The position numbers were made by a program, and so were the translations under genes. The notes under the pieces were generated by a model, which saw only the letters and a list, made by a program, of their open reading frames with translations, did no database searches and was not told the origin of the DNA. 48,226 nt of DNA, taken from the IMG/VR virus record IMGVR_UViG_3300031884_000038, positions 1 through 48,226 of that record. One strand, 5' to 3'. The stretch is from a virus. The first letter of the stretch is position 1. Every line of letters begins with the position of its first letter. Positions 1-48,226 of the stretch are shown in pieces.

Positions 1-1080
1 ACGCTGCTTAAAGCTGGCGCAGAAGTTCCTGTTAGTGTAGACACCTTGCTGCTGCCTGAGCTGGAAAAAAGCAGCGGCACCGTTGGTGGTGACAATCACT
101 ATGCCGCCGGTAATTATCCTTCACTTCCGCTCATCGCTAGCATCTGGAAATGCCATCCCGACTTAGACTTAGTCGAAACTTTTAACGTGCGCATGCTGTC
201 AGAGGGAAAAACTGCGCTTTTTGACTGGATAAACTTAATGGATGTACGGCGACGTTTGGCTTTAATCCTAGAGCCGAAGGACGACGGTGACATCTGTGTT
301 TTTGCGGATCAGTCCAGGCGCACTCTACTATACCAAAGTAAGACTAAAGGTGGCGCGCCGCTGCCGGAGCTTGAGTGGGCGGCAGCCTACAGGGTAAACC
401 GGCCTGACTTCATATCAAAAGCGGTGGACGCCTACTTTGAAGGTTTAAGCGTAGATCGACCTGAAACGGATGCGAGCATCGTGGAGCACCTTAAGCAGTA
501 TTTTCCGTTCATGGCGCATACTGTCGTAGAAACTCGACGCGCGGAAAAGAAACAGCCTGCTTACGAAAGATCGGATGAATCGGACGGCGACACCGACAGT
601 GGTAATCGCGGCGGTTACCGCTTGCCGGGACATTTGGGCGGTCGCGGCAGGGATTTTCAAAATAGTCGAGGCTTGATAACCGTTAATAAGGGTACAGTAG
701 AAGGAGGATTTCCGGTAGAATGGAATACAGATCAAAAAGAGCCTAGAGGCATTGTAGACATGACACATCCTCTAGTCAAAGATGCGTGGGACATGTGCGA
801 ACTCAAGCTAAGAGCCGACGGTGTGGATGACGGCGCTGAAATGACTAGCTACCGACGAGCTTTTGAGAGCCAGGTAATCGGGCACGTGAGCTTGGCTATG
901 ACGCACATTTACGCCTACCTTAAGGCCAACAAAATGAAAAACTCGGATGAATTGACAAAGCCCAGCGCGCTACTGTCTATCGTAGCTGGCATAAGGCATT
1001 TGCACCAAGCCTCGCAAGGGCCGTTCGGCACGATTAAAGGTGGAAGAGCGAAAGTCAAAACCGCTTGCCCGGTCAACTAG
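1..1080 (+). CDS. 5'-truncated gene, unknown function
   Basis: The frame is open from base 1, so the gene begins upstream of the window; the TTG at 46 lies inside it. At least 359 residues are encoded. I do not recognise the family. A hydrophilic linker rich in Gly, Arg, Asp and Ser (about residues 180-223 counted from base 1) separates an N-terminal part from a helical C-terminal part. The DNA is visibly richer in A/T than most of the window and uses codons such as GTA, TTA and AAA freely, suggesting recent acquisition or different constraints. It stops 7 nt before the synthetase gene, so the two are probably co-transcribed. Confidence 0.7.
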   Translation, partial: TLLKAGAEVPVSVDTLLLPELEKSSGTVGGDNHYAAGNYPSLPLIASIWKCHPDLDLVETFNVRMLSEGKTALFDWINLMDVRRRLALILEPKDDGDICVFADQSRRTLLYQSKTKGGAPLPELEWAAAYRVNRPDFISKAVDAYFEGLSVDRPETDASIVEHLKQYFPFMAHTVVETRRAEKKQPAYERSDESDGDTDSGNRGGYRLPGHLGGRGRDFQNSRGLITVNKGTVEGGFPVEWNTDQKEPRGIVDMTHPLVKDAWDMCELKLRADGVDDGAEMTSYRRAFESQVIGHVSLAMTHIYAYLKANKMKNSDELTKPSALLSIVAGIRHLHQASQGPFGTIKGGRAKVKTACPVN

Positions 1081-1087
1081 CAGAGCT

Positions 1088-2017
1088 ATGAAGCTATTGA
1101 TTTGCGGCGGTCTCTACGGCTCCGAGGGCAAGGGCTGCGTGGCCGATTACTTCGCCCGGCAGACCCAAGCCCTGGTCGCCTTCGCCGAGTCCGGCCCCAA
1201 CTCCGGCCACACCAACTCAGCCTGGTGTACCCACTGCCTGCCCTCCTGCGCCATGCGGGCCAACGCCACGCTGATCGGGCCGGACGCGGTGATCGACCTG
1301 GACCAGCTGGCCCGCGAGCTGGCGCAGCTGCCAAAGAATGCTCGCGTCTACGTCCACGAGAACGCGGCCATCACCCTGCCTGACGACCGCGTCGCGGAGC
1401 AAGAGCTGGGCTTGGGGCGGAGCATCTCCAGCACCTGTACCGGCAGCGGGTACGCCCGGTACAAAAAGTATACGCTAAGGCAGCCCAATGCCGTGGCGGG
1501 CTACTACCCAATCCCAGGCGTAACCGTCGTGAAGTCGGCGGAGTGGCTGGACCTGGTGGAGGAGCTGTCCAGTTTCGACTGGATCGTCGAGGGCAGCCAG
1601 GGAGCGCTGCTGGACACCAACTTTGGCGTGTACCCGTACGTGACCAGCCGGTCAACGCTGCCGCTGTCCATTATCGGGCGCAACGGCTTGTCCTGCTTCA
1701 ACTGGACCATCTGCTCGGTGTACCGGACGCTGCCAATCCGCACGGGCGGCCCCAGCGGCCCCTGTGGCGGCAAGGAGCTGACCTGGGTTGAGCTGAAGCT
1801 GGAGCCGGAGATCGCCTCCACGACCAAGCGCGTGCGCCGGGTATTTGAGTGGTCGGAGAGCGACTTCAAGCTCAGCCTGCGGCTGACGCGTCCGGATGTC
1901 GTGGCCATCACGCACCTGGACTACGCGACTGACGCGTTCGTGGCCGACAACATCAGGTCCCATTTCCACGGCACCGTGATCGGCAGCCGCCAGCCTGCAA
2001 AGTTCACGTACCTTTGA
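1088..2017 (+). CDS. purZ: PurZ-like adenylosuccinate synthetase homologue
   Basis: 309 residues, shorter than bacterial PurA (about 430). PurA landmarks appear in order: a GTP-binding loop GSEGKG (11-16), SGPNSGHT (35-42) with the catalytic His41, STCTGSG (115-121), VEGSQGALLD (167-176), and an aspartate-loop relative STTKRVRR (244-251). The Asp of the PurA motif GDEGKG, which abstracts the IMP proton, is Ser12 here. Loss of that Asp is the hallmark of phage PurZ, which couples aspartate to dGMP on the way to 2-aminoadenine (base Z). The role in a Z-DNA pathway is inferred: no DatZ, MazZ or DpoZ is visible in this window. The ATG at 1088 was chosen because the protein starts directly with the family N-terminus; upstream in-frame codons overlap the preceding gene. 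The alternative is a PurZ0-type or nucleotide-salvage synthetase. Confidence 0.82.
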   Translation: MKLLICGGLYGSEGKGCVADYFARQTQALVAFAESGPNSGHTNSAWCTHCLPSCAMRANATLIGPDAVIDLDQLARELAQLPKNARVYVHENAAITLPDDRVAEQELGLGRSISSTCTGSGYARYKKYTLRQPNAVAGYYPIPGVTVVKSAEWLDLVEELSSFDWIVEGSQGALLDTNFGVYPYVTSRSTLPLSIIGRNGLSCFNWTICSVYRTLPIRTGGPSGPCGGKELTWVELKLEPEIASTTKRVRRVFEWSESDFKLSLRLTRPDVVAITHLDYATDAFVADNIRSHFHGTVIGSRQPAKFTYL

Positions 2018-2246
2018 CCGGCTGCTTGGCCAGGAATTCCTTCGCCGATTCGGTAAACGATTTGCCGCACCAGGGGCAGTAGTGCATCGGCCACATGGTG
2101 ATGTGCGTGCCGTTGGCGGCGGCCAGTTCGCACGCCAGGTTGAGGGTGTGGACGCCCTCCACCATTTTGTCGCAGCACTCCGCGTCTTTGGTCGTGACGT
2201 CGGGCGCGCCCGGGATGTCAATGGAAACGAGTCGATTCGTGATCAT
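2004..2246 (-). CDS. Small protein with zinc-ribbon-like CPWC motif
   Basis: 80 residues. A Cys pair near residues 24-25 and CPWCGKSF near 57-64 suggest metal binding, although a complete four-ligand ribbon is not obvious. The rest looks like a compact alpha/beta protein. It overlaps the 3' end of the PurZ-like gene by 14 nt in convergent orientation and has its own start-proximal element (2252-2258). Function unknown. Confidence 0.65.
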   Translation of the reverse strand: MITNRLVSIDIPGAPDVTTKDAECCDKMVEGVHTLNLACELAAANGTHITMWPMHYCPWCGKSFTESAKEFLAKQPVKGT

Positions 2247-2251
2247 GCCCG

Positions 2252-2258
2252 CTAGAAC
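2252..2258 (-). promoter_or_regulatory. Start-proximal element
   Basis: Reads GTTCTAG on the minus strand, 5 nt before the ATG at 2246. Same class as the elements before the SbcC-like, SbcD-like and gp26-like genes. Promoter role inferred. Confidence 0.4.
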
Positions 2259-2270
2259 TGAATTTGTCCG

Positions 2271-2276
2271 TAGTTA
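2271..2276 (+). promoter_or_regulatory. Start-proximal TAGTTA element
   Basis: TAGTTA followed by GGGGC and the GTG at 2282. It helps fix that start in preference to the in-frame TTG at 2264, which would place the element inside the coding sequence. Confidence 0.5.
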
Positions 2277-2281
2277 GGGGC

Positions 2282-2788
2282 GTGAGACAGAGACGACTTG
2301 CCGTGGTTAAAGCGCGTATCGCGCAGTTGGACGCTGAGTATGACCGCCTGGACGGCCTGGCGCAGCCCACTGCGCACGTATCCGCCGAGCTGAAGGCGCT
2401 CAACAACGAGCTGGACCTCCTGCTGCACCGGCCATTTACGAACGCCAAGCTGGAAGAAGCGCTCAAACGCGGCAAGCCGGTGGCCCTGGTTGATGCGCTC
2501 CTGGAGGCCGGGCCGTTGCGCACGCTCCGCGATCTGCAAGCCATGCCCGACGACCAGCTCTACCGCTGCCACGATGCCAGCGTGGCGGAACGGCACAAGA
2601 TTCAGGTGCCGTTCCAGTGCGGCTGCCGCCAGTGGATGGGAGCAGGGGTCGTGCGCGTTGAGTTTTACTCCAACCGGGAAAATGTGTTCGGCAGCCAAAG
2701 GTACCAGGACAGCGACCACGCCAGCATCAGGACCCTGGAGCCGGTGCCGGGCGAGACGTGGCAGTTCGACATCCTGCCCAGTTTTTGA
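2282..2788 (+). CDS. Hypothetical protein with N-terminal coiled coil
   Basis: 168 residues from the GTG at 2282. The first 60 residues are strongly helical with heptad-like Leu/Ala spacing (KARIAQLDAEYDRL and following), a probable coiled coil. A compact C-terminal part holds two Cys (CGC) near residue 120. Function unknown. It starts 35 nt from the divergent zinc-ribbon gene, leaving no room for long leaders. Confidence 0.7.
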   Translation: MRQRRLAVVKARIAQLDAEYDRLDGLAQPTAHVSAELKALNNELDLLLHRPFTNAKLEEALKRGKPVALVDALLEAGPLRTLRDLQAMPDDQLYRCHDASVAERHKIQVPFQCGCRQWMGAGVVRVEFYSNRENVFGSQRYQDSDHASIRTLEPVPGETWQFDILPSF

Positions 2789-2804
2789 CGGGTTAAAGCT
2801 TAAA

Positions 2805-2833
2805 TTGACATCGACCTGTCGATTGTATACATT
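2805..2833 (+). promoter_or_regulatory. Sigma70-like promoter positioned for a leaderless mRNA
   Basis: TTGACA (2805-2810), a 17-nt spacer and TACATT (2828-2833); TATACA at 2826 is an alternative -10. The expected transcription start is at or next to the ATG at 2840. The spacer contains the perfect palindrome ATCGAC-CT-GTCGAT (2810-2823), placed where a repressor could block polymerase. A matching promoter without the palindrome lies at 5919-5946 on the minus strand. Confidence 0.65.
2810..2823. promoter_or_regulatory. Operator-like palindrome inside promoter spacer
   Basis: ATCGAC CT GTCGAT, 6-2-6 perfect dyad, overlapping the last base of the -35 box and ending 4 nt before the -10 TACATT. 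Position and symmetry suggest a dimeric regulator site; the regulator is unknown. Confidence 0.4.
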
Positions 2834-2839
2834 TTTAGT

Positions 2840-3439
2840 ATGCGTGCCGATCAGCTAGTGACGAAGCTCCTGGACCTGCCCACCCTGGGCCAGCTCCGGG
2901 AGTCGCCCCAGTATTACCCAGGTCCCTTCGCCTACCAGCGAGATTCCGGCTTCCGGCCCCTGTCGATGGACAACTACTGGGCCTGCCAGCTGATGACCCA
3001 GGATGCCGACTACGCCTACGCCCTTTCCCCGGCGGGCAACTTCGGCTACGTGTTTTCCGTGCCTGACACCGAGAACCCGCCAAGGACCGGCATCGTTCCG
3101 GTCATGACGGTTCAGCTGCGCCCGTCCAACATCAAGGGCTACATGCAGGCGCACCGGCTGAGCATCCGGGAGAGCTTCGCCCGGGGCGGCGTGGCGACGC
3201 GCTGGTATTTCAGCTACGTCCAGTATGCGGGCGGGGTGGTCTCCGATTTTGAGCACCTGGAAGGCGGCAAGCGCCTCTGGAAGTCGTTCGTGCGCACGGC
3301 GACGGATCACGGGCTGAAGATTTCCCTGGTGGACAGCCGCACCGGCGAATGGCTTCCGGTAAGCCCGCAGTCGCCGGACGAGGCCATCTGGTCCCTGGAC
3401 AAGACACTGTACCCGGTCGTGCTGGTGCTGGAGCGCTAG
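2840..3439 (+). CDS. Hypothetical protein
   Basis: 199 residues, mixed alpha/beta with many aromatic residues and no membrane segment or signal peptide. I do not recognise the family. It is the first gene of a three-gene plus-strand run (2840, 3446, 3714) and the only one with a clear sigma70-like promoter, so it may be expressed earlier than its neighbours. Confidence 0.7.
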   Translation: MRADQLVTKLLDLPTLGQLRESPQYYPGPFAYQRDSGFRPLSMDNYWACQLMTQDADYAYALSPAGNFGYVFSVPDTENPPRTGIVPVMTVQLRPSNIKGYMQAHRLSIRESFARGGVATRWYFSYVQYAGGVVSDFEHLEGGKRLWKSFVRTATDHGLKISLVDSRTGEWLPVSPQSPDEAIWSLDKTLYPVVLVLER

Positions 3440-3442
3440 TTA
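3437..3442 (+). promoter_or_regulatory. Start-proximal TAGTTA element
   Basis: The TAG is the stop codon of the gene ending at 3439. TAGTTA is followed by GGC and the ATG at 3446, the tightest spacing seen (3 nt). Confidence 0.45.
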
Positions 3443-3445
3443 GGC

Positions 3446-3703
3446 ATGGCCGAATTCACACCCTGGGCGCTGGCGCAGCCGCGAAACCCGCCGCCCATCA
3501 GCAAGGTCACGGTATACGCCCGCGACCCTTACAACTTCAGCTGGCGCACGCCGGACGGCACCATCATTCCCGCCGTAGGGCCAAACGCTGCCGGGGCGAC
3601 GAATCCCACGTCGGTGCCGACGATTCAGTCGGTGGAGATCATTCCGGCCCCTGGGGTGCCTGACTACGGGGTCAACGGGCCAGGCCAGGAGCAGGCGATG
3701 TAG
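3446..3703 (+). CDS. Hypothetical protein
   Basis: 85 residues, rich in Pro, Gly and Asn, with a short beta-rich core (KVTVYARDPYNFSWRTPDG) and an extended tail. Low complexity suggests a flexible or virion-associated peptide; no family is recognised. Flanked on both sides by TAGTTA elements. Confidence 0.6.
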   Translation: MAEFTPWALAQPRNPPPISKVTVYARDPYNFSWRTPDGTIIPAVGPNAAGATNPTSVPTIQSVEIIPAPGVPDYGVNGPGQEQAM

Positions 3704-3706
3704 TTA
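3701..3706 (+). promoter_or_regulatory. Start-proximal TAGTTA element
   Basis: Overlaps the TAG stop at 3701-3703; 7 nt before the ATG at 3714. Confidence 0.45.
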
Positions 3707-3713
3707 ATACGCT

Positions 3714-3938
3714 ATGGCCAATAAAAATTTTGATCCAAACGCTCGCTACGACAACGGACCCAGCGCCGCTGGCTCGGGCCGCATCTCGACTCCCGCGCCC
3801 ACGACCAACAGCGGTCTGGCCACGGACAACACCGTGACCAACTCGAACATCGAGTGCGGTTTCAACTGCGCGGGCAACCAGAAAAAGAACAACGGCCCCA
3901 ATGTGGCCGGTAATCCGCGCAGCTACAACAACACCTAG
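3714..3938 (+). CDS. Asn-rich small protein
   Basis: 74 residues, with very high Asn, Gly, Thr and Ser content and two Cys (CGFNCAGN near residues 48-55). No hydrophobic core is evident, so it is probably extended or disordered. Its stop abuts the stop of the convergent gene at 3939. Function unknown. Confidence 0.6.
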   Translation: MANKNFDPNARYDNGPSAAGSGRISTPAPTTNSGLATDNTVTNSNIECGFNCAGNQKKNNGPNVAGNPRSYNNT

Positions 3939-4163
3939 TCAGCTGTTGGTGATGCCGTGCTCGGCCTGGATGTGTTCCTTCAGGCGGGCCGACTTGCGTT
4001 GGAGCGAGTCTAGGACATCGCGCCAGTCTTCGTCCGGCGTCACCTGGGCCGTCAGGTCGAACTTGACGGATTCGTAGTTGCCGATGTTCACGGACATGCC
4101 GTAGCTGACCTGGATGATCTTGGTCGGCTTGCGGGGCGGTTCGGGTGCTTTAGCTTCAGCCAT
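3939..4163 (-). CDS. Small conserved-looking phage protein
   Basis: 74 residues: a Pro/Lys-rich N-terminus, a beta segment (QVSYGMSVNIGNYESVKFDL) and a charged C-terminal helix. The pattern G-x-S-x-N-x-G-N-Y-E-S resembles short proteins I recall from other phage genomes, but I cannot name a function. It lies downstream of the DUF932 gene, separated from it by a strong terminator. Confidence 0.6.
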   Translation of the reverse strand: MAEAKAPEPPRKPTKIIQVSYGMSVNIGNYESVKFDLTAQVTPDEDWRDVLDSLQRKSARLKEHIQAEHGITNS

Positions 4164-4180
4164 ATAAGTGTAGACGAAAA

Positions 4181-4205
4181 AGGGCTGGCCTCGCAGGCCA
4201 GCCCT
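4181..4205 (-). terminator. Rho-independent terminator of the DUF932 gene
   Basis: A perfect 11-bp stem (AGGGCTGGCCT paired with AGGCCAGCCCT) with a 3-nt loop, followed on the minus strand by five T. It lies directly after the stop of the 4213-5016 gene. On the plus strand it is followed by GTTTGTTTT, so weak bidirectional activity is possible. Confidence 0.85.
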
Positions 4206-4212
4206 GTTTGTT

Positions 4213-5016
4213 TTAGTTCGTGGCCACGACCGCTGCGTCGACTTCCACCGTGCCCGCCGTAACCTTCTCCGCTGCGGTCGTGGTGGCGAAGCCCACCTGG
4301 GCGTCCATTAAACCGCTTAGACGGATGGACCGTTGCGGCAGAAGGGTCAGGCTGGTCTCTTTGTAAACTTCCGTGAACGCGTTGTGCAGACGCCAGGCGG
4401 ACTTGTCCTTGGCAAATTCCGGGTGCCGGGGCGTGCGCCATTCCTTGAGGATGGACGGAATCTGCTGGAGCGTGCAGGCGTTAATGTCCGTGGCGCGGAT
4501 GATGAAGTCGTGGGCGGTGGAGTCGGTCAGCATCGTCTGCTTGTACTGGGCGATGCGGTCGTTCATGACGGACCACTTCTGGGCGAGCAGCCCGACGGCG
4601 TTGCCGGTGAGCTTCGGGAGGTCCTGCTCGATGAACCGGGTGTGCTTGCGGGCGATGGTAATCTCGCCGCTGAAGCTGAGGTTGTCGCACACGAACACGC
4701 TGGCCCCGACGGCGAGGGAGGCGGTGAAGGCTTTGTCGTGGGCGTTGCGCAGGCCCAGGACGTAGGCGTAGTCGTCCGCCGTCTTCTGGCAGTTGGCCAC
4801 GCGCAGGAGGCCGAAGTAGCGGTCGCCGTTCTTGGTGAGCGCGTGCGCCTGCTCCATGACGCGCATGTTCAGGCTGCCCAGCGCCTGCTCGACCCGGGAG
4901 ATCAGGGTCTCGTGGGCGATGGGATACCAGGTATCGGTGGGCGAGGGGGTTTTGACTTCCATGACCTGTTCGCGCGTCACGTTGTGGGCACCGCAATGTA
5001 GCATCAGACCGTTCAT
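4213..5016 (-). CDS. DUF932-family protein
   Basis: 267 residues. The central stretch FVCDNLSFSGE (about 108-118) and the arrangement around it are typical of DUF932 phage/plasmid proteins, whose biochemical role is not established. Unlike most genes here, it has a long leader with a Shine-Dalgarno-like AGGAAAAAT before the ATG and its own strong terminator, which suggests high expression as a single-gene unit. Confidence 0.75.
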   Translation of the reverse strand: MNGLMLHCGAHNVTREQVMEVKTPSPTDTWYPIAHETLISRVEQALGSLNMRVMEQAHALTKNGDRYFGLLRVANCQKTADDYAYVLGLRNAHDKAFTASLAVGASVFVCDNLSFSGEITIARKHTRFIEQDLPKLTGNAVGLLAQKWSVMNDRIAQYKQTMLTDSTAHDFIIRATDINACTLQQIPSILKEWRTPRHPEFAKDKSAWRLHNAFTEVYKETSLTLLPQRSIRLSGLMDAQVGFATTTAAEKVTAGTVEVDAAVVATN

Positions 5017-5172
5017 ATTTTTCCTGTGTTTGATTGTTTAAGTTTAGACGTTGTTGACTGTCACGTGTCCAATGTAGACGAAAAATCCAAACTCGTCAAC
5101 ATAAAATTTTAACAAAGTTTTACCAGGGCCAAAAGCGGCCTGTTTGCGCCGGTAGTTAGGGCAACGAAATAT
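5017..5172. promoter_or_regulatory. Divergent regulatory region
   Basis: 156 nt without a gene. On the minus side it holds the leader of the DUF932 gene with two copies of a TCTA(C/A)A-type sequence (near 5043 and 5073) and a possible TTGGAC/TAAACT promoter with a long 20-nt spacer. The middle is an A/T-rich stretch. On the plus side a TAGTTA element (5153) precedes the 5173 gene by 14 nt. Confidence 0.4.
5153..5158 (+). promoter_or_regulatory. Start-proximal TAGTTA element
   Basis: TAGTTA followed by GGGCAACGAAATAT and the ATG at 5173. The 14-nt spacing makes this, with those at 12840 and 18025, a longer-leader variant. Confidence 0.4.
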
Positions 5173-5655
5173 ATGCCAGCAAAAAGTAGCGCACAGTGGC
5201 GGGCCATGCAGGCCGCCAAGCACAGTCCGGCCAGCAAGCTCTACGGAGCGGCCAAGGACATCAAACGGTCCATGAAGCCGGGCGACTTGGAGGATTTCAC
5301 GCACCGGAAGCCCAAGGGTCTGCCAGACCATGTCCAGCACGAGGCCCTGCCGCTGACCGCCCGGGAGCTGTTCCAGCGCCAGTGGGCGCTGGAGGGCCGC
5401 GACGATCTGGCGGACCACAGCAAGGTCAACGTGGAGCCGGAGACGCGCAGCTACGCCCGGATGACGTCCAAGGACGTGATGGACCAGCCCGGTGGAACGG
5501 CGAGGAAGTGGACCAAATCCCTGAACCTGCGCAAGGCGATCACCAACCAGCGCGGCTTGAAGGGTTTCACGAACCAGGACAAGGGCCAGACCACAAGCGG
5601 CGGTAAGCTGAAGGAAAGCACGCCGGAGTCGGTGGTTAACCGGTTGTTGGCTTAG
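5173..5655 (+). CDS. DUF3008-like small basic phage protein
   Basis: 160 residues. The N-terminus MPAKSSAQWRAMQAAKHSP matches the MPAKSxAQxRxM signature common to small phage proteins of the DUF3008 type. The rest is basic and hydrophilic with no membrane segment. Function unknown. The last four bases overlap the stop of the convergent gene at 5652. Confidence 0.7.
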   Translation: MPAKSSAQWRAMQAAKHSPASKLYGAAKDIKRSMKPGDLEDFTHRKPKGLPDHVQHEALPLTARELFQRQWALEGRDDLADHSKVNVEPETRSYARMTSKDVMDQPGGTARKWTKSLNLRKAITNQRGLKGFTNQDKGQTTSGGKLKESTPESVVNRLLA

Positions 5656-5912
5656 CCTCCGTTTACGACGATGCTGCCGATGACTAATCCGACGACAATG
5701 AGGACCACCAAGAGCGCGAAGGCCCTGTCCTCCGCGTCTAGTTGCGCGGAACGCACACGGCGGGCAGCTTCCAGTTTTGTTAATCGCCGCCGGTCGGCGC
5801 GCGTGAGCGGAGTGTATACCTGGATTGGTGGAGGTGGTTGTGGCTTTTCCAGCCTACGCGAGCTAAGCGCATGACCGATCACAAAGCCAGCGGTGAATGG
5901 ATTAACGATCAT
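5652..5912 (-). CDS. Small single-span membrane protein
   Basis: 86 residues. A hydrophobic helix at about 65-83 (FALLVVLIVVGLVIGSIVV) ends three residues from the C-terminus; before it are a charged helix and a Pro-rich stretch. A tail-anchored inner-membrane protein is likely. A spanin or holin role is possible, but no lysin neighbour supports it. A sigma70-like promoter places transcription initiation at the ATG. Confidence 0.65.
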   Translation of the reverse strand: MIVNPFTAGFVIGHALSSRRLEKPQPPPPIQVYTPLTRADRRRLTKLEAARRVRSAQLDAEDRAFALLVVLIVVGLVIGSIVVNGG

Positions 5913-5918
5913 AGCGTA

Positions 5919-5946
5919 AATGTATACGTTTAATTGAATCTGTCAA
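5919..5946 (-). promoter_or_regulatory. Sigma70-like promoter, leaderless position
   Basis: On the minus strand TTGACA (5946-5941), 16-nt spacer, TACATT (5924-5919), then 6 nt to the ATG at 5912. It has the same architecture and -10 sequence as the promoter at 2805-2833. Confidence 0.65.
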
Positions 5947-5958
5947 CATTAAATAACC

Positions 5959-8199
5959 ATGCCCGGTGAATTTTCAGAGCTAACAGAGCACGCCCACAAA
6001 CTGGCGGAGCATCTGGAGCGCGGTCAAAAGGCGGCGCACGGCATCTCCTTTTCCGTTACCCAGCTCGCGGCTTTGACGGTTGGAATGGATGCCCTCAAGC
6101 ACGCCGTTACTCACGTCGTGCAAGAGACACGGATGTACCAAGCACTCTCTAAAGTTCTTACGTCTGAAGCTTCTCAACTGACTGAACTGAAAAAGTCCGA
6201 AGCTGTTTTTGACGGTTTAGTCCATACGGCTCAAATCGGCTACAACCGAGCACGGAAGGCCAGTCGGAAAGAGGAACAGGCTCAGATACTGGAAACGTAC
6301 AAGGCAGGCCGTGAACACGTACGCGCTCAAATACAGGCGGCGGAAATTTGGCAGAAATACGACAAGCTTAAACTGTTGGCGCTGGCGGCCCTCACAGGTA
6401 TGGCGGCTGACCTTGTGCTCAAGGAAAGCCAGTTAAACCAGAATCTTATCGAGGCTAATGCCAGCTGGGAGACCCGGGGCGGTCTGATGCGGCGGACTTT
6501 GGCTACGCAGACGGAGCTGGGCACGAGTTTTGAATTGGCGACCAGCGCCGCACGGGCGCTGGTTCACTACAGCATGGATACGGAGCGCACTTTCGCCGAT
6601 AACCTGCGCATCGTCAATCAAATGGAGCAGGGCCTGGGCGTGGAAGTGGACACGGCGGCCCGCCTGGCTTCCATCGTGGAGCGGCAGCTTAAGGGTTCGT
6701 TCAGCGGCGTGGCCGACGTGGTGGCTCAGCTGGTGGACGACACGGCACTGGCGGGCAATGAGGCGGCCAAACTGGCCGAGTCGCTGGCCAATGTCATGGG
6801 TCGTCTACGGCCTGGCCTTGGTGCCGCCGGGTTGCCGGAAGTGCTCAAGCTGGTCGGGCGCTACGAGGGCGCGTTGAAAGAAGTCGGCGGTGTTCCCGGC
6901 ACCGTGGAGGAGCTGGTCAGCAAGCTGACCACGCCGGAAGGTTTGACGGGCGCGGGCATCCTGGGCGTTCAGCCGGAGTTTGTGGCCACGTCACAGGGCG
7001 TCCAGACGGTCATGGATCGTTTTGCCGCGTACGGCAAAAGCCTGGTCGGACAGTCGCAGGGTTGGGATCGGCAGTTCCGGCTCAACATCCTGGGTGAGAT
7101 GTTCAACATGTCGGCTCAGCAGGCGAACCAGCTGATCATGGCGATTGACCGGGCCAACAAGCAGCAGGTCGGCACCATCTCGCTTCAGGATCGCTGGCGG
7201 GAGCAGATGCACGCCACCAACGCCGGGATTACGCGCATCGTCGAGTCGCTAAAGGGCTTGTTCCAGCAGGCACTGTACTACGTGACGCCTGGGATCAGCT
7301 ACGTCGTAAACAAGTTGGCGGATTTAACGGGCTGGCTGGCTAAAAGCAAAGTCGCAGTGGCTGTTGCTGGGGCCGCGTTGGCGGTTGGCGTTGGATGGGC
7401 TGTGATCGGCTTGGGATCGTTGGTCAAGAGCCTGTACGCAGTCGCGGTTTCAGCGGGCATAGCCGCCCGAAGCGCGGCTGCCCTGGCCGTGGCCCAGGCG
7501 GCGGGCAACACCGGAAGTGTCGGCGGCATTCTAGGAAAAATTCCCGGGTACACCGCAGCCGCGCCGACTTTTAGCGGCATGCTGGGGTCGTTGCGGCTGA
7601 TCTGGGCGATGCTCCGTTTTACCGCCCTGGGTCCGCTGGCTGTCATCGCCGCAGGCGTTGCCATAATTAGCGGCATGGTGTACCACATCTACCAGATCAA
7701 CAAGGCGACCGCTGAGGCGCAGGCCAATTCCCGCAAGGTGGAGTTCGACAAGGCGACGCTGCTGGCCGACCGCACCAAATCCAATCTGTATCGGGAGGCC
7801 CGCTTCGGCACCGCCAGCGGGGTGGAGTACCAGCTGAACAAACTGTACAGCCAGGCCATCCCGATGTTTCAAAGCATCGAAGACCCGCGCGAGCGCAGCG
7901 CCAAAATGAAGCAGTGGATGGACGAGCAGCAGGTGGTGGCGGCGGAAGCGATTGCGCGCGGCGTCTACACCCGTGGCATGTTTCAGACGGTGCAACAGCG
8001 TGGCCTGCCGCAAGTGCTCAAGGACAAAGAGCTGCTTGATGTCACTAAAAAGCAGGGACTCATTGCGGAGAAGCACCTGACCTGGGCGGAGAAGCGCTTC
8101 AAACAGGCGGAGGACAGCAGCCGCGATGTCGAAGTCGAGCGGGCCAAGCAGAATTCAACCTGGCGACAATGGCAAAAATCCGGAGAACTGTCAGACTAG
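5959..8199 (+). CDS. Tail tape measure protein
   Basis: 746 residues, almost entirely helical. Hydrophobic segments near 470-495 and 553-580 (GPLAVIAAGVAIISGMVYHI) are typical of tape measure proteins, which set tail length and may insert into the membrane at DNA ejection. Charged coiled-coil regions lie before and after. Position directly upstream of a tail/baseplate gene fits. There is no Shine-Dalgarno at the ATG. The first about 600 nt are more A/T-rich than the rest. The family diverges fast, so the call rests on length, composition and context. Confidence 0.75.
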   Translation: MPGEFSELTEHAHKLAEHLERGQKAAHGISFSVTQLAALTVGMDALKHAVTHVVQETRMYQALSKVLTSEASQLTELKKSEAVFDGLVHTAQIGYNRARKASRKEEQAQILETYKAGREHVRAQIQAAEIWQKYDKLKLLALAALTGMAADLVLKESQLNQNLIEANASWETRGGLMRRTLATQTELGTSFELATSAARALVHYSMDTERTFADNLRIVNQMEQGLGVEVDTAARLASIVERQLKGSFSGVADVVAQLVDDTALAGNEAAKLAESLANVMGRLRPGLGAAGLPEVLKLVGRYEGALKEVGGVPGTVEELVSKLTTPEGLTGAGILGVQPEFVATSQGVQTVMDRFAAYGKSLVGQSQGWDRQFRLNILGEMFNMSAQQANQLIMAIDRANKQQVGTISLQDRWREQMHATNAGITRIVESLKGLFQQALYYVTPGISYVVNKLADLTGWLAKSKVAVAVAGAALAVGVGWAVIGLGSLVKSLYAVAVSAGIAARSAAALAVAQAAGNTGSVGGILGKIPGYTAAAPTFSGMLGSLRLIWAMLRFTALGPLAVIAAGVAIISGMVYHIYQINKATAEAQANSRKVEFDKATLLADRTKSNLYREARFGTASGVEYQLNKLYSQAIPMFQSIEDPRERSAKMKQWMDEQQVVAAEAIARGVYTRGMFQTVQQRGLPQVLKDKELLDVTKKQGLIAEKHLTWAEKRFKQAEDSSRDVEVERAKQNSTWRQWQKSGELSD

Positions 8200-8202
8200 C
8201 CT

Positions 8203-9069
8203 ATGGACATTAACATTCGACGCGACGACCAGCTGCTGTTTGGCAGGCTGGTGGCCATGCCCAGCACCAACTCGCTGTACGCGCTCAAAAACGCGCAGGG
8301 TGGTCAGGGGTACGCCAACACGATCTCCGTAGACTTTCCCGCCATGCCGGATGTGCTGGAGCTGGCCCGGTCGGCGGATTACGTGGTCAACTACGCGCCC
8401 AACATGCCCGACGGCATCCACCAGTACAAGGGCACCAAGCCCATGGAGCTGCCGCTGAGCTTTAAGCTCCACTTCATGGACAGCCAGTACTGCAAGGAGG
8501 GCGGACTGACACTGCTTAAGTTGGCGGCCAGGCTGCATTCGTTCATTCTGCCTGTCAGCACTTTCAATCGGGGTGTTACAGTTGCCCCGGTCGCCGGGAC
8601 GAGCAGTGACCTGACCGGCAAGGCCACCGATCCTTCTAGTCAGTCAGCGGCCTCCCAGGAGCAGGTGTACAGCGTCCAGCGCACCAGCAGCGACACCAAC
8701 GGCATGATCACCAGCCCGGTGACCTGCTGGTTGAACCTGATCTGGATCGCCCAGGGCAGTGTCGGCATTTCCTGCATCGGCTACGTCAAGGATGTGAAGG
8801 TGGTTTTTGGCGGACCCTGGAACCGGGGTCCCAGCAGCAGCTTCAACGTGCCGACCTCGGCGGAATACAGCTTTACCTTTGTCCACAACCCGGGCTACGG
8901 CAACTCGCAGAACATCAGCACGTCGAACTTTCCGACGACGGTGTCGGAAACGCCTCAGACGTACGCTGACGACGTCAAGGGCCTGCTGTACAACACACGC
9001 AGCCTGGTGTACGCGGCCAACTATCAAGGCTTTGGCCAGGGCAACGACACCCAGTCCCCGTACGAGTGA
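8203..9069 (+). CDS. Tail/baseplate structural protein
   Basis: 288 residues, beta-rich. A conserved-looking core (PMELPLSFKLHF near 85, CWLNLIWI near 180, EYSFTFVHNPGYG near 223) suggests a tube-cap or baseplate protein of the kind that joins the tube to the baseplate. It starts 3 nt after the tape measure gene, supporting co-expression and a tail role. The exact T4 equivalent (gp48, gp54 or gp53) is uncertain. Its stop abuts that of the convergent SbcC-like gene. Confidence 0.55.
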   Translation: MDINIRRDDQLLFGRLVAMPSTNSLYALKNAQGGQGYANTISVDFPAMPDVLELARSADYVVNYAPNMPDGIHQYKGTKPMELPLSFKLHFMDSQYCKEGGLTLLKLAARLHSFILPVSTFNRGVTVAPVAGTSSDLTGKATDPSSQSAASQEQVYSVQRTSSDTNGMITSPVTCWLNLIWIAQGSVGISCIGYVKDVKVVFGGPWNRGPSSSFNVPTSAEYSFTFVHNPGYGNSQNISTSNFPTTVSETPQTYADDVKGLLYNTRSLVYAANYQGFGQGNDTQSPYE

Positions 9070-11016
9070 TCAGCGCCAGCGGATGGTGCTGGCCACCTGG
9101 TCGCGCTTGTGCTTCTCCACGATCAGCACGTGGTCGGCGTAGTTGGCGGCCACCGGGTTGTGGTCCACCAGGAACACCAGGATGCCCAGGCGCTGGGCCA
9201 CGTCTTTCATGTAGCTGTAGATGCTCTGGCATACCTTCGGGTCCTGATGGGGCAGGATTTCGTCATACCACCGGAATCCCAGCCGCCGCGAAACCTGGCC
9301 GACTTCGGACAGCGTTTCGGCGATGATGAAGTTGGTCAGGCCGCCCTCGCCTTTGGAACTGCCTGCCAGTTCCTTGTCGCCCAGTTTGTTGTCTACTTCC
9401 ACGTGGAGCTGCGCCTTCTCCTGGCCGCTGGCCAGCTCCCGGACCGTGCTGAAGCGGATGTCGATGGTGCCGCCGGTCATGGCCGCTGACACGCGCCGGG
9501 CCTCGTGGTTGAGCGGTCCGATGGCTTCCCGCAGCACCAGGTTGGGAATGCCGTAGGAGGAGAAAGCGGTGTACCAGTATTTGATCACCTTCGCGGTGAA
9601 GTCATTCTGGGTCACGCTCACCGCCGCCGCGTCCAGCTTGTCCTGGCACTTTTGCAGGTACGCCTTGGAGGCTTTCAAGGTGGTGGCCGCTCTGACCACG
9701 TTGCTGTCCGAGGGCGGCGCTTTCAAGCCCGCCAGTTCCACGTCCAGGTCTTGGACGCGGTCTTCGTTGGCGTTTTGCTTTTCGACGAGGTCCTCGTAGT
9801 CGTCCGACAGCTGCTTGACCTCGTCGCTGGCCGACGCTTCGCTGAACTCCTTGCGCAGGTCGCGCAGCGACTGCTGCTTGGCCTTGATCTTCTCGTTAAG
9901 CTGGCTGAGCTGTTCGTTGATCTCGTTGAAGGCGTTACAACCCTTCTGGTAGGCAGCTTCCAGCTCCTGCTGGCGCTCCGGGTCCAGTTTTCCACGGGGC
10001 CGGTTGCAGGTCGGACAGTTGGCCGCCGAGGACAGGTAATTCTGCCTGGCGGTGCGCGTGGTGGACATGGTCTCCTGGCGCGTGTCACGTGTTTTAAGGA
10101 GTTTTTCCTTTTCGTCGTCCAGGGCGGTCAGGACGTCTTCTACCTTGTGGATGTTGATTTCAATGTCGTGGGACTTTTTGGCGCGCTCGTCCTCCATGAG
10201 TTTCAGCTGGGTCTTGATCTCCTGCATTTTGGCGCTGATCTCCTTCAGGCGATTCTCCAGATTGACTTTGCGCTGGCGTACTTCGTTGATTTTGGCCTCG
10301 TGGTTGTCCAGGTTGCGCTGGTGCTCTTCTTTGGCGGCCAGATACGCGTCCTTGGCCGCGTCCAGGTCGCGCTGGGCGTCGGTTAGGTTTTCGATGGCGG
10401 TGGCGTGGGCCTGGCTGTCCTTGGCGGCGGTAACCTGGAACTCGCCCGACTTTTTCTTCAGGATTTCAAAGTAGCTGGACCATTCTGGCTGGCGGAGCGC
10501 CGCCATGACGAGGCTGACGCTGTCCGCCTGGGACAGCCGATTGAACTTGAGCCGCTCGCCGTCGATGAAGGCCGTCCAGTCCGCCAGCTGCGGAGACACG
10601 CCCAACAGCTTGGCCAGCTGGGCGCGTGTCTCCTGCATGCGCCCGCGCTCGACCCGGGTGCCGCCGTGGGTGTAGCTCAGGGCCTCGCCGGAGCTTTGAA
10701 ATTCGTCGCAGGCGTACCCGGCTTCCACCAGCAGCGGCTTGCCCAGCAGTTCGGCCTCCAGACGGACGTACAGGTCGCCCTGCTTGTCCAGGCTATACTG
10801 CTTGGCGCTGGTGAACCGGCCTGTGATGCCCAGCAGGGTGCGGCACAAAGCTTCGCCCACGGCGGTCTTACCCGATCCCACCGAGGCCAGGGCACCGCCG
10901 GAGGCGGTGTTGAGGCCCTGGACCAGGATCAGGCCCTGGTCGGGGAACTCCAAATCCACATCACGGAACTTCATCCAGTTGCGCATTTTCAGGCGCTTGA
11001 GTTTTAAGTCAGCCAT
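9070..11016 (-). CDS. sbcC: SbcC/Rad50-like recombination ATPase
   Basis: 648 residues. Walker A ends in VGSGKT (46-51, Lys50), long charged coiled coils flank a zinc hook CPTC (Cys334, Cys337), and a signature-like ELASGQEKAQL and Walker B (WYDEI, about 585-590) with a following VDHNP form the C-terminal ATPase half. It corresponds to T4 gp46. With the SbcD-like nuclease (42756-43781) it should process DNA ends in replication and recombination. The two are 32 kb apart, each a single-gene minus-strand unit with the same GTTCT(A/T)AG element. Confidence 0.9.
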   Translation of the reverse strand: MADLKLKRLKMRNWMKFRDVDLEFPDQGLILVQGLNTASGGALASVGSGKTAVGEALCRTLLGITGRFTSAKQYSLDKQGDLYVRLEAELLGKPLLVEAGYACDEFQSSGEALSYTHGGTRVERGRMQETRAQLAKLLGVSPQLADWTAFIDGERLKFNRLSQADSVSLVMAALRQPEWSSYFEILKKKSGEFQVTAAKDSQAHATAIENLTDAQRDLDAAKDAYLAAKEEHQRNLDNHEAKINEVRQRKVNLENRLKEISAKMQEIKTQLKLMEDERAKKSHDIEINIHKVEDVLTALDDEKEKLLKTRDTRQETMSTTRTARQNYLSSAANCPTCNRPRGKLDPERQQELEAAYQKGCNAFNEINEQLSQLNEKIKAKQQSLRDLRKEFSEASASDEVKQLSDDYEDLVEKQNANEDRVQDLDVELAGLKAPPSDSNVVRAATTLKASKAYLQKCQDKLDAAAVSVTQNDFTAKVIKYWYTAFSSYGIPNLVLREAIGPLNHEARRVSAAMTGGTIDIRFSTVRELASGQEKAQLHVEVDNKLGDKELAGSSKGEGGLTNFIIAETLSEVGQVSRRLGFRWYDEILPHQDPKVCQSIYSYMKDVAQRLGILVFLVDHNPVAANYADHVLIVEKHKRDQVASTIRWR

Positions 11017-11021
11017 GCCTG

Positions 11022-11029
11022 CTTAGAAC
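11022..11029 (-). promoter_or_regulatory. Start-proximal element of sbcC-like gene
   Basis: GTTCTAAG on the minus strand, 5 nt before the ATG at 11016. It overlaps a small palindrome AGAAC-GG-GTTCT in the 32-nt divergent spacer. Confidence 0.45.
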
Positions 11030-11037
11030 GGGTTCTC

Positions 11038-11046
11038 GTACTTAGG
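11038..11046 (+). promoter_or_regulatory. Start-proximal element of PDZ gene
   Basis: GTACTTAGG followed by TC and the GTG at 11049. It faces the sbcC element across the same 32-nt spacer, so both promoters must overlap. Confidence 0.4.
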
Positions 11047-11048
11047 TC

Positions 11049-11843
11049 GTGGTAACCGCCGCACAAATTGTGGAACTGTTTCTGGAGGCCGAAGGGCCGG
11101 GTCCCGCCGTATACATGTACGGCCCGCACCTGCCTGAGCGCGGCAGTACGTTCGACAGCCTCATGCTGGCCGCTTCCTGGCTGCAAGGCCGCTACCCCAA
11201 GCCGGTGAGCCGGGAGGAGGTACAGCAGGCGCTGGACGAGATCGGCCTGCCGCACGGCTATACCCTGGTCCACGTGAAAGCGCCCAACGACATAATTGTA
11301 TACGCCAGTAAGCTGCCCGCCCGGCTGCCCGCCGAGGCGGCCCAGGAGCTGGAGCAGCGCCTGAACCTGCCGCCGGACGCCCGGCTGATCTGGCGCTCCA
11401 ACAGCCGCGACAATCGCGGCCAGCTCGTGAGCATGGGTTCCGCCTTCGTCGGAGTCGAACCGGAGGAGAAGCAACCGGCGGCCCCGGCGCAAACGCCCAA
11501 CCCGGCTCCGCAGGCGCAGGCGGTCGAAGCGCCGCCCGCCGAGCCGGACAACCGCCCCAAGGCGTCCCTGGGCCTGGCGTACGACCGGCGTTTCCGAGAC
11601 GGCGTCTATGTGCTTTCGCCCACGGACAACGGGCCGGTGGCCTTGTCCGGCATCCAGGCCGGAGACATGATCGTGGCCATCCAGTACGACACGGCTTCCG
11701 GCCAGCGCAACGACCGGGTGACCACGCCCGAGGAGCTGGCCGACGCGCTGGCCCTGGTCCAGCCGGACACCCGGGTGGTGCTGACCGTGCGCCGAGGGCC
11801 GGACTACTTGAATTTCCCGGTAAAGCCCGTGTGGCCTGAATGA
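11049..11843 (+). CDS. PDZ-domain protein
   Basis: 264 residues from a GTG. About 172-262 looks like a PDZ domain of the bacterial HtrA/RseP kind: DGVYVLSPTDNGPVALSGIQ, then AGDMIVAIQYD, then a helix (PEELADALALV) and VVLTVRRG. The N-terminal part is alpha/beta and unrecognised, joined by a Pro/Ala-rich linker (about 140-170). No trypsin-like protease domain is present, so it probably binds a peptide C-terminus rather than cutting. The ATGA overlap with the SWIM gene indicates coupled translation and perhaps a joint function. Confidence 0.65.
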   Translation: MVTAAQIVELFLEAEGPGPAVYMYGPHLPERGSTFDSLMLAASWLQGRYPKPVSREEVQQALDEIGLPHGYTLVHVKAPNDIIVYASKLPARLPAEAAQELEQRLNLPPDARLIWRSNSRDNRGQLVSMGSAFVGVEPEEKQPAAPAQTPNPAPQAQAVEAPPAEPDNRPKASLGLAYDRRFRDGVYVLSPTDNGPVALSGIQAGDMIVAIQYDTASGQRNDRVTTPEELADALALVQPDTRVVLTVRRGPDYLNFPVKPVWPE

Positions 11844-13426
11844 CCATGCCCAGCGTGACCATCAGCCTGCCGCTCAGCCTGTGCGAGCGCCTGTCCTTCG
11901 ACAAGCTCTTCCGGATTTCCGATCCGAAGCGGGTGTACCGCAGCTTCACCGTGCGCGGGCCGCCGCTGGAGATCGACAGCTACCAGGACACGGTTTACTA
12001 CAGCTTCAATTTCAAGTCCAACCCCAGCACCACGGGTCTGCGGCATCGCGGCTACATCAAGTTTTTCAAGCCGACGCGCAAGAACCCCAAGGACGTGCCC
12101 TTGCAGCACCTGGAGTGCGTGGTGGACTGCATGTGCCCGGACTTCCGCTACCGGTGGGCCTGGGCCAACAAGCAGCGCGGGTCCAGCGTGGTGGGTCCCA
12201 ATTCGCTCAACCAGGCGTGGAACAAAGCACCCCGGATCACCAACCCTTCCGGTCGCCCGGGCCTGTGCAAGCACCTGCTGGCCGCCCGCCAGTACATCTA
12301 CGGCCTGTTGTCGTCTTTTCCCGGGGATGAACCGGATACGGCGGAAAAGCTGAACCGCTTGACCAAGATCGCCACCAAGCGCTGGACCGATTTTGAGGGG
12401 GCCATGGCGGCGGCGCGCGAACGGGAGAAAGTCTACAAGGACCGCAAGCAGGCGCGCAACCTGGGCCTGATCCTGCCGCAGCCCGTCACCCCGGTGCGCC
12501 CGCCGGAGCCAACGTCTACAAAGGCCCCGCCCAAGCCCGGCGAACCCAAGCCCAAGCCAGGCGCACCCCAACCGGCCAAGCCCGGGGCCGCCCAGCCGCC
12601 CACGGCTCCGCCGCCGGGAGCGCCGAAGAAACCGGCGCAGGGCGCGCGTCAAATGATCCAGCCCGAGCCGTTGCCGAAGCCGCTTCCAGCCAAGCCCGCT
12701 GTGAAAAAGCCCGCAACGGCTGCGCCGAAAACGTCTACAAACAAGGCCAAGCCGCGCCGGGTGCTGGGCAACCGGATCGTCAAGGGTATGATTCCCTCGC
12801 AGCAGTTTCCAGGCACCTGGGAGTCTGACGGGAGTAGCGTAGTTAGAGCAACAGGTCAACATGACAATATGAGCGCACTGAACGAAGCAAAATCACTGGT
12901 ACAGGAATTGTACGATGAAGAATTGGCGGCCACCCAAGGTGCGCCATCAGGCGATGAATTTTCCCAACCCGACGGCGGGATGGACGAACTCGGCGCGCCG
13001 GATGAACCCATGGAACCGGCAGTAAGCGACGCCGCCGTGGGTGCGGACACCGAGGGCGAAACCGCCCTGGGCCTGTTGCGCCAGATGCGCGACTTGCTCG
13101 CCGACCTCACCGCCAACGTCACGGGCCAGGAGATTCCTGGTGCCGAGGGCGGCATGGACGGCATGGACGGCGGCATGGGCGCTGAAGGCGGCATGGGCGC
13201 TGAAGGTGAGTTGGGGGCTGAAGGTGAGCTGGGCGCTGAAGGCGGGATGGAAATGCCCGGCGAGCCGCCCGGTGATCTGCCGCCCGAGGGCGAGGCCGGA
13301 GGCGAAGGTGAAGCCAACGAATTTGAACCGGAAGAGGAAGCGCCCGAGGAACCCAAAGGCGAGGAAGAGCCTGGTGAAAGCCGTCCGGAACCCAAGAAAA
13401 AGAAGGACAAGAAGGAAGAGGAGTAA
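11840..13426 (+). CDS. SWIM zinc-finger protein with Pro-rich linker and acidic tail
   Basis: 528 residues. The N-terminal part carries a SWIM signature: DCMCPDF near 97-103, then GLCKHLLAARQ near 149-159 (C-x-C...C-x-H), a motif used for DNA or protein binding. A Pro/Lys/Ala-rich linker (about 215-310) follows, then a very acidic tail from Met344 with Gly-Met-Gly-Ala-Glu repeats and a Lys/Glu-rich end. A TAGTTA element sits in the coding sequence just before Met344 (12869), so the tail may also be made alone. It overlaps the PDZ gene by ATGA. Confidence 0.7.
   Translation: MTMPSVTISLPLSLCERLSFDKLFRISDPKRVYRSFTVRGPPLEIDSYQDTVYYSFNFKSNPSTTGLRHRGYIKFFKPTRKNPKDVPLQHLECVVDCMCPDFRYRWAWANKQRGSSVVGPNSLNQAWNKAPRITNPSGRPGLCKHLLAARQYIYGLLSSFPGDEPDTAEKLNRLTKIATKRWTDFEGAMAAAREREKVYKDRKQARNLGLILPQPVTPVRPPEPTSTKAPPKPGEPKPKPGAPQPAKPGAAQPPTAPPPGAPKKPAQGARQMIQPEPLPKPLPAKPAVKKPATAAPKTSTNKAKPRRVLGNRIVKGMIPSQQFPGTWESDGSSVVRATGQHDNMSALNEAKSLVQELYDEELAATQGAPSGDEFSQPDGGMDELGAPDEPMEPAVSDAAVGADTEGETALGLLRQMRDLLADLTANVTGQEIPGAEGGMDGMDGGMGAEGGMGAEGELGAEGELGAEGGMEMPGEPPGDLPPEGEAGGEGEANEFEPEEEAPEEPKGEEEPGESRPEPKKKKDKKEEE
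12840..12845 (+). promoter_or_regulatory. Intragenic TAGTTA element
   Basis: The GTAGTTAGAGC-type sequence found between genes elsewhere lies here in frame inside the SWIM gene, 23 nt before the in-frame ATG at 12869. Spacing is longer than usual. Confidence 0.4.
12869..13426 (+). CDS. Possible internal-start product: acidic C-terminal protein
   Basis: 185 codons in the frame of the SWIM gene from ATG 12869. The product begins with a predicted amphipathic helix (MSALNEAKSLVQELYDEEL), contains a second helix around LGLLRQMRDLLADLTANV, then Gly/Met/Glu repeats and an acidic-then-Lys/Glu tail. Independent expression is inferred from the upstream TAGTTA element and the abrupt change in composition; the reading frame itself does not require it. 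Confidence 0.35.
   Translation: MSALNEAKSLVQELYDEELAATQGAPSGDEFSQPDGGMDELGAPDEPMEPAVSDAAVGADTEGETALGLLRQMRDLLADLTANVTGQEIPGAEGGMDGMDGGMGAEGGMGAEGELGAEGELGAEGGMEMPGEPPGDLPPEGEAGGEGEANEFEPEEEAPEEPKGEEEPGESRPEPKKKKDKKEEE
13138..13260 (+). repeat. Coding repeats of GGM/GAEG type
   Basis: Degenerate tandem repeats encoding MDGMDGGMGAEGG followed by GAEGELGAEGELGAEGG. They are the most repetitive stretch in the window and a likely site of length variation. Confidence 0.6.
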
Positions 13427-13468
13427 GCTCCTGGTCCGCTCTGTTCACCCTTTTTGCAGTTTTAATCT

Positions 13469-13942
13469 ATGAATCCAGGCGAATACTTAGCCCCAATGCC
13501 GCGTAAGACACTGGTGCAGTGTCCGGTTGTTTCAGGTTACGTCGCCGCCCGGTTGCAGGACCGGGACTGGTTCCCGGCTGCGACCTCCGGCATGCCGACC
13601 AGCATGCTGGTCACCTTCGAGAACGTGGGTAATACCAACTTCTCGGTCGTGCTCAACGAAGCGTCGGACCGGAGCACCGCAGGCACGCGGTACCCCCTGT
13701 ACGGTTTTAGCGGCACGGCGGCTTACCTGGTTGCAGGCGGCCAGCAGACCTTGCTGTTGAACGGCCACCTGCCTTATCTTGAAGTGTACTGCACAGGCAC
13801 AACCACCGGCCAGCTGCGCATGCAGATCGAGTCGCAGCGCCAGTGGAATCAACTGGGCTTTGACCGGCTGGATAACAGCAGCCTCACCGGCCAGTCGCCG
13901 ACGCTGTGGGAAGCGGCAGAAATCCCCGGCCCGCTCACTTAA
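13469..13942 (+). CDS. Small beta-rich virion-like protein (family A)
   Basis: 157 residues, beta-rich, without charged helices. The order SMLVTFENVGNTNFSVVLNE, then VAGGQQTLLLNGH, then LEVYCTGTTTGQLRMQIES parallels the proteins at 22241-22594 and 42064-42624, so these may be paralogous beta-sandwich virion proteins such as capsid decoration or tail surface proteins. The assignment is inferred. The stop overlaps the stop of the convergent hub gene by 4 nt. Confidence 0.55.
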   Translation: MNPGEYLAPMPRKTLVQCPVVSGYVAARLQDRDWFPAATSGMPTSMLVTFENVGNTNFSVVLNEASDRSTAGTRYPLYGFSGTAAYLVAGGQQTLLLNGHLPYLEVYCTGTTTGQLRMQIESQRQWNQLGFDRLDNSSLTGQSPTLWEAAEIPGPLT

Positions 13943-15258
13943 TCTGTTGCCCCTGTTTGTGCGTCCGCCACGGCGAGCAGCGTTGTGGCGGACGTTGTGT
14001 TTCCAGACCCCTTGGTCAAGGCCGAGCTTTGCAGCGAGATGATGTTGGGCGTCACGCCCGGGGCGTTGTTTTGCGACACCAGCTGGTCCTGGCTGTTCTG
14101 CGTGGCCAGCCCGGTTTGCTTCAATTCCGTCTCACCCCGGTTCAGCGTATACACGGAAGTCACCAGCGACTTTTTAACCGTGTGGGCGGCGCTGGTCACG
14201 TAATAGTAGCCGGAATACTCGCTGGTGCGGTTGCCCTCCTGGGTCACCGCCAGGCCCAGCAGGTCGCCGTGCCGGATGTTGATCGTCTTTTGCAGGACCA
14301 TCACGGAACGGAAAGTTTGCAGCCGGGCGTGCTGGTACCGGAACTGGGCCAGGGCGTTCAGCTCCGACACCGGGTTCTGCCCCAGATGGTACGCCTGGTT
14401 GCGCTGGCCGTTGTCTACATTGTCGAACTGGTAAATGCTGTGGGCCAGCTTGACGGCCTTGGCCGGGTCGGACAGGAACTCCTTGGAGTCGCCGGTGTAG
14501 GGGTCGGCGGCCACCACCCGCGCCCCGGCGATGCCCGCGTCCCAGAGGGCGCTGTCCTCGCTGTAATCGTTAGCTTCCAGGCTGGAGCCGTAGGAGCCGT
14601 AAAAATCCATCTTCTTCACGGACGCCTGGTAGTCCGGCGTGTGGAAATGGAGGACGTTGTCCAGGATGAAGCAGAAGTAGCCGCCACGTCCCTGCTGGTT
14701 GATCGCTCGGGGCAGCAGCCGCTTCAGCAGGAAGGTGGTGTCGTCGGTGAAAGCCTGCATCAGCAAGTATTTTCCGTCGGTCGGTTCCACCACGGCTTTC
14801 AGGCCGTTGGCCTGGGCGATGGCGCTGACCATGTCGCTGATCAGGCCCTTGCGCGACAGCACGCGCTGGGTCCGGCGGATGCGCACCAGGCTGTTGCTGC
14901 TGTGGACCACCAGGAGGTGGCCTGCGGTGTCGCCAATGCCCTGAAACTTGGCATAGTGGCGGGTGACGATGTGCTGCTGCCAGGGCAGCCAGTACATGCC
15001 GGTGGCCGGGCCGAAGCCGAGGCGGAACATGAGCAGCGGGTTGCCGTTGCTCATGGCGTTCTGGAGCATGGTCAGGTAGGCGACGTTGTTGCTCTGAAAC
15101 ACGTGGATGCAGCTGCCGTCGCCGAAGACGTCATCGCGCAGGTTGGCTTCGACCAGGGACACCTGCTCCGGGTCAAAGGTCTGGAACTGTTGCTGGGGCA
15201 GCGCCATCTGGTACTGGACCTGGGCGAAGCCTTCACCGGGTTGGAGGGGCGCGGCCAT
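13939..15258 (-). CDS. Baseplate hub protein, gp27/gpD-like
   Basis: 439 residues. The layout (beta-rich N-terminal domain, a middle part with LLVVHSSNSLVRIRRTQRV, RKGLISDMVSAIAQANGLKA and a C-terminal LQTFRSVMVLQKTINIRHGD) resembles late-control-D / T4 gp27 hub proteins, which form the trimeric ring carrying the central spike. The gene sits on the minus strand like the spike and the gp26-like gene. It is co-directional with 15265-15582, 6 nt upstream. Similarity is structural in impression, so moderate confidence. Confidence 0.55.
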   Translation of the reverse strand: MAAPLQPGEGFAQVQYQMALPQQQFQTFDPEQVSLVEANLRDDVFGDGSCIHVFQSNNVAYLTMLQNAMSNGNPLLMFRLGFGPATGMYWLPWQQHIVTRHYAKFQGIGDTAGHLLVVHSSNSLVRIRRTQRVLSRKGLISDMVSAIAQANGLKAVVEPTDGKYLLMQAFTDDTTFLLKRLLPRAINQQGRGGYFCFILDNVLHFHTPDYQASVKKMDFYGSYGSSLEANDYSEDSALWDAGIAGARVVAADPYTGDSKEFLSDPAKAVKLAHSIYQFDNVDNGQRNQAYHLGQNPVSELNALAQFRYQHARLQTFRSVMVLQKTINIRHGDLLGLAVTQEGNRTSEYSGYYYVTSAAHTVKKSLVTSVYTLNRGETELKQTGLATQNSQDQLVSQNNAPGVTPNIISLQSSALTKGSGNTTSATTLLAVADAQTGATD

Positions 15259-15264
15259 ACGGGT

Positions 15265-15582
15265 TTAGATTTCGTCTACAGTGAATTGGTTGGCTTCCAG
15301 GTATCCGATCAGGCGCGGGCTGAGGACCAGGTCCAGCACGTGGATACTGGCGTTCTTCGGGTGGTTCAAGGCTTCGGCCAGCCGCTCGACGGTGTCCTCG
15401 TTGGCCAGGATCAGGGCGCACTCCTCGGAGTTAAGCTGAATCGCCTCGGTTTCATCAGACTCCTCGATGCCGTCCAGGTAGATGTTGGCCATCGTCACCG
15501 GGCTGACGTGCGGGTTGCGCCGGATCGTGCCGTCGTCGCGGAGTTCTTGGAGCAGATCGTCCAGTGCCGTTGGTTTCTTCAT
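15265..15582 (-). CDS. Hypothetical protein upstream of hub gene
   Basis: 105 residues, acidic, mixed alpha/beta (helix at DDLLQELRDD, strands and helices after residue 50). No family recognised. The 6-nt gap to the hub gene suggests translational coupling and perhaps a role in hub assembly. Confidence 0.6.
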   Translation of the reverse strand: MKKPTALDDLLQELRDDGTIRRNPHVSPVTMANIYLDGIEESDETEAIQLNSEECALILANEDTVERLAEALNHPKNASIHVLDLVLSPRLIGYLEANQFTVDEI

Positions 15583-15623
15583 GTTCTAGTGATAGGTACG
15601 TCGCAAGAACGGAAAACCCGGGC

Positions 15624-15631
15624 GTATTTAG
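15624..15631 (+). promoter_or_regulatory. Start-proximal element
   Basis: GTATTTAG, 6 nt before the ATG at 15638. Confidence 0.4.
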
Positions 15632-15637
15632 CTCATA

Positions 15638-16192
15638 ATGAAATACACGGAGCGAAAAGAGTGGCTCTACGATGGCGAGATTTTCAGGCTCAGGCCGGAC
15701 GTCACCACGGCGCTGAAAATCCACGCGGAGTACATCGCCAAGCACGCGCCCATCCCCGGGCCGCTGTTCCTGGAAGTGGATCGCCGGTCGACCAAGTATG
15801 ACGACCTGTGGCACATGCCGCTGGACGAGCGCACCGTGTTCTCCCGGGAGCTGAAGGTGCCTGCGCTGGTGACCAAGGAGCGCCCCGACTGGCGGCTCAC
15901 CAAGGTGGGCCTGACGCCCATGCAGAAGCACAAAATCTGGCTGGCCAATCTGCACCTACAGGAGTTTGACTGGTTTCCGGCCCAGGGCGACATGATGTTT
16001 TTCGACGGCTACCGGCACATGATCCAGAAGGTGGTACTGGAGCCGCAGGCATTCTGGCAGCAGACCAACGTCTGGCTGGGCCTGATCTGCGAAACGGTCA
16101 TCCCGGCGGAAGGCGATGCCAAGCCGCTGCTCGATCCCTCGGTGCCCGTGCCACAGGAACGTATACAAACGAGGCCGCTGCCGGAACTATGA
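15638..16192 (+). CDS. Possible neck/head-completion protein
   Basis: 184 residues. The segment FDWFPAQGDMMFFDGYRHMI (about 109-128), followed by KVVLEPQAFWQQTNVWLGLI, has the pattern of small beta-barrel connector proteins: hydrophobic strands around G-D and F-D-G, then a Trp-rich edge strand. Position two genes before the sheath-proximal genes agrees with a T4 gp13/gp14-like role. This is an inference from pattern only. Confidence 0.4.
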   Translation: MKYTERKEWLYDGEIFRLRPDVTTALKIHAEYIAKHAPIPGPLFLEVDRRSTKYDDLWHMPLDERTVFSRELKVPALVTKERPDWRLTKVGLTPMQKHKIWLANLHLQEFDWFPAQGDMMFFDGYRHMIQKVVLEPQAFWQQTNVWLGLICETVIPAEGDAKPLLDPSVPVPQERIQTRPLPEL

Positions 16193-16542
16193 GCATCGGC
16201 AGCCTCATGGAACAGGCGCTCCAGCAGCACATGGCCGAGCGCACGCGGGACCCGGAAATCCGGCAGCGCATCGTGCTGGCCGTGATGACCGCGTTTGCCG
16301 GACTGCGCAAAAAGCCGGTGCCTGACCTGGCGCTGCGCGTCCAGAAGATGCAGGAACAGGTGCAACGCCTGGCGGAGGAGGTATCCGTCGAGTTTCAGCA
16401 CGGGAACCTCGTAGTTAAGCCAGCAGGTTCCGCTGAGTCGCTGATCCGCCAGTTTCGACTTGGGTCGGACTGGTTTGACCCGGAGCCTGACATTGACCAT
16501 ATAATCGTGGCCGCCGCGCTGGCAGGCCCAAAGCGTAGTTAA
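16189..16542 (+). CDS. Hypothetical protein
   Basis: 117 residues, overlapping the previous gene by ATGA. Mostly helical, with a coiled-coil-like region (LRVQKMQEQVQRLAEEV, about 45-62) and a short C-terminal beta/alpha part. Coupled translation with the putative neck protein suggests a role in head or tail assembly. Unrecognised. Confidence 0.6.
   Translation: MSIGSLMEQALQQHMAERTRDPEIRQRIVLAVMTAFAGLRKKPVPDLALRVQKMQEQVQRLAEEVSVEFQHGNLVVKPAGSAESLIRQFRLGSDWFDPEPDIDHIIVAAALAGPKRS
16536..16541 (+). promoter_or_regulatory. Start-proximal TAGTTA element
   Basis: Spans the codon before and the TAA stop of the gene ending at 16542; 4 nt before the ATG at 16546. Confidence 0.5.
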
Positions 16543-16545
16543 AGT

Positions 16546-16803
16546 ATGAACATCAAAAACGTAATCACCGAGGCTGTGAGTAGCGGCAGCCGGAACTATG
16601 TCCAGGAAGCCGTAAACCAACTCCTGGGCGAGGACGTGAAGTCTGGCCAGACCGTCGCGGTCGTGGACGATCCGATCTCAGGCATGACCGGCCTGAAGGG
16701 CAAGGTCCGCAAGATTTCTGACTCGAACCCGGGCTTTGCCGAGATTGAGTCGGAGAACGGGACGATCTACAACATGCAGACGTCCCTGTTGGTCCCCATC
16801 TGA
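16546..16803 (+). CDS. Small SH3/KOW-like protein
   Basis: 85 residues: an N-terminal helix (YVQEAVNQLLGEDV), then a small beta-barrel-like part (QTVAVVDDP, GLKGKVRKISDSNPGFAEIE, GTIYNMQTSLLVPI) with the spacing of an SH3-like fold. No function assigned. It is followed by the strongest plus-strand terminator of the window. Confidence 0.6.
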   Translation: MNIKNVITEAVSSGSRNYVQEAVNQLLGEDVKSGQTVAVVDDPISGMTGLKGKVRKISDSNPGFAEIESENGTIYNMQTSLLVPI

Positions 16804-16820
16804 TCTAGTTCTAGTGAACT

Positions 16821-16889
16821 CTGCCGCGCTGTTCGCGGCAGTGCCCCTGGCGGGGGTCGCTGTTGCATTGTGCAGCGACCCCCGTTTTG
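16821..16889 (+). terminator. Tandem hairpins, rho-independent terminator
   Basis: First hairpin CTGCCGCG/CGCGGCAG (16821-16841, 8-bp stem, 5-nt loop). Second hairpin GGGGGTCGCTG/CAGCGACCCCC (16852-16883, perfect 11-bp stem, 10-nt loop) followed by GTTTTGT. The second is a convincing terminator; the first may be an accessory or processing structure. They separate the 15638-16803 genes from the sheath-proximal genes. Confidence 0.8.
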
Positions 16890-16897
16890 TATTTAGG
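16889..16897 (+). promoter_or_regulatory. Start-proximal element
   Basis: GTATTTAGG, then GC and the GTG at 16900. It lies immediately after the terminator T-run, so a new transcript must start here; this is strong contextual support for promoter function. Confidence 0.55.
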
Positions 16898-16899
16898 GC

Positions 16900-17913
16900 G
16901 TGAGCAATGTGCTAGATTTTGATTCCGGCGCGCTGGCCAGCACCGGCATGCGCTACCACGAGCTGGCGCTGCAAGCGTGGCTCAACCGGATTTTGACGCT
17001 GCGCTGGGGTGTGCCCATGCCGGTGGTCATGTCCAGCCCCATGGACGCCTTCTCGGAGTTCACCCGGTTGTGGGCCATGGACAAGAATCCGTACAAGTAC
17101 CTGCTGGATGCCAAGGACGAAAACGGCAATCCCCTGTACCAGCCGTATCCCGCGCCCATCCGATACCCGGTGATCTCGGTCTTCCGCAAAAATTACAAGC
17201 TGCGCCAGAGCCACAATTTTTCCATCCACAACATGCGGCACATCGCCTGGCCGACCGTCTCGGATGACACGGTTCCGGTGCCGGGCAAGCCGCAGCAGGG
17301 CACCGGCCTGACCCGGGGCGATCTGGGCAATGTCATTGTGGCCCGGTACCCCATGGCCCTGGACTACCGGTTCCAGATTGACTTTTTCTGCAACCGGCCC
17401 GACACCCAGTCGTTTTTCCTGAACCAGCTGTTTCGGGAATTCTGGCGGACCGGCGGCACGCAGTTGCAGACCTGGACAATGGTCGCCTACCCGCTCATCG
17501 GCCCCAAGCTGGTGCGCGTCTACATTGACGGGGACGTGGAGAACATGACGCCCGAGACGCCCGAGGAGGGAAAAAACGTGGAGTTCCGCGTCAGCTTGAC
17601 GGTGGTCATGGAGGGCTACGAAGTGGACCTGCGCTACAAGGTGCATCCCACGCTCTGGAGCCTGGTCTTCAACAGCGGGGCCGCCGTGCCCGCGACCGTG
17701 GTCCAGGCGTTCACGCTCACGTCCGACATGGATTTCGTTACGCCCGTGGATTTGCGCGGCGACTGCGACACCAACCCGACCGTGGCTTACCGGGCGGCCA
17801 CCTCGGACATGCCGCCCTGCGGAACGTACCAGCCGGACACGAACAACACGCTGCCGACGGCCAGCCCGGCCCCGGCGATCATACCTGGTGAAAGCCAGGA
17901 GGTGTTTGATTAA
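16900..17913 (+). CDS. Putative tail completion / sheath terminator protein
   Basis: 337 residues from a GTG. Beta-rich with conserved-looking PIRYPVISVFRKNYKLRQSH (about 87-106), DYRFQIDFFCNRPDTQSFF (about 154-172) and VEFRVSLTVVMEGYEVDL (about 227-244). A protein just before the sheath gene in T4-type phages is often the gp15/gp3-like tail terminator, and length and fold type fit. Assignment is by position and beta content. The C-terminal 60 residues are a flexible Thr/Pro-rich tail. Confidence 0.4.
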   Translation: MSNVLDFDSGALASTGMRYHELALQAWLNRILTLRWGVPMPVVMSSPMDAFSEFTRLWAMDKNPYKYLLDAKDENGNPLYQPYPAPIRYPVISVFRKNYKLRQSHNFSIHNMRHIAWPTVSDDTVPVPGKPQQGTGLTRGDLGNVIVARYPMALDYRFQIDFFCNRPDTQSFFLNQLFREFWRTGGTQLQTWTMVAYPLIGPKLVRVYIDGDVENMTPETPEEGKNVEFRVSLTVVMEGYEVDLRYKVHPTLWSLVFNSGAAVPATVVQAFTLTSDMDFVTPVDLRGDCDTNPTVAYRAATSDMPPCGTYQPDTNNTLPTASPAPAIIPGESQEVFD

Positions 17914-17960
17914 ACTAGGCGTCTACAGCTGACGGACAACGGCAGACGGGCGGCAATCGG

Positions 17961-17966
17961 TAGTTA
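17961..17966 (+). promoter_or_regulatory. Start-proximal TAGTTA element
   Basis: TAGTTA, then AGGCA and the ATG of the micro-ORF at 17972. Confidence 0.5.
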
Positions 17967-17971
17967 AGGCA

Positions 17972-18031
17972 ATGAACAACGGAACAGCCAAAGAAACCCA
18001 GGGAGGTGCCCAGAGGCACCCCCGTAGTTAA
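17972..18031 (+). CDS. 19-residue micro-ORF upstream of sheath gene
   Basis: Encodes MNNGTAKETQGGAQRHPRS. It has the standard element 5 nt before its ATG, and its TAA stop is contained in the second element at 18025. It could be a leader peptide, a short real product or chance. The hairpin within it could slow ribosomes or polymerase. Confidence 0.3.
   Translation: MNNGTAKETQGGAQRHPRS
18025..18030 (+). promoter_or_regulatory. TAGTTA element of tail sheath gene
   Basis: TAGTTA, then AGACAGCGAAAGCTT and the ATG at 18046 (15-nt spacing). Confidence 0.5.
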
Positions 18032-18045
18032 GACAGCGAAAGCTT

Positions 18046-20340
18046 ATGACGACACCGTCTTTTACACCAAAAACCTTTCCCGGGGTTTACACGCAGATTG
18101 TTGACAAGTCCTTTTTTACGCCGACGAGCAGCCGGTTCAAACCGGGGTTCATCGGAGTGGCCACCAAGGGACCGTTCAACACGCCCGTTCAGATTCAGTC
18201 GCTGAATGACTTCGTGGCAAATTTCGGCAACCCGATTCCGACCGTTGAAACGCCGGACCCGGACACGGGCCTAATCGGGCCGTCCGACGGGACGGGCTAT
18301 TTCATGGCCGATGCCGTGGACGCGTGTTCGGACTACACCAACCAGATGACGGTGATCCGCATCGGCAAGACCTTCACCGAACTGCCCGCCGCCGACGGCG
18401 TGGGCACGGTCAACAACCTGGTGCTCAACTGCCCGGACAGCTACGCGGCGGTGAACGACATTCTTAACGCTTCAACCACATCCGCCCTGTACATCAGCGT
18501 CACGGAACCTGGAAAGAAGTCCACGGTCAACGCCGTGGTGACCAGCGCCTCCAACGGCACCCTTTCCATCCTATCGGGCCTGCCGTTGCAGGACAGTTAT
18601 GATGCGGGTCAGATTTCCTACAGCGTGAACAACCCCGCCGCGTTCACGGCGGAAAGCGTCGTGTCCTGCTACACCTACGGCAGCGGAACCAACACGGCGG
18701 ATCACGCGCTTTCGCTGGGCACCATTTCCAACGCGGTCAAGAACACGTTTCAGTTCACGGTTTCCTCAAACATCACCAGCGTCACGCCGGGCATGGTCCT
18801 CAAAATCCAGCAGAGCAGCCCGCAACGCGTTCCCACCCTGGAAGTGCGTGTGGCCAGCCGCCTGGTCAATCCGGATGGCAGCGGCACGGTCTTCCTGGAA
18901 ACAGCCAGCATTCAGCAGATCGGTTACCAGGCGCTGCCTTTGCAGGACAACTATTCGGCAGGCGCGCAGGTGTTTGCCGCCACCGGGTCCCAGCCGTTCA
19001 TGTGGCTGTCCGCTGCCAGTCCCGGCAGCTGGGCCAACGGCACCAATTCGGCGACCGGCCTGTACGTCAAAGTCCGGCCCGGGTCCGGCCCGGGCACCAA
19101 GAAGCTGGAAGTTTACTGGAACTCGGCCCTGGAAGAGACGCACGACAACATCACCAACATTCCGGGCGACGCCAATTACTGGGATGTTCGGCTGGCACAA
19201 GGCATCAGCAAATACGTCTACGTCAGCAACATCATCGGCAGCAACAATTACGGCTGGACGCCCGCCAACACGGTGGCTCCGTGGGATGCTCGTTTTTACA
19301 CCAGCACGCCCACGGTCGGCTTGCCGGTTCCGATGCCCGCCGGTGCCATTAACGCAGGCACCCTGGTCATCAACGGTGTCGTCACCGCCAAGGGCGGTCA
19401 GTTTGTCAACGGAGCCGACGGCGAAACTTTGGACCCGGTGGCAGACTCTGCGGTCTGGACCGGCACCCTGGACCCGGTGACGGACAAATACTCCGGCATC
19501 CGGGCTTTCGAGAACAAGCGCAAGGTGGACGTCAACGTCATCATCCTGCCGATGGACAATGTCTCGCTGGCGATCTTGAGCCAGCTGGCCAGCACGTGCT
19601 TTGCGATCAACGCCATCGCCGTCACGGACGTGCCCTCCCGGCTTAACGCCCGGCAGGCCATCGACTGGCACAACGGCCAGGGCCAGAACAACCAAACGGG
19701 CAAGCTGGACAGCCACAACGTGGCCGTGTTCTGGAACTGGGGTCAGCGCACCAACAGCTTTGGCGTCACCCAGCTCGTGCCGCCGTCGGTGTTCTGGGCG
19801 CGCGCCGCTGGTTTCACCTTCAACAGCTTTGCACCCTGGTACGCCATCGCGGGCGAGACCCGGGGCTACCTGCCGGACTGTGAAGCTGTGCAGTTCGACG
19901 ACGTGTCGGAGGACACGCTTCAGGCCATGTACGGCAACGGCAACAGCGTCAATCCGATCCTCAACATGCAGGGGAACTTTTTCCTGTACGGCGAGCGCAC
20001 GATGCAGCGGCTGGAAAGCAAGCTGACGGCCATCCACTCGGTCATCTGTGTGAACTGGACCGTCAACGGCCTGGCGCAGGTGTTCCGCCGGTTTGTCTTC
20101 GATCCGAACGACGCCGAGCTGCTCACCAACATGGACCTGGCGGGTAACGAGTTCCTGGCGCGGATCAAGAACGACCGGGGCCTGGAAGATTACAACCTGT
20201 CCATCACGGCGTCCGCCGACGACCGGAACAACCGGCAGGTGATCTGCAACCTGGCGCTCATTCCCGCCGACGTGGCGGAGAAAATCTACATCAACGCCAC
20301 GGTCTACGAGAGCGGGGCGGTGATCAACAGCATTTCTTAA
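18046..20340 (+). CDS. Tail sheath protein
   Basis: 764 residues. The N-terminus FPGVYTQIVDKS and FKPGFIGVATKGPFNTPVQI is typical of contractile sheath proteins, and the C-terminal domain (SVICVNWTVNGLAQVFRRFV, FLARIKNDRGLEDYNLSI, AEKIYINATVYESGAVINS) matches the conserved sheath C-terminus that meshes with neighbours. A large insertion domain (about 140-330) enlarges it beyond T4 gp18 (659). It forms the contractile outer tail. The tube gene follows after 6 nt. Confidence 0.9.
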   Translation: MTTPSFTPKTFPGVYTQIVDKSFFTPTSSRFKPGFIGVATKGPFNTPVQIQSLNDFVANFGNPIPTVETPDPDTGLIGPSDGTGYFMADAVDACSDYTNQMTVIRIGKTFTELPAADGVGTVNNLVLNCPDSYAAVNDILNASTTSALYISVTEPGKKSTVNAVVTSASNGTLSILSGLPLQDSYDAGQISYSVNNPAAFTAESVVSCYTYGSGTNTADHALSLGTISNAVKNTFQFTVSSNITSVTPGMVLKIQQSSPQRVPTLEVRVASRLVNPDGSGTVFLETASIQQIGYQALPLQDNYSAGAQVFAATGSQPFMWLSAASPGSWANGTNSATGLYVKVRPGSGPGTKKLEVYWNSALEETHDNITNIPGDANYWDVRLAQGISKYVYVSNIIGSNNYGWTPANTVAPWDARFYTSTPTVGLPVPMPAGAINAGTLVINGVVTAKGGQFVNGADGETLDPVADSAVWTGTLDPVTDKYSGIRAFENKRKVDVNVIILPMDNVSLAILSQLASTCFAINAIAVTDVPSRLNARQAIDWHNGQGQNNQTGKLDSHNVAVFWNWGQRTNSFGVTQLVPPSVFWARAAGFTFNSFAPWYAIAGETRGYLPDCEAVQFDDVSEDTLQAMYGNGNSVNPILNMQGNFFLYGERTMQRLESKLTAIHSVICVNWTVNGLAQVFRRFVFDPNDAELLTNMDLAGNEFLARIKNDRGLEDYNLSITASADDRNNRQVICNLALIPADVAEKIYINATVYESGAVINSIS

Positions 20341-20346
20341 TCGACT

Positions 20347-20967
20347 ATGAAAATTGGATTCAACAACACCTTTGGCGCGCAGACCAGCGCGACCAGCTTG
20401 GACTTGCAGCGCTCCGATCTGTGGAAGGTAAACATCAGCCTTCCCCAGGTGCTGGGTTACCAGTGGGTGGATGACGTTCAATTCCTGCTGGAGAAGTTTC
20501 CGTTCCCGAACCGGGAGCGTGAGATGATCGAAGTGAAATACATGCAGCAGACCAACCTGCTGATCGGCAAGGACACGCCGACGCCTGCCATCGAAATTCC
20601 GGTGCGCTACGCCTTCTCCACCCGGGCGGCGGAAGCCCTGGAAAAGTGGTTCTGGCTGAGTTCCAATCCGCGCACCGGCGGGGTCGGCCTGACCTCCCAG
20701 GTGAAGGCCATGGGTCGCATGACTTGGTACACGCCCAACATGCAGAACATGGTCAACGACATCAACAACCAGGCCCAGCCGGGGGCGTCCACCATGGACC
20801 CGGGCTTGACCTACGTTCTGGAAGGCTGCCAGCCCAAGGGCCTGAAGTTCAGCGACGGCGACATGACCGCCAGCGGCTTCGTGAACATGATGTTTTCCCT
20901 CCAGATTGACCGGTACTATCCGGTGGACGTCAACAGCATGGTGACGACGCCGGTGCTCGCCACGTAA
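20347..20967 (+). CDS. Tail tube protein
   Basis: 206 residues, right after the sheath gene as in most myoviruses. SLDLQRSDLWKVNISLP near the N-terminus and a C-terminal FVNMMFSLQIDRYYPVD fit the gp19-type tube fold. A related LEPQRSDLFLVDLTL segment occurs in the protein at 26191-27060, indicating a tube-like paralogue. The stop overlaps the next start (TAATG). Confidence 0.85.
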   Translation: MKIGFNNTFGAQTSATSLDLQRSDLWKVNISLPQVLGYQWVDDVQFLLEKFPFPNREREMIEVKYMQQTNLLIGKDTPTPAIEIPVRYAFSTRAAEALEKWFWLSSNPRTGGVGLTSQVKAMGRMTWYTPNMQNMVNDINNQAQPGASTMDPGLTYVLEGCQPKGLKFSDGDMTASGFVNMMFSLQIDRYYPVDVNSMVTTPVLAT

Positions 20968-21362
20968 TGTACGACCGCTACAAAGAAGCCATCTTGCGGG
21001 TCTGTACTCCGGTTGAGCGTCCACTGCTCGAAGTGGCCCCTCTGCCGGAGTTTGACTTGGGGACCGCCCACGTCTGCCCGAGCTGTGGCCAGCTGAACGC
21101 CTTGGTGTCCGAGTCCGAGGCGGGTGAGCAAGCGTCGTGTCCGGACTGCCAGGCGATCTTTACGCCCAAGCTGGAGTCCCTGGCCCGTCAGGTGATCCGC
21201 AAGCTGTCCGAGCGCCGGGCCAGCCGCCTGCGTGAGATTAAACGGTACGAGGCCCTGTCCCCGACGCCGCCCAAAGGGGTGGACCCGGACGATTACGCCG
21301 CTTTCCGGCTGGCTGTGGATACCGCAGGCGTGGCTGAGCCGGAAGAGGATTTGCCGCTATGA
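20967..21362 (+). CDS. Zinc-ribbon protein
   Basis: 131 residues. CPSC (about 37-40) and CPDC (about 57-60) form a four-Cys zinc ribbon, followed by a basic helix and an acidic tail. Translation is coupled to the tube gene (TAATG) and to the next gene (ATGA), so a tail assembly or chaperone role is possible, but the fold is also common in transcription factors. Function not assigned. Confidence 0.65.
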   Translation: MYDRYKEAILRVCTPVERPLLEVAPLPEFDLGTAHVCPSCGQLNALVSESEAGEQASCPDCQAIFTPKLESLARQVIRKLSERRASRLREIKRYEALSPTPPKGVDPDDYAAFRLAVDTAGVAEPEEDLPL

Positions 21363-21904
21363 TGTTACCGCGTCCAGTTGGGTTTGTGTCCATCTCCAAG
21401 ATAACCTTGGCGGACGGCCAGGAGCTGTCCACGCAGCAGGCCGTCGACTACGGCTGGATCAAGGCACCCGCCGGGCGGCAGCCCGCTGGCTGGGGCCTGG
21501 AGCGCCACGAGGTGCCTGTGGGCAAGAATCTATTCCTCGACCAAGGCCGCCAGGCCATGGCTTTTGCTTTCGGGGGCCGCAGCCCGACGGTCAACTACGC
21601 CATCAGTTTGTTTGCCATCGGCACCGGCACGACGGCGGCCCAGGTGACGGACGTGGCGCTGGCCGCGCCCATCCTGTTCCCCAGCTCGCTGTACCACAAG
21701 GCCGTGGACTCGATTGACTACATGTCGCCTTTCGTGGTGCGCGTAGCTTTCACCATCGGCACCACCGAGGCCAACGGCACGCTGATTAGCGAGATGGGCT
21801 TGCTGACGGGCGGCCAGGCGCTGGTGACCCGCAAGGTCCGCGCCACCAGCATCAACAAGACTTCAGATTACGCGCCCACGCTGACCTGGAGAATTCGATT
21901 TTAG
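21359..21904 (+). CDS. Tail fibre/baseplate-associated structural protein
   Basis: 181 residues. ISLFAIGTGTTAAQVTDVAL (about 82-101) and TEANGTLISEMGLLTG (about 138-153) resemble a motif pair recurrent in tail fibre and baseplate-attached proteins (G-T-G-T-T ... N-G ... I-S-E-x-G-L). Likely a virion surface component. Confidence 0.55.
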   Translation: MMLPRPVGFVSISKITLADGQELSTQQAVDYGWIKAPAGRQPAGWGLERHEVPVGKNLFLDQGRQAMAFAFGGRSPTVNYAISLFAIGTGTTAAQVTDVALAAPILFPSSLYHKAVDSIDYMSPFVVRVAFTIGTTEANGTLISEMGLLTGGQALVTRKVRATSINKTSDYAPTLTWRIRF

Positions 21905-21906
21905 CT

Positions 21907-22233
21907 ATGAACAAACTTATCCAGAAAATTATCGGCGAGGCCGACATCGAGGCCACCACGCAACACAGCGCAGTACCCGGAGAACTGGATGGCGCTATGA
22001 CCCAAATTCGTGAGCGCTTTGTTGAGGAACGAGTTCATGGCTTCAAGGACCCGACAACAGGCCAAGCTGTTGGTCCCGTGAGCCGTGAACAGGCGGAAGC
22101 GGCCTGGCAACGCATTGAGCCTCAGCTCAGGCGGTTATTTAGGCAGGCGGAACCCGGCAGTGAAACGAGCCGGATGTTGGGCTTGCACCAGAGCCGGGAC
22201 GTGTACAACTACCGGAATCCCAACGCACAGTAG
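21907..22233 (+). CDS. Hypothetical protein
   Basis: 108 residues, helical and charged (REQAEAAWQRIEPQLRRLFR near 60-79). Starts 3 nt after the preceding gene. No family recognised. Its position among tail genes suggests an assembly or virion role. Confidence 0.6.
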   Translation: MNKLIQKIIGEADIEATTQHSAVPGELDGAMTQIRERFVEERVHGFKDPTTGQAVGPVSREQAEAAWQRIEPQLRRLFRQAEPGSETSRMLGLHQSRDVYNYRNPNAQ

Positions 22234-22236
22234 TTA
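22231..22236 (+). promoter_or_regulatory. Start-proximal TAGTTA element
   Basis: Uses the TAG stop at 22231-22233; 4 nt before the ATG at 22241. Confidence 0.5.
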
Positions 22237-22240
22237 GCGT

Positions 22241-22594
22241 ATGATTGCAACCGTCACAGACAGCCAATTCGTCGGCGAGACTTTGTCTACGCTGTTCAGC
22301 GTCATCCAGCAGGGTCCGGCCAGCTTGATGGTGACGATGAAGAATAGCGGCGTCAACACGCTGAATTATGATTTTCAGGAATTCAACGGCACCTCCTGGG
22401 CGGACCTGGGCGCGCCGGGCAGCCTGCTCAACAACACGCTGATGGCCAACCAGGTGATCCAGCTGATCGTGACCTCCACGTATCCGCAGGTTCAGCTGGT
22501 AGGCAACGCCTCCGGCGGCGCGCTGTTGGAGTTCACGGTGGTCCGGTACTACAACCGGGCCAGCGGCGGAGCGCTGCCGCTCATCGCCGTCTAG
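22241..22594 (+). CDS. Small beta-rich virion-like protein (family A)
   Basis: 117 residues, beta-sandwich-like. SLMVTMKNSGVNTLNYDFQE, then MANQVIQLIV and VQLVGNASGGALLEFTVVRY follow the same order as the proteins at 13469-13942 and 42064-42624. Probably a virion decoration or adaptor protein. Its 3' end overlaps the convergent exonuclease gene by 14 nt. Confidence 0.55.
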   Translation: MIATVTDSQFVGETLSTLFSVIQQGPASLMVTMKNSGVNTLNYDFQEFNGTSWADLGAPGSLLNNTLMANQVIQLIVTSTYPQVQLVGNASGGALLEFTVVRYYNRASGGALPLIAV

Positions 22595-23414
22595 TCTGGT
22601 ACTCCTCGTAGACGCGGCTGTACAACAGGCCGATGTTGGGGATACCGAGCGATTTGGCTTCCGCCACGGAAGCCAGCTGCAAACGTCCCGGATCAGGTAC
22701 GTCCGGGACGTTGGTTTTTAAGCGGGTCAGCTCCAGGCACGCCAGGAACTGCTCCTGGCACTCCGGCGGCATTTGGCTCAGCAGCGCCGCCTTGGCCTCC
22801 TCGAACGTCATGTCTGGATTTACCTTACGGAACAGCTCGCGGCACTTTTTAGGACCCCAGCCATGAACGCCCTTGATGTTGTCCACCGGGTCGCCGGTGA
22901 TGGCCTGAACCAGCGCCACCTGGCTGGCCCGGGGCACGCCCCATTTTCGCCGGATGTAGTCGGGCGAGAGGATGGTCTTGGTGTTCAGGCAATAGTAATG
23001 GATGTTCCCTCGCTGAAGCTGTTGCAGGTCCTTGTCACCCGAGACCACGTAAACTTCGTCCGTTTTGGCGGCGCGTACTGCGGCGGTTGCCACGACACTG
23101 TCTGCCTCGTACTGGTCGTGTTCAAAGTTGACAGTGCCAAAGAGGAACGCCAGAACATCTTTAACGGCTTCCTTGGTGTCATGATATACCTTTGGTTTGG
23201 TTTCTCGGCCCTTGTTGCTGGAAATGTTTTTGGGGTCCCAGCCGAACAGGGTCCGGTCTACGTACACCCCAAGTTTGTCGATGTCGGGATTCAGCAGGAT
23301 CAGCAGTGAGCGCACCATCAGACTGACCGCGTCCAGCGGTTCCCCGCCGCTGCGCTCGGCGGCGTACCAGGACCGGGCAAAAATACTATTTGCGTCAAAG
23401 CAGGCTGTTATCAT
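22581..23414 (-). CDS. 5'-3' exonuclease (FEN / PolA exonuclease domain type)
   Basis: 277 residues. Metal-binding motifs are visible: FDAN at 6-9 (Asp7), DQYEADSVVA (about 100-109), VVSGDKDLQQL (about 123-133), and a helix-3-turn-helix GDPVDNIKGVHGWGPKKC (about 173-190). It removes RNA primers or flaps and resects DNA. The polymerase itself is not in the window. The divergent HNH gene starts only 14 nt away. Confidence 0.88.
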   Translation of the reverse strand: MITACFDANSIFARSWYAAERSGGEPLDAVSLMVRSLLILLNPDIDKLGVYVDRTLFGWDPKNISSNKGRETKPKVYHDTKEAVKDVLAFLFGTVNFEHDQYEADSVVATAAVRAAKTDEVYVVSGDKDLQQLQRGNIHYYCLNTKTILSPDYIRRKWGVPRASQVALVQAITGDPVDNIKGVHGWGPKKCRELFRKVNPDMTFEEAKAALLSQMPPECQEQFLACLELTRLKTNVPDVPDPGRLQLASVAEAKSLGIPNIGLLYSRVYEEYQTRRR

Positions 23415-23428
23415 GTGTAGGTACTGGT

Positions 23429-24232
23429 ATGAAAAAGCTAACGGTGCTTAAAAATAAATTTCCACCAGGCACTAGAACAGGAAAGCTAGTCGTCAAAGGC
23501 TACGAAAAATACGGCAAACCTCCGTATTTTTGGATGCTCGTTTGTCGCTGTGACTGCGGCAATATAATTAGGGAAAGGCCGCACAGACTCATGGCTCGAA
23601 CAGTTAAAAGCTGCGGCTGTAGTTTTGCTGGGTGCGCAACTGACAGGTTCAAGTCTACGTATCCAACAGGCTTAAAGTTCGGACAGCTTACGGTGATTGG
23701 CTATGATATTAAACCTTTTGAAACTGCGCAGCGCAATGGAAGTACAGTTGAACGACGCGTCATCTGTGTCTGCGCGTGCGGCAAGAAAAAGTCAATAGCG
23801 GTAAAATCGTTAAAATGCGGAGGAACCATCAGCTGCGGCTGTGTGGGGATCAAGAACAGGGTAGCGGCGGCAAAACGAGCATGGTCGTTACCTCCTGGTA
23901 CCGCCTCGTTTAACGCAGTCTACGGTCAAGTCAAAAGACAGGCGGTGAACCGGGGTATAGCGTGGGTTTTGACCCCGGATGAATTTAAGCGCGTCGTAGC
24001 TGAAAAATGTTTTTACTGCGGAGCGCCGCCGTCAAAGTCGTACCGTACTCGTACATCAATCGTAGATTTTGTATACAACGGTATTGATCGTCTGGATTCT
24101 GGCTCTGGCTACACTGTCAGCAACTGCGTGCCCGCGTGCAAAGTGTGCAATTATGCCAAAAACACAATGAGTGTAGACGAATTCAAAACATGGATTCGCA
24201 ACATATCAGCTCATTTTCTCGGGCTGCGCTGA
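23429..24232 (+). CDS. HNH endonuclease, probable homing nuclease
   Basis: 267 residues from ATG 23429. Two related modules (about 9-60 and 73-134), each with G-x-L-x-V-x-G-Y at the start and a C-x-C-x-C-G ... S-C-G-C end, look like DNA-recognition zinc modules. The C-terminal HNH part has CFYCGAPPS, NGIDRLDSGSGYTVSNCVPA and CKVCNYAKN. Base composition is clearly A/T-richer than its neighbours, and it is wedged between two minus-strand genes. Free-standing homing endonucleases show exactly this. No intron is evident. Confidence 0.85.
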   Translation: MKKLTVLKNKFPPGTRTGKLVVKGYEKYGKPPYFWMLVCRCDCGNIIRERPHRLMARTVKSCGCSFAGCATDRFKSTYPTGLKFGQLTVIGYDIKPFETAQRNGSTVERRVICVCACGKKKSIAVKSLKCGGTISCGCVGIKNRVAAAKRAWSLPPGTASFNAVYGQVKRQAVNRGIAWVLTPDEFKRVVAEKCFYCGAPPSKSYRTRTSIVDFVYNGIDRLDSGSGYTVSNCVPACKVCNYAKNTMSVDEFKTWIRNISAHFLGLR

Positions 24233-25172
24233 TCATCGCAATTTCGAGTTTCTCTCGTTTTCCTGCTCTACTTTTTCGTTGCGCCAGTGGACCATCTGGC
24301 GCAGGATGTCGTCGGGCACGCGGCTTAGCTCCAGCGTCAGGCCCTTGCCATCCCAGGCCAGTTCAAACAGGGTTCTCCAGCGGTCTTGGCGGCTAATATA
24401 AGCCGCCTCAACGAAAAAACTCCTGACCCAGGTCCAGCACGTGGTCGAAGGTCTTCAGGCACTCGTCGCACTTGTGTGGCACGGCGGTGTTCAGATGCGG
24501 CGTGATGCGGCGGCCCTCCTTTTCGAGAAATTTGGAATCCGCTGGCGACAGCGCCCGAAACCATTGGATCAGCTCTTCCAGCGCGTCGGGTCGGGTGTCG
24601 TTGATGGTGACGACCCGCATCAGGGTGCGCAGCAGTGTGTCAGGCACCCGGGCGCGCTCCACGGTGGGTCGGCCCACGATGGCGCGCTCGTCCTTGACCA
24701 ACAGCGGGCGCACCTTGACGACGTCCTGGACGTCCGGCAGGGTGATGACATCGAAACCGGGATAATCCGGCTCCTTGACCCCCACCGGCTCCAGCTCGTC
24801 AGGAATGGCGATGGTTTCGTCCTTCTTGGCCCCGCAGTGCGGACACACGGAGGTGTAGCGAATATGGTCGTTGGCCAGGCGCGCCCGGGACACCAGCAGG
24901 ATCAGGTTGATCTCGTCGGCGACAAAATCGTCCAGCCTGCCGCCGTTGAGGTTGCAGCAGCGCTCGAACAGGCTAAAGATCAGCTCCTCCTTGGTCAGCT
25001 TGCGGGCGTTCTCCACGAACCAGTCGTCAACTTCATTGTCCCAGGGGTAGACGGTCAATTTGCCGCCGGGCCAGGCCGTGGGGCTGGTGTAGCCGCGCGA
25101 GAGCAGGGTGATTTCCCGCTTGTACGCGTCTCGGCGCGGGACCAGTGATTTCAGGTTGGTGCGAATAGCCAT
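24233..25172 (-). CDS. gp26-like protein with +1 frameshift extension
   Basis: Proposed 312-residue product: the 24408-25172 frame is read to GAG TTT TTT, the ribosome slips +1 onto TTC, and translation continues as VEAAYISRQDRW... to the TGA at 24233-24235. The 59-codon extension has no ATG, GTG or TTG near its beginning, has a normal protein-like composition ending in a charged helix, and ends exactly against the stop of the convergent HNH gene. The shift site is preceded by a Shine-Dalgarno-like AGGAG with a 3-nt gap, as in the RF2 frameshift. Confidence 0.6.
24408..25172 (-). CDS. Baseplate hub assembly protein, T4 gp26-like
   Basis: 254 residues in frame 0. Two Cys pairs (CPHC about 108-111; CDEC about 238-241) form a zinc-binding core, and the C-terminus CDECLKTFDHVLDLGQEFFR is the ending I associate with gp26-type hub assembly proteins of large myophages. 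The spike gene follows 13 nt downstream of the start of the same minus-strand neighbourhood (25194). It lies beside spike and tube genes, fitting a role in hub assembly. Confidence 0.6.
   Translation of the reverse strand: MAIRTNLKSLVPRRDAYKREITLLSRGYTSPTAWPGGKLTVYPWDNEVDDWFVENARKLTKEELIFSLFERCCNLNGGRLDDFVADEINLILLVSRARLANDHIRYTSVCPHCGAKKDETIAIPDELEPVGVKEPDYPGFDVITLPDVQDVVKVRPLLVKDERAIVGRPTVERARVPDTLLRTLMRVVTINDTRPDALEELIQWFRALSPADSKFLEKEGRRITPHLNTAVPHKCDECLKTFDHVLDLGQEFFR
24410..24425 (-). other. Putative +1 frameshift site
   Basis: Minus-strand sequence CAGGAGTTTTTTCGTT. tRNA-Phe in the P site on TTT can re-pair with the overlapping TTC, moving the frame by +1. AGGAG lies 3 nt upstream of the slip codon, and the frame-0 stop TGA follows one codon later. 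Confidence 0.6.
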
Positions 25173-25178
25173 AGGCCA

Positions 25179-25186
25179 CTAAGAAC
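25179..25186 (-). promoter_or_regulatory. Start-proximal element of gp26-like gene
   Basis: GTTCTTAG on the minus strand, 6 nt before the ATG at 25172, in the 21-nt gap after the spike gene stop. Confidence 0.45.
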
Positions 25187-25193
25187 GCAAAAC

Positions 25194-26171
25194 TCAGTCT
25201 GCCACGGTGACGGTCTGCGAAAGCAGCTGCGTGGCCTCCGGGGTGATCGAGGACGTGGGCTGCGTGGGCGGCGACGTCGGGTTCCCTGGATTGCTGCTGG
25301 TGTGCGTGTGAACGGCCAGCCAGACGAACAGGGAATTGATCCATTCCACCAGGTAATTGCCCAAAACGGCCTGCTGGGTAGCCCCAATGCCCAGCGTCAG
25401 GTTGGTGAAGCCCAGCACCATTTCCCCGACGGTGGTCAGGTTCAGGTCGCTCAGGCTGTCGATGGTGATGTCGCCGACGGTGGAAATGTCAATGTTGTCG
25501 AAAGCGGTCAGGGCGATGCCGCCGCCGCTGTCTACACTGAAGTCATCGGCCAGGGTCTGCCAGGAAAAGCTGTTGGAGATGCCGGTCACGCCTTCGTAGA
25601 CATTGAAGTACAGGTCCTGGAGCACGTTGAACTTGACCGTGTCGTCCAGATCGTCGAACTGGCAGTAGTTGCCGTTGGGCGTCGTGACCATGATGTTGCC
25701 GTCCGAAGAGCCGACCTCGGTGTCGTCGGTCAGAACAATGCGGTACCCGGCGCTGGTGGTGGCGATCAGCGAACCCTCGTTCATCTCGATGGCGTGGCTG
25801 TAGCGGGTCCAGACGGTGCGGTTGGGCTTGCCCACGGGCGTGCCGATGTCATAGGTGTGCAGCTTCAGTTTCTGCGCCCCGTTCATGGTTTGCATGCCCC
25901 ACTCCCAGATGGGCTTTTCCGGCTCCCCATCCAGGAAGCGAACCCAGACGGGATCGCCCGGCTCCGGTATCTGGGAGAAGCCCCCGCTCAGGGCACTGCC
26001 ACCGGCAGGCATGCCTGCTGGCATGGCCCATGGCAGGTCGCCGGTGCCGATGTAGCCCGAGCCGGTGGCGCTGGTGCCATAGACGTGCGGGACGCGAACC
26101 TTCAACCGGCCAAGTTTCAGCGGGTCCTGGTTTAGCTCCACCGTTCCGGCATACGTAAAGTTAAGGTTCAT
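25194..26171 (-). CDS. Baseplate central spike, gp5/gpV-like
   Basis: 325 residues from ATG 26171 (a TTG two codons upstream is possible). GRLKVRVPHVYG and PEPGDPVWVRFLDGEPEKPIW define an N-terminal OB-fold as in T4 gp5 and P2 gpV. A beta-helix-like region (about 150-255) follows. The C-terminus has HTHTSSNPGNPTSPP, the His-x-His and Gly/Pro pattern of metal-binding spike tips. No lysozyme domain is present, unlike T4 gp5. It pierces the outer membrane or cell surface on contraction. Confidence 0.85.
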   Translation of the reverse strand: MNLNFTYAGTVELNQDPLKLGRLKVRVPHVYGTSATGSGYIGTGDLPWAMPAGMPAGGSALSGGFSQIPEPGDPVWVRFLDGEPEKPIWEWGMQTMNGAQKLKLHTYDIGTPVGKPNRTVWTRYSHAIEMNEGSLIATTSAGYRIVLTDDTEVGSSDGNIMVTTPNGNYCQFDDLDDTVKFNVLQDLYFNVYEGVTGISNSFSWQTLADDFSVDSGGGIALTAFDNIDISTVGDITIDSLSDLNLTTVGEMVLGFTNLTLGIGATQQAVLGNYLVEWINSLFVWLAVHTHTSSNPGNPTSPPTQPTSSITPEATQLLSQTVTVAD

Positions 26172-26179
26172 GCTCAAGG

Positions 26180-26185
26180 TAGTTA
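26180..26185 (+). promoter_or_regulatory. Start-proximal TAGTTA element
   Basis: TAGTTA, then CTCAA and the ATG at 26191. It lies in the 19-nt divergent gap between spike and tube-like genes and argues for 26191 over the in-frame ATG at 26170. Confidence 0.5.
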
Positions 26186-26190
26186 CTCAA

Positions 26191-27060
26191 ATGTCGCGTG
26201 ACGCTGATAATAAGAACCTGGTTAACCTTTGGGGACGGCAGACGGACGCCAACACGTCCAGCGTGCTGGAACCGCAGCGCTCGGACTTGTTCCTGGTGGA
26301 CCTGACCCTGGCGGCGGGCGGCATCCAGAGCGCCGCCAACGTCAAGCTCAACGCGCAGCTGCGCCAGTTTGTGCGCAGCGTCAGCCTGCCTGAAGTCAGG
26401 CTCAAGGCGGAAGTGTTCCGCCGGGACTCGGTGCCGTACAACATGCCCAACTGGGACGACCCGGTGGAAGCCGCTAAAATCACCTTTGTGGTGGACACCT
26501 GGGAGGGCACCGACCGCAGTGACACGGCGGACCTGCTGGACGCCTGGGTGGCGCTGACGCGGGCGGGGCGCGGGGCACGCTACGGCGGGTTTGCGGGCCT
26601 CAGTCCCCAGGGATATTTCACCCTGGACAGCAATTTTAGCACGACTTGCCGGTTCGACATCAACGTCAGCTTGCTGCGCGGCAACATGCAGAATATCGTC
26701 CAGGGGCTGAGCGGCACGACGACCACCGGCCAGGTAAACGGTGCCCAGCTCGCTGCGGTGGCCAAGTACAACAGCCTGCTGAAGCAGCAGGCGGCCAGGC
26801 AGTCGAACCAGGGCGCGGCCACCAGCACGCCCGCTGGTCCGCAGGGCGCACCGTCCGCCACGGCGGCAGCCACCCTGCCTCAGATGGAGGAACACACCAA
26901 GTGGGTGCTGCGGCAGTGCTGGTGCGCCGGGTACAAGCTGTCGGACCTGAATTACACCGAATCCCAGCTGCTGACCCTGGAAGCCACGTTTTACCCGGAA
27001 GCGGTGGAACGGTACACGTCCACCCTCAACTTTAACGGCGCACCGACGATACCCTCATGA
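26191..27060 (+). CDS. Tube-like baseplate/tail protein
   Basis: 289 residues from ATG 26191. VLEPQRSDLFLVDLTLA near residue 25 mirrors the tail tube N-terminus (20347), and ITFVVDTWEGTDRSD plus LTLEATFYPEAVERYTSTLNF suggest a tube-fold core, as in tube-initiating proteins gp48/gp54. A low-complexity Ala/Thr/Gln/Pro insert occurs at about 190-235. Probably the tube initiator or a second tube protein at the baseplate. The stop overlaps the next start (ATGA). Confidence 0.55.
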   Translation: MSRDADNKNLVNLWGRQTDANTSSVLEPQRSDLFLVDLTLAAGGIQSAANVKLNAQLRQFVRSVSLPEVRLKAEVFRRDSVPYNMPNWDDPVEAAKITFVVDTWEGTDRSDTADLLDAWVALTRAGRGARYGGFAGLSPQGYFTLDSNFSTTCRFDINVSLLRGNMQNIVQGLSGTTTTGQVNGAQLAAVAKYNSLLKQQAARQSNQGAATSTPAGPQGAPSATAAATLPQMEEHTKWVLRQCWCAGYKLSDLNYTESQLLTLEATFYPEAVERYTSTLNFNGAPTIPS

Positions 27061-28196
27061 GCAACCTTTCGCAGTCGGTCATCAACCTGGTCACCCAGTT
27101 TCGACCGCCGTTTTCCCGGTCAGCCACCCTGCTGTACGCGTACACCGCCGAGGGCAGCGTCAACCTGGGCATCACCGTGCAGCTGGCGGCGGGAGAGAGC
27201 GCCATCGCTCCGGCCACGGGGACGGTCAGCCGGATATGGACGTCGCTCCCGGAGTTTTACACGGAAGACCCGGTGCTGCTGGCCACGTACGCCACCAACG
27301 TCACCATTGACTGCGGCCTGGGCGTGCTGGTGACGCTTAGTGGCCTGGCTTCCACCGGGCTGGTCACGGGGCAGCCCGTTACGCGCGGGGCGCTGGTTGG
27401 ACCGCCGAAAACCAGCCAAATCTGGATGGGAGTGCTCGTCGGCACCGTCCCGTTGGACCCTCTGCGGCTAAATCCAACCTTTTTGGTGCAAGATGGGGCC
27501 GAGGTCCTGGGCCAGTACGACATGATCCGGTTCGCTCCTGACGTCCTGCCGCGCGATCTGAGTGGTGGCACGGCAGCCACCCTGGTCGGCGGGAAGCGCT
27601 ATTTTACGCCGGACGCGACGCAGCTGCTGGTCAATGTCGATTTTAACGGCACGGGTCTCAAGCAGGGTCCGGCTCAGGTCGGCAAAACCGCCAGCGACTA
27701 CTGGAATGTCTACACTCCCGCCAGTTATACGGCAACGGTGGACCATACCTGCGGCTACGGATACGGGTATGGTTGGGTGTTTTCCAGTGCTCCGCTGATT
27801 CCGCTGCTGAATTACGACCGCAGCCTGAGCGTCGTTTATTTGGAACGGGTTGCGCCGCTGACATCGGCGGCAGGCACCCAGAGCACTTTTGATCCCATGT
27901 TGAACACGTACGCAGGCGGTCCGTCCGTGCCCAACACGTTCAACCTGCGCAACATCCCGCCCGGCAGCTACACCCTGTACGTCTATTCGGCAGCCGCCTC
28001 GGGCACCAGCAGCGTCTACATTGGAGTTAATGGCGGTGCTCCTGTCTTGCACACGGTCAACAACACGGCAGCTACGTCTTTTGTAGCCGGTCAGAACTAC
28101 GTGGCCGTTTCGGCGGCGGTCAACAGCACGGGAAAAATGAGCTTTGCGGTCTATGGGTACCTGTCGGGACTGCAACTACTCCGAACCGGCAGCTGA
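27057..28196 (+). CDS. Virion protein with degenerate M23 peptidase-like domain
   Basis: 379 residues. About 45-135 follows the M23/lysostaphin pattern (ESAIAPATGTVSRI, then VTIDCGLGVLVTLSGL, then TGQPVTRGALVG), but the metal ligands (H-x3-D and H-x-H) are absent, so it should be a binding rather than cutting domain. The C-terminal part is beta-rich (PGSYTLYVYSAAASGTSSVY) like a carbohydrate-binding or Ig-type module. A tail or baseplate component contacting the cell surface is likely. Confidence 0.55.
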   Translation: MSNLSQSVINLVTQFRPPFSRSATLLYAYTAEGSVNLGITVQLAAGESAIAPATGTVSRIWTSLPEFYTEDPVLLATYATNVTIDCGLGVLVTLSGLASTGLVTGQPVTRGALVGPPKTSQIWMGVLVGTVPLDPLRLNPTFLVQDGAEVLGQYDMIRFAPDVLPRDLSGGTAATLVGGKRYFTPDATQLLVNVDFNGTGLKQGPAQVGKTASDYWNVYTPASYTATVDHTCGYGYGYGWVFSSAPLIPLLNYDRSLSVVYLERVAPLTSAAGTQSTFDPMLNTYAGGPSVPNTFNLRNIPPGSYTLYVYSAAASGTSSVYIGVNGGAPVLHTVNNTAATSFVAGQNYVAVSAAVNSTGKMSFAVYGYLSGLQLLRTGS

Positions 28197-28200
28197 TTCA

Positions 28201-28208
28201 GTTCTAAA
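28201..28208 (+). promoter_or_regulatory. Start-proximal element of glycan operon
   Basis: GTTCTAAA, 5 nt before the ATG at 28214. The only such element at the head of the seven-gene operon. Confidence 0.4.
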
Positions 28209-28213
28209 GCTGC

Positions 28214-30319
28214 ATGGCATGGCCTGAACATCGTTTTGTCTCGGCGGTAATGGTGGTGCGCCCCTGTGATTTACGGGACGCGGCGCTAAACTCGATTTAC
28301 TGCTTTATTCGCCAGACCTGGCCGGTAAAAGAGTTGATCGTGGTTAACAGCACCGGTGTCGCCCTGGCTCCGCCGAACGCCGATATTCAGGAAGTGGTCG
28401 GTCTCCCTCTGCCCTACGGCGAATTGCGCAACCAGGCGCTGGCGCTGGCCACTGGCGAGTGGATTTTTAACTGGCTGCCGGACGCCTGGTATGCGCCTGA
28501 ATACCTCGACACCCTGCTGGGCAAAGCCAACGGCGCAAACGTGCTGCTGTATGGCCAGGACCGGCGCTTCTGCGGCTACGCCAAGGCAGCTCTGGGCAAG
28601 ATTCGTTATGACGACCACGGCTACGAGCACCTGTTTCTGGGTCAGTTGGGAACCCCGGTAGCGGTGCATTCCGACCGCGTCCTGGCCCACCACGTTAAGT
28701 CGGAGACCAAGGTCCGAGACGCGGAAGCGCCCAAGCTGACGGTCGCGTCGCCCAAGCCGGACGGCTCAGTAATCGTAAATTTGGGGCGCATCGGTGACAT
28801 CATTAACGTGCTGCCGGTTTGCCGGGCGCTCTTTCTGCGCAGCGGCATCGCGCCCAAAATGATGGTCTGCCCGGAGTTTGCCGCCATACTGGAACGGGTA
28901 AGCTACGTGGAGCCAGTGTTGTTTCAAGGCAGCCTTCACGACGCCGAATCGGCGGTAAAGGAAGTCGAGGGCACCGGGCTTAAGGCGACCAACTGCATGT
29001 TTTTTGGAACGTCTAAAAATCGCAAGACCGGCGCTAACTTTCTGAAAGCCCAGTGGGAGAAGCTTGGCTACCTGGAGCAGTGGGGCAAGCTGCCGCTGGT
29101 GTTTGACCGTCGAAACGCGACCGCCGAGACGGCGGTGTTCGACCGGTTCAACCCCGACTCGCCGTACGTGGTCACCTGCTTAAAAAGCCATTCCTCGCCG
29201 CCGACCGATGCTGAGGCTGCCTGGGTGCAAAAGTTGCTGGCCGAACTCTGCCGGGAATGGGGCTGGTCGGTTGTAGACATTTCTGAGGTACGGTTGGACA
29301 ACTTTGCGGATTTTCTGCTGCTGCTGGAAAATGCGAAACTGCTAGTCTGTGCCGACACGGCCATTTTGCACCTGAACCGGGCGACCAACACGCCGTCCAT
29401 ACACTTCGGAAGGCCCAAGTGGGAATGCTCGGGCCGGGTGGAGAACGTGGTCTTTCATTGTCCCTGGATCGAGCTTACGCTGTGGGAGAATAGCATCCGC
29501 GAAGCCTTCCTTTCCGTGGCCCGGCCCGATCTGCCCTCCGTTCCGCTCCTGATCCACGGTAAACCGCGCCTGGTCAGTATCTGCTATCTGCCGCCGCCGG
29601 AAGTCGGGCACAATGACGTGTTTTTCCGCAATTTAAGCGCCAATCCCCCGACGTTCCCGGTGCATTACGTCAGCGAGACCCCGGATTATCAGCCGCAGCA
29701 CCTGCTGGCCGAGCCGATCAGGTGCGGAGCCAACACCCACGTTACCGGCATTGGTATTTTCAACGAGGTGATCAAAGTGGCGGAACAGTTGGACGCCGAG
29801 TTTTTCATGCCCATTGAACCCGACTGCCGGGTCAAAGGCGGGGCCTGGGACGAGCGCCTGCTGCGCGAGGCGCTGGCCCACAACCCGGACTTTTTGCTGG
29901 CAGGCACCCCGGTGCCCTTTCACACTCAATTTGCCGGTCCCGGGGTGCGCACGATATGCCGCTTGATTGTGCGCGAGTATAACCGGGTGACCGGTGCCCA
30001 CATTTACTCCCTGCGCGACGAGTGGCTGCCGCGCGAGCAGTGGACGCTGTTTCCCAACGGATGCTTCGCCATTTACCGGACCAAGGAAGTGGTTGCCGCC
30101 TGGAAAAGCGGAATCTACACCGACAAGCCCTGGGACATGCGCGTCGGCCTGGAGCTGGCGCGGACCTACGGCCTGGAGTACCTGGAGCGCTTCTCGCCCG
30201 TCACCCAGGCGCTGTCCTTTAACGGCGAGTGCTTTATCCAGCGCGACTACCAAAAGCGAAGGCTCGTAGCCGGAGCGGTCGCCGGAATACACAACATTAA
30301 AGACACATGGACACCCTAA
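28214..30319 (+). CDS. Multidomain glycosyltransferase-like protein
   Basis: 701 residues in three parts. About 1-110 is a GT2-type Rossmann domain (AALNSIYCFIRQTWPVKELI, RNQALALATGEWIFNWLPDA) in which the DxD is replaced by a P-D-A-W sequence. About 185-430 is GT9/heptosyltransferase-like (VNLGRIGDIINVLPVCRALF; CADTAILHLNRATNTPSIHF). The remaining C-terminal part has EFFMPIEPDCRVKGGAWDE and looks like another glycosyltransferase-type fold. The first domain is shared with the protein at 31705. Substrate unknown. It overlaps the methyltransferase gene by 13 nt. Confidence 0.7.
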   Translation: MAWPEHRFVSAVMVVRPCDLRDAALNSIYCFIRQTWPVKELIVVNSTGVALAPPNADIQEVVGLPLPYGELRNQALALATGEWIFNWLPDAWYAPEYLDTLLGKANGANVLLYGQDRRFCGYAKAALGKIRYDDHGYEHLFLGQLGTPVAVHSDRVLAHHVKSETKVRDAEAPKLTVASPKPDGSVIVNLGRIGDIINVLPVCRALFLRSGIAPKMMVCPEFAAILERVSYVEPVLFQGSLHDAESAVKEVEGTGLKATNCMFFGTSKNRKTGANFLKAQWEKLGYLEQWGKLPLVFDRRNATAETAVFDRFNPDSPYVVTCLKSHSSPPTDAEAAWVQKLLAELCREWGWSVVDISEVRLDNFADFLLLLENAKLLVCADTAILHLNRATNTPSIHFGRPKWECSGRVENVVFHCPWIELTLWENSIREAFLSVARPDLPSVPLLIHGKPRLVSICYLPPPEVGHNDVFFRNLSANPPTFPVHYVSETPDYQPQHLLAEPIRCGANTHVTGIGIFNEVIKVAEQLDAEFFMPIEPDCRVKGGAWDERLLREALAHNPDFLLAGTPVPFHTQFAGPGVRTICRLIVREYNRVTGAHIYSLRDEWLPREQWTLFPNGCFAIYRTKEVVAAWKSGIYTDKPWDMRVGLELARTYGLEYLERFSPVTQALSFNGECFIQRDYQKRRLVAGAVAGIHNIKDTWTP

Positions 30320-31092
30320 ACGAAGAAGCCCTGCGGGTCAGAGTGAACAAGGTTAAGTGGTACCACACCATGGAAGTGCCGGGCACCAGCATCGTCACCC
30401 ACGGCCACAGTCTCGGACTGGAGAAATCCTGGAACTGGATCAAGGAGCAGCTGAACGATTTGCACGCGCGCAAGCTGCTTAAAGGTCCGGCCCTCGACAT
30501 AGGCTGTCGCGACGGCATGTTCAGTTTTTGGCTGGAGGACAACGGCATCGAGCCAGTCACCGGCATTGATAACAACATCAGCGAAGGCATTGGCCTGATG
30601 CGCGAACTACGCGGGTCCAAGCTGACGATCCGGGAAAAGTCCGTGTATAGCTTGGATCGGGACAACCAGTTCCGCACCGTGCTGTTCATGGGCGTCCTGT
30701 ACCACCTGCGGTATCCAATCAATGGCATATCTGCCGTCGTGGGCGCGACCCAGACCGGCGGCATCATTGTCGTGGAATCTGGATTCTACGGGCCAAATGA
30801 CGAGCCGCTGATCCACTGCCCGGTCACGACGTCGCCGTGGGACGCGACCAGTTGCACTTTCTTTAATCTGAGGGGGCTGGACGAAACTTTCGCGTCCTTT
30901 GGCTGTAAACGGGTTGGTGAAGCTGTTTTCATGGACCACGGCAAGGATGACCATACCCTGCGCGGCATGGCGGTCTACACCAAGTGCCGGGAGATGCGCT
31001 TTGATTACTGGGAAGGCATTCACCGCGACTACACCAACCTGGACGAAAGCGCCAGCAGCCGACTTATTCGGTCGGAAGTTGCCGAGCTATGA
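30307..31092 (+). CDS. SAM-dependent methyltransferase
   Basis: 261 residues, class I Rossmann methyltransferase: motif I LDIGCRDGMFSFWLEDNGIE (about 63-82), GIDNN acidic loop, and FRTVLFMGVLYHLRYPINGI for motif IV. The N-terminal arrangement (WYHTMEVPG, GHSLGLEKSWNWI) recalls CmoB-like enzymes, but a role in methylating a sugar is more consistent with the surrounding glycosyltransferases. Overlaps both neighbours. Confidence 0.8.
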   Translation: MDTLNEEALRVRVNKVKWYHTMEVPGTSIVTHGHSLGLEKSWNWIKEQLNDLHARKLLKGPALDIGCRDGMFSFWLEDNGIEPVTGIDNNISEGIGLMRELRGSKLTIREKSVYSLDRDNQFRTVLFMGVLYHLRYPINGISAVVGATQTGGIIVVESGFYGPNDEPLIHCPVTTSPWDATSCTFFNLRGLDETFASFGCKRVGEAVFMDHGKDDHTLRGMAVYTKCREMRFDYWEGIHRDYTNLDESASSRLIRSEVAEL

Positions 31093-31718
31093 ACGTGAAG
31101 CTGCTTACGCTATACGACGCGGGCTACGCTCAGGTGGGCGATCAGTGTGCCAAGTCGCTGCGGACGCACGCGGCGGCCATGGGTGTTGGCTTGGACGTAT
31201 ACACGGAGTTATTGGACCCAGGGGTGCATCCGTCCTGGAACAAAATAGCCGCCCTCCAAACGACGCTGTCGGATTTACAGGATGGGGACTGGGCGGTGTG
31301 GATTGACGCCGACTGCCTGCTGCTTCGTCCGTTTGCGCTGGTGGACGACTTGGGCGACAAACTTCAGTTTGACCTGCTGGGAGCCTCCGACTGGAACGGC
31401 CTGTGCGCCTGCGTGCTGGCGGTTAAGAAGTGTGCCTGGACCGACTGGTTTTTACCTACGCTTAGCCGGTGCGGAGACGTCAAGGACGACGACCGCTACG
31501 GGGCGGCTTTAGGGCCTAAGTGGGAGCAGAACACCATTAAGGGGCTGCTCAACGAGTTTCCTGCGGTGGCCCGCCGGATTTCCTTTTTGGACTCGAACTG
31601 GATAGCAGACATGCCGTGGTACGATCCAGAGCGGCTAAAGCCGCTGCACCACTTCGGAGCCTTAACCCAGAATCAGCGTTTAAGCATGATGCGAGAATAC
31701 CCTTATGGCGTGGCCTGA
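31089..31718 (+). CDS. GT34/GT8-like glycosyltransferase
   Basis: 209 residues. VKLLTLYDAGYAQVGDQCAK at the start and WAVWIDADCLLL (about 68-79), containing the metal-binding D-A-D, are typical of GT-A galactosyl/mannosyltransferases of the GMA12/GT34 type. A second conserved region is QNTIKGLLNEFP followed by LDSNWIADMPWY. ATGA overlap with the methyltransferase. Confidence 0.72.
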   Translation: MNVKLLTLYDAGYAQVGDQCAKSLRTHAAAMGVGLDVYTELLDPGVHPSWNKIAALQTTLSDLQDGDWAVWIDADCLLLRPFALVDDLGDKLQFDLLGASDWNGLCACVLAVKKCAWTDWFLPTLSRCGDVKDDDRYGAALGPKWEQNTIKGLLNEFPAVARRISFLDSNWIADMPWYDPERLKPLHHFGALTQNQRLSMMREYPYGVA

Positions 31719-34431
31719 ACAACCCTCGGTAAACGGACTCATGGTCATCGGACCGGATGACCTGAAGGAAAACGCAATGAACGCGGCCTTCTGCTTTATC
31801 CGGCAAACCTGGCCGCTCAAAAGCTTGATCGTCATCAACGGCAGCGGACGCGCCATAAGCCTGCCGCCGGAGGTAAAGGTGGTGGAGTCCGGCGGCAGCA
31901 TCCAGGAGCTTAAGAACGCCGCCCTGGAGCTGGCCCAGGCCGAGTGGTGCTTCCCCTGGCTGCCAAACTACTGGTACGACCCCGACTACATCGACTTTCA
32001 CATGCGGGCAGTCACCAACAGTCTCCACCTGGTCAGCAGCGCTTCCGGCGTCGAGCAGCCGGACGACAATGCCGCCTGCTTCGCCTTTTTCCGCTCTGCG
32101 CTGGGTCTGATCCGCTACAACGCTGAGGGAAATGAGCGTACCTTCGCGGAACAGTTTGTGCCTTCGATTACGCTGATTCAGACGAAGCGTTTAAGCTACC
32201 GGATAGGACTTATTACTCACCCGTTCAAGGTCGGGCCTTTCCCGCCAGAGATAAAGTACAGCATCCGCTGCTACCTGGTTTTAGGCCGGTACGGTGACTT
32301 GCTGAACGTGCTGCCGATCTTCAAGCATTTGTTCGACGCTACCGGCGAAAAGCCCAACGTGGTGATCAGCCAGGACTTTGCGGATGCGGCGGCCTGGGTC
32401 AGCTACTGGAATCCGGTCATTTATCCCGGTAAGTTCGACTTGACGCAACCGGCGCTGGAATGGGCGTCGACACGGTATACCGAAGTGGTGGTCATGCAGC
32501 CCTGTACCCGTGATTTCACGATGGACTACAGGTGCCGGAGCTACTGTGAAGAACCCTGGGCCGCGCTGGGCCTGCTGCCTTTGCGCGGAAAGCTGCCGCT
32601 GGTGCTGGATGGCCGTGACCTGGCGGGCGAACTGGAGCTGGCCAAGCTTCACCTGCGCAACCGCACGCCCACGATCCTGGTGGCCCTGCAAGGCAAGTCC
32701 AGCCCGTTTCCGCACGCCGTCCGGCTGCGGGAATGGATCGCCACCAAGTACGGATCGGCGGTAGTCTGGCTGGATGACGTCAAAGCGTCCACGCTGACTG
32801 ATTTCCTGACCCTGATGGACGCGGCTGACCTGTTGATAACCGTGGACACCGCCTTCCTCCACCTGGCGCAGGCAGTTAAGATTCCAGTGATTGCCTACTT
32901 GAACACCCTGGCAGGCTCCTGGAGCGCCACCGTGCCCTGCTGTAACCTGGCCAAGACTTTTCGCTACACGGACGCCTTGGACACGGACGCCTTGGACACT
33001 GCCGTTAATCGCGTGATGTTCCGCCTGTTCTGGCACGTGCATCCGGAAGTGGTAAACGAGCAGGCGTCCAATACCTGGCCGCCCTGGCAGCTGTCAGGCA
33101 GCAACACACTGGCGGACATCGCCAAACTGACGTCAGCAGAACCGATTGATGTTATTGTCTACACGCCCGGTGACACGTATTTCGTGCCGGATGTTGAGCG
33201 CATTCTGCGGGCCAAGCTGTGCGAAGCAGACTGTTTCTATGGCCTGCGCCGACAAGTGGCCATGCCGGGAACGCATACCTCGGCGGATTTGGAGCGCAAT
33301 TCTGTGCCCAGCCCGGAGGTGGAGTTTTACGCTTTCACCTACGGCTGGTGGCAGCGGCACCGCAGCCTGCTGGAAACGGCGGACGTGGACATTCGCCAGC
33401 TCATGGAGGCGGAGGACTGCGCCAGCGCCGACCTGTTGGCGTACCGGCTGTTCCGCCAGGAAACCGTTGCAAGGTCCAGCTTGCGCCGGACCAGCCACAA
33501 GCGCAAATCCCGCGAAGTAGTGGACCACATCCGGAATTACTATCGCCGGATGAAAGCGGCACCGAAAGAGCCGCTCATTGACTTGACCAATTACGCGCTG
33601 TCCAATTACCAGAGCGGCATCGGCGACATGTTGGTCATGTCCTCCCTGCCCCGGGTCTCTACGGAGCAGGGCGGCTATACGCATATCTTTCACGCCGATG
33701 CCAAGTTTGAGACGTTGATCAAGCACAACCCCTGGTACAAGCCGTACGACGGCAGGCCGCCGGTGTCTTCCGACTTTTTGCAAAAGACCTTCGACCTGGG
33801 CAACGGCCATTTGATGCAGCGCCTGCAACGGGCATGGGGCTATCGGGCCGACTTGCTGCCCCGGGCCACGGTGGTCTGTCCCCAGGACAAGGTGCCGGGC
33901 CGCTGCGTGCTGCATTTTGAACCCGGGGCGCACGCCCAGTGGCAGCGGCGGCGCGTGCATGGCCGGGCGCGCGAAGTGTACCCGTCGACTTTCAAGGTGA
34001 TCCAGGAGTTTGTGGACGCCCACCGCGCCGACATGTCCTTTGTGGAGATAGGCCAGACCTGCCACAACCTGAACGGGGTGGAGGACCGCACCGGTCGCAG
34101 CCTGGATGAATCCATTGCCTTGATGTCCGGCAGTGAATGGTTTTTAGGCATTGTCAGCGGGCCAATGCACCTGGCTTCCGCGCTGGGGCTTAAGTGCGTG
34201 GTGGTGCTTAACTTCCCCAGCGCCAGGGAAATCATGCTGCCCACGCTGGTGGATATAAACCAGGTGGAGAGTGAATGGCTGTACCCGCAGGCGTGCCACT
34301 TGCACCAGGACTCCGAAGGACCGCTGGTGAAACTTTTCAGCCTGCGCAACCTGGAACTGGCTTTTGCCGGTGGACTGTACCCGTACTGGTCCAACGAGTA
34401 TCTGTCTTTGATCGACGAGCCGCTATGGTGA
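31705..34431 (+). CDS. Large glycosyltransferase-like protein with two GT9-like units
   Basis: 908 residues. The first 110 residues are paralogous to those of the 28214 gene (MAWPEQPSVNGLMVIGPDDL, FCFIRQTWPLKSLIVIN) and again lack a DxD (LPNYWY). About 190-430 is GT9-like (LGRYGDLLNVLPIFKHLF; VDTAFLHLAQAVKIPVIAYL). About 465-600 is unassigned. About 620-880 is a second GT9-like unit (SGIGDMLVMSSLP; FEPGAHAQWQRRR; IVSGPMHLASALGLKCVVVL). Probably a processive or bifunctional enzyme. It starts inside the preceding gene and ends inside the next start. Confidence 0.65.
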   Translation: MAWPEQPSVNGLMVIGPDDLKENAMNAAFCFIRQTWPLKSLIVINGSGRAISLPPEVKVVESGGSIQELKNAALELAQAEWCFPWLPNYWYDPDYIDFHMRAVTNSLHLVSSASGVEQPDDNAACFAFFRSALGLIRYNAEGNERTFAEQFVPSITLIQTKRLSYRIGLITHPFKVGPFPPEIKYSIRCYLVLGRYGDLLNVLPIFKHLFDATGEKPNVVISQDFADAAAWVSYWNPVIYPGKFDLTQPALEWASTRYTEVVVMQPCTRDFTMDYRCRSYCEEPWAALGLLPLRGKLPLVLDGRDLAGELELAKLHLRNRTPTILVALQGKSSPFPHAVRLREWIATKYGSAVVWLDDVKASTLTDFLTLMDAADLLITVDTAFLHLAQAVKIPVIAYLNTLAGSWSATVPCCNLAKTFRYTDALDTDALDTAVNRVMFRLFWHVHPEVVNEQASNTWPPWQLSGSNTLADIAKLTSAEPIDVIVYTPGDTYFVPDVERILRAKLCEADCFYGLRRQVAMPGTHTSADLERNSVPSPEVEFYAFTYGWWQRHRSLLETADVDIRQLMEAEDCASADLLAYRLFRQETVARSSLRRTSHKRKSREVVDHIRNYYRRMKAAPKEPLIDLTNYALSNYQSGIGDMLVMSSLPRVSTEQGGYTHIFHADAKFETLIKHNPWYKPYDGRPPVSSDFLQKTFDLGNGHLMQRLQRAWGYRADLLPRATVVCPQDKVPGRCVLHFEPGAHAQWQRRRVHGRAREVYPSTFKVIQEFVDAHRADMSFVEIGQTCHNLNGVEDRTGRSLDESIALMSGSEWFLGIVSGPMHLASALGLKCVVVLNFPSAREIMLPTLVDINQVESEWLYPQACHLHQDSEGPLVKLFSLRNLELAFAGGLYPYWSNEYLSLIDEPLW
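32968..32997 (+). repeat. 15-bp tandem duplication
   Basis: Two perfect copies of ACGGACGCCTTGGAC in frame, adding TDALD to the GT9-like region of the 908-residue protein; a recent slippage product. Confidence 0.85.
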
Positions 34432-35255
34432 TCAACGCATCCATCCTGCTTAATGAGCTGGAGCTGCTCAAGCTGCGGCTGCACGAGATGTACCGCGTGG
34501 TTGACCGCTTCTACGTGCTGGAGAGCCGGGTCACCTTCGCGGGCAGGCCCAAGCGGCTCAGCTACCAGGAGCACGCCGACGAGTTCGAGCAGTGGCGCGA
34601 TAAAATTGTATACATAGAGGTGCCGCCCTGCCCCAACCTGCCGGAAGATGCCCAGGCCGCCTCCTGGGCGCGCCAAAACTACCAGCGCGATTACTTGAAG
34701 GAAGTGCTGCCAAGGCTAAAGGAATTCGACGTGTTTAGCATCTGTGACGCTGACGAAATCATCAGCGCGCAGACGATTCTAAACTACCGGCCTCGGGACG
34801 GCGCAGTCGGCCTGGAGCTGGCGTTCTTTCACTTCTACCTGAATTACGGGTGCGTCAACAAAGTCTGGAAGGCTCCTTATCTAGTACCCGGGTCGCTGTA
34901 CAACCAGTATCCGGTGCATCGGCTGCGTCCGTTTGAACACTTCAGCTACAAGAGCGACCCCTATCCGCTGGCCAAGCGTTTGGAGCGCGCGGGCTGGCAC
35001 TTTTCCTACTTGTTGGGTCCGGAAGGTCCTGGCCGGGTTCAGTACAAACTCAAAAATTACTCGCACTGCTTCGGGCGGCACACGCTGCCGATCCTGTACG
35101 CCCTCCAAGGCGACGTGCCGGTGGACATGCGGCGGCTGGGCAGGCAGGTGGACCCTAAAGGTGGCTTCATCTTCGACCGGATGCCGGACGCGCCGCTGCC
35201 GCGCTGGGTGACGGATAACCGGGCCGTGTACGAAAGCAAGGGGTACCTGCTGTGA
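34425..35255 (+). CDS. GT17-like glycosyltransferase
   Basis: 276 residues from ATG 34425 (in-frame upstream codons overlap the preceding gene). NELELLKLRLHEMYRVVDRF, then VLESRVTFAGRPKRLSY, FSICDADEII (DAD) and GWHFSYLLG with a later NYSHCFG match the layout of GT17 (beta-1,4-N-acetylglucosaminyltransferase) proteins. Start overlaps the previous stop (CTATGGTGA); stop overlaps the next start (GTGA). Confidence 0.82.
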   Translation: MVINASILLNELELLKLRLHEMYRVVDRFYVLESRVTFAGRPKRLSYQEHADEFEQWRDKIVYIEVPPCPNLPEDAQAASWARQNYQRDYLKEVLPRLKEFDVFSICDADEIISAQTILNYRPRDGAVGLELAFFHFYLNYGCVNKVWKAPYLVPGSLYNQYPVHRLRPFEHFSYKSDPYPLAKRLERAGWHFSYLLGPEGPGRVQYKLKNYSHCFGRHTLPILYALQGDVPVDMRRLGRQVDPKGGFIFDRMPDAPLPRWVTDNRAVYESKGYLL

Positions 35256-36001
35256 CCTTGATCCTGACATTGCACGACCGGGTTGAGCTGGTGCCGTACG
35301 TGCTGCGGTACTACACGCGGATGGGCGTAACGCGAATTGTCTACGCGCTGTGCAACGGCATCCGTCATCCGGTGTACGCTCAGGTTGCCGCCCTCAGCGG
35401 CGCGCTGGACTGGCACGTGCGACCGACCGTGCTGTGCTCCGAGTCAGACTACGCTTACAGCGAAACGGATGGCCTCAACGAAATCAGGCGCGAATTTGTC
35501 GAGCCGGAAGAATGGTACGTGCTGGCGGATGCGGATGAATTTCATTATTACGACGGGAAAAGCCTGGCGGAGGCTGCGGCCATGGCGGAGAGGGCGGGCT
35601 TTCGCTGCGTTCAAGGCGAGTTTAGGGACCGGTTTGCCGCTGACGGCGCGCTGCCGGTCATCCAGCCGGAGCGGACGTTAGACGAGCAGTTTCCGACCAT
35701 GACCCAGTTTACCCGCTGGATGGGAGCCTGCTACCTTAAGGTTAGTCTATGCCAGGGCGGCCTGCCCATCCGCAGCGGTCACCATGAGTGCGACGAGGTG
35801 AGCTTTCCGTTTGGGTATACCCATCATTTTAAGTGGGTCAGCGGCATAAAGGAAATCTTGAAGAGCAGGCACGAGCGCCAGCTGGCCGCGCACATCAACT
35901 GGGCCTGGGAGCAGGCTAAAGCCTTGAGCCTGCTGGAAACACCGGATTACCTGAGCGACCCAAAGTGCAAAAGTGAACCGGCAAGTCAAATAGGAGTATG
36001 A
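35252..36001 (+). CDS. GT2/GT92-like glycosyltransferase (copy 1)
   Basis: 249 residues from GTG. LRYYTRMGVTRIVYALCNGI and EEWYVLADADEFHYYDGKSL (DADEF, about 89-93) are typical of the GT2_4/GT92 group. Later SGHHECDEVSFPFGYTHHFK is shared with the next gene, showing a tandem duplication. Overlaps both neighbours by four bases. Confidence 0.75.
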   Translation: MTLILTLHDRVELVPYVLRYYTRMGVTRIVYALCNGIRHPVYAQVAALSGALDWHVRPTVLCSESDYAYSETDGLNEIRREFVEPEEWYVLADADEFHYYDGKSLAEAAAMAERAGFRCVQGEFRDRFAADGALPVIQPERTLDEQFPTMTQFTRWMGACYLKVSLCQGGLPIRSGHHECDEVSFPFGYTHHFKWVSGIKEILKSRHERQLAAHINWAWEQAKALSLLETPDYLSDPKCKSEPASQIGV

Positions 36002-36738
36002 CGCTGATAATACCCGTATACGACCGCACCTACCTGCTCCCGTTCCTGCTGAAGTACTACCAGCAGCGCGGAGTGACGCGGTTCGTGTACGCCGCGTGGC
36101 GAGGGATTAAGTGCCCCGTCTACGCTGAGCTGGCGAAACACAGCCAGGGACTCGACTGGCACGTGCGGCCAAACCAGTTTTGCGCGTACAACCTGTACAA
36201 CTCAACCGACGAAACAGTGGCGCTCAACCGGGCGCGCCGGGAGTTCGTGGCGGCTGACGTATGGTTTCTGGTGGCCGACCTGGACGAACTGCACGACTAC
36301 GGCGGCAAATCCTTTCCGGACATGGCCGCCCAGGCCCAGCAGGAAGGCTATAAGGTCGTGCGCAGCCGGTTTGTGGACCGGTTTGCGCCGGAAGGGGCGC
36401 TGCCGCCGGTGAAGCTGGACGTCAGTCTGGATGCGCAATTCCCGTGGGCGACTTCCATGACCAAATGGTCCGGCGCAAATGTCCACAAGATTGGACTGCA
36501 CCGAGGGGACGTGACGATCCGGTCGGGACACCACAACAGCATGGAAATACCGCTTAATTTTGGAGATACGCACCATTTCAAGTGGTACGACGGAGTTCGG
36601 CCTTCGCTGCTGGCCCGGGTTCGGTCCAACATCTACTGCGCCTGGGAGCGCGAACGGTCGCTGGCCATACTCGACAGCCCAAACTTTTTTCAGAATCCGA
36701 AGCTGGAAGTCAGACCAGCTGCCGTTCTTGGGGTTTAA
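35998..36738 (+). CDS. GT2/GT92-like glycosyltransferase (copy 2)
   Basis: 246 residues, paralogous to copy 1 over its length: LKYYQQRGVTRFVYAAWRGI, VWFLVADLDELHDYGGKSFP, SGHHNSMEIPLNFGDTHHFK. The metal motif is D-L-D-E-L instead of D-A-D-E-F, so acceptor or donor may differ. Last gene of the operon; its TAA overlaps the stop of the convergent gene at 36735. Confidence 0.75.
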   Translation: MTLIIPVYDRTYLLPFLLKYYQQRGVTRFVYAAWRGIKCPVYAELAKHSQGLDWHVRPNQFCAYNLYNSTDETVALNRARREFVAADVWFLVADLDELHDYGGKSFPDMAAQAQQEGYKVVRSRFVDRFAPEGALPPVKLDVSLDAQFPWATSMTKWSGANVHKIGLHRGDVTIRSGHHNSMEIPLNFGDTHHFKWYDGVRPSLLARVRSNIYCAWERERSLAILDSPNFFQNPKLEVRPAAVLGV

Positions 36739-36923
36739 CTGGCCATCGGCACGATGGGCGGCATCGGCTTGGGCGCGTCCACCGGCTGCTGGCTGCGCTG
36801 GGCGGCGCGGCGGGCCATGTCCAGACCGAAGTCAGCCTGGGCGGAGCGGTCGATCACCGGCAGCCCGTCCGGCCTGGGCGCGGTGAACTGCTGAGCCGTC
36901 GCTATAGATTTATTCAAGTCCAT
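36735..36923 (-). CDS. Small hypothetical protein
   Basis: 62 residues, Ala/Pro/Gln-rich, probably with one helix (FGLDMARRAAQRSQQ). It has a start-proximal element (36927) and meets the glycan operon in a 4-nt stop overlap. Function unknown. Confidence 0.5.
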   Translation of the reverse strand: MDLNKSIATAQQFTAPRPDGLPVIDRSAQADFGLDMARRAAQRSQQPVDAPKPMPPIVPMAS

Positions 36924-36926
36924 GGC

Positions 36927-36934
36927 CTAAATAC
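36927..36934 (-). promoter_or_regulatory. Start-proximal element
   Basis: GTATTTAG on the minus strand, 3 nt before the ATG at 36923. Confidence 0.4.
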
Positions 36935-36953
36935 AACAGAGTAGGATCAGATT

Positions 36954-38033
36954 ATGATCGGACCATTGTTAAAACGAGAGATCGAAAGCATGTTTACGGT
37001 GGTGGCGGACAAGTCCTCCGCCGAGGAACTGGTGTTCCTTTGTCCGGAATGCGGCGACCATTCCGGCCACCGGTCGGTGAACCTGCGCACCGGCTTCACC
37101 TTTTGCTTCCGGTGCAACAAGGGCGCGCACAACAAGGGCAATTTCATGGCCTGGTCCAAGGCCCTGGGCTACCAGTTCCTGAACTCCGACAACGGCTACA
37201 GCAACGTGCCGCTGGAGGAGCTGCTGAACAATCCGCCAGCGGTCAGGACCAAGATGCCGGTGCTCAAGCCGGTGGACCTGCCGGTGGGCTTCACCCGGCT
37301 GGAGGATGACCCCGACAGCGCCTACACGGAGCTGATCCGCCGCATGGCCAAGCGAAAAAATCTGGACCTGAAAGCGTTCATCGAGGCGGGCGCGGGCTTC
37401 ACGGAGCAGGGCCTGTGGGAGCCGTACTGCATTTTTCCCGTCTACGATTCCAAGATGCCCGTCTACTATCAGGGCCGCACGTACGTGGACGTGCCGGGCG
37501 AGCCGACCAAGCGTTTCCCCAACCGCAAGGACGTGACCTACGGTGCGTCCTACTGGGTGTACAACATCGACGAGGTGCGGACGGTCAAGCCCAATGTCAT
37601 CATCATGGTGGAATCCATCCTGAACGTCCTGTCGCTGAAGCGCAAGCTGCGCGCGCTCCACCTGGAGCACAAGTACGTGCCGGTGTGCGTGTTCAAGCAC
37701 TTTGTCAGCCAGGTGCAAGTGCAGAAGCTGCTGCTCTGCGGCGCGGAGGAGTTCTGCCTGCTGTTCGACCACGACGCCATCGCCCTGACCTGGAAGTCGG
37801 TGGCCGCGTTTAGCAACCTGACCCGGGTGACGATTGCGGAAATGCCGCAGCTGGAGGGCAACAAGAAGGCCGATGCCAACGATGATGTAGACGCCGCCTG
37901 GGACGCCATCCGCAACCGCAAGCGCTACAGCGCGGCGGCGGTGACGGGCAATCTGGTCACCGTGGACCCGCTCCGGGCCATGAAGCAAGCCTGTGACATA
38001 ACCAAGCTCCGAATCGGTTCTATACCGGTATGA
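36954..38033 (+). CDS. DNA primase
   Basis: 359 residues. An N-terminal zinc-binding domain of CHC2 type has CPEC (about 30-33) and CFRC (about 51-54). A TOPRIM-like domain follows, with IIMVESILNVLSL (about 216-228, catalytic Glu) and CLLFDHDAIAL (about 265-275, D-x-D). This is the DnaG/T7-gp4 primase arrangement without a fused helicase. It makes primers for lagging-strand synthesis. The stop overlaps the next start (ATGA). Confidence 0.82.
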   Translation: MIGPLLKREIESMFTVVADKSSAEELVFLCPECGDHSGHRSVNLRTGFTFCFRCNKGAHNKGNFMAWSKALGYQFLNSDNGYSNVPLEELLNNPPAVRTKMPVLKPVDLPVGFTRLEDDPDSAYTELIRRMAKRKNLDLKAFIEAGAGFTEQGLWEPYCIFPVYDSKMPVYYQGRTYVDVPGEPTKRFPNRKDVTYGASYWVYNIDEVRTVKPNVIIMVESILNVLSLKRKLRALHLEHKYVPVCVFKHFVSQVQVQKLLLCGAEEFCLLFDHDAIALTWKSVAAFSNLTRVTIAEMPQLEGNKKADANDDVDAAWDAIRNRKRYSAAAVTGNLVTVDPLRAMKQACDITKLRIGSIPV

Positions 38034-38644
38034 ATGTAAAAATGTTTGGTTTTCGCTGCCTGGTGGAACACTACCGGCCCAAGTCCTCCTCGTCGCAGAT
38101 CATCCTGCCTGACGCCGCCCAGCAGGCGGATACGCACCGGATGGGCAAAGTGGTCTCCGTGGGCACCGATCCCAAAAAGACGTCGGTCGTCAAGCCCGGC
38201 GACATCGTGATGTTCCAGATCAACTCGGTCATGGAGAACACGCAGAAGTACGTGCTGGACGGCAGGCACTACATGAATCTGCACCAGGGCGACATCATCG
38301 GTCGGCTGACCGGCGACGAGGTCACGCTGCCAAATTTCGAGATGGTGGGCGACTACGTCCTGCTCAAGCACTTTTTCCGCGAGTCCGGCTCACCAATCAT
38401 CCTGCCGGAACATGTCATGCGCCAGTCCACGCCGGAGTTCATCTACTTCAAGGTGCTCAAGAAAGGGTCGACCGTGACCAAGCCGGTGGAGGAGGGCGAC
38501 GAAGTGGTGGCCAACCTCGGCAAGCTGACTCCGATTTTCTTCGTGGAGCGGCTGAAGGACGGCACTTCCAACAATCAGGAGTTCTGCTACACGCACCAGG
38601 ACTGGCTGGACGGCAAGGTCATAAAAGACAGCGCCGAACCGTAG
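38030..38644 (+). CDS. GroES-like co-chaperonin with two GroES units
   Basis: 204 residues in two related halves. Half 1 (about 5-95): FRCLVEHYRPK, mobile loop SSSSQIILPD, MGKVVSVGTDP, VKPGDIVMF and GDIIGRL. Half 2 (about 103-198): VGDYVLLKHFF, SGSPIILPEHV, FKVLKKGSTV, VEEGDEVVANLG. Both halves keep the hydrophobic I-I-L of the mobile loop that docks on GroEL (IVL in GroES, III in T4 gp31). It probably adapts host GroEL to fold a large phage protein such as the capsid protein. Confidence 0.78.
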   Translation: MNVKMFGFRCLVEHYRPKSSSSQIILPDAAQQADTHRMGKVVSVGTDPKKTSVVKPGDIVMFQINSVMENTQKYVLDGRHYMNLHQGDIIGRLTGDEVTLPNFEMVGDYVLLKHFFRESGSPIILPEHVMRQSTPEFIYFKVLKKGSTVTKPVEEGDEVVANLGKLTPIFFVERLKDGTSNNQEFCYTHQDWLDGKVIKDSAEP

Positions 38645-38647
38645 TTA
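38642..38647 (+). promoter_or_regulatory. Start-proximal TAGTTA element
   Basis: Uses the TAG stop at 38642-38644; 4 nt (GGGC) before the GTG at 38652. Confidence 0.5.
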
Positions 38648-38651
38648 GGGC

Positions 38652-41600
38652 GTGGTCATTGAACTGCGCTATAATAGCAGGCCCCTGCCTGCCACCCTGG
38701 TCTGTCAGCACCGCTACGAGCTTAAGGCGTTCGTCAACAACGCCCAAGTGGTTCCGAAGCGCTGGTTGGTGCTGTGCAACAACGCCACGCTTGCTTCCGG
38801 CGTCAGCAGCCCGATTGTTTTCACGCCCGTACAGGCGCTGCCGCACACGATCACGGTCACAGTGCCGGTTGAGTTCGGCTACCAGAACGCGGTGTTTACC
38901 GTCAACGCCGCTTCGACCGTCGGTTCCACCTATGTCGGCGTGACCTGGAGCAAGGTCAGCTTCGACCCGGGCGACCCGGGCGAGGCGGCCATTGTCGCCG
39001 CCAGCGCTTCCGGGCAGGCGGCAGGGACCTTCTCCTGGACGCTGCTGCTCAACAACACCCAGGTGCAGACCGGCAACGGTCCCGGGGTCTCCATCCAGTC
39101 GATGGAAAGCGGGCTGTACCGCCTCCAGGGCACGGCCACTTGCTCTGACGGCACCGTGCTGGCGTTTGACAGCGCCGTGACCGTCTCCGGAGCCGTGACG
39201 AACCGCTCCGCCGTTCCTCTGCCCGCCCCCAGCACCTCGCTGGTCTATCTGGGTGACGTTTACAGCGACGAATTCAACGGCGGTCCAGGTACGGCCACCT
39301 ACTTCCCCTATCAGCTGATTTCGCACACCCAGGACACGTACTTGCTCCCGGGAACCACCCACTATGCCGCCGCCGTGGTCAACTTGGCGGACGGCACGAT
39401 CCCGCCGGAAGTGGTGCTCCGGACCAAGGCGGCCAACTGGGCGCTGCTGGGCTTCCCGGCGGGCTTGCAAGGCGAGGATGTCGGCTACGATTACGGCATC
39501 GGCATGCCGCCCGTGCCCGCGCCCGCCGATTACCGCGTCCAGTCCACGGTGGACGCCTGGCTGCCCCGGGCCACGGACGCCGGGTCGGCCAGCTGGCTGG
39601 CGTTTAACTTTCGGGTGCGCCTGAGCTGCTACCGGCAAGTGGCAAACATTTACCAGTATACCAGGTGCCCCTACAGCGCTTATCCCGGCGGGTCCGGGCT
39701 GCGGGCACGCCGGTTGGCGGCCCTGTTCACCAACGCCGATTTGCAGCTGGACGTGAACTACGGTAAAAACCGGCTGGGCACAGGCGATGCGATCATTTCC
39801 TACTCGACGCCGCTGACCACCAACATTCCGCTGATGACGCTGGACGTTGCAGGCAGCCCCAACTCGACGCCGTATTACACGAACACTTTCTTCACAGACA
39901 GCAACAACTACGCGATTTATGAGGCGTACGGCCAGCCGAATGTATACGCCAAGGCCGTGGCAGGCATTGAAGGCATCCGGCCAGCCTATTTTTCGCTGCT
40001 GACTTATGACGGCTACCCGCTTATCTGCAACCGGGTCAAGCGTCTGTACGGCAGTCTGGTGGTTTACCTGGTGGACGGGGCGCTGTACGCCGGGTCGGTG
40101 GTCACTGTCACCGTGTGGAAAACCGGCTCCAGCGCCAGCGCGACCTTCAGCGGCACGGTGCCGGTGACGGTGTATGCGAACACCGCGTCCACGTTTGCCC
40201 AGGCGCTGGTGATCCCGGTGAACTTGAGCGACTACCAGTTCGACGAAACGGGGGTGGTCATTGACTTTGCCGTGTCCGAGTCCGGGGCGGTGCAAACCGC
40301 GCTGCCGTCGCCCGTGCCGGTGCCGGTGACCAGCGCCACGTCCTTGTACTCCACGGCCTACCATCCTACCGTCGCCTTTGACGGAGCCTGCTATTCTAAT
40401 CCGGTGCCGGTGCCTATCTTCGTAGACGGACAGAGCGGGCCGGTGGTGGTCGTCACAGGCTGCCAGGACCCGGCGTGCGGACCGCAAGGGCTGTACTGTT
40501 ACGCCCCGGTCTATGGCGCGGGCGCGCCGGTGCAGCTGATCCAGCCGCTGGGCTTTCCTGCGCCCTACGTCTCGTACGGCACCCAGCCGTACTCCTGCTA
40601 CCGGCTGTCGTCGTTCCTTTCCGAATACAGCGGCACCGGTCCGGCGCTGGTGGCGTACCCAAACAGCGTTCCATGTGGAACACCGTATCTCTACACGGAG
40701 TGCCCGGTGGTCCCGGTGCCCAATCCCAGCGAGTCTGGAGCGGACCTGGAGTACCAGCCTGCGCCCACCCAGATGCTGGTGATTTATCCGCCCAGCTCGT
40801 CCCCGCACGCGGCGGTGGAGTACAACAATCGGTACTACAGCTACACCGGCACTTTGCTTCCGTCCAGCTACGAGCTGGTGGTCAGCGCAGGCAGCGTGAC
40901 TCCCAGCCTGAATTGTTACGGCGCGGCCTACAGCGGCACGACGCAGGGTTCAACCTACCTCTACCGCGACGCGGAAACCGGAGTGCCGGTCTCAGTCAGC
41001 TTCCCGCACCTGGATGTCGGCTTGCCGGTGTATGGCGTGGCGGCCTCGGCGCTGGACGAGGGCCTGGTCGGTGCGACCGCTGGGTCGGCCACGGCGGTTT
41101 TCAACGGGGACGAGACATACCTTTTTACCTCCACCGGCACGGTCACTATGGCCGTAAACGTCGGACTGCCGGGCGTCTACAAAGAGCTGGTGGTGGACCA
41201 CAACGGAACCGAAATCAGCCACAACTTGGGTGTGTCGACGGTCAAGGTTTTGCCCTTGTTTCCCAGCGATACCGTGAGCTTGGTGCTGTCCGACCAGAAC
41301 GGCATGACTGGACAGTTCCGAGGCATGCCGGTGGACGTAAGCTGGACGCCGCAGATCACGCTGCCGCGCCTCTATGCTTCGGTGATCTACCGGCTGCCCT
41401 CTGCCAGCGCGCTGAAAGCCCTGGGATTTTGCGGCTATACGGAGCAGGCTTCCTACGCGTTTTACGACAGCCTGCCCGCCACCGAGCCAGTCTCCGGGCT
41501 GCTAAATCCGGACGGCCTGGTGACCGTGGTCAGCCAGGGCACGGAATACCTGCTGGTGGCCATGTCCGGCACGGGCGACTTTGGGCTGCCGATGCCGCCG

Positions 41601-42011
41601 AACGTGACGGCGTATGCCGGGCAGCTGCTGAGCGGGCGGGTGCAGTTCAACTTTTACACCGGCAGGTCCGCGACCGGCGCGCACGGCGAGATGGACGCTT
41701 GGTTCAGCTACAGCGGCAGCGTGCCCGCGACTTTGTACACACAGTACCACACCCTGAACAGCGCGGGCGTGGCCATGCAGGCGGCCATCACCGACACGAC
41801 CCGGAATGCGTATACCGTGCTGAGTGGCGGCTTTGGCCACAGCCCGAGTCGCTACAGCAGCAGCGCGGGCCAGTTGATCTCGGCGGAGAATACGTCGGAC
41901 TCGGTGGTCGTGAACGGCACGCAGTACAGCTACGTGGCACCGGACTATGGTCTGGCGTACAACGTGGTGTCCGCGTCGGCGGTGACAGCGGAGGCAATCA
42001 GCCCGGACTGA
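38652..42011 (+). CDS. Large fibre-like virion protein
   Basis: 1119 residues from GTG, almost entirely beta-rich, with high Ser, Thr, Val, Pro, Gly and Tyr. Ig-like domains are likely near the N-terminus (about 1-185). Linkers rich in Pro/Val (PVPVPVTS near 555, VPVPNPSES near 690) divide it into several modules. No collagen or coiled-coil trimerisation motif and no enzymatic motif is seen. Most likely a tail fibre or surface adhesin. It follows the chaperonin gene, which could assist its folding. Confidence 0.6.
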   Translation: MVIELRYNSRPLPATLVCQHRYELKAFVNNAQVVPKRWLVLCNNATLASGVSSPIVFTPVQALPHTITVTVPVEFGYQNAVFTVNAASTVGSTYVGVTWSKVSFDPGDPGEAAIVAASASGQAAGTFSWTLLLNNTQVQTGNGPGVSIQSMESGLYRLQGTATCSDGTVLAFDSAVTVSGAVTNRSAVPLPAPSTSLVYLGDVYSDEFNGGPGTATYFPYQLISHTQDTYLLPGTTHYAAAVVNLADGTIPPEVVLRTKAANWALLGFPAGLQGEDVGYDYGIGMPPVPAPADYRVQSTVDAWLPRATDAGSASWLAFNFRVRLSCYRQVANIYQYTRCPYSAYPGGSGLRARRLAALFTNADLQLDVNYGKNRLGTGDAIISYSTPLTTNIPLMTLDVAGSPNSTPYYTNTFFTDSNNYAIYEAYGQPNVYAKAVAGIEGIRPAYFSLLTYDGYPLICNRVKRLYGSLVVYLVDGALYAGSVVTVTVWKTGSSASATFSGTVPVTVYANTASTFAQALVIPVNLSDYQFDETGVVIDFAVSESGAVQTALPSPVPVPVTSATSLYSTAYHPTVAFDGACYSNPVPVPIFVDGQSGPVVVVTGCQDPACGPQGLYCYAPVYGAGAPVQLIQPLGFPAPYVSYGTQPYSCYRLSSFLSEYSGTGPALVAYPNSVPCGTPYLYTECPVVPVPNPSESGADLEYQPAPTQMLVIYPPSSSPHAAVEYNNRYYSYTGTLLPSSYELVVSAGSVTPSLNCYGAAYSGTTQGSTYLYRDAETGVPVSVSFPHLDVGLPVYGVAASALDEGLVGATAGSATAVFNGDETYLFTSTGTVTMAVNVGLPGVYKELVVDHNGTEISHNLGVSTVKVLPLFPSDTVSLVLSDQNGMTGQFRGMPVDVSWTPQITLPRLYASVIYRLPSASALKALGFCGYTEQASYAFYDSLPATEPVSGLLNPDGLVTVVSQGTEYLLVAMSGTGDFGLPMPPNVTAYAGQLLSGRVQFNFYTGRSATGAHGEMDAWFSYSGSVPATLYTQYHTLNSAGVAMQAAITDTTRNAYTVLSGGFGHSPSRYSSSAGQLISAENTSDSVVVNGTQYSYVAPDYGLAYNVVSASAVTAEAISPD

Positions 42012-42020
42012 CAACAAAAA

Positions 42021-42042
42021 GGCGCTCCCTTGCGGGAGCGCC
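42021..42042 (-). terminator. Rho-independent terminator of the 42064-42624 gene
   Basis: Perfect 9-bp stem GGCGCTCCC/GGGAGCGCC, 4-nt loop, followed on the minus strand by TTTTTG. On the plus strand no T-run follows, so it acts mainly on minus-strand transcripts. Confidence 0.85.
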
Positions 42043-42063
42043 CATGTCAGAGGCTAGACCAAA

Positions 42064-42624
42064 TTAGAGCGTGGGCGTGGTCGGATCGAGCAGGCCGGAA
42101 CCGGCTTGCGTGGTCGTCGCCGTGTTGGGCAACACGTTGGCCGCAAAGCCACCCCACTTCTTGATCAGTTCGTTGCGATTCCAGCCGTCATCGTAGCCCC
42201 AGCTCCGACGGCCCACCGCGACGATGTCGATCTGCGCCCCGCGCAAATCGCTCTTGTTGCGGAGCACGGCGGAGATGTTGACCGTGGTGTTGCCGGAGCC
42301 GAAGAAGCAGACGCGCTTGTTCAGCAACGCGTAGTGGCGGGTGGTTGTGCCACCGGGAGCCACCACGAAGCCTTGGAAGTTCTGCTGGGAGGCGTTCGGG
42401 GAGTAGTTCACGCCCGCCGAGCTGGAGACGTACGTGGTGTCGATGGTCGCGAAGCCGGAGGGCGACGTTTTGCCGTCGTACTGGGCCAAGCGGATCACCG
42501 CGTAGTTGGGACCGGTGTTCTCGAACACGAAGTCAATCGCGCCCAAACGGTCGTTAGCCGACTCGGCGTACCCCTGGAACTGGGTGGCGTCCGTGCCGAA
42601 GGGGACAGAGCTTACTTGATTCAC
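42064..42624 (-). CDS. Virion protein, likely abundant (family A, decoration-like)
   Basis: 186 residues from GTG. FVFENTGPNYAVIRLAQYDG, then VVAPGGTTTRHYALLNKRVC and GNTTVNISAVLR follow the same order as the 13469 and 22241 proteins; an extra C-terminal region (YDDGWNRNELIKKWGGFAAN) follows. A leader with SD-like AGGAAA and a dedicated strong terminator mark it as a separately and probably strongly expressed unit, as expected for a capsid decoration or major virion protein. Function inferred. Confidence 0.5.
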   Translation of the reverse strand: MNQVSSVPFGTDATQFQGYAESANDRLGAIDFVFENTGPNYAVIRLAQYDGKTSPSGFATIDTTYVSSSAGVNYSPNASQQNFQGFVVAPGGTTTRHYALLNKRVCFFGSGNTTVNISAVLRNKSDLRGAQIDIVAVGRRSWGYDDGWNRNELIKKWGGFAANVLPNTATTTQAGSGLLDPTTPTL

Positions 42625-42755
42625 AATTATTTCCTATGGTTGTTGGTTATTGTTTCAGGCTCAGCCTAGCTACAGCGAGGATTGCGCCTTTATTTGCACA
42701 CCATAACCACCTGTGTCCTCCCCACTGCGGCTATTAAAATTGAAGTGCAATTTGC
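42625..42755 (-). promoter_or_regulatory. Leader/promoter region of the 42064-42624 gene
   Basis: 131 nt without a gene between two minus-strand genes. On the minus strand it holds AGGAAA 6 nt before the GTG and an A/T-rich patch (CAAATAAAGG near 42690). No TAGTTA-type element and no convincing sigma70 promoter are visible, so this unit is controlled differently from most. Confidence 0.4.
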
Positions 42756-43781
42756 TTAGATGTCAGCCAGCAGCTTTCCCATGGCCAGCAGCTCGTCCGC
42801 AGGCAGGTCGACACCCTCCGCCGGGACCAGCTCCAGATAGCGGCGCAGGACGCCGTCGAAGCTCCAGTCCTTTTCTTCGACCTGCTCCACGGACTGGGTG
42901 TCGTAATTGTAGACGCCAAGGCCGCGACTGAAAGCCGGGTGGGCGAAAAACTGCTCCGCCTCCTCGTGCGAGGTCAGGTTGACCCGGTAGCGGTGCTCGT
43001 CCAGCGTGCTCGTCAGGGCCTGGAACTGCTTGAGCGTCACTTCCCGGTATTCCGGGTAGCCGAGCAGAGGCACCCACTCGACGCTGAAGTCCTTGGTGTC
43101 TACAATCGCCAAGCGCTTGGCCTGGCCGCGCTCGCCCCAGTCCTGCTCAAAGGGGCTGCCGACGTAGTGTATCCGGTCCGTCAGGCTCTGGGGCTGGTGG
43201 ATGTGGCCCAGCAGCACCAAGTCAAAGCCAGTGAGTGCGTCCTTGGGGATGCCAGTGGCCGCCTCCGTGTTGTTCAGCTTGGCTCCCTTGACCTGGAAAT
43301 GGCCGAACAGGATTTTGCGTCCGCGATGCTTGCTGGACTCGGCGGCGATCCAGGCGGCCAGCTCCTTGTGGTCCGCCGGGTAGGAGCAAAAGAAGAGCTT
43401 GCAGCCGTTGACGGTCAGGATTTCCCGGTCCTGGGTGACGTTGAAGTAGGGGGCAAACAGCCGCCAGACGCTGATGGTAGTGTCTCGCATGAACTGCTCG
43501 TGGTTGCCGATCAGCTTGTAGTTGTAGGCGTAGTTGGTCTCGTTCGGCAGCTGGGCCAGACCGGCGCACAGCACGTCCAGGGTGGGCACCGGCAGGGAGG
43601 ACCGGTCGTCGGTGGTGTCGCCCAGATCGACCACCCCGTCGCATTTGTGCTCTTTGTAGACACGTACCAGGTCGCGGTAGAACCGCTCGATCCGGTAGTG
43701 TTGCAGCGGCGTGTCCGGCTGGGTGTAGCACAGGTCGGAACCGTCGGTGGCTTGCAGGTCAGCGTAAACAAGTAGGCGCAT
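42756..43781 (-). CDS. sbcD: SbcD/Mre11-like nuclease
   Basis: 341 residues, calcineurin-like phosphoesterase motifs: ADLQ (7-10), DLGD (52-55), GNHE (92-95), GHF (160-162) and GHIH (192-195). The first motif is normally D-x-H; here it is Asp8-Leu-Gln10. Partner of the SbcC-like ATPase (T4 gp47/gp46 equivalents) in DNA-end processing. A GTTCTTAG element precedes the start, the same type as for sbcC, suggesting joint timing despite 32 kb separation. Confidence 0.88.
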   Translation of the reverse strand: MRLLVYADLQATDGSDLCYTQPDTPLQHYRIERFYRDLVRVYKEHKCDGVVDLGDTTDDRSSLPVPTLDVLCAGLAQLPNETNYAYNYKLIGNHEQFMRDTTISVWRLFAPYFNVTQDREILTVNGCKLFFCSYPADHKELAAWIAAESSKHRGRKILFGHFQVKGAKLNNTEAATGIPKDALTGFDLVLLGHIHQPQSLTDRIHYVGSPFEQDWGERGQAKRLAIVDTKDFSVEWVPLLGYPEYREVTLKQFQALTSTLDEHRYRVNLTSHEEAEQFFAHPAFSRGLGVYNYDTQSVEQVEEKDWSFDGVLRRYLELVPAEGVDLPADELLAMGKLLADI

Positions 43782-43785
43782 GGGA

Positions 43786-43793
43786 CTAAGAAC
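43786..43793 (-). promoter_or_regulatory. Start-proximal element of sbcD-like gene
   Basis: GTTCTTAG on the minus strand, 4 nt before the ATG at 43781. Confidence 0.45.
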
Positions 43794-43883
43794 GTGGCGG
43801 CAAGGTTTGATTGAAAATCAACCGGCGGAGCGGCATTTCAGGCTTTTACGCAGTTTGGTTCTTATTCGCGTGATGGTTAATCT

Positions 43884-44087
43884 ATGACACTGTACGCCCT
43901 GTCGGTAAACGGTAAAGAGGTCTGTCGGGTGTCCACAGTGGACCGCCCCTGGATGCCCTTGGCTACGAAGTTGCCGCCAGTCTGGCTGCGCGGCCTGGTT
44001 ACGCGCGCCTGGCGGAGCCACTTTCGACAGGATACCGTGTATTTAGGCTGGAATGAACGAAGCACAACTGGCACGGCTGCTAATTGA
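43884..44087 (+). CDS. Small hypothetical protein
   Basis: 67 residues, basic. The ATG is preceded by GTTAATCT, the same sequence context (TTAATCTATG) as the 13469 gene. Its 3' end overlaps the next gene by 35 nt in another frame, so the annotated end may not matter functionally. Function unknown. Confidence 0.5.
   Translation: MTLYALSVNGKEVCRVSTVDRPWMPLATKLPPVWLRGLVTRAWRSHFRQDTVYLGWNERSTTGTAAN
44039..44047 (+). promoter_or_regulatory. Start-proximal element
   Basis: GTATTTAGG, 5 nt before the ATG at 44053, inside the end of the preceding small gene. Confidence 0.4.
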
Positions 44088-44421
44088 AGATTTGCCCCAA
44101 AAGACCGGAAAACTCGACAAGAAAGTCGGTGTTCTGGGGACGCGCATGCTGCTTCAGATTCAGTCGGTTCCCTCTCTGCTGGCGCACCTGGTTGACTTTT
44201 CCGTGGGCGATCCCGGGCCGGAAGGCAAGGTCAAGATTCAGTTCGATTTCCTGAAGCTGCCCAAGGAGATCATCCCGGAGCTGGAAAAGCTCCTGTCGGT
44301 GGACTACTTCAAAGGCTACCGGCTGCTGAAATACGTCAAAAACGGGCAGGCGCGCACCGGCCTGGAGGTGGAAGTATCACCGCAGGACCTGCCGGGCAGC
44401 GCTTACGACTACTCCAACTGA
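44053..44421 (+). CDS. Hypothetical protein
   Basis: 122 residues, alpha/beta: helix at MNEAQLARLLIEDL, a strand VKIQFDFLKL (about 60-69) and a helix EIIPELEKLLSV. No family recognised. The stop overlaps the next ATG (TGATG). Confidence 0.6.
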   Translation: MNEAQLARLLIEDLPQKTGKLDKKVGVLGTRMLLQIQSVPSLLAHLVDFSVGDPGPEGKVKIQFDFLKLPKEIIPELEKLLSVDYFKGYRLLKYVKNGQARTGLEVEVSPQDLPGSAYDYSN

Positions 44422-44729
44422 TGTCGCTGCTGGCTAAAAAAGTGGCGGGAACCTTCGTGCCGGACGAGTCCAGCAAGCTGCCCGCTACCTTGGCCTGGGC
44501 CACGGAAAATTGCCGCACAGGCCGCCTGGCCTCTTCGGTGCGCACCTTTTGCCAGGAGCAGGCGGAGCCGCTTGATCCGGCGCTGGTGCTGGTGGAGAGC
44601 CTGGAGTCGGACCGGCTGCACTGTCGCATCTCGTGTCGCTGCTGCGATCACGAGTCGGCGGAGACTTTCCCGGTGGACGTGCGCTTTACGCTGGACCCCC
44701 GAACCGGGAAAGCCTGCCGCGTAGACTAG
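44421..44729 (+). CDS. Hypothetical protein with Cys cluster
   Basis: 102 residues. A C-terminal CRISCRCCDHES stretch may bind a metal. No family recognised. Translation is coupled to the preceding gene. The stop overlaps the stop of the convergent regulator-like gene (CTAG). Confidence 0.6.
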   Translation: MSLLAKKVAGTFVPDESSKLPATLAWATENCRTGRLASSVRTFCQEQAEPLDPALVLVESLESDRLHCRISCRCCDHESAETFPVDVRFTLDPRTGKACRVD

Positions 44730-44959
44730 CTTGCGCTGGTTTCGGCGTGAATGTCCAGGTCCACCAGGGCGTGCTTGGGATTGGCGAATTTGAGCCGTCC
44801 CTCAAGGAAGTCACAGACCCACTTGCGGCACAGGCTCTTTTCACTCTTAACGTACGACACCGGCTGGCGCTTGAAGACCTCCTCCAGTTTCTTTTTCTGG
44901 GCGGTAGTCAGGCGGAAGCTGATGACGTTTGATTTCAAAAGGACTTTCTTTTTCTTCAT
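44726..44959 (-). CDS. Ribbon-helix-helix-like small protein
   Basis: 77 residues with a Lys-rich N-terminus. VISFRLT as a short strand, AQKKKLEEVFKR as helix 1 and SEKSLCRKWVCDFLEGRL as helix 2 give the order of a ribbon-helix-helix DNA-binding fold. It diverges from the portal gene with a 69-nt gap, so it could regulate itself or the late operon. The true start is the ATG at 44959; a much longer frame on this strand runs antisense to the portal gene and is not real. Confidence 0.6.
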   Translation of the reverse strand: MKKKKVLLKSNVISFRLTTAQKKKLEEVFKRQPVSYVKSEKSLCRKWVCDFLEGRLKFANPKHALVDLDIHAETSAS

Positions 44960-45017
44960 ACGTCTACAGAGAACAGGATCGCGCGCGCCTTGGACAGAGA
45001 AATTTGTTCTTTTTCTG

Positions 45018-45023
45018 TAGTTA
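45018..45023 (+). promoter_or_regulatory. Start-proximal TAGTTA element of portal gene
   Basis: TAGTTA, then AGACT and the ATG at 45029. A TTGGAC lies 22 nt upstream, too far for a normal -35 box. The element supports ATG 45029 over an upstream in-frame TTG at 44990. Confidence 0.5.
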
Positions 45024-45028
45024 AGACT

Positions 45029-47014
45029 ATGGCGAACACACAAACCAGCGGGTTGCTGAAATACATGGGCCTGATCGGCACCAGCGGGGTGCGGACCGGC
45101 TCCTTGGTCCCGCGCGCCCAAACCCCGGACGCCGACCAGCGGCTCTGGAGCGAGTTCCAGCAGGCCGGTCAGATCGCGGACCCGGACATCTGGACCAAAT
45201 TCAACAGCGTGATGAAGCGCCCGACCACGTTCGAGGCGATGCTTCAGCTGTGGGACGAAATGAGCCAGTGGGACTTGCTGGCCGCCGCCCTGGTGGAAAT
45301 TGTAGACGAAGCGACCCAGGCTGACTCCAGCTCCCCGGGCACGCTGTGGTACCAGTGCAACGATTCCGCCTTCGAGGAGGAGCTGAACGACCTGCTGGTC
45401 CGCCTGGAGGTGGAGCACATCCTGCCGTCCCAGGTCTGGCACGTGGCCAGCCTCGGCAATCACTTTGAAAAGCTGGAGTACGCGCCCCAGGAGGGCGTGA
45501 TGGGCATGAGCTTCGTCCACCCCATGGACATGCGCCGGTACTGGCTGGAGCGCAACCGCAAGTGCATCGGGTTCCGCTGGCTCAACCACAAGCCCAACAA
45601 GGAGGACGTATTCGTCATGCCCGACAACCGGACGCCCGTTGAGCGGGTCAGCCTGGCCTCCGGGCAGTACACCGAGGACCTCTACTATCCCTGGGACTTT
45701 ATGCACTTCCGGCGCATGTTCCGCATGCGCATCAGCGAGCACGGCGAGCCGATTTTCGCCGAGGCCGACGGCATCTACAAGAAACTACGCATGGCCGTCG
45801 ACCAGATGGTCGTCTGCCGCGCCCAGGTCCAGCCGGACCGGTACGCCATCAGCATCGACGTCCAGGAGCAGCCGCCCATCGAGCAGATGAAGACGGTGCA
45901 ACGCTGGCGGCAGGCGCTGCGCAGCAAGCTGGCCTTCGGCTCGGCAGGCACCCCGGGCGAGTTGAGCAGCGCGGCGGACTTCACCAGCTACTACAACGCG
46001 CTGGCGCTGGACACGATCATTTACCTGGCCCAGCCCAAGGGCTTCAACAACGTCATCACCAAGCTGCCCGGTACGCCGGACGTGCCGGATGTCTACGACA
46101 TTGAGTTGTTGACGGACTTGTTTTACTCGATCATCGGCATGCCCAAGGCGTGGTTTGGCGGCCAGGGCGACGGCGAAAACTTTCCGTCGGGCAAGGCCCT
46201 GCTGGCCCAGGACATCCGGTTCCTGCGCAAGATCAAGTCCATCCGCCGCCCGATCACCGCGTCGTACCAGTGGCTGGCGTACTTCCACGCCGTGCTCAAG
46301 GGCAAAAACGTGGAGGAGCTGGACATCAAGGCGATGATGCCGCCCATCGGCTCCCTGGAGGAGCAGATGAAGATGGAGATGCTCTCCATGCAGGCTGACG
46401 TGATGGCCAAGCTCGGCGACGTGATGGAGCAGTACAATTTGCCGAAGGAAGCCTGGATCGAGACTGTGTTCAAGCGGTACATGCACCTGCCCGACGAGGT
46501 GGTCAACGTGTTCCTGACGGCGCTGCCCAAGGAGGTAGACCAGGAGCAGGAGGAGAGCCTCCAGCGCAAGCCCGCACCGACTACGGCCAAGCTGCTCAAC
46601 CAGATTCACGATTCGATCAAGAACATGCCCGGCGGCCTGGAGAGCATGCGCCAGCTGCGCGAGATCGTCAGTGGCGACCGCACCGCCGCCCAGGAACCGA
46701 AGCCCCGCAAGTGGACCAGGCAGGAGGTGCTGACCCGCGCGCCCATGCAGGAAAACGACGTGGTCGTGTCCAGCTTTGGCCGCCACCCGTTTTCGTTCCG
46801 ACGGCCCAAGAATTCCGTCAAAGAATCCGCCGGTGAAAAAGGGGATTACACCGGCACCATCCAGGCCATGGTCGACGGCAAGCATACCGGCAAATGGGAC
46901 GACGATGGCGCGACGCCGCCCCTCGCGGAAACCGCCACCACCGTGGCCGGTCTCGGCACCGACGGCGGCAGCGAGAACGGCAACTGGGACAAGTATCGCA
47001 AATTTGTAGGCTGA
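45029..47014 (+). CDS. Portal protein, T4 gp20-like
   Basis: 661 residues. QLWDEMSQWDLLAAALVEIV, FVHPMDMRRYWLERNRKCIG, YYPWDFMHFRRMFR, YAISIDV and LLTDLFYSIIGMPKAWFGG follow the core of large myophage portal proteins, ending in a low-complexity, charged C-terminus. It forms the dodecameric DNA channel at the capsid vertex. Positioned 2 nt before the gp25-type gene. Confidence 0.8.
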   Translation: MANTQTSGLLKYMGLIGTSGVRTGSLVPRAQTPDADQRLWSEFQQAGQIADPDIWTKFNSVMKRPTTFEAMLQLWDEMSQWDLLAAALVEIVDEATQADSSSPGTLWYQCNDSAFEEELNDLLVRLEVEHILPSQVWHVASLGNHFEKLEYAPQEGVMGMSFVHPMDMRRYWLERNRKCIGFRWLNHKPNKEDVFVMPDNRTPVERVSLASGQYTEDLYYPWDFMHFRRMFRMRISEHGEPIFAEADGIYKKLRMAVDQMVVCRAQVQPDRYAISIDVQEQPPIEQMKTVQRWRQALRSKLAFGSAGTPGELSSAADFTSYYNALALDTIIYLAQPKGFNNVITKLPGTPDVPDVYDIELLTDLFYSIIGMPKAWFGGQGDGENFPSGKALLAQDIRFLRKIKSIRRPITASYQWLAYFHAVLKGKNVEELDIKAMMPPIGSLEEQMKMEMLSMQADVMAKLGDVMEQYNLPKEAWIETVFKRYMHLPDEVVNVFLTALPKEVDQEQEESLQRKPAPTTAKLLNQIHDSIKNMPGGLESMRQLREIVSGDRTAAQEPKPRKWTRQEVLTRAPMQENDVVVSSFGRHPFSFRRPKNSVKESAGEKGDYTGTIQAMVDGKHTGKWDDDGATPPLAETATTVAGLGTDGGSENGNWDKYRKFVG

Positions 47015-47015
47015 T

Positions 47016-47747
47016 ATGCTTCACATCTACAGCCCCGCCGGTCTGGACCTGACGGCCTTTCCGCCTGCCGAGCAAAACCTGCGTGTCACCGTCGCCGGAG
47101 AAAAGGCGGAGCTGGCGGTGGACTGCTGGATCGGCGAGGACGAGGCGTACACGTTCAACCGGCTGAACGGCACGGTTTACTTTGACGACGGCCAGGTGCC
47201 GGTTGTCTACGTTTCCACCGGCACGATCCACGTGCAAGCCAGCCGGTTTGTCGGCCCGGGACTTTACAGCGTCCGGGTGGAAGCCTCCGACTACAACCTG
47301 CCTACGCCCAACCAGGCGGCGGCCACCTTCCCCTTCCTGGTGGTGGTGGCCACCAGCGGCAACACGGCGACGCCGATTGTCTACGGTCCGATTCTGCCCA
47401 AGGACGAGGGCTACCCCAACGCGGAGCAGTGGAGCTTTAACAGCAGCACGGACCTGGACATCCTGGCGTCCTCCGTCAAGATGCTGCTCACCACCAACAA
47501 GGGCGAGCGGGTCATGCTGCCGGACTACGGCACCAACCTGCGGGCCATCCTGTTCGAGTTCGAGGCGACGGGCATTGAAAACATGGTCCAGCATGAGATC
47601 GCCACCGCCTTGACCGCCTGGGAGCCGAGGGTGGCTTTGCAGTTCTTGTCCGTAACCAAAACGGGCGACCGGGAGTACACGGTAGTTGCCAACTTTGTGA
47701 GCAAGCTCAACCAGGAGCCGTTTTCGTTGAACTTGACCTTTACGTGA
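47016..47747 (+). CDS. Baseplate protein with C-terminal gp25/GPW domain
   Basis: 243 residues. About 145-243 is a gp25/GPW domain (DILASSVKMLLTTNKGERVM, LPDYGTNLRAILFEFEAT, TALTAWEPRVALQFLSV), the sheath-initiating baseplate component. About 1-115 is an added beta-rich Ig-like domain (AYTFNRLNGTVYFDDG, GLYSVRVEASDYNLP), followed by a short linker. T4 gp25 is only 132 residues, so the N-terminal domain is an addition. Overlaps the next gene (GTGA). Confidence 0.8.
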   Translation: MLHIYSPAGLDLTAFPPAEQNLRVTVAGEKAELAVDCWIGEDEAYTFNRLNGTVYFDDGQVPVVYVSTGTIHVQASRFVGPGLYSVRVEASDYNLPTPNQAAATFPFLVVVATSGNTATPIVYGPILPKDEGYPNAEQWSFNSSTDLDILASSVKMLLTTNKGERVMLPDYGTNLRAILFEFEATGIENMVQHEIATALTAWEPRVALQFLSVTKTGDREYTVVANFVSKLNQEPFSLNLTFT

Positions 47748-48118
47748 AATTAGAAAAGAGCACCTACGAGCGGCGCGCGTTCGTCAACCGTTTCATGCGG
47801 GAGGGTGGCCTGTCCTACACCCAAGCCACCCGGGTGTACGAAGCCATGTGCGGCGTGTTCTGTGACGCCATAGTCACCGGCAACCGGGTAACCATCGGGC
47901 GCGTGGGCGCACTGATGCCAGTCTGGAGGCCGCCCCGGGAGGTCAATATGCACTTTCGCCGCAAGCCCGGCAATGTGCTGGAGCGGGTTCACCGCACCTT
48001 CTTCATGGATGGCCGCTACGACTTCAAGTTCCGGCTGTACCGCAAGTTCATCGAGCAGCACGAGCTGCATTGGTACACCCAGGAGTCCCCCGAACCAATC
48101 GTAGTTAAGGCACCATGA
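47744..48118 (+). CDS. HU/IHF-like protein
   Basis: 124 residues from GTG. An N-terminal helical pair (RRAFVNRFMREGGLSYTQAT, RVYEAMCGVFCDAIV) followed by GNRVTIGRVGALMPV, a basic arm-like stretch (RPPREVNMHFRRK) and DFKFRLYRKF follows the HU/IHF order: dimerisation helices, a strand with G-x-G, DNA-binding arm and a closing strand. Its place in a structural operon suggests packaged-DNA or baseplate use rather than regulation; uncertain. Confidence 0.55.
   Translation: MKLEKSTYERRAFVNRFMREGGLSYTQATRVYEAMCGVFCDAIVTGNRVTIGRVGALMPVWRPPREVNMHFRRKPGNVLERVHRTFFMDGRYDFKFRLYRKFIEQHELHWYTQESPEPIVVKAP
48102..48107 (+). promoter_or_regulatory. Start-proximal TAGTTA element
   Basis: TAGTTA inside the end of the HU-like gene, 7 nt before the ATG at 48115. 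Confidence 0.4.
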
Positions 48119-48226
48119 TAGAGCCAGTTGATCTTCCGACCGCAGCAGGCCAGGACTACGGCAGCGGCGACGTGCGCCACTTCGCCCAGGGCGACGCCGT
48201 AGACGTACCCGGCATGTCCAACCCCA
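48115..48226 (+). CDS. 3'-truncated gene, probable structural protein
   Basis: ATG 48115 overlaps the stop of the HU-like gene (ATGA), and the frame is open to the window end (37 codons). The product begins MIEPVDLPTAAGQDYGSGDV and continues RHFAQGDAVDVPGMSNP. Position after a gp25-type gene suggests another baseplate protein (gp6 often follows gp25), but too little is visible. Confidence 0.5.
   Translation, partial: MIEPVDLPTAAGQDYGSGDVRHFAQGDAVDVPGMSNP

Follow-up and report, generated by a model that had tools for sequence, protein, structure and literature searches.

A very probable programmed +1 frameshift in the gene of a T4 gp26-like tail assembly chaperone

Introduction

A stretch of viral DNA of 48,226 nucleotides (IMG/VR record IMGVR_UViG_3300031884_000038, hereafter the window) carries on its minus strand an ORF (25172-24408) whose 3' end reads CAG GAG TTT TTT CGT TGA. 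Beyond this end the +1 frame remains open for 59 codons. This raises the question of whether the two frames are separate genes, the remains of one broken gene, or one gene decoded into two products by a frameshift.

Two-product decoding is known for the tail assembly chaperones of phages. According to passages of a 2016 review, long-tailed phages widely conserve G/T frameshifting, T4 being the stated exception, and one archaeal myovirus, HSTV-2, very likely uses a +1 shift in its tail assembly chaperone gene (PMC5009743). For T4, gp26 and gp51 are described in part of a review as hub assembly chaperones; gp51 is said there to be essential and missing from the finished particle, with a function not yet known (PMC3004832). 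In the same part, work is cited that puts gp26 into the hub itself, which counts against the chaperone reading (PMC3004832).

Identity of the 0-frame gene

The 0-frame gene (24408..25172, minus strand) encodes 254 aa and was assigned to the tail assembly chaperones of the T4 gp26 family, of which it would be the short form (G). Its product matched PF12322 with 31.9 bits (cut-off 24.5) over model positions 41-219 of 219, and phrog_150 with E 1.2e-9, in agreement with the gp26-like identity given in the first-pass annotation. An AlphaFold model was obtained from 55 sequences (pLDDT 93), and its top match among viral models was the SP-15 homologue (E 2.4e-13). The best match in the PDB was the HK97 tail assembly chaperone 2OB9, which was weak (Foldseek E 0.37, probability 0.82). 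With VIA, the model was compared to 2OB9 with Z 5.5 and rmsd 4.5 over 90 residues, the next row being 5IR0, an unrelated-looking chain, with Z 5.3. The likeness of the predicted fold to the HK97 chaperone is thus suggestive, not proof.

Sequence searches with the window gene gave no match, or weak ones only (E >= 0.3), among isolated phages, and no match among plasmids or solved structures. PF12322 was present in 4 of 392 bacterial genomes of one phylum. The proposed link to tail assembly was supported. In SP-15 and LIS04 the gene has the tail tube gene on one side and the tape measure gene on the other; in the window an exonuclease gene follows.

Frame break and +1 extension in the window

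The shift site TTT TTT CGT occupies 24411..24419 on the minus strand, with the slip codon at 24416-24414. If one base is skipped (the C at 24413), reading continues as FF-VEAAYISRQDRW...NSKLR and ends at the TGA at 24235-24233. The extension, termed the T domain (24233..24412, minus strand), comprises 59 aa and the stop, and its predicted structure contains two helices (pLDDT 88). The A-site codon at the shift is CGT and the stop of the 0 frame (24408..24410, minus strand) comes one codon later, being TGA in five of the six lineages compared below and TAA in one. The sequence TTTTTTCGT has no second copy on either strand of the window.

In the near-identical contig L162, the +1 frame was open from 44 nt upstream of the 0-frame stop, and its first ATG, GTG or TTG was a GTG 91 nt past this stop, within the T domain. 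The frame break and the extension noticed earlier were thereby confirmed, and the extension has, as had been said, no usable start in the window. A search of the extension alone against Pfam and PHROGs gave no family at E up to 10.

The T run would be a natural place for a false frame break. A sequencing error or a decayed gene, in which the run had gained a base and the extension was a fossil, fits the fact that homopolymers are where such errors fall. However, four further IMG/VR contigs of other data sets (L001-L004) agree with the junction letter for letter, at 99.6-100% identity over 7.6-10.8 kb, and a slip of the assembly in the T run does not explain it. Five divergent lineages have the same junction too, and the T domain is under purifying selection, which leaves this alternative a negligible probability.

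Conservation and selection in the group of the window

When the window protein itself was used for searching, near-identical contigs only were obtained. The tail sheath protein retrieved seven further contigs at 41-53% identity, and the gp26-like proteins of these relatives were 49-61%, and their extensions 50-62%, identical. Six lineages were compared, namely the window (read in L162), L166, L167, L168, L169 and L170; L171 repeats L170, and L165 begins inside the extension.

In all six lineages the gene ends with TTT TTT CGT (TTTTTTCGTTRA) and a stop, and an extension follows in the +1 frame, so the homologues keep both the frame break and the extension, which the first-pass annotation had put forward as a test. 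Over 15 pairs, pN/pS was 0.43 in the extension and 0.44 in the preceding gene. The differences in the extension numbered 311, 192 and 507 at +1 codon positions 1, 2 and 3, falling mostly at third positions. The pN/pS value and this codon-position pattern indicate that the extension is translated in the +1 frame.

Such translation could also come from a separate protein, if T had a start of its own past the stop of the first gene or arose by reinitiation. In L166 and L168 an ATG was indeed present 13 nt past the 0-frame stop. For the window, however, the first start is the GTG noted above, and its use would lose the first helix with its invariant residues. A separate gene with its own start was therefore rejected for the window, not for every relative.

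Survey of the wider family

The same design was found in SP-15, LIS04, GXN1 and the uncultured phage LR756508, and phages very distant from that of the window have kept it. Loci in viral contigs were collected by alignment searches, which gave 35, then 80 of at least 600, and then 16 loci, together with one from a MAG; some loci of the 16-locus search lie in contigs already sampled. There were 138 loci with a complete 3' end, of which 136 were used; they comprised 119 distinct proteins, which fell into 88 clusters at 80%. L029, L035, L053 and L128, which run off the contig, were left out, as were L100 and L101, which were read from the wrong start; by eye, L100 has a +1 extension too. The group of the window is represented among the 88 by L004 alone, its other lineages being counted separately.

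An extension in an alternative frame was present in 88/88 representatives, 72 in +1 and 16 in -1, with L089, L022 and L125 assigned to the +1 set by hand. Five of the 88 extensions fell short of 50 codons, in three cases because the contig ends there. Chance is an unlikely source of this arrangement, because all six lineages of the window's group and all 88 family representatives keep the alternative-frame extension. The shift would be a device of the whole family and no single case. These loci would provide a large natural set of +1 sites, with 72 representatives and, for one subgroup, at least 600 stretches of viral contigs.

The survey also bears on the separate-protein alternative. Between the opening of the extension frame and 36 nt past the slip codon, an in-frame ATG, GTG or TTG was found in 49 of 87 representatives, and in 10 of 12 annotated phage records T is listed as a separate small ORF, with starts that vary; in the other two, GXN1 and LIS04, it is not listed. 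Against this, 38 of the 87 have no start anywhere in that interval, no stop interrupts the extension frame across the slip codon in 87/87, and the slip codons are conserved, for which reinitiation has no need. A separate protein is accordingly rated very improbable. The joined gene is annotated in 0/12 phage records, so that T ORFs stand in these public records with arbitrary starts or no annotation.

Slip codons and proposed decoding

Codon usage at the +1 sites was counted in 70 representatives; L133, in which no FF was called, and L022, whose site is AAC TTT CTA, were left out. TTT before C or T occupied 67/70 sites, against 120/703 other Phe codons of the same genes (P 4e-42, overstated by relatedness), which agrees with the slippage on TTT-C that had been suggested. 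TTT was the second Phe codon at 68/70 sites, while it made up 530/706 of the remaining Phe codons of these genes (Fisher 2e-6). Where Arg follows the site it is CGT in 16/20 cases, compared to 28/256 elsewhere. The slip codon of L132 was moved by one codon for the TTT-C/T count and left in place for the Arg and TTT counts. As the representatives are related, P values of this kind are too strong. Three +1 classes prevailed: UUU_UGG and UUU_UAC were those of the large subgroup (at least 600 stretches), and UUU_CGU was that of the groups of SP-15 and the window. Among the -1 sites, 15/16 carry T TTT TT(C/T), a standard slippery heptamer.

Re-pairing from UUU to UUC or UUU is impossible in 3/70 sites, which are L016 (TTT TTT AGT), L042 (TTA TTT AAT) and L051 (CTA TTC AAT), and likewise at L060, a locus in a bacterial genome (TTC TTC ATT). 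Near 3710-3730, L042 and L051 read TTA TTT AAT CCC AGT and CTA TTC AAT CCC AGT, in which UUU_C is unusable; here the +1 slip could instead take place at CCC_A.

In all six lineages of the window's group, the UUU_C slip site is combined with the rare codon CGU in the A site, as in PA-X. CGU makes up 24 of the 374 Arg codons in 14 window ORFs (3.2 per thousand), and it may help the shift in this position. Most ribosomes would end at UGA and release the short form of 254 aa (G). In the others, tRNA-Phe would re-pair from UUU to UUC and decoding would resume at GUU, giving a long form (GT) with the 59-residue two-helix T domain. By analogy with lambda, G would bind the tape measure protein and T would recruit tube subunits, which would make the proportion of G to GT important. 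On the sequence evidence, it is highly probable that the gene carries a programmed +1 frameshift, by which a tail assembly chaperone of the T4 gp26 family is read out in the manner of lambda G/GT.

The same two products would arise by transcriptional slippage, if the polymerase slipped on the T6 run and some mRNAs were one U short, with the frames fused in the mRNA. The T6 run is present in the window and its five relatives, and the product would be the same. Yet the first Phe codon is TTC in 9/70 +1 representatives (e.g. TTC TTT CGT), which thus have no T6 run and still keep the +1 design, and the preference for CGT after the run would have no role in slippage of the polymerase. This alternative is considered very improbable, and slipping of the ribosome is preferred.

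Possible stimulators of the shift

The first-pass annotation had compared the site with that of RF2, on account of a Shine-Dalgarno-like AGGAG (24420..24424, minus strand; Gln-Glu codons). Its position was given correctly, as it ends 3 nt upstream of the second TTT, and in this spacing and in the proposed +1 direction the window does resemble RF2. In the +1 site of RF2 (prfB), a stop codon stands in the A site. Unlike RF2, the window has CGU and not a stop in the A site, shows no autoregulation, and has a Shine-Dalgarno-like word that is not conserved. AGGAG was found in 2/6 lineages only (the window and L166), the other four having AGGAC or AAGAC, and AGGAG, GGAG, GAGG or AGGA occurred within 20 nt upstream in only 14/71 +1 representatives. 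The AGGAG word is probably incidental. Of the earlier interpretation, the gp26-like identity, the start-less +1 extension, the TTT-C slip and the link to tail assembly were thus retained, and the RF2-like stimulator was given up.

A hairpin, GGCGGCU(6 nt)AGCCGCC (24388..24407, minus strand), starts 6 nt after the slip codon and is possible as a helper of the shift. A stem 6-7 nt past the slip codon could be drawn in 6/6 lineages, with GCGGC/GCCGC or GCCUC/GAGGC, although the loops are unequal and the 3' arms are unaligned. Folding of the 45 nt downstream gave a mean z of -1.83 against -0.12 in the window's group (P 0.0009, from six related lineages), z being weaker than -1.5 in three of the six. 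In the other groups z was -0.51, -0.51 and -0.86, against -0.15 to -0.21 (P 0.04, 0.07 and 0.04). RNA folding of three 111-nt pieces was not significant.

Relation of the T domains and of T4 gp26 and gp51

A profile made from the +1 extensions matched 15/16 of the -1 extensions at E < 0.001, and hhalign of the +1 against the -1 T sets gave E 6e-11 and probability 97. By sequence comparison, +1 and -1 extensions are one homologous domain. T of the window's group is tied to the other T domains weakly, with hhalign E 9e-5 and probability 59.5, along the core, and probability 8.9 against the -1 set. A profile built from all the others ranked the window T first among the window's ORFs (E 0.11-0.18); with the +1-only or -1-only profile it stood at noise level. 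It is taken as a T domain because its place, slip site and two-helix shape carry the argument, and a likely counterpart of the extension is T in a chaperone pair of the lambda G/GT type.

In records of cyanophages, Pelagibacter phages and a DLP6 phage, a small ORF after gp26 is named gp51 or hub assembly catalyst, and both such ORFs that were scanned matched phrog_634. When T domains were scanned (five relatives, as +1 or -1 pieces, and the cyanophage ones), three matched phrog_634 and one PF20546.

Both T4 gp26 and T4 gp51 belong to PF12322 and phrog_150, like the window protein. On the profile, gp26 ends at position 235 of 282, while gp51 reaches 280. The -1 T profile, searched through the T4 genome at E up to 1, had a single match, at the C terminus of gp51 (E 0.0019), and gave no match in the window relative G001 or in SP-15. 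In comparisons with T4 gp51, the probability was 1.3 for the +1 T profile and 29.6 for the -1 T profile. These matches identify gp51, at the level of sequence comparison, as a paralogue of gp26 that carries T at its C terminus. By homology, T4 seems to divide between a short gene, 26, and a long one, 51, what its relatives encode in one frameshifting gene; the window phage differs from T4 in having one gene with a frame break in place of two genes.

It is fairly probable that all these genes form one homologous family using the same Phe-Phe codons, with +1 shifts at UUU_C/U in most lineages, -1 shifts at U_UUU_UUY in a cyanophage-like branch and the T4 pair as the paralogues gp26 and gp51, and that the UUU_CGU motif serves bacterial and eukaryotic ribosomes. 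The family would then be one in which the direction of the shift changed in evolution.

Comparison with known frameshifts

The window's gene resembles lambda gpG/gpGT in the proposed two-product design of a tail chaperone and in the small helical other-frame extension near the 3' end, as far as the lambda system is described in the review passages (PMC5009743); its counterparts in SP-15 and LIS04 also stand before the tape measure gene. What marks the G/GT type, a conserved frame break near the 3' end and a start-less extension, was found in 6/6 lineages. It differs from lambda in that the proposed shift is +1, not -1, and that the G part belongs to the T4 gp26 family. HSTV-2, for which the same passages call a +1 shift very likely, would share this direction in a tail assembly chaperone gene (PMC5009743).

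The influenza A PA-X site, UCC_UUU_CGU, was mapped by mass spectrometry and explained by a UUU_C slip while a rare CGU occupies the A site; what this CGU contributes is left open in the part of the paper concerned (PMC3498833). The window site shares with it UUU_CGU, the rare A-site CGU and, as proposed here, the +1 slip of tRNA-Phe to UUC (PMC3498833). The differences are the bacterial ribosomes, an unrelated gene and a preceding codon of UUU or UUC. That part also names +1 frameshifts in Tsh of Listeria phages and in SPP1, which are likewise in phage tail genes, although in another gene, that of the tail protein Tsh (PMC3498833).

In the open-access literature, no frameshift of gp26/gp51 or of a T4-type chaperone was named in the titles and abstract openings among the matches listed. 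As far as the literature was searched, a +1 frameshift in a chaperone gene is known in kind, and the variant found here is new. If this reading is true, the two-form assembly chaperone trick extends to T4-type phages, which had been thought to be without such a frameshift.

Gene order and other observations

The T stop (24235-24233) lies directly beside the stop (24230-24232) of a convergent plus-strand ORF (23390-24232), so the exact abutment that had been pointed out is real. This neighbour, between T and the exonuclease gene, is an HNH or endonuclease VII-like gene (23429..24232, plus strand; phrog_1035, E 2.4e-18). It occurs at this gap, in the opposite direction, in the window, L165 and L166 and is absent there in L167-L171, in which the exonuclease gene comes directly after the extension on the same strand. 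The abutment is the border of this HNH gene insertion.

A T domain in L063 (3857-4081, plus strand) matched PF20546 (DUF6760) with E 3.7e-4 and 20.9 bits, below the 27-bit cut-off. DUF6760 is found beside PF12322 genes in bacterial contractile injection systems, and these systems may share the frameshift. It was present in 1 of 392 bacterial genomes of one phylum. In its locus there, L178 (G324), the DUF6760 match has an internal TAG and lies among remnants resembling tail or injection-system genes.

At 1040-2017 on the plus strand, the window also encodes a PurZ-like 2-aminoadenylosuccinate synthetase (phrog_1211, E 1.5e-44), and given this gene, 2-aminoadenine may stand in for adenine in this phage.
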